From positions 1-16,464 of the forward strand of contig CAMYJJ010000039.1 of assembly GCA_947258735.1 (NCBI GenBank): a DNA stretch of 16,464 bases, given 5' to 3'. Below are positions 1 to 16,464 of this stretch, in pieces (positions within the stretch are counted from its first letter, which is position 1; every line of letters begins with the position of its first letter). This DNA is from Thermodesulfovibrionia bacterium (GTDB lineage: Bacteria; Nitrospirota; Thermodesulfovibrionia; UBA6902). The notes beneath the pieces are model-generated. The model searched no databases, was not told the DNA's origin, and saw only the letters and a program-made list of their open reading frames with translations. The position numbers and the translations under genes were made by a program.

Positions 1-483
1 CTGTTCCAGCGGCTTGTCCTCTTCAAGCGGCATGTCGGTGAGTATGGTTACCAGCCTGATTTTAGAACCGAACTGAGGACTGACCAGGAGGTTGTTTCTT
101 CCGATCCAGCCCAATCCCGATCTGATTGCCGCCATCTTGTGGGACATGTGCGCTGTCTGCTTTTCCCAGTCAACGATCTGGCTTGCGGGGATTGGTAATG
201 CATTATACCCTTTGCTCTGGATCATTCCGGTAAGCTTTGCCGCGGTCTGGTCAAGCATCCAGTTGACCATGCGGTAGTTGTGGAGATAGTGGCGGGTAGG
301 TCCGATGATACATCCTTTTAATACAGCCGATGAAACACTGCCCCCGATAGATATGGCTTGCGACAGCCCTTCGGTCTGGTCCATGGGAAGGGCATCAAAG
401 TGGGGCCGTAGGTCATCTATATTGGAAACACCAAAGACAGTTGGTCCTGATGAAAGGGTAAAGGCCTTTAACTCGTCATACAT
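1..483 (-). CDS. QueG-like (epoxyqueuosine reductase family) iron-sulfur protein, 3' part outside the window
   Basis: Partial gene: 161 codons from ATG at 483 running off the left edge without a stop. The visible protein starts MYDELKAFTLSSGP and has the family signature 'AAIRSGLGWIGRNNLLVSP' followed by 'VTILTDMPLEED'. This matches the region of QueG and its relatives just before the ferredoxin-type 4Fe-4S cluster cysteines, which would lie beyond the edge. In QueG this enzyme reduces epoxyqueuosine to queuosine in tRNA using cobalamin and Fe-S clusters. Many diverged homologues exist that are not proven tRNA enzymes, and the N-terminal half here is unlike classical QueG, so I call only the family. 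It starts 4 nt after the stop of the thioredoxin-like gene, so the two are probably translationally coupled. A weak GAGAAG-like ribosome site lies in the end of that upstream gene. Confidence 0.75.
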   Translation of the reverse strand, partial: MYDELKAFTLSSGPTVFGVSNIDDLRPHFDALPMDQTEGLSQAISIGGSVSSAVLKGCIIGPTRHYLHNYRMVNWMLDQTAAKLTGMIQSKGYNALPIPASQIVDWEKQTAHMSHKMAAIRSGLGWIGRNNLLVSPQFGSKIRLVTILTDMPLEEDKPLEQ

Positions 484-487
484 GCAG

Positions 488-1003
488 CTATAACCACTTC
501 TCGATTATGGCCGTAGTTTCTTCATCTCCCCATTCCTTGGGACCTACCAGTTTTTCCCGGATAATACCCTCCTTGTCAATGATGAAGGTTTCCGGTACGC
601 CGGTTATCCCGTAAATCTTTCCTGCTTCATTATCAGGGCTTATAAGTGTAGGCGCTTTGACTGTATGCGTCCTGTAATATTCCGGCAGGTTTTCTGGATC
701 ATCCCTGAAGAGCATGCCGAACATCTTGAAGGGCTTGCCCTGCATTTTTTCGTACAGGACCTGCTTATGAGGCATTTCAGCTTCGCAGGTAGTACACCAG
801 GTCGCCCAGAAGTTTATAAAAACGACATTGCCTTTCAGGTCAGCAAGTTTCCATACTTTACCTGTGTAATCCGGATACTCAAACAGCGGGGCTGCCTGTC
901 CAACTTCTGCGATGCGTTCATACTTCTTTGTCTCTGGCATCATGAACAATGCGGCAGCACAGATTGCAATGATTATGATGAGAACGATGGCTTTACTATT
1001 CAC
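488..1003 (-). CDS. TlpA/ResA-like membrane-anchored thioredoxin-family protein
   Basis: 171 aa. Residues 5-21 form one hydrophobic segment (IVLIIIIAICAAALFMM) with no clear cleavage site, so the protein is probably anchored with its thioredoxin fold in the periplasm. The fold shows an AhpC/TSA-Redoxin layout: 'NFWATWCTTCEAEMP' with the redox pair C70-x2-C73, and the cis-proline loop 'GVPETF' with P137. This is the pattern of TlpA, ResA and CcmG proteins that reduce disulfides, for example of apocytochrome c. The start is GTG at 1003, chosen because AGGAGGAG lies 8 nt upstream. The gene has its own promoter-like element at 1071-1099 and is followed after 4 nt by the QueG-like gene. Substrate unknown. 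No cytochrome biogenesis genes are visible beside it. Confidence 0.9.
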   Translation of the reverse strand: MNSKAIVLIIIIAICAAALFMMPETKKYERIAEVGQAAPLFEYPDYTGKVWKLADLKGNVVFINFWATWCTTCEAEMPHKQVLYEKMQGKPFKMFGMLFRDDPENLPEYYRTHTVKAPTLISPDNEAGKIYGITGVPETFIIDKEGIIREKLVGPKEWGDEETTAIIEKWL

Positions 1004-1070
1004 TGGTCTGACTCCTCCTCGGTTAATTCTTGCATACTATACATTAATTATGAAATTGATATGAACACAT

Positions 1071-1099
1071 ATTATACCTGCTCAGGTGCAAAGTGACAA
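1071..1099 (-). promoter_or_regulatory. Sigma-70-type promoter for the thioredoxin-like/QueG-like gene pair
   Basis: On the minus strand, TTGTCA (1099-1094), a 17-nt spacer, then TATAAT (1076-1071). The -35 matches 5 of 6 and the -10 matches 6 of 6 consensus bases. Predicted start is near 1064, giving a leader of about 60 nt. The spacer carries the dyad ACCTG-ct-CAGGT (1076-1087), a possible operator. The -35 lies inside the left arm of the GGCAC-rich inverted repeat. Confidence 0.55.
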
Positions 1100-1196
1100 A
1101 GGCACAGAGGCACTAAGGTATAACAACAGTACATGGACAATATTTCAGTCTTTTTTTCACTTTGTCCCTTTGTTACTGTGTGCCTTTGTGCCTGCC
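1088..1196. repeat. Imperfect inverted repeat of GGCACA/ACAAAGG-type units in the ispF-tlpA gap
   Basis: The left arm (about 1088-1116) is built of purine-rich units such as ACAAAGGCACAGAGGCAC. The right arm (about 1158-1196) reads as the same kind of unit on the other strand. The perfect core is ACAAAGGCACA at 1096-1106 against TGTGCCTTTGT at 1179-1189. The roughly 70 nt between the cores contain a T7 run (1151-1157). It may be a dispersed intergenic repeat or a 3'-end structure for ispF. With one copy in view I cannot tell. Confidence 0.6.
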
Positions 1197-1203
1197 TGAT
1201 TAG

Positions 1204-1674
1204 TTACACCGGCTGTAACAAACACACGGCCTGTGCAATGATCCCTTCCTCTCTTCCCACCACACCCATGCCCTCATTTGTTTTTGCCTTAATATTAATT
1301 GAACCTGCCGGAATCCCTGAACCACCAATATTCTCTCTCATTTGATCGATAAAGGGCTGAAGCCTTGGTCTCTCCGCAATAACTATGGAGTCGAGCCAGG
1401 ACACATTAAATCCCTGCTGCTTTGCTAACTGTATGGTTTTTGAAAGCATGTCCAGGCTGGAGGCATCTTTCCATTCTGAATCGGAATCAGGGAAATGCCT
1501 TCCTATGTCCCCTTCCCCCAATGCCCCTAATATGGCATCAATGATTGCGTGGCATAACACATCAGCGTCTGAATGTCCGAGCAGTCCTTTTTCAAAAGGC
1601 ACAGCCACCCCGCCGAGGATGAGTTTTCTGCCTTCAACAAGCCTATGTGAATCATATCCAATCCCGATCCTCAT
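1204..1674 (-). CDS. ispF: 2-C-methyl-D-erythritol 2,4-cyclodiphosphate synthase
   Basis: 156 aa, the normal IspF length. It converts CDP-methylerythritol 2-phosphate to the 2,4-cyclodiphosphate (MEcPP) in the cytosolic MEP isoprenoid pathway. The metal-binding residues of the family are present: D8 and H10 in 'GIGYDSHRL' and H42 in 'ADVLCHAIIDAILGA'. So are the 'GDIGRHFPDSD' loop and the C-terminal 'IKAKTNEGMGVVGREEG' motif that binds cytidine and forms the trimer core. It starts at ATG 1674, 4 nt after the ispD stop, with AGGAGAG in the last ispD codons as ribosome site, so it is coupled to ispD. ispD and ispF are separate here, not fused as in some alpha- and epsilonproteobacteria. Confidence 0.97.
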   Translation of the reverse strand: MRIGIGYDSHRLVEGRKLILGGVAVPFEKGLLGHSDADVLCHAIIDAILGALGEGDIGRHFPDSDSEWKDASSLDMLSKTIQLAKQQGFNVSWLDSIVIAERPRLQPFIDQMRENIGGSGIPAGSINIKAKTNEGMGVVGREEGIIAQAVCLLQPV

Positions 1675-1678
1675 GACA

Positions 1679-2377
1679 TCAGCTCTCCTGCCTTTCCTTC
1701 ATCAGAAAAAATTCTACCATATCCATATCTTCAGGAACAGTCACCTTGATATTATAGGGGCTCCCCGGGACCACTCTGATCTTTCCTCCCATGTCTTCAA
1801 CAAGGGCCGCATCATCAGTCGCGTACAGCCCTTTTTCATAAGCCCGGTCATATGCCTTCCTGATCAGATTATATCGAAATAACTGCGGAGTTTGTACGGC
1901 GCGGATCTTCTGTCTGTTCACTGTTGAAACTACAAGACCATCAGAACCTACTTCTTTAAGCGTTTCTTTTGCAGGCCTGCCCGGAATGACCCCATCTACC
2001 CCTTCCAGTCCTTTTACCAGGGTATCTATCATCCCCTCAGGAATGACCGGCCGAACGCCGTCATGAATGATGACCAGCGGGTCGCCATCAATCATTTTTA
2101 AAGCGGTAAAGATCGAGTCCTGGCGTTCATGTCCGCCTTTGGCTATATTCCTGACTTTATGAAGCCCATACTCTTTGACAAGTTCTTTTCCGTATTCCAG
2201 GTCTTCAACGCGGAGCACAGGAATGATCTCAGACACTGCTTCGTCTGTTTGGAGTCTCAATAACGTATGGGCAAGAAGCGGTATCTCATCAACACTGACA
2301 AAGGTCTTTTTTGTGGAACTGTCAAACCTCTTACCCAGTCCCGCGGCCGGGACAATGGCAGTTATTAAATTTTCCAT
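1679..2377 (-). CDS. ispD: 2-C-methyl-D-erythritol 4-phosphate cytidylyltransferase
   Basis: 232 aa, full length. It joins CTP and methylerythritol 4-phosphate to CDP-methylerythritol, the step before the cyclisation pathway in which IspF acts. The N-terminal nucleotide-binding loop 'AIVPAAGLGKRF' (residues 7-18) is followed by K23/K24. The family motif 'IIHDGVRP' (103-110) carries D106 in the position of the metal/CTP contact. 'QTPQLFR' and the C-terminal 'NIKVTVPEDM' with K211 complete the active site. The start at ATG 2377 is forced by the conserved N-terminus, although no Shine-Dalgarno sequence precedes it. A weak promoter-like pair (TTGCCA at 2418-2413, 16 nt, TATTTT at 2396-2391) would give a very short leader. 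It follows the yacL-like gene by about 170 nt. Confidence 0.97.
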   Translation of the reverse strand: MENLITAIVPAAGLGKRFDSSTKKTFVSVDEIPLLAHTLLRLQTDEAVSEIIPVLRVEDLEYGKELVKEYGLHKVRNIAKGGHERQDSIFTALKMIDGDPLVIIHDGVRPVIPEGMIDTLVKGLEGVDGVIPGRPAKETLKEVGSDGLVVSTVNRQKIRAVQTPQLFRYNLIRKAYDRAYEKGLYATDDAALVEDMGGKIRVVPGSPYNIKVTVPEDMDMVEFFLMKERQES

Positions 2378-2401
2378 TTAATTTGATAAAAAAATATAAA
2401 T

Positions 2402-2540
2402 CATGCAGGTATTGGCAAAGAACTTATTTCGAAACCGTTGTTGCACTATTCATTAGTTTGAGTGTGCTATTGTTTTCTAAAAGACATCTGTATATTTATT
2501 GACTTCGTCGATTCAATATTTTTTTTACAATACCTGCATG
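2402..2540. repeat. Perfect 13-bp inverted repeat bracketing the yacL-ispD intergenic gap
   Basis: CATGCAGGTATTG at 2402-2414 is the exact reverse complement of CAATACCTGCATG at 2528-2540. The arms enclose 113 nt of AT-rich sequence with no open reading frame of note. The right arm starts 6 nt after the yacL-like stop codon and the left arm lies 25 nt before the ispD start, so the arms enclose most of the gap. It could be a small non-autonomous element (MITE-like) or a long-range RNA stem in a polycistronic message. I see no clear target-site duplication. Confidence 0.7.
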
Positions 2541-2546
2541 TTGAGC

Positions 2547-3554
2547 TCAATGGCGGGCCATTTTAAATTCTTCCCTGTCAGCTTCTTCCTTGAGCTTTGC
2601 AAATATCATTCTGCCGGCAGTGGTCTGCAGGACACTGGTGACAATCACGTTTACCTGCTGGTTCATCTTTTTTCTGGCATTGTCAACTACCACCATGGTG
2701 CCGTCATCGAGATACCCCACTCCCTGATTTGATTCTTTCCCCTCCTTGGCAATAAATATGTTCATTTTTTCACCGGGAAGAACGACCGGTTTCAGCGCAT
2801 TGGAAAGCTCATTCAGGTTAAGCACGGTTACCCCCTGCAGTTCAGCAACCTTGTTGAGGTTAAAATCATTGGTGATGATCTTGGCGCCCATCATCCTGGC
2901 AAGGGCAACTAATTTGGCATCCACTTCTTTAATCTTGGGGAAGTCTTCATCAACAATAGTAACCGTAATATTATTCATTTTCTGTATCTTGTGAAGCATA
3001 TCCAGCCCTCTCCGGCCTCTTGTCCTTCTCATGGAGTCAGCTGAATCTGCAATGTGCTGCAGCTCATGGAGTATGAACTGGGGAATAATAAAGGTGCCTT
3101 CAAGAAACCCTGCTTCACAGACATCAACAATCCTTCCGTCGATAATAACACTCGTATCAATAATCTTGATGTATTCTTCTTCTGTTCTGCTTTTAAAAGC
3201 CTTGACCAGGTTGCCAATGGTAAAGTCCTTGCCTGCCCGCAGTCCGAGCAAAAGTCCACTGTAACCGAATATCGCATTGAATATGAGGGATATATAGTCA
3301 CCGTCAATACTGGTAAAAACTGTCTTAATCGGAAAATAAATTAATTTAGCGAATATCAACCCGATCGAAAGTCCGACAAGCCCGGCAAAGGCCGTCCCAA
3401 AACCCAGAATTGTTGTTAAATACTCAATGACAAGAGCTACAACACCCACTCCCGCACCCCAGTAGATGCCATGATAAGACATGCCTTCCTTGATGCCAAG
3501 GAAATACCCGCCTGCAACAAAAACCATGAAAAATATAATTCTATAAAGTATCAT
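2547..3554 (-). CDS. YacL-like membrane PIN-TRAM domain protein
   Basis: 335 aa. Residues 1-105 hold four hydrophobic segments (about 3-20, 31-50, 52-74 and 88-106). A PIN nuclease domain follows (about 128-245) with the acidic residues expected at the active site: D133 in 'IIDTSVIIDGR', E164 in 'ILHELQ', D212 and D230 in 'IITND'. The C-terminal TRAM-like RNA-binding domain (about 260-325) contains 'GVGYLDDGTMVVV'. This architecture is that of the Bacillus YacL family. In Firmicutes yacL also sits beside ispD-ispF, so the neighbourhood is conserved. RNA cleavage is plausible from the intact acidic residues but the family function is poorly known. The start at ATG 3554 is supported by AAAGGA 9 nt upstream. 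It lies 37 nt after htrA. Confidence 0.92.
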   Translation of the reverse strand: MILYRIIFFMVFVAGGYFLGIKEGMSYHGIYWGAGVGVVALVIEYLTTILGFGTAFAGLVGLSIGLIFAKLIYFPIKTVFTSIDGDYISLIFNAIFGYSGLLLGLRAGKDFTIGNLVKAFKSRTEEEYIKIIDTSVIIDGRIVDVCEAGFLEGTFIIPQFILHELQHIADSADSMRRTRGRRGLDMLHKIQKMNNITVTIVDEDFPKIKEVDAKLVALARMMGAKIITNDFNLNKVAELQGVTVLNLNELSNALKPVVLPGEKMNIFIAKEGKESNQGVGYLDDGTMVVVDNARKKMNQQVNVIVTSVLQTTAGRMIFAKLKEEADREEFKMARH

Positions 3555-3591
3555 CGTTCCGGTCCTTTAATGGTTCTAAATTTGTTTATGC

Positions 3592-5067
3592 TTATGAATA
3601 CATTTTCAGGGTAACATAAAATTTATTGCCACCCCTGTTAATAAACAGTAAAACAGTGTCACCTTCTCTCAGGCTGCGGGTGGTCCTGTTAAAGTCACCA
3701 ATATCACGTATTTTTTTCTTATTTATTTCCTGGATTACGTCCCCTTTCTTCAGTCCGCTATCCTCTGCAGCGCTGTATGGCTTCACCCTTACAATCACTA
3801 CCCCTTTTTCATTCCTGGAAAGATCAAGCTGTTTTGCAATATCACGGGTCAGGTCCATCACACTGAATCCCGCAAGCGTATTTTCATCGTTTCTCAGATG
3901 GTCCTGTGGTTCAGCAGGGACAGACTGTGCAATCTCCTGAGGAAATTCCACTATCTCAACCTTAATTTTTAACGGCTTACTGCTTCTCATAATATGTAAA
4001 TTTATGCCGCTTCCTACTTTTGTCTGTGATATCATGTTCCTCAGTGCCTCAACATTTTTTATGTCTTTTCCATTTACTTTGAGAATTACATCCCCTCGCT
4101 TTACTCCGGATATTTCCGCCGGGCTTCCCTTAAACACGTCCGTTACCAGTGCCCCTGTCAGCTTCTCAAGGCCAAATTCCTTTGCCAGTTCAGGGGTAAA
4201 ATTCTGAATCGTTACCCCGAGCCATCCCCTTGTCACCTTGCCGTCCTTGATTAACTGTGTCATGACTGACTTCACCATGTTGCTGGGAACTGCAAAACCA
4301 ATTCCCTGGTATCCGCCGGTCCTTGAAAAAATGGCAGTATTAATTCCAACAAGCTCTCCTTTGACATTTACCAGCGGGCCTCCGGAATTGCCCGGGTTAA
4401 TGGCTGCATCAGTTTGTATAAAATCCTCATAATCAGCTATGCCGACATTGGCCCGTCCCATGGCACTGACGATCCCCATGGTTACGGTATGTCCGAGGCT
4501 GAAAGGGTTGCCGAAAGCCAGTACAAACTCACCGACCTGCAAAGAGTCTGAATTGCCCCAGTTTATCTCGGGCAGATCATCAGCAGATATCCTGATGACG
4601 GCGATATCAGTCTTGGGATCGGTCCCTATAATTTTCCCCCTGTAATTCTGCTGGTCATATAATGTCACCTTGATCTCATCAGCCTTTTCAACAACATGAT
4701 TGTTCGTAATAATATATCCGTCCGATGAAACAAGTACTCCGGAGCCGAGACTTTCCTCCTTCCATTTTTTGGGCATATAAAAAGGATCGAAAAAGTCCTG
4801 GAGTGATCCGTCAAAAAATTCTGAGAATGGGGAGGAGTCCTTTTTGGAGATTGTCTTGGACGTAGAAATATTCACGACAAGAGGACTGATCACCTTGACT
4901 ATATCTGAAAATGCGCTATCCTTACCTGTAAGAGATTGGGGAACTTGAATATTATACGTATACGGGGTCCTTGACCCGTTTCCGGATAAGATATTTCCCC
5001 GTTTGCCGATTGCGTATCCCACAACCATCGTAATAATAAGGATAAAAAGAAAAGACGATTTTTTCAT
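3592..5067 (-). CDS. HtrA/DegP-family periplasmic serine protease with two PDZ domains
   Basis: 491 aa. An N-terminal hydrophobic segment (residues 4-20) exports or anchors the protein. The trypsin-like domain (about 60-270) has the full catalytic triad: H124 in 'IITNNHVV', D154 in 'KTDIAVIRI' and S228 in 'NPGNSGGPL'. Two PDZ domains follow (about 280-370 and 405-490), each with a carboxylate-binding-type loop ('GWLGVTIQ', 'AGFSVMDL') and a 'GVKRGDVILKVNG' or 'GLKKGDVIQEINK' element. This is the DegP/DegQ/MucD layout: quality control of unfolded envelope proteins. Here it could also serve the pilus exporter further along, but that is inference. No Shine-Dalgarno precedes ATG 5067, and a TATAAT ends 8 nt before it, so the message may be nearly leaderless. 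It heads the yacL-ispDF run. Confidence 0.95.
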   Translation of the reverse strand: MKKSSFLFILIITMVVGYAIGKRGNILSGNGSRTPYTYNIQVPQSLTGKDSAFSDIVKVISPLVVNISTSKTISKKDSSPFSEFFDGSLQDFFDPFYMPKKWKEESLGSGVLVSSDGYIITNNHVVEKADEIKVTLYDQQNYRGKIIGTDPKTDIAVIRISADDLPEINWGNSDSLQVGEFVLAFGNPFSLGHTVTMGIVSAMGRANVGIADYEDFIQTDAAINPGNSGGPLVNVKGELVGINTAIFSRTGGYQGIGFAVPSNMVKSVMTQLIKDGKVTRGWLGVTIQNFTPELAKEFGLEKLTGALVTDVFKGSPAEISGVKRGDVILKVNGKDIKNVEALRNMISQTKVGSGINLHIMRSSKPLKIKVEIVEFPQEIAQSVPAEPQDHLRNDENTLAGFSVMDLTRDIAKQLDLSRNEKGVVIVRVKPYSAAEDSGLKKGDVIQEINKKKIRDIGDFNRTTRSLREGDTVLLFINRGGNKFYVTLKMYS

Positions 5068-5074
5068 TAATCAA

Positions 5075-5104
5075 ATTATACATCCCATTGTTTGACCTTG
5101 TAAA
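5075..5104 (-). promoter_or_regulatory. Sigma-70-type promoter for htrA
   Basis: On the minus strand, TTTACA (5104-5099, 5 of 6 consensus bases), an 18-nt spacer and TATAAT (5080-5075, 6 of 6). The expected start (+1 near 5068) falls within about one nucleotide of the htrA ATG at 5067, which has no Shine-Dalgarno. The -35 lies inside the BirA-like half-site of the bioA operator. Confidence 0.5.
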
Positions 5105-5132
5105 CCCTCCAGAATTAATCATAATCTTACAA
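5098..5132 (+). promoter_or_regulatory. Candidate BirA operator overlapping the bioA promoter
   Basis: TTGTAAACC at 5098-5106 is identical to the left half-site of the known BirA (biotin repressor) operator. The right half at 5124-5132 (ATCTTACAA) keeps only TTACAA of the expected GGTTTACAA, and the 17-nt spacing is one more than in E. coli. A promoter-like pair, TTGTAA (5098-5103), 16 nt, CATAAT (5120-5125), sits in the same stretch and would start bioA transcription near 5132 with a leader of about 124 nt. The position in front of a biotin gene supports the call; the weak right half argues against it. Confidence 0.45.
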
Positions 5133-5255
5133 ACATTTAGAACTTTATCTTATTCTGTCATTAAGATTAATTATATCTGGCCTGCCATGGTTCCAGCAGG
5201 GAACATCTGAAATTATTGACTCCAAACCAATATATCAGGAGAATATATTGTCATT

Positions 5256-6614
5256 ATGAATATTCGAAACAGGAAAAAACATATTCAAAGGCTTGACAGG
5301 AAGTTCCTCTGGCATCCGTTCACCCAGATGAAAGAATGGGAGGCTGAAGATTCGCTGATTATTACTGAAGGCAGAGGCTCATTTCTCAAAGACATAAATG
5401 GGAAATGGTACCTCGATGGGGTATCGTCTCTGTGGGTAACTGTTCATGGCCATCGGAAAAAAGAAATCGATGATGCAATTAAGGACCAGATTGATAAGAT
5501 AAGCCACTCCACACTCCTCGGTCTTGGCCATCCTCCTTCTGCAGCACTGGCTGAAATGCTTATCAATATAGCCCCGAAAGGTCTTTCACGGGTTTTTTAT
5601 TCTGACAGCGGGTCTACTTCAGTAGAGATTGGCCTGAAAATGGCATTTCAGTACTGGCAGCTCAAGGGAAAGAGGAAAAAACAAAGCTTTTTGTCCCTTC
5701 ATAATGCTTATCACGGTGATACCATTGGCGCAGTAAGTGTAGGGGGGATCGATGTATTTCACAACACATTCGCGCCTCTGCTTTTCAAATCCTATCAGGC
5801 CCCTTCCCCGCACTGCTACCGCTGTGAACTCGGGAAACAGTACCCGGCCTGTAACATGCTCTGTCTTCAAAAAATGGAAGCGCTCCTGAAAAGACATCAT
5901 GAAGATATCGCAGCTGTGATTATTGAACCCCTTGTGCAGGGTGCCGGCGGCATGCTTGTCTCTCCGCCCGGGTACCTGAAGGGCGTCAAGAAACTGTGCA
6001 GAACATTCAGGGTGCTCATGATAGCAGATGAGGTAGCAACAGGATTCGGGCGAACCGGCAGCATGTTTGCCTGCGATCATGAGAACATCAGCCCTGACAT
6101 CCTCTGCGTTGCGAAAGGCATGACCGGCGGATATCTGCCTCTGGCGGCTACCATTACAACAGAAAAAATATACCGGCAGTTTCTTGGGAGATATAAAGAT
6201 TTTAAAACTTTTTTCCACGGGCATACGTATACGGGCAACCAGCTCGCATGTTCCGCTGCCATCGCAAACCTCACGTTATTTAAAAAAGAAAAAACCATCC
6301 TGAAAATGAAAAACAAGATCTCCCTCCTTAAAAAATCCCTTGGGCCTGTTATGCAATTTCCCCATGTTGGTGATGTCCGGCAAAAGGGATTTATGGCAGG
6401 GATTGAGCTTGTTAAAAACAAAAAAACAAAAGAACCGTATCCCATTGAAAAAAGGACGGCGTGGGAGGTGTGCAGCAGGGCCAGGGACAAAGGAGTTCTC
6501 ATTCGGCCGCTTGGAGATGTAATAGTCCTGATGCCGCCGCTCAGTATTTCTCAGCAGGAATTAAAAAACCTCCTGCGTATCACCGCAGAGGCAATAACAG
6601 AAGTAACCGGGTAA
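5256..6614 (+). CDS. bioA: Adenosylmethionine-8-amino-7-oxononanoate aminotransferase
   Basis: 452 aa. A PLP enzyme of aminotransferase class III that makes 7,8-diaminopelargonate from 8-amino-7-oxononanoate with S-adenosylmethionine as amino donor (biotin synthesis). The BioA-specific 'WHPFTQM' lies at 19-25. 'DSGSTSVE' (117-124) binds the cofactor phosphate, D258 in 'IADEVATGFGRTG' contacts the pyridine nitrogen, and K287 in 'CVAKGMTGG' is the Schiff-base lysine. A four-cysteine insert, C187-x2-C190-x8-C199-x3-C203, follows 'QAPSPH' and could bind a metal. It is seen in some BioA lineages, to my knowledge, but not in E. coli BioA. GGAG lies about 13 nt before ATG 5256, a long spacing. No other bio gene is in the window, so this gene stands alone. 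Confidence 0.96.
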   Translation: MNIRNRKKHIQRLDRKFLWHPFTQMKEWEAEDSLIITEGRGSFLKDINGKWYLDGVSSLWVTVHGHRKKEIDDAIKDQIDKISHSTLLGLGHPPSAALAEMLINIAPKGLSRVFYSDSGSTSVEIGLKMAFQYWQLKGKRKKQSFLSLHNAYHGDTIGAVSVGGIDVFHNTFAPLLFKSYQAPSPHCYRCELGKQYPACNMLCLQKMEALLKRHHEDIAAVIIEPLVQGAGGMLVSPPGYLKGVKKLCRTFRVLMIADEVATGFGRTGSMFACDHENISPDILCVAKGMTGGYLPLAATITTEKIYRQFLGRYKDFKTFFHGHTYTGNQLACSAAIANLTLFKKEKTILKMKNKISLLKKSLGPVMQFPHVGDVRQKGFMAGIELVKNKKTKEPYPIEKRTAWEVCSRARDKGVLIRPLGDVIVLMPPLSISQQELKNLLRITAEAITEVTG

Positions 6615-6710
6615 TGTATCTATGATAGGAACGCCTTGTGCTATGTATCTGCTGTCCGCTAAAATGTTGCAATTAAACATGCCTCATATTCATTCAGACA
6701 GATCAATAAA

Positions 6711-8054
6711 ATGAAATTAAGCGCATTACTGGATTTAGAGCTGATTGACAGTGAAGATATCAGGAAGCTTCTTCTGGAAGAAGGGTTTATCGTCAATGAT
6801 CTATTAGATAAAGATACCCTGCTCGAAGAAATATCCAGGGGAGTAGTAAATGTTGTATTCCTTAAATGCTGTCCGGTGATTACATCAAGCGATGATATCG
6901 GTTCAACCATAAAAAAATGCAAGGAGCTGGACCCGCGTGTAGAAATAATCTGTCTTGGATTACACAAGGATGAAGAAATTGCGGTAGAGGCAATAAAATA
7001 TGGTGCTACTGCCTGTATACATACCCCGCTTGATGAATCCAATATACGAGAGACCATGCGTGAGATTAAAGATCACGCCCTCTTCCGCATGGAAACGTAC
7101 AACATAGAAAAATCCCTTTTTGAGAAACTCATCTTTACTGAGATCGTCAGCAAACACCCCGTTATGCTTGATATTTTTACCCTTTTAAAACGCGTGGCCC
7201 CTTACTACAGGACAATGCTGATTTCCGGAGAAACAGGTACGGGAAAGGAAGTCCTGGCCAAACGTGTTCATAAACTTGGCCCGGCACCTGAAGAACCTTT
7301 TATTGCATGCAACTGCAGTGGATTTGTTGAGACGCTTTTAGAAAGTGAACTCTTTGGACATGTCAAAGGGGCCTTTACCGGTGCTGTCTCCGATAAGAAG
7401 GGCCTGTTTGAGGCCGCGGGCAAGGGAACACTGTTTCTTGATGAAATTGGAGACATGCCTCTGGGTTTTCAGGCACATTTATTAAGGGTCCTGCAGGATG
7501 GAGAGATAAGGCCCGTTGGCAGTACGAGAACGATGAAAGCAGCATGCAGGGTCATAGCTGCGTCTAATGTCAATCTTGAGGAACAGGTAAAAAAAGGGCT
7601 GTTTCGGGAAGACCTGTATTTCCGGCTCGCTGTCATTACGATAGATTTGCCCACCTTACGGGAGAGAAAAGAGGACATACGACTGTTATGCTATTACTTT
7701 CTTAATAAATTCATAAAGAAAATGAAAAAGAACATAACTGGCATATCTATACCTGCCCAGCGTTATCTTTCCTCCTATGACTGGCCCGGAAATGTCAGGG
7801 AGCTTGAGAATGTTATTGAGAGAGCGATGCTCGTGACAACGACCAGTTTTATCAGGCCCCAGGACCTGCCCTCGAATGTCAGAGAACTAAAAGCATCTGC
7901 TGCTCAGAGCCTTGCTATTGATGATGTACTGAAAACCCATATCCAGCGTGTTCTTGCCACAACCGGTGGGAACAAAACAAGGGCCGCTTCCTCTTTAGGA
8001 ATCAGCAGAAGGTCTTTGCAGAGAAAAATGCAGAAATACAGCATTGAGGGATGA
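6711..8054 (+). CDS. NtrC-family sigma-54 activator with a degenerate receiver domain
   Basis: 447 aa. Three domains: an atypical receiver (about 1-120), an AAA+ sigma-54 activation domain (about 142-375) and a Fis-type DNA-binding helix-turn-helix (about 408-443, '[20 protein letters not shown]'). The AAA+ part is intact: Walker A 'GETGTGKE' (173-180), the sigma-54 contact loop GAFTGA (220-225), Walker B 'LFLDEIGD' (241-248) and arginine fingers in 'FREDLYFRL'. The receiver is not: the phospho-acceptor Asp position reads K52 in 'VVFLKCCP', the Ser/Thr position is G83, and the conserved Lys before Pro is T105. Control by a histidine kinase is therefore unlikely, and no kinase gene is nearby. 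It sits just upstream of the pilus locus, whose first gene has a sigma-54 element, so it is the obvious candidate activator (inference). No Shine-Dalgarno is evident before ATG 6711. Confidence 0.93.
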
Positions 8055-8134
8055 TCTTTTTACAGGCAGGATATGTAAGCAGTCTCTTTTGAGACAGCAC
8101 AAAGAATAATCTTTACCAAATACCCCCCTGTCAG

Positions 8135-8162
8135 TTGACAATAATTCAAAATAGCTTATAAT
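8135..8162 (+). promoter_or_regulatory. Consensus sigma-70 promoter upstream of the pilus locus
   Basis: TTGACA (8135-8140), 16 nt, TATAAT (8157-8162): both hexamers are perfect. Transcription would start near 8169, leaving a leader of about 224 nt before the first gene at 8393. The dyad at 8161-8197 begins in the last two bases of the -10, as expected for a repressor operator. Confidence 0.6.
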
Positions 8163-8197
8163 GGGCTATATTGACCATTACAGTAATATCAGCCCAT
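8161..8197. promoter_or_regulatory. Dyad overlapping the -10 and start site (operator or 5' stem-loop)
   Basis: ATGGGCTATATT (8161-8172) pairs with AATATCAGCCCAT (8185-8197) over 12 bp with a single bulged C, loop 12 nt. No T-run follows, so it is not an intrinsic terminator. Its place on the -10 and +1 of a consensus promoter suggests an operator; as RNA it would lie at the very 5' end of the transcript. Confidence 0.5.
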
Positions 8198-8357
8198 AAT
8201 CATTCTCAATAGAGAAATGAAAAATAATCTTTAAATTTCAAACTGTTATCAAGAGAAAAGACAAGAATACGATTCAAATACAAAATTTACATGCCAAAAG
8301 CGCCCGCTTCAAAGAGTGTGACACATTAAATTACTTTTAAATCAATGAGTTACATGC

Positions 8358-8373
8358 TGGCATTGAATTAGCA
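8358..8373 (+). promoter_or_regulatory. Sigma-54 (RpoN) -24/-12 promoter element
   Basis: TGGCAT-TGAAT-TAGCA matches TGGCAC-N5-TTGCA at 9 of 11 defined positions with the exact spacing of 10 nt between GG (8359-8360) and GC (8371-8372). A start near 8384 would leave only about 9 nt before the ATG at 8393, which is short for a ribosome site. A sigma-54 activator gene ends 300 nt upstream. Confidence 0.5.
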
Positions 8374-8392
8374 ATACATACAGACGGTTAAC

Positions 8393-8857
8393 ATGAGAAA
8401 ATATCTTTTGATCAGCATATCAATCATACTAACGTTTCTGCTTACCTCAACATGTGCTTTTGCAGACACTGTCTCATCAAACCTTCTTGTCAGCGCAAGA
8501 GTAGTACCTGTGGTCCAGTATAATGTCCTTCATCAGGAAAACACGATAACGGTTACTGCGGAAGATATTAACAGGGGTTACATCGATGTTGAGAATGCAG
8601 TTATCTATAGAATAAAGACTAATTCCAGAAATGGCCATCTCCTTGTTTATTCAAGAGACACCAGCCTGTTTAAGGAGATCTTTATATTGGGTAATCATTA
8701 TGTTCAAACCATGTCAGGGTCCTGGGGTGAAATACCCATGCCTTATCAGGGAAATCATTATTTCACCAAAGAGCTTGGTTTCAGGTTTCAGGTTACAGAG
8801 AATATGAAACCCGGAACATACCCCTGGCCTCTGGCTATCACACTCAGTTCACTGTAG
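8393..8857 (+). CDS. Small secreted, cysteine-free protein of the pilus locus, possibly pilin-like
   Basis: 154 aa, family not recognised with confidence. A clear signal peptide (hydrophobic 4-20, likely cleavage CAFA|DT after residue 24) sends it to the periplasm or beyond. The mature 130 residues have no cysteine and read as alternating beta strands: an N-terminal hydrophobic strand 'NLLVSARVVPVVQYNVL', then 'TITVTAEDINRGYIDV', and a last segment 'KPGTYPWPLAITLSSL' that resembles the final strand of fimbrial subunits ('PGTY...V.VTL'). This suggests an immunoglobulin-like fold and a role as an accessory or initiating subunit, or a regulator, of the adjacent SCPU pilus. That is inference from shape and position only. 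It is separated from the pilin by 467 nt with its own promoter, so it may be expressed separately. Confidence 0.8.
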   Translation: MRKYLLISISIILTFLLTSTCAFADTVSSNLLVSARVVPVVQYNVLHQENTITVTAEDINRGYIDVENAVIYRIKTNSRNGHLLVYSRDTSLFKEIFILGNHYVQTMSGSWGEIPMPYQGNHYFTKELGFRFQVTENMKPGTYPWPLAITLSSL

Positions 8858-9073
8858 TCTGTATGATTCATGCTTCAATGGAGCAGACTCTGCAATCTGT
8901 TATGTTTCACAATAATATCTCCATTAAATCAGGCACATAAACATCACTTTTTTTCGAAATATTACACTGGCATCATGTCTTAGAGTAAAGCCAAACCATT
9001 TGTAATATATATCTTTTTCTCATTACCTGATATATATAGGGCAATACCTTAAATATTAAATAGGTAATCCCCC

Positions 9074-9100
9074 TAAAGTTTCTCAGGAAAATGCCGATAG
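9074..9100 (+). promoter_or_regulatory. Sigma-28 (FliA) flagellar-type promoter for the SCPU pilin
   Basis: TAAAGTTT (9074-9081), exactly 11 nt, GCCGATAG (9093-9100). This matches the FliA consensus TAAAGTTT-N11-GCCGATAA at 15 of 16 positions with ideal spacing. The start would be near 9107, with a leader of about 218 nt before the pilin ATG at 9325. Confidence 0.72.
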
Positions 9101-9106
9101 AATATC

Positions 9107-9324
9107 GTAACGCGGGCTCAGGAAAGCGCTGCTTTAAAAGCGGATGATTTCCAGCTAAGGACAGCTTGCAGTATTAAAGTTGCATGTGTTCCTTTCTGGA
9201 ACAGGGATATATGTCACAAGAAACGTGATATGAAAAGGGGGTGATCAAATAGGAGAGTAATGACAAAGAATATGAAGGTTTGAGCTCGTACAATGTTAAA
9301 GAATAAAAAATCAGGAGGGTTTAA
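9107..9324 (+). other. Long structured leader of the pilin mRNA with tandem ribosome-site-like sequences
   Basis: From the predicted sigma-28 start to the pilin ATG. Hairpins: CTGCTT-taa-AAGCGG (9128-9142, one G-U pair), TGTTCC-tttct-GGAACA (9187-9203) and ATGTCAC-aagaaac-GTGATAT (about 9211-9231). AAGGGGGTGATC (9235-9246) matches 11 of 12 bases of the full anti-Shine-Dalgarno complement but has no start codon at normal distance. A 7-codon frame MTKNMKV (9260-9283) has AGGAG 4 nt upstream. The pilin itself has AGGAGGG 5 nt before its ATG. No riboswitch class was recognised. Confidence 0.4.
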
Positions 9325-9810
9325 ATGAAGAAACTAATAGTAACTGTAATGACCATAGCGTTGTTCATGTCTGCCGGAAGTGCTATGGCAGCATCAACAT
9401 TTACCACATTTGATATAACAGCGAATGTTGCGGCTGCATGTAATATCAACAGTATGCAGAATATGAACTTTGGAGCCTATGACCCGACAGGCGGTGATGT
9501 AAATGCTACAGCTGACCTGCAGTTCAACTGTTCAAAAAATACCGCATATGATATCACAATCGAAGGACCAAGTCAGCTTACAACAAGGCAAATGACAGGC
9601 GGGACATTTGCAGAGAACCTGGTGTATGAGCTCTACTACGACGGGGCACACACAACAGCTTGGGCAGATGTTATTGGAAACATACTTGGACAGGGTACAA
9701 CACCCGATAATACATTGCAGACAATGACGGTGTACGGTCAGATTGCGGGCGGGCAGGACGTCTCTGTTGACAGTTATACTCAGACGCTTGAAATAACCGT
9801 TAACTTTTAA
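9325..9810 (+). CDS. Spore coat U (SCPU)-domain pilin, likely major pilus subunit
   Basis: 161 aa. Signal peptide with cleavage SAMA|AS after residue 22. The mature part has the SCPU pattern: a donor-strand-like N-terminus 'STFTTFDITANVAAAC', the first cysteine C39, 'MNFGAYDPTGGDVNATADLQFNC' with C69 as disulfide partner, and a C-terminal strand 'YTQTLEITVNF' ending in the aromatic residue typical of usher-exported pilins. In Csu-type pili such subunits are folded by the chaperone and polymerise at the usher by donor-strand exchange. AGGAGGG lies 5 nt before ATG 9325. The sigma-28 promoter lies upstream and a strong terminator directly downstream, fitting a subunit needed in excess over the assembly machinery. 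Confidence 0.92.
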   Translation: MKKLIVTVMTIALFMSAGSAMAASTFTTFDITANVAAACNINSMQNMNFGAYDPTGGDVNATADLQFNCSKNTAYDITIEGPSQLTTRQMTGGTFAENLVYELYYDGAHTTAWADVIGNILGQGTTPDNTLQTMTVYGQIAGGQDVSVDSYTQTLEITVNF

Positions 9811-9826
9811 GGCATGGCTGGACCAG

Positions 9827-9857
9827 TATAAAAAGGGGGCCTGGCCCCCTTTTTATA
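9827..9857. terminator. Strong Rho-independent terminator (bidirectional) after the pilin gene
   Basis: TATAAAAAGGGGGC (9827-9840), loop CTG, GCCCCCTTTTTATA (9844-9857): a perfect 14-bp stem with six G-C pairs next to the loop and a T5 stretch on the right side. It sits 16 nt after the pilin stop and before the chaperone gene. Partial read-through would give much pilin and little chaperone and usher. Confidence 0.9.
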
Positions 9858-9901
9858 TTGAATTTCTTTAGAGAGGGGAATTGCGGGGGCAGGGAATACT
9901 C

Positions 9902-10672
9902 ATGGAGGGAAGTATATATAGAATGCAAATAAAACCTTGTCATAGCTTACCCGTCTTTCATCTCATTGCGCTTTTCTTCTGTGTGCTTTCATCAGATGTA
10001 TCTGCTGCAAATTTCACGGTCAATCCGATCAGGATTTTTTTTGACGGCGCTCAGAAGACCAACGTTCTCAGCATTACAAACACATCTGATGAGCCGGTGT
10101 CGTTAGAGCTAAAGGCAGTTGCATGGGGACATGACAATACATACACTCCGACAAAAGACATCATATTTTTCCCGAAGATGCTTACGATAAATAAAGGGGA
10201 AGAAAAGATCATCCGGATAGGACACAGAATATCGGTTGAACAGCTGGAAAAGACATACCGGCTATTTATAAAAGAGATACCTGATATAAGCCCTGAAGGA
10301 CGTACCGAGCTGAAAATGGTAATGAACCTCGGGGTCCCGATATTTATCATGCCTTCAGAACAAATATCCGAAGGTGAAATAGAAAAGACGGATCTATCGA
10401 ATGGGGAATTGACTGTTTCTTTAAAGAACACAGGTAATGTTCACTTTGTAATACAGTCGATAGCAGTATCGGGCATCGATGACACACTGAAAGAAATATT
10501 CAGTGCCAATATGGCCGGATGGTATCTCCTCGCAGGTAGTGCAAGGGACTATACGTTTGAGATACCGGAGGAGAGTTGCCTTAACATTAAAAACCTTCAG
10601 GTAAATGTTGAAACTGATAAGCCCTCAATGGAAAAGAAATTTGGCGTTATCAAAGAGATGTGTACTCCCTAG
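9902..10672 (+). CDS. PapD-like periplasmic pilus chaperone
   Basis: About 257 aa from ATG 9902. A signal peptide ends near 'SDVSAA|NF', followed by two immunoglobulin-like domains. The N-terminal domain shows the chaperone pattern 'FTVNPIRIFFD' with the Arg used to bind subunit C-termini, 'VLSITNTSDEPVSLELKAVAW', then 'FFPKMLTINKGEEKIIRIGHR' and 'TYRLFIKEIP' with the second anchoring Lys. The C-terminal domain begins near 'GELTVSLKNTGNVHF'. It would bind unfolded SCPU subunits in the periplasm and hand them to the usher. Start choice: ATG 9902 has AGGGA 6 nt upstream; TTG 9881 (preceded by GAGAGGGG) and ATG 9923 (GGAGGG, 13 nt away) are alternatives. The usher frame overlaps its 3' end, so the two are coupled. 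Confidence 0.92.
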   Translation: MEGSIYRMQIKPCHSLPVFHLIALFFCVLSSDVSAANFTVNPIRIFFDGAQKTNVLSITNTSDEPVSLELKAVAWGHDNTYTPTKDIIFFPKMLTINKGEEKIIRIGHRISVEQLEKTYRLFIKEIPDISPEGRTELKMVMNLGVPIFIMPSEQISEGEIEKTDLSNGELTVSLKNTGNVHFVIQSIAVSGIDDTLKEIFSANMAGWYLLAGSARDYTFEIPEESCLNIKNLQVNVETDKPSMEKKFGVIKEMCTP

Positions 10673-12974
10673 CACCTTTTTTTTATTGATCACAGCCTCA
10701 CTTATGTTCTTTTCTGACGCGGCAGATGCACAGGAACTCATTGTCCTGAAGCTGATGTTAAATGGGGAAGATAAAGGAGAGATGTTCATGGTCCGGTCCG
10801 GTGACAGCGACATATGGCTGAACAGGGCAGACCTGAATAACACGGATCTTTTAAAGGATATAGGAGGAGATATCCATTTTGATGGAGAAGTATTTGTCCC
10901 TCTCAGTTCAATCCCGGAACTCACCTTTCAGATAAACGATAGCGAGGCGTCGCTGGAGGTAACTGCACCTTCCCATCTATTCAGAAAACAGTATATAGAT
11001 GCAGCAGTCAAACGGCCTCAACGACTCAGGGCAGCTCAGGATATGTCCGCATTTTTAAACTATGCCGGCGGATACAGCCGCTTTGACAGTTTCGAGTACA
11101 TACATGTATCAGGTGAACTTGGCATGGGAATAGGCGACTATCTGGGCAGATCGACTTTTTCCTATACAAAGACAGAAGATGAAAATAATGCCGTGAGGCT
11201 CATTTCTGATCTTATAATGAGTGATAGAAAAAACCTGAGGTCATTTGTTGTCGGTGATATTAATGCATCATCCGGTATTTTTGGTGTGACTTCACTGATC
11301 GGCGGGATAGGCGTTTCCAGAAACTTTTCTCTTTCTCCCTATTTTATGAAATATCCCTCACTGGACCTGAGCGGCAGCATCGAGAGGCCGTCTCAATTAG
11401 AAGTGTATCTGAATGACATCCTTGCCCGTAGAGAACAGTTATCACCCGGAGCGTTTGAGTTTAATGATGTACCTGCTACAGGGGGATCGGGTACTGCACG
11501 GATAGTGATACACGACATATACGGGAGAGAGCGAACCATATCAACACCTTACTACTCCTCAGACCGTCTCCTGAAAAAAGGAGTGCATGAATACAGCTAC
11601 GCCGCTGGTTTTGAGCGGGAAAACTTCGGCACAAAAAACCTTGACTACGGTGCTCCCGCTCTCCTCGCCTTTCATAATTATGGATTATCTCAATATCTTA
11701 AGGTCGGCTATTCTGCTGAGGCGACGAACAACCTGATCAATGTCGGGGTGTCGGGGTTAGTCCTAATGCCCAAGGCAGGAATAGTCGATGCTTCATTGGC
11801 CTCAAGCAGCCACAATGGTAAAACAGGTCTGAGCGGGTCAATGGGCTATGCTTATTTGTCGAGACATTTTAATGCACGCATCTCCATGCATCTGACATCC
11901 AGAGAATACGCCAATTTTTTACTGGACCCGTCAGTTGACAGAAACAGGTTGCAGTTCAACAGTGCCATGGGGTTTGGATGGGACAAAGCGGGGTATATCA
12001 CAGGAGCATATACGTATTCCGATGCTTATATTGCCGGGAGCACATCCATGTTTGACATCTCGTATAACAGGGCAATTACAAAAGATATATCCTTCTTCAT
12101 GACCGCAGGGCATATAAAGAATATAACTACAGAACATAAAATGATGCTGGGACTGCATATGCTTCTTGGTAAAAAACTCTCAGGGGCGGTCACTTACCGC
12201 AGCAGCAAAGGTGACCGTATGACAGAGGCCCGGATACAGAAAAGTGTACCCACAGGAACAGGGTTCGGGTATGGCGCCAGTGTAGAACATACCGGTGACC
12301 GGAATAATGTTGAGGGCACGGTCCGGTATCAGAACAGATACGGGATGTACGGCATGAACATAATGGAGAGAGAAGGAGGCAGCGGTTATCATCTGTCATA
12401 TGCAGGTGGCATGGGATATATCGGAAGGTCCGTGTTTTTCAGCAGGCCGCTTACCGACAGTTTTGCAAAGGTCAAGGTTGGAGATCTCGAAGGAGTACGC
12501 GTGTATTCATACAACAATGAGATCGGCAGGACAGACAGCAATGGTGAAGTCATCATACCGAACCTCCAGTCTTTTCATGAAAACAGGATCGATATCGAAG
12601 CAGAAGATATCCCGATTGACTACTCAATTCCGGAATTGACGCAGCGCCTGACACCTTCTTTCAGAAGCGGTTCATCTGTTTCATTTGATATAACCAAAAT
12701 ACAGGCAGTCACAGGCTCTGTTGCCATGCTGGTGAACGGAGAAACAGTCCCGGTTTCATACGCAAGACTGTCCCTGCAGGGGAAAGATACGACCATAGAG
12801 GGAATCATAGGATCAGACGGTGCGTTTTATCTGGAAAACATTCCTGCGGGAACATATCCTGTTAACATCCTGTTAAACGGGAATGTATGCACATTCAGCA
12901 TGGTTGTGCCGGACAGCGCAGAGATGATCATAGACCTAGGAACAAATGTATGCGGTTCAGGTAAACAGAAATGA
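10605..12974 (+). CDS. Outer-membrane usher of the chaperone-usher pilus (CsuD/FimD-like)
   Basis: 789 aa from ATG 10605. After a hydrophobic signal (about residues 20-40, cleavage near 'SDAADA|QE') come the usher N-terminal domain ('LIVLKLMLNGEDKGEMF', about 45-125), a long beta-barrel, a plug-type insert ('QLEVYLNDILARREQLSPGAFEFNDVPATGG') and C-terminal domains ('VRVYSYNNEIGRTDSNGEVIIPNL' to the C-terminal cysteine). It forms the pore through which pilin-chaperone complexes are assembled and secreted. The length is at the short end for ushers, as in the Csu clade. ATG 10605 overlaps the chaperone by 68 nt and gives a long signal-peptide n-region. TTG 10641 would give a more usual one (MALSKRCVLPSTFFLL), so the exact start is open. 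The stop overlaps the next gene in ATGA. Confidence 0.93.
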   Translation: MLKLISPQWKRNLALSKRCVLPSTFFLLITASLMFFSDAADAQELIVLKLMLNGEDKGEMFMVRSGDSDIWLNRADLNNTDLLKDIGGDIHFDGEVFVPLSSIPELTFQINDSEASLEVTAPSHLFRKQYIDAAVKRPQRLRAAQDMSAFLNYAGGYSRFDSFEYIHVSGELGMGIGDYLGRSTFSYTKTEDENNAVRLISDLIMSDRKNLRSFVVGDINASSGIFGVTSLIGGIGVSRNFSLSPYFMKYPSLDLSGSIERPSQLEVYLNDILARREQLSPGAFEFNDVPATGGSGTARIVIHDIYGRERTISTPYYSSDRLLKKGVHEYSYAAGFERENFGTKNLDYGAPALLAFHNYGLSQYLKVGYSAEATNNLINVGVSGLVLMPKAGIVDASLASSSHNGKTGLSGSMGYAYLSRHFNARISMHLTSREYANFLLDPSVDRNRLQFNSAMGFGWDKAGYITGAYTYSDAYIAGSTSMFDISYNRAITKDISFFMTAGHIKNITTEHKMMLGLHMLLGKKLSGAVTYRSSKGDRMTEARIQKSVPTGTGFGYGASVEHTGDRNNVEGTVRYQNRYGMYGMNIMEREGGSGYHLSYAGGMGYIGRSVFFSRPLTDSFAKVKVGDLEGVRVYSYNNEIGRTDSNGEVIIPNLQSFHENRIDIEAEDIPIDYSIPELTQRLTPSFRSGSSVSFDITKIQAVTGSVAMLVNGETVPVSYARLSLQGKDTTIEGIIGSDGAFYLENIPAGTYPVNILLNGNVCTFSMVVPDSAEMIIDLGTNVCGSGKQK

Positions 12975-13432
12975 AAATGAACGTTATGTACAGTACCATG
13001 GCCCTTACGGTGTTAATATTAACAAGCGTTACATATGCTGCATGTACTGTTTCTGCAACCCCCCTCTCCTTTGGAAGCTATGATGTCTTTTCTGCGGCTC
13101 CACTTGATTCCACAGGCACAATCACCGTTTCCTGTGATGAGCGAAGGGCGCCGCAAGTACTCATATCTATCGGCCAAAGCACGAATTCAGGCGGATTTGA
13201 TCCGCGGGCAATGAAACATGCCACCGGGGGAGAACTCCTTATGTATAACCTGTACACGAACAATGGAAGATCCAGAATATGGGGAGACGGATCAGGAAAT
13301 ACGAGCACAGTTACGAGAAAAGTCAGGAGAAACAGACCATTAAACCGAACTGTCCATGGCAGGGTGCCGCCGCTGCAGGATGTCGAAGCGGGCGCCTATC
13401 ATGAAACCCTTACCGTTACCATCCTGTGGTAA
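12971..13432 (+). CDS. SCPU-domain minor subunit, candidate tip subunit
   Basis: 153 aa. Signal peptide with cleavage near 'VTYA|AC' (residue 23). The SCPU core follows at once: C25 in 'CTVSATPLSFGSYDVFS', C55 in 'GTITVSC', 'GELLMYNLYTN', 'IWGDGSGNT' and a final strand 'GAYHETLTVTILW' with a C-terminal aromatic. The first cysteine is only 1-2 residues from the cleavage site, against about 16 in the pilin at 9325. There is thus no room for an N-terminal donor strand, so it could accept but not donate a strand and would sit at the pilus tip. This is a structural inference. ATG 12971 overlaps the usher stop by 4 nt (ATGA), so it is translationally coupled. Residues about 117-132 are unusually basic ('RKVRRNRPLNR'). 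Confidence 0.9.
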   Translation: MKMNVMYSTMALTVLILTSVTYAACTVSATPLSFGSYDVFSAAPLDSTGTITVSCDERRAPQVLISIGQSTNSGGFDPRAMKHATGGELLMYNLYTNNGRSRIWGDGSGNTSTVTRKVRRNRPLNRTVHGRVPPLQDVEAGAYHETLTVTILW

Positions 13433-13489
13433 GTCGGGAATTCATTCCGCGGACACCGTTTTGCCGAAGATACGTTTACTGCATTGCTG

Positions 13490-13526
13490 AAAAAGCCCGC
13501 AACCGGTTTTTTACATGAAAAAAACC
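13490..13526. terminator. Bidirectional terminator between convergent genes
   Basis: AAAAAGCC (13490-13497) pairs with GGTTTTTT (13505-13512) around a 7-nt loop, with one G-U pair. The same GGTTTTTT also pairs perfectly with AAAAAACC (13519-13526). Either stem is followed by a U-run for one direction: rightward for the pilus operon ending at 13432 and leftward for the small gene ending at 13580. Confidence 0.6.
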
Positions 13527-13579
13527 TCTAACAGATCATTGTCGAGGCCTTAAGGAAGTAACAAAATTAAATATAAATA

Positions 13580-13741
13580 CTAGTTTCTTCTTCTCTCTAT
13601 AAACTCTTCCAGGTATTCCAGCAGCGCAGGATCACTGATCGAGACTTCATATAACTCATCCTGTGAATCACACTTGCAATATGTCAGAAAATCCTTATGC
13701 ATCTTCTTTTCATCCGCATTCACTACCATATAATTGTACAT
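13580..13741 (-). CDS. 53-residue protein of unknown function with a sigma-28 promoter
   Basis: Not recognised. Sequence MYNYMVVNADEKK... ends in 'EEFIERRRN'. It is soluble and acidic in the middle ('DSQDELYEVSISDPALLEYLEEFIE') with two cysteines as C-x-C ('YCKCDS') and a likely C-terminal helix. The start at 13741 is chosen because GAGGTG lies in ideal position (core GAGG 5 nt before ATG); a longer frame up to 13786 has no such site and would begin inside the -10-to-start region of the promoter. The sigma-28 element at 13777-13804 and the terminator downstream support a real transcription unit convergent with the pilus operon. By promoter it may belong to the motility regulon; it does not look like FlgM. 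Confidence 0.6.
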   Translation of the reverse strand: MYNYMVVNADEKKMHKDFLTYCKCDSQDELYEVSISDPALLEYLEEFIERRRN

Positions 13742-13776
13742 GTTCACCTCTTCTTTCACCTGTGTTCTTAATTTAT

Positions 13777-13804
13777 TTATCGGCATTTACAGGCAATATC
13801 TTTA
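13777..13804 (-). promoter_or_regulatory. Sigma-28 (FliA)-type promoter for the 53-residue protein
   Basis: On the minus strand, TAAAGATA (13804-13797), 12 nt, GCCGATAA (13784-13777). The -10 is a perfect 8 of 8 and the -35 6 of 8; the spacer is one longer than the FliA optimum of 11. The start near 13770 leaves a 30-nt leader ending in a good ribosome site. Confidence 0.6.
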
Positions 13805-13886
13805 GTGAAAAAGCGTATATCAGGACCTGGTCACCATAACAGGACAGGGACACATTCCTTCAGGAGATGTACCTTGTACAAACCGC

Positions 13887-13916
13887 ATGACATAGTTTTT
13901 TTTGAAATGCTAAAAT
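13887..13916 (+). promoter_or_regulatory. Sigma-70-type promoter for purL
   Basis: ATGACA (13887-13892), 18 nt, TAAAAT (13911-13916): 5 of 6 in each hexamer. Predicted start near 13924 gives a leader of about 30 nt before ATG 13953. The palindrome AGCAGCTGCT (13917-13926) lies on the start site. It does not resemble the E. coli PurR box. Confidence 0.45.
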
Positions 13917-13952
13917 AGCAGCTGCTGTCGATCGCCTTGTGAGAAATCATTG

Positions 13953-16464
13953 ATGAATTTAATACATTTTTTCAGGACACCTGTCCTTTTTGAATCAGAG
14001 AATAAAACGCTTTTAGCGTCTGTTCAATCGCGTGTTTCAAAGAATATACGTGATATAAAAACAGAGTACTGTTTCAATATTGCTGTTGAGAAATCATTGT
14101 CCCGGGGTGAAATCAACGTACTGACCTGGCTTCTGTCCGAGACATTTGAACACGGCAATTTCTCGGATAAGAGTTTTATAACTGATTACAAAGCACTCCC
14201 CTTTAATTACCCCCTTACTAAGGGGGGACACAGGGCGGTCATCGTTGAGGTTGGTCCCAGGATGAACTTCAGCACGGCATGGTCCACAAATGCCGTTTCC
14301 ATCTGTCACGCGTGCGGACTGAACAACATATCCAGAATTGAAAGGTCACGCAGATATCAATTGATATTCAGTAAAGATGCAACATTGAGCGAAGACCAGA
14401 TGAAGGGCCTTTACTCGTCACTCGTTACTGATCACGCGTCACTGTTGTTTGACCGGATGACAGAATGTCACTACCCCGAACAGTTGACAACATTTGAAAC
14501 CGGGATAAGGCCTGAGCCTGTAGTTGAGGTCCCCTTCATTGAGCAGGGTAAGGAGGCACTTATACAAATCAACAGGGATATGGGTCTGGGACTTGATGAC
14601 TGGGACCTGGATTACTACTACAACCTGTTTGTACATGACATAGGCAGAAACCCGACCAATGTTGAATGCTTTGACCTGAGCCAGTCTAACAGTGAACATT
14701 CACGGCACTGGTTCTTTAAAGGAAAACTGATTGTTGATGGGAAAGAGGCCCCGCATGACCTTATCGAGTTGATAAAAAAACCTCTGGATTCAAATCCTAA
14801 AAACAGCATTATTGCTTTTAAAGATAACTCCAGTTCGATCAGGGGATTCTCTATTGAAACAATCATTCCAGAAGTTCCGGGACAATCTTCCAGATTTGCC
14901 CTGTCAACTTCACGGTTTGATCCTATATTTACTGCAGAGACCCATAACTTCCCGAGTGGTGTTGCTCCTTTTCCGGGCGCTGAGACCGGCACGGGAGGGA
15001 GGATCAGGGACGTTCAGGCAACCGGCAGGGGAGGACTTGTCATAGCAGGAACAGCAGCGTACTGTGTTGGCAACCTCAATGTCCCGGGCTATGACCTTCC
15101 CTGGGAAGATAAGAGTTTTGAGTATCCCGGGAACCTTGCTTCCCCGTTAGAGATTGAGATACAGGCAAGCAACGGCGCGTCTGATTACGGCAACAAGTTT
15201 GGTGAGCCCGTTATCCAGGGATATACACGATCTTTTGGAATGAGACTGCATTCCGGAGAGAGATATGAATGGATAAAACCGATTATGTTTACCGCCGGTG
15301 TTGGCCAGATGGATTCCGCACATATTGAAAAAGGGGACCCGGAAAAAGGGATGCTCGTGGTGAAAATCGGCGGTCCTGCATACAGAATCGGCATAGGCGG
15401 TGGCGCAGCCTCCAGCATGATTCAGGGAGAAAACATTGCAGAGCTTGACTTCAATGCCGTACAGCGCGGAGATGCAGAAATGGAACAGAAAATGAACCGC
15501 GCCCTGCGTGCCTGTATTGAGCTGGGGGAAGCCAATCCTGTTGTAAGCATCCATGATCAGGGAGCGGGAGGAAACTGTAATGTTGTCAAGGAAATCATTT
15601 ATCCTGCCGGGGCAAAGATCGAGGTCAGAAAAATCCTGCTTGGAGATAATACCCTGTCGGTCCTGGAAATATGGGGGGCTGAATACCAGGAACAGAATGC
15701 GCTGTTAGTAGGGCAAAACAGTATTAATGTTTTTGAACAAATCTGCAAGCGGGAAAAAATTCCCTTTGCCGTTATTGGTCGTATATCAGGTGATGGCCGC
15801 GTCATTCTTTATGATGAAAAGGATGACAGTACTCCCGTTAATCTGGACCTGGAGAAAGTATTGGGCGACATGCCTCAAAAAACATTTGAGCTTGACCGCA
15901 CCCGGTCTCAGGCAACGCCGCTAACATTGCCTGAGGACTTAACCGTAAGAGGCGCACTGGATAGGGTGCTCCGGCTGGTGTCTGTCGGTTCCAAGCGCTT
16001 TCTGACAAATAAAGTTGACCGCAGTGTGACAGGGTTAATCGCACAGCAGCAATGCTGCGGGCCTCTTCAGCTGACCGTTTCAGATGTTGCTGTTATTGCC
16101 CAGAGCCACCTTGGATTAACAGGGGCAGCCATTTCAATAGGTGAGCAGCCTTTAAAAACCCTGCTTGATCCTGCTGCCATGGCGCGCATGAGTGTAGGAG
16201 AGGCGATAACAAATATGGTGTGGGCAAAAATAAGTTCATTTGAAGATATTAAATGTTCGGGAAACTGGATGTGGGCTGCAAAGCTTCAGGGAGAAGGGGC
16301 CCTGCTGTATGATGCAGCGGTTGCCCTCAGTGAAATGCTCACTGACCTTGGGATTGCCATTGACGGCGGAAAAGACAGCCTTTCCATGGCCACACAGGTC
16401 AGGCACAAAAACGGAACATCTGAAACAGTCAAATCTCCCGGGACCCTTGTCATCTCAGCGTATG
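13953..16464 (+). CDS. purL: Phosphoribosylformylglycinamidine (FGAM) synthase, single-chain type, 3' part outside the window
   Basis: 837 codons visible, open to the right edge. It catalyses the ATP- and glutamine-dependent conversion of FGAR to FGAM in purine synthesis. The N-terminal PurS-like part ('NIAVEKSLSRGEINVLTWLLSETFE') is fused in, and 'VEVGPRMNFSTAWSTNAVSI', 'RNPTNVECFDLSQSN', 'SEHSRHWFFKG' (about 246-256), 'TAETHNFPSGVAPFPGAETG' and 'IDGGKDSLSMA' are all hallmarks of the large, about 1300-residue PurL rather than the small PurL/PurS/PurQ set. The glutaminase domain should lie beyond the window. ATG 13953 is chosen, with a weak GAGAA 7 nt upstream; TTG 13950 directly before it is possible. 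Codons 82-95 carry a palindromic insert-like stretch, described separately. Confidence 0.95.
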   Translation, partial: MNLIHFFRTPVLFESENKTLLASVQSRVSKNIRDIKTEYCFNIAVEKSLSRGEINVLTWLLSETFEHGNFSDKSFITDYKALPFNYPLTKGGHRAVIVEVGPRMNFSTAWSTNAVSICHACGLNNISRIERSRRYQLIFSKDATLSEDQMKGLYSSLVTDHASLLFDRMTECHYPEQLTTFETGIRPEPVVEVPFIEQGKEALIQINRDMGLGLDDWDLDYYYNLFVHDIGRNPTNVECFDLSQSNSEHSRHWFFKGKLIVDGKEAPHDLIELIKKPLDSNPKNSIIAFKDNSSSIRGFSIETIIPEVPGQSSRFALSTSRFDPIFTAETHNFPSGVAPFPGAETGTGGRIRDVQATGRGGLVIAGTAAYCVGNLNVPGYDLPWEDKSFEYPGNLASPLEIEIQASNGASDYGNKFGEPVIQGYTRSFGMRLHSGERYEWIKPIMFTAGVGQMDSAHIEKGDPEKGMLVVKIGGPAYRIGIGGGAASSMIQGENIAELDFNAVQRGDAEMEQKMNRALRACIELGEANPVVSIHDQGAGGNCNVVKEIIYPAGAKIEVRKILLGDNTLSVLEIWGAEYQEQNALLVGQNSINVFEQICKREKIPFAVIGRISGDGRVILYDEKDDSTPVNLDLEKVLGDMPQKTFELDRTRSQATPLTLPEDLTVRGALDRVLRLVSVGSKRFLTNKVDRSVTGLIAQQQCCGPLQLTVSDVAVIAQSHLGLTGAAISIGEQPLKTLLDPAAMARMSVGEAITNMVWAKISSFEDIKCSGNWMWAAKLQGEGALLYDAAVALSEMLTDLGIAIDGGKDSLSMATQVRHKNGTSETVKSPGTLVISAY
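14210..14226. repeat. 17-bp palindrome inside purL, possibly a small inserted repeat
   Basis: CCCCCTTA (14210-14217), C, TAAGGGGG (14219-14226), read in frame as part of 'YPLTKGG' (residues 86-92). It lies within an unusual stretch 'LPFNYPLTKGGHRA' (82-95), directly before the conserved 'VIVEVGPR' motif. CCCC and GGG runs on both flanks (14198-14201, 14234-14236) extend the mirror-like look. It resembles the C-run/G-run hairpin repeats scattered in many environmental bacterial genomes. Confidence 0.5.

Follow-up and report, generated by a model that had tools for sequence, protein, structure and literature searches.

Can the flagellar sigma factor also drive a chaperone-usher pilus? In the usual view, chaperone-usher fimbriae and flagella are opposites, the former serving adhesion and the latter swimming. 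Sigma-28 control of such a pilus would be unusual, because cells are normally expected to produce fibres of this kind when they are not producing flagella, and vice versa. The inverse relation between fimbriae and flagella is the subject of PMC6687942 and the E. coli sigma-28 binding sites that of PMC5493296, both as excerpted. In the window, by which we mean the whole 16,464-nt stretch of Nitrospirota DNA analysed here, a sequence resembling a sigma-28 (FliA) promoter lies ahead of a gene annotated as a chaperone-usher pilin. Here we examine this site, the genes on both sides of it and their counterparts in related genomes, and ask which reading of the site the evidence favours.

A sigma-28-type site upstream of a pilus operon

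The letters at positions 9074-9100 of the forward strand, TAAAGTTTCTCAGGAAAATGCCGATAG, agree at 15 of 16 specified bases, with an 11-nt spacer, with the FliA consensus, which we take to be TAAAGTTT-N11-GCCGATAA as in E. coli. Sequences within about two mismatches of this consensus were counted as sigma-28 promoters, and the window site, with one mismatch, is among them (Table 1). Both strands of the 16,464 bases contained no second match at up to three mismatches; at this level 0.20 matches per window are expected by chance, and 33 of 200 window shuffles yielded at least one. In dinucleotide-preserving shuffles of the gap that holds the site (n = 1,500), no match was obtained at up to one mismatch and 0.07% matched at two. 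The gap spans 467 nt, from the end of an ORF at 8857 to the pilin ATG at 9325, and the -10 element ends 224 nt before that ATG, so that a transcript starting about 7 nt past the -10 would carry a leader of about 215 nt. Thus, the FliA-like motif that the first-pass annotation had placed before the pilin proved to be intergenic, correctly oriented and the sole match of its quality in the window.

Table 1 Features of the pilus locus in the window
Feature	Position	Strand	Evidence or remark
NtrC-type sigma-54 activator	6711..8054	+	PF00158; GAFTGA by eye; weak receiver (Response_reg below cut-off)
Sigma-54 (-24/-12) type site TGGCATTGAATTAGCA, putative	8358..8373	+	19 nt before the 154-aa ORF
Secreted protein of 154 aa; candidate divergent pilus subunit	8393..8857	+	Profile match to pilins
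Sigma-28 (FliA) type promoter, predicted	9074..9100	+	-35 TAAAGTTT 9074-9081; -10 GCCGATAG 9093-9100
Leader element AAGGGGGTGATC	9235..9246	+	78 nt before the pilin ATG
SCPU pilin, 161 aa	9325..9810	+	PF05229; CupE1 and CsuA/B chain matches (profile of 12 orthologues)
PapD-type chaperone	9881..10672	+	PF00345
Outer membrane usher	10605..12974	+	PF00577; FimD chain matches
Second SCPU subunit, single domain, 153 aa	12971..13432	+	PF05229; CupE1 and CsuE chain matches

The four genes downstream bring an SCPU subunit, a PapD-type chaperone and an usher together in one operon, the combination by which we recognise archaic chaperone-usher systems, and 9325-13432 is an archaic chaperone-usher pilus operon. 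The single pilin sequence as query returned chance matches only, and the profile of 12 pilins was needed to reach CupE1 and CsuA/B; the matches of the pilin and the second subunit to 8cio, 5d6h, 7zl4 and 6fjy are weak but significant. CsuE is a two-domain tip adhesin. The last subunit here consists of one SCPU domain of 153 aa, compared with 312 aa for the CsuE chain, and no separate long tip adhesin was found in the operon. The usher also scored 19.1 and 16.2 bits with Shiga toxin B-subunit models whose cut-offs are 204.3 and 201.2 bits, hits that were dismissed as noise.

Within the leader, the element AAGGGGGTGATC, presumably nearly the full complement of the 16S rRNA 3′ end, recurs with up to two mismatches in six of the 11 pilin leaders compared below, 61-97 nt before the ATG, and in five of nine flagellin leaders, counts that carry no shuffle control. 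Folding of the window's pilin leader barely beats that of shuffles (z -1.21, with 21 of 200 shuffles as good). Rfam models run over the window gave nothing at gathering level; in the gap the only hits, all at chance level, were to families of eukaryotes or Enterobacteria.

Conservation of the motif at orthologous pilin loci

Among 5.8 billion proteins, the pilin has, besides itself, seven homologues at 60-73% identity and two at 35-37%, one of them labelled Nitrospirota. As a lone query the pilin found no relatives; in a scan of genome contigs an alignment of eight homologues found locus L001, which comes from a Nitrospirae groundwater MAG and served as the seed for whole-genome searches. Some match to the pilin profile occurs in 27 of 395 genomes of the phylum of L001. 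In its order, 13 of 47 genomes match and ten carry an orthologous pilin (at least 189 bits), the scores of six of these ten being raised because the search model contained their pilins. The highest score below this level, 83 bits, also comes from one of the ten, and distant SCPU matches elsewhere in the order (best scores 80.9 bits in G352, 60.8 in G179 and 69.8 in G398) were excluded from the orthologues.

The gene order activator, small protein, pilin, chaperone, usher, second subunit is kept in most of the loci. At the locus, G404 has no activator and G210 neither activator nor small protein; the ORF list for the G412 stretch includes no activator, and in G177 the contig breaks off inside the pilin. 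Both flanking genes, bioA-like and purL-like as named by eye, are common to the window, G404 and G334, and ushers within the order share 42-72% identity with that of the window.

The first-pass annotation had named conservation in related genomes as a check on the promoter, and conservation was found. Across 11 loci, comprising the window and the ten orthologous pilin loci, the motif is present with up to three mismatches in eight and with up to two in seven, at distances from the ATG that vary between 42 and 371 nt, in DNA that has otherwise diverged (Table 2). Mean pairwise identity over the eight sites is 0.94 in the -35 and 0.72 in the -10, compared with 0.43 in the spacer and 0.31 in the 35-nt flanks. 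Shuffles of the individual gaps reach up to two mismatches at a rate of at most 0.0007 and up to three at 0.0027-0.0100. A matrix built from 16 non-pilin sites of these genomes placed the pilin site at the top of its whole locus in eight of the 11 cases, with the exception of G415, G300 and G334 (in the window the pilin site scored 26.9 and the next 6.7); this ranking is not fully independent, because the 16 sites were chosen by their likeness to the E. coli consensus.

Table 2 Best sigma-28-type match before the pilin at 11 loci
Locus	Mismatches	-10 to ATG (nt)
Window	1	224
G412	0	255
G401	1	171
G378	1	53
G404	2	192
G177	2	371
G210	2	42
G001	3	289
G415	5	
G300	6	
G334	7	

The G001 site has three mismatches; matches at up to this level occur in that genome in chance numbers (61 against 69), and 0.0100 of the shuffles of the site's own gap do as well. 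G415 and G334 have both FliA and flagellin and are missing a good pilin motif, which counts against the FliA reading; the G334 gap contains a degenerate TTAAGTTC-N12-GCCGAATG, as read by eye. In the distant SCPU genes examined in G352 and G179, the best upstream match has six and seven mismatches, respectively, and the G352 gene, lying inside a row of such genes, tests little. Pilin loci examined outside the order had no motif at up to three mismatches, a weak test in which many of the genes are trailing operon genes. G025, which has the next best pilin outside the order, has no FliA over the family cut-off.

FliA and sigma-28-like sites in the relatives

FliA scores over the family cut-off in 31 of the 47 genomes of the order. 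The presence of flagellar genes, which the first-pass annotation had set as a further check, was assessed in the relatives: FliA and flagellin occur together in nine of the ten genomes with an orthologous pilin, and the tenth, G300, is without both and without the motif. We infer that the window's own genome carries fliA as well; no flagellar genes were recognised in the window itself. Across the order, the pilin is found in 9 of 31 FliA-positive genomes and in 1 of 16 others, a difference that is not decisive.

All nine FliA-positive pilin genomes have sites with 0-2 mismatches before flagellin, and their genome-wide matches at up to two mismatches number 119, the reversed pattern giving 44. 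In some relatives, sigma-28-like sites are also found before FlgM (G001, three mismatches), FlgN, CheV-like and chemoreceptor genes; several further sites fall inside ORFs or before unrelated genes. In G300, where no FliA over the cut-off, no flagellin and no pilin motif were found, genome-wide matches at up to two mismatches show no excess (2 against 4 reversed); this is one genome and may be incomplete. Its pilin gap contains a sigma-54-like sequence, TGGCATTTAACTTGCA, 89 nt before the pilin with one mismatch, scored without a shuffle control (L012/L120), and no other pilin gap has such a site at up to two mismatches. This hints at a replacement of the promoter after loss of the flagellum.

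Other genes in these genomes follow similar sites. Genes for PilM, an MshEN-domain protein and a GspH-like prepilin are preceded by sigma-28-like sites with one or two mismatches (L157 in G404; L039 and L042 in G001), as if type IV pilus genes might also belong to the sigma-28 regulon. Sites with 0-1 mismatch precede a small, Cys-rich protein (about 103 aa; CWE-KKCGREPGG) in L038 (G001), L129 (G378), and L154 and L166 (G412); the L129 copy belongs to no Pfam family, and the protein is a candidate new FliA target. Sites of the same quality also precede a set of similar proteins in L138 (G210), L144 (G334) and L168 (G401), one scanned member of which has a VanY D-Ala-D-Ala carboxypeptidase domain.

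The flagellin leaders of the nine genomes (L065, L066, L067, L068, L073 and L176-L179; alignment A4) are conserved and apparently structured, with a GGTCAGGAAAGG element, several hairpins and one loop bearing AAGGA or ACGGA, which we take to be a CsrA-like motif. Changes on both sides were seen in 8 of 26 predicted pairs, a count without a covariation control, and cmscan of these leaders at E values up to 0.1 returned only three plant-type microRNA hits at one locus.

A sigma-54-like site before the upstream gene

The 154-aa protein encoded just upstream of the gap has no Pfam or NCBIfam family. Its profile matches the pilin profile with 95.7% probability, part of the match being the signal peptide, and it is possibly a divergent pilus subunit. 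An AlphaFold model of the protein had a mean pLDDT of 45.2 and was discarded as a query for fold searches. In nine of ten loci examined, G412 being the exception, the small-protein ORF is preceded at 3-22 nt by a -24/-12 site with 1-3 mismatches, and shuffles equal the score of this site in 0 to 2%. The GG/GC at -24/-12, the fixed spacing, the presence of rpoN (in ten of ten relatives) and the mostly adjoining activator gene mark it as a putative sigma-54 promoter. In the window, the gap that holds the sigma-54-like site also contains, 3′ of the activator, a perfect sigma-70 consensus, TTGACA-16-TATAAT (12 of 12 bases), at 8135-8162.

Polar flagella are built under a hierarchy of sigma-54 and then sigma-28. 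With a sigma-54 site and an adjoining activator before the upstream gene, the pilus locus therefore resembles this order, and has an apparent two-tier, flagellum-like arrangement in which the sigma-54-like site would serve the upstream gene and the sigma-28-like site the pilus genes.

Alternative explanations

The pilin operon might instead be transcribed mainly by read-through, from the sigma-54 site at 8358-8373 or from a housekeeping promoter, with the sigma-28 site as a minor or conditional second promoter. Such read-through is possible because there is no terminator-like site between the small gene and the pilin (none was found across 8040-9340), and both the perfect sigma-70 consensus and the recurrence of the sigma-54-like site in nine of ten loci fit it, as does the survival of the operon in G415 and G334 without a good sigma-28 motif. 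We nevertheless regard it as unlikely: G210 keeps the sigma-28 site with neither activator nor small protein at the locus, G404 has no activator there, and the site is retained in eight of 11 loci amid diverged DNA.

That the motif is read by another sigma-70 family factor rather than by FliA is very improbable, even though the genomes encode further proteins of this family with sub-cut-off matches to the FliA model. The same motif precedes flagellin in all nine FliA-positive relatives and, in some, FlgM, FlgN, CheV and chemoreceptor genes; G300, which has such factors and no FliA over the cut-off, shows neither an excess of the motif nor a pilin motif. A chance match in AT-rich intergenic DNA could account for hits at the level of three mismatches, which turned up in 33 of 200 window shuffles and are at chance level genome-wide in G001. 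As an account of the window site, with its one mismatch, chance is hardly credible when seven of 11 orthologous gaps have matches at up to two mismatches, a level that shuffles reach at a rate of no more than 0.0007 per gap, and the motif is conserved across diverged orthologues.

Discussion

We consider it likely, on the strength of the sequence comparisons, that the archaic chaperone-usher pilus operon at 9325-13432 is transcribed from a working sigma-28 (FliA) promoter at 9074-9100. FlgM is the anti-sigma factor that holds FliA until FlgM itself is exported by the hook-basal body. In the mechanism that we propose, completion of the hook-basal body would lead to export of FlgM and free FliA, which would then transcribe the pilus operon of this clade along with the genes for flagellin and chemotaxis; the subunit-like gene just upstream would be driven by a sigma-54 site of its own, next to which the activator gene lies. 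Transcription from the site, gating by FlgM and the timing would follow from established knowledge of FliA and FlgM, the latter shown in one relative (G001). From the known FlgM checkpoint, we infer that production of the pilus would be coupled to flagellar completion.

The closest precedent comes from Bdellovibrio bacteriovorus and B. exovorus, whose operon for Tad (Flp, type IVb) pili is described as FliA-driven in the excerpt of PMC5430801, on the basis of lacZ reporters assayed in E. coli deleted for fliA. There, as predicted here, a non-flagellar pilus operon has a promoter for the flagellar sigma factor; unlike that type IV machine, the present system is an archaic chaperone-usher pilus, in Nitrospirota, and is known from sequence alone. 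The same excerpt mentions indirect control of E. coli fimbriae by FliA through c-di-GMP, a case in which FliA and a fimbria are likewise linked, whereas here a conserved site lies directly before the pilin. The first-pass annotation had described FliA control of the pilin as contrary to the usual picture. This holds where FliA would control a chaperone-usher pilus directly, a case of which no report was recognised among the matches listed (titles and abstract openings, with few subscription journals covered), but it does not hold more widely, since the FliA-driven Tad pilus of Bdellovibrio and the indirect control of E. coli fimbriae were already published (PMC5430801, as excerpted).

In its components, the pilus is like Csu of Acinetobacter and CupE of Pseudomonas, with SCPU subunits, a PapD chaperone and an usher, and with matches to CsuA/B, CsuE and CupE1. 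It differs from both in the FliA-type promoter, the adjoining sigma-54 activator gene and the single-domain last subunit, with no separate long tip adhesin in the operon. The promoter shares its -35, -10 and spacer with the flagellin promoters of the relatives and in this is like the FliA class-III promoters of flagellin and chemotaxis genes; unlike these, its target would be a chaperone-usher pilus. As in the polar-flagella hierarchy, a sigma-54 activator and a sigma-54-like site go with one gene and a sigma-28-like site with the filament genes, but here the two sites stand side by side in a pilus locus. Campylobacter uses RpoN for middle genes and FliA for late genes (PMC11187230, as excerpted).

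We put forward a wider proposal tentatively, at just short of an even chance: that in one order of Nitrospirota the flagellar regulon took in an archaic chaperone-usher pilus, which became a class-III product under two-tier sigma-54/sigma-28 control, that the fibre would be made by motile cells after hook completion, that a flagellum-less lineage rewired the operon to sigma-54, and that the sigma-28 regulon may include type IV pilus genes. If the flagellar sigma factor does transcribe such a pilus in this clade, the fibre would serve motile cells, for example in stopping on a surface, and sigma-28 regulons would be more open than enteric models suggest.
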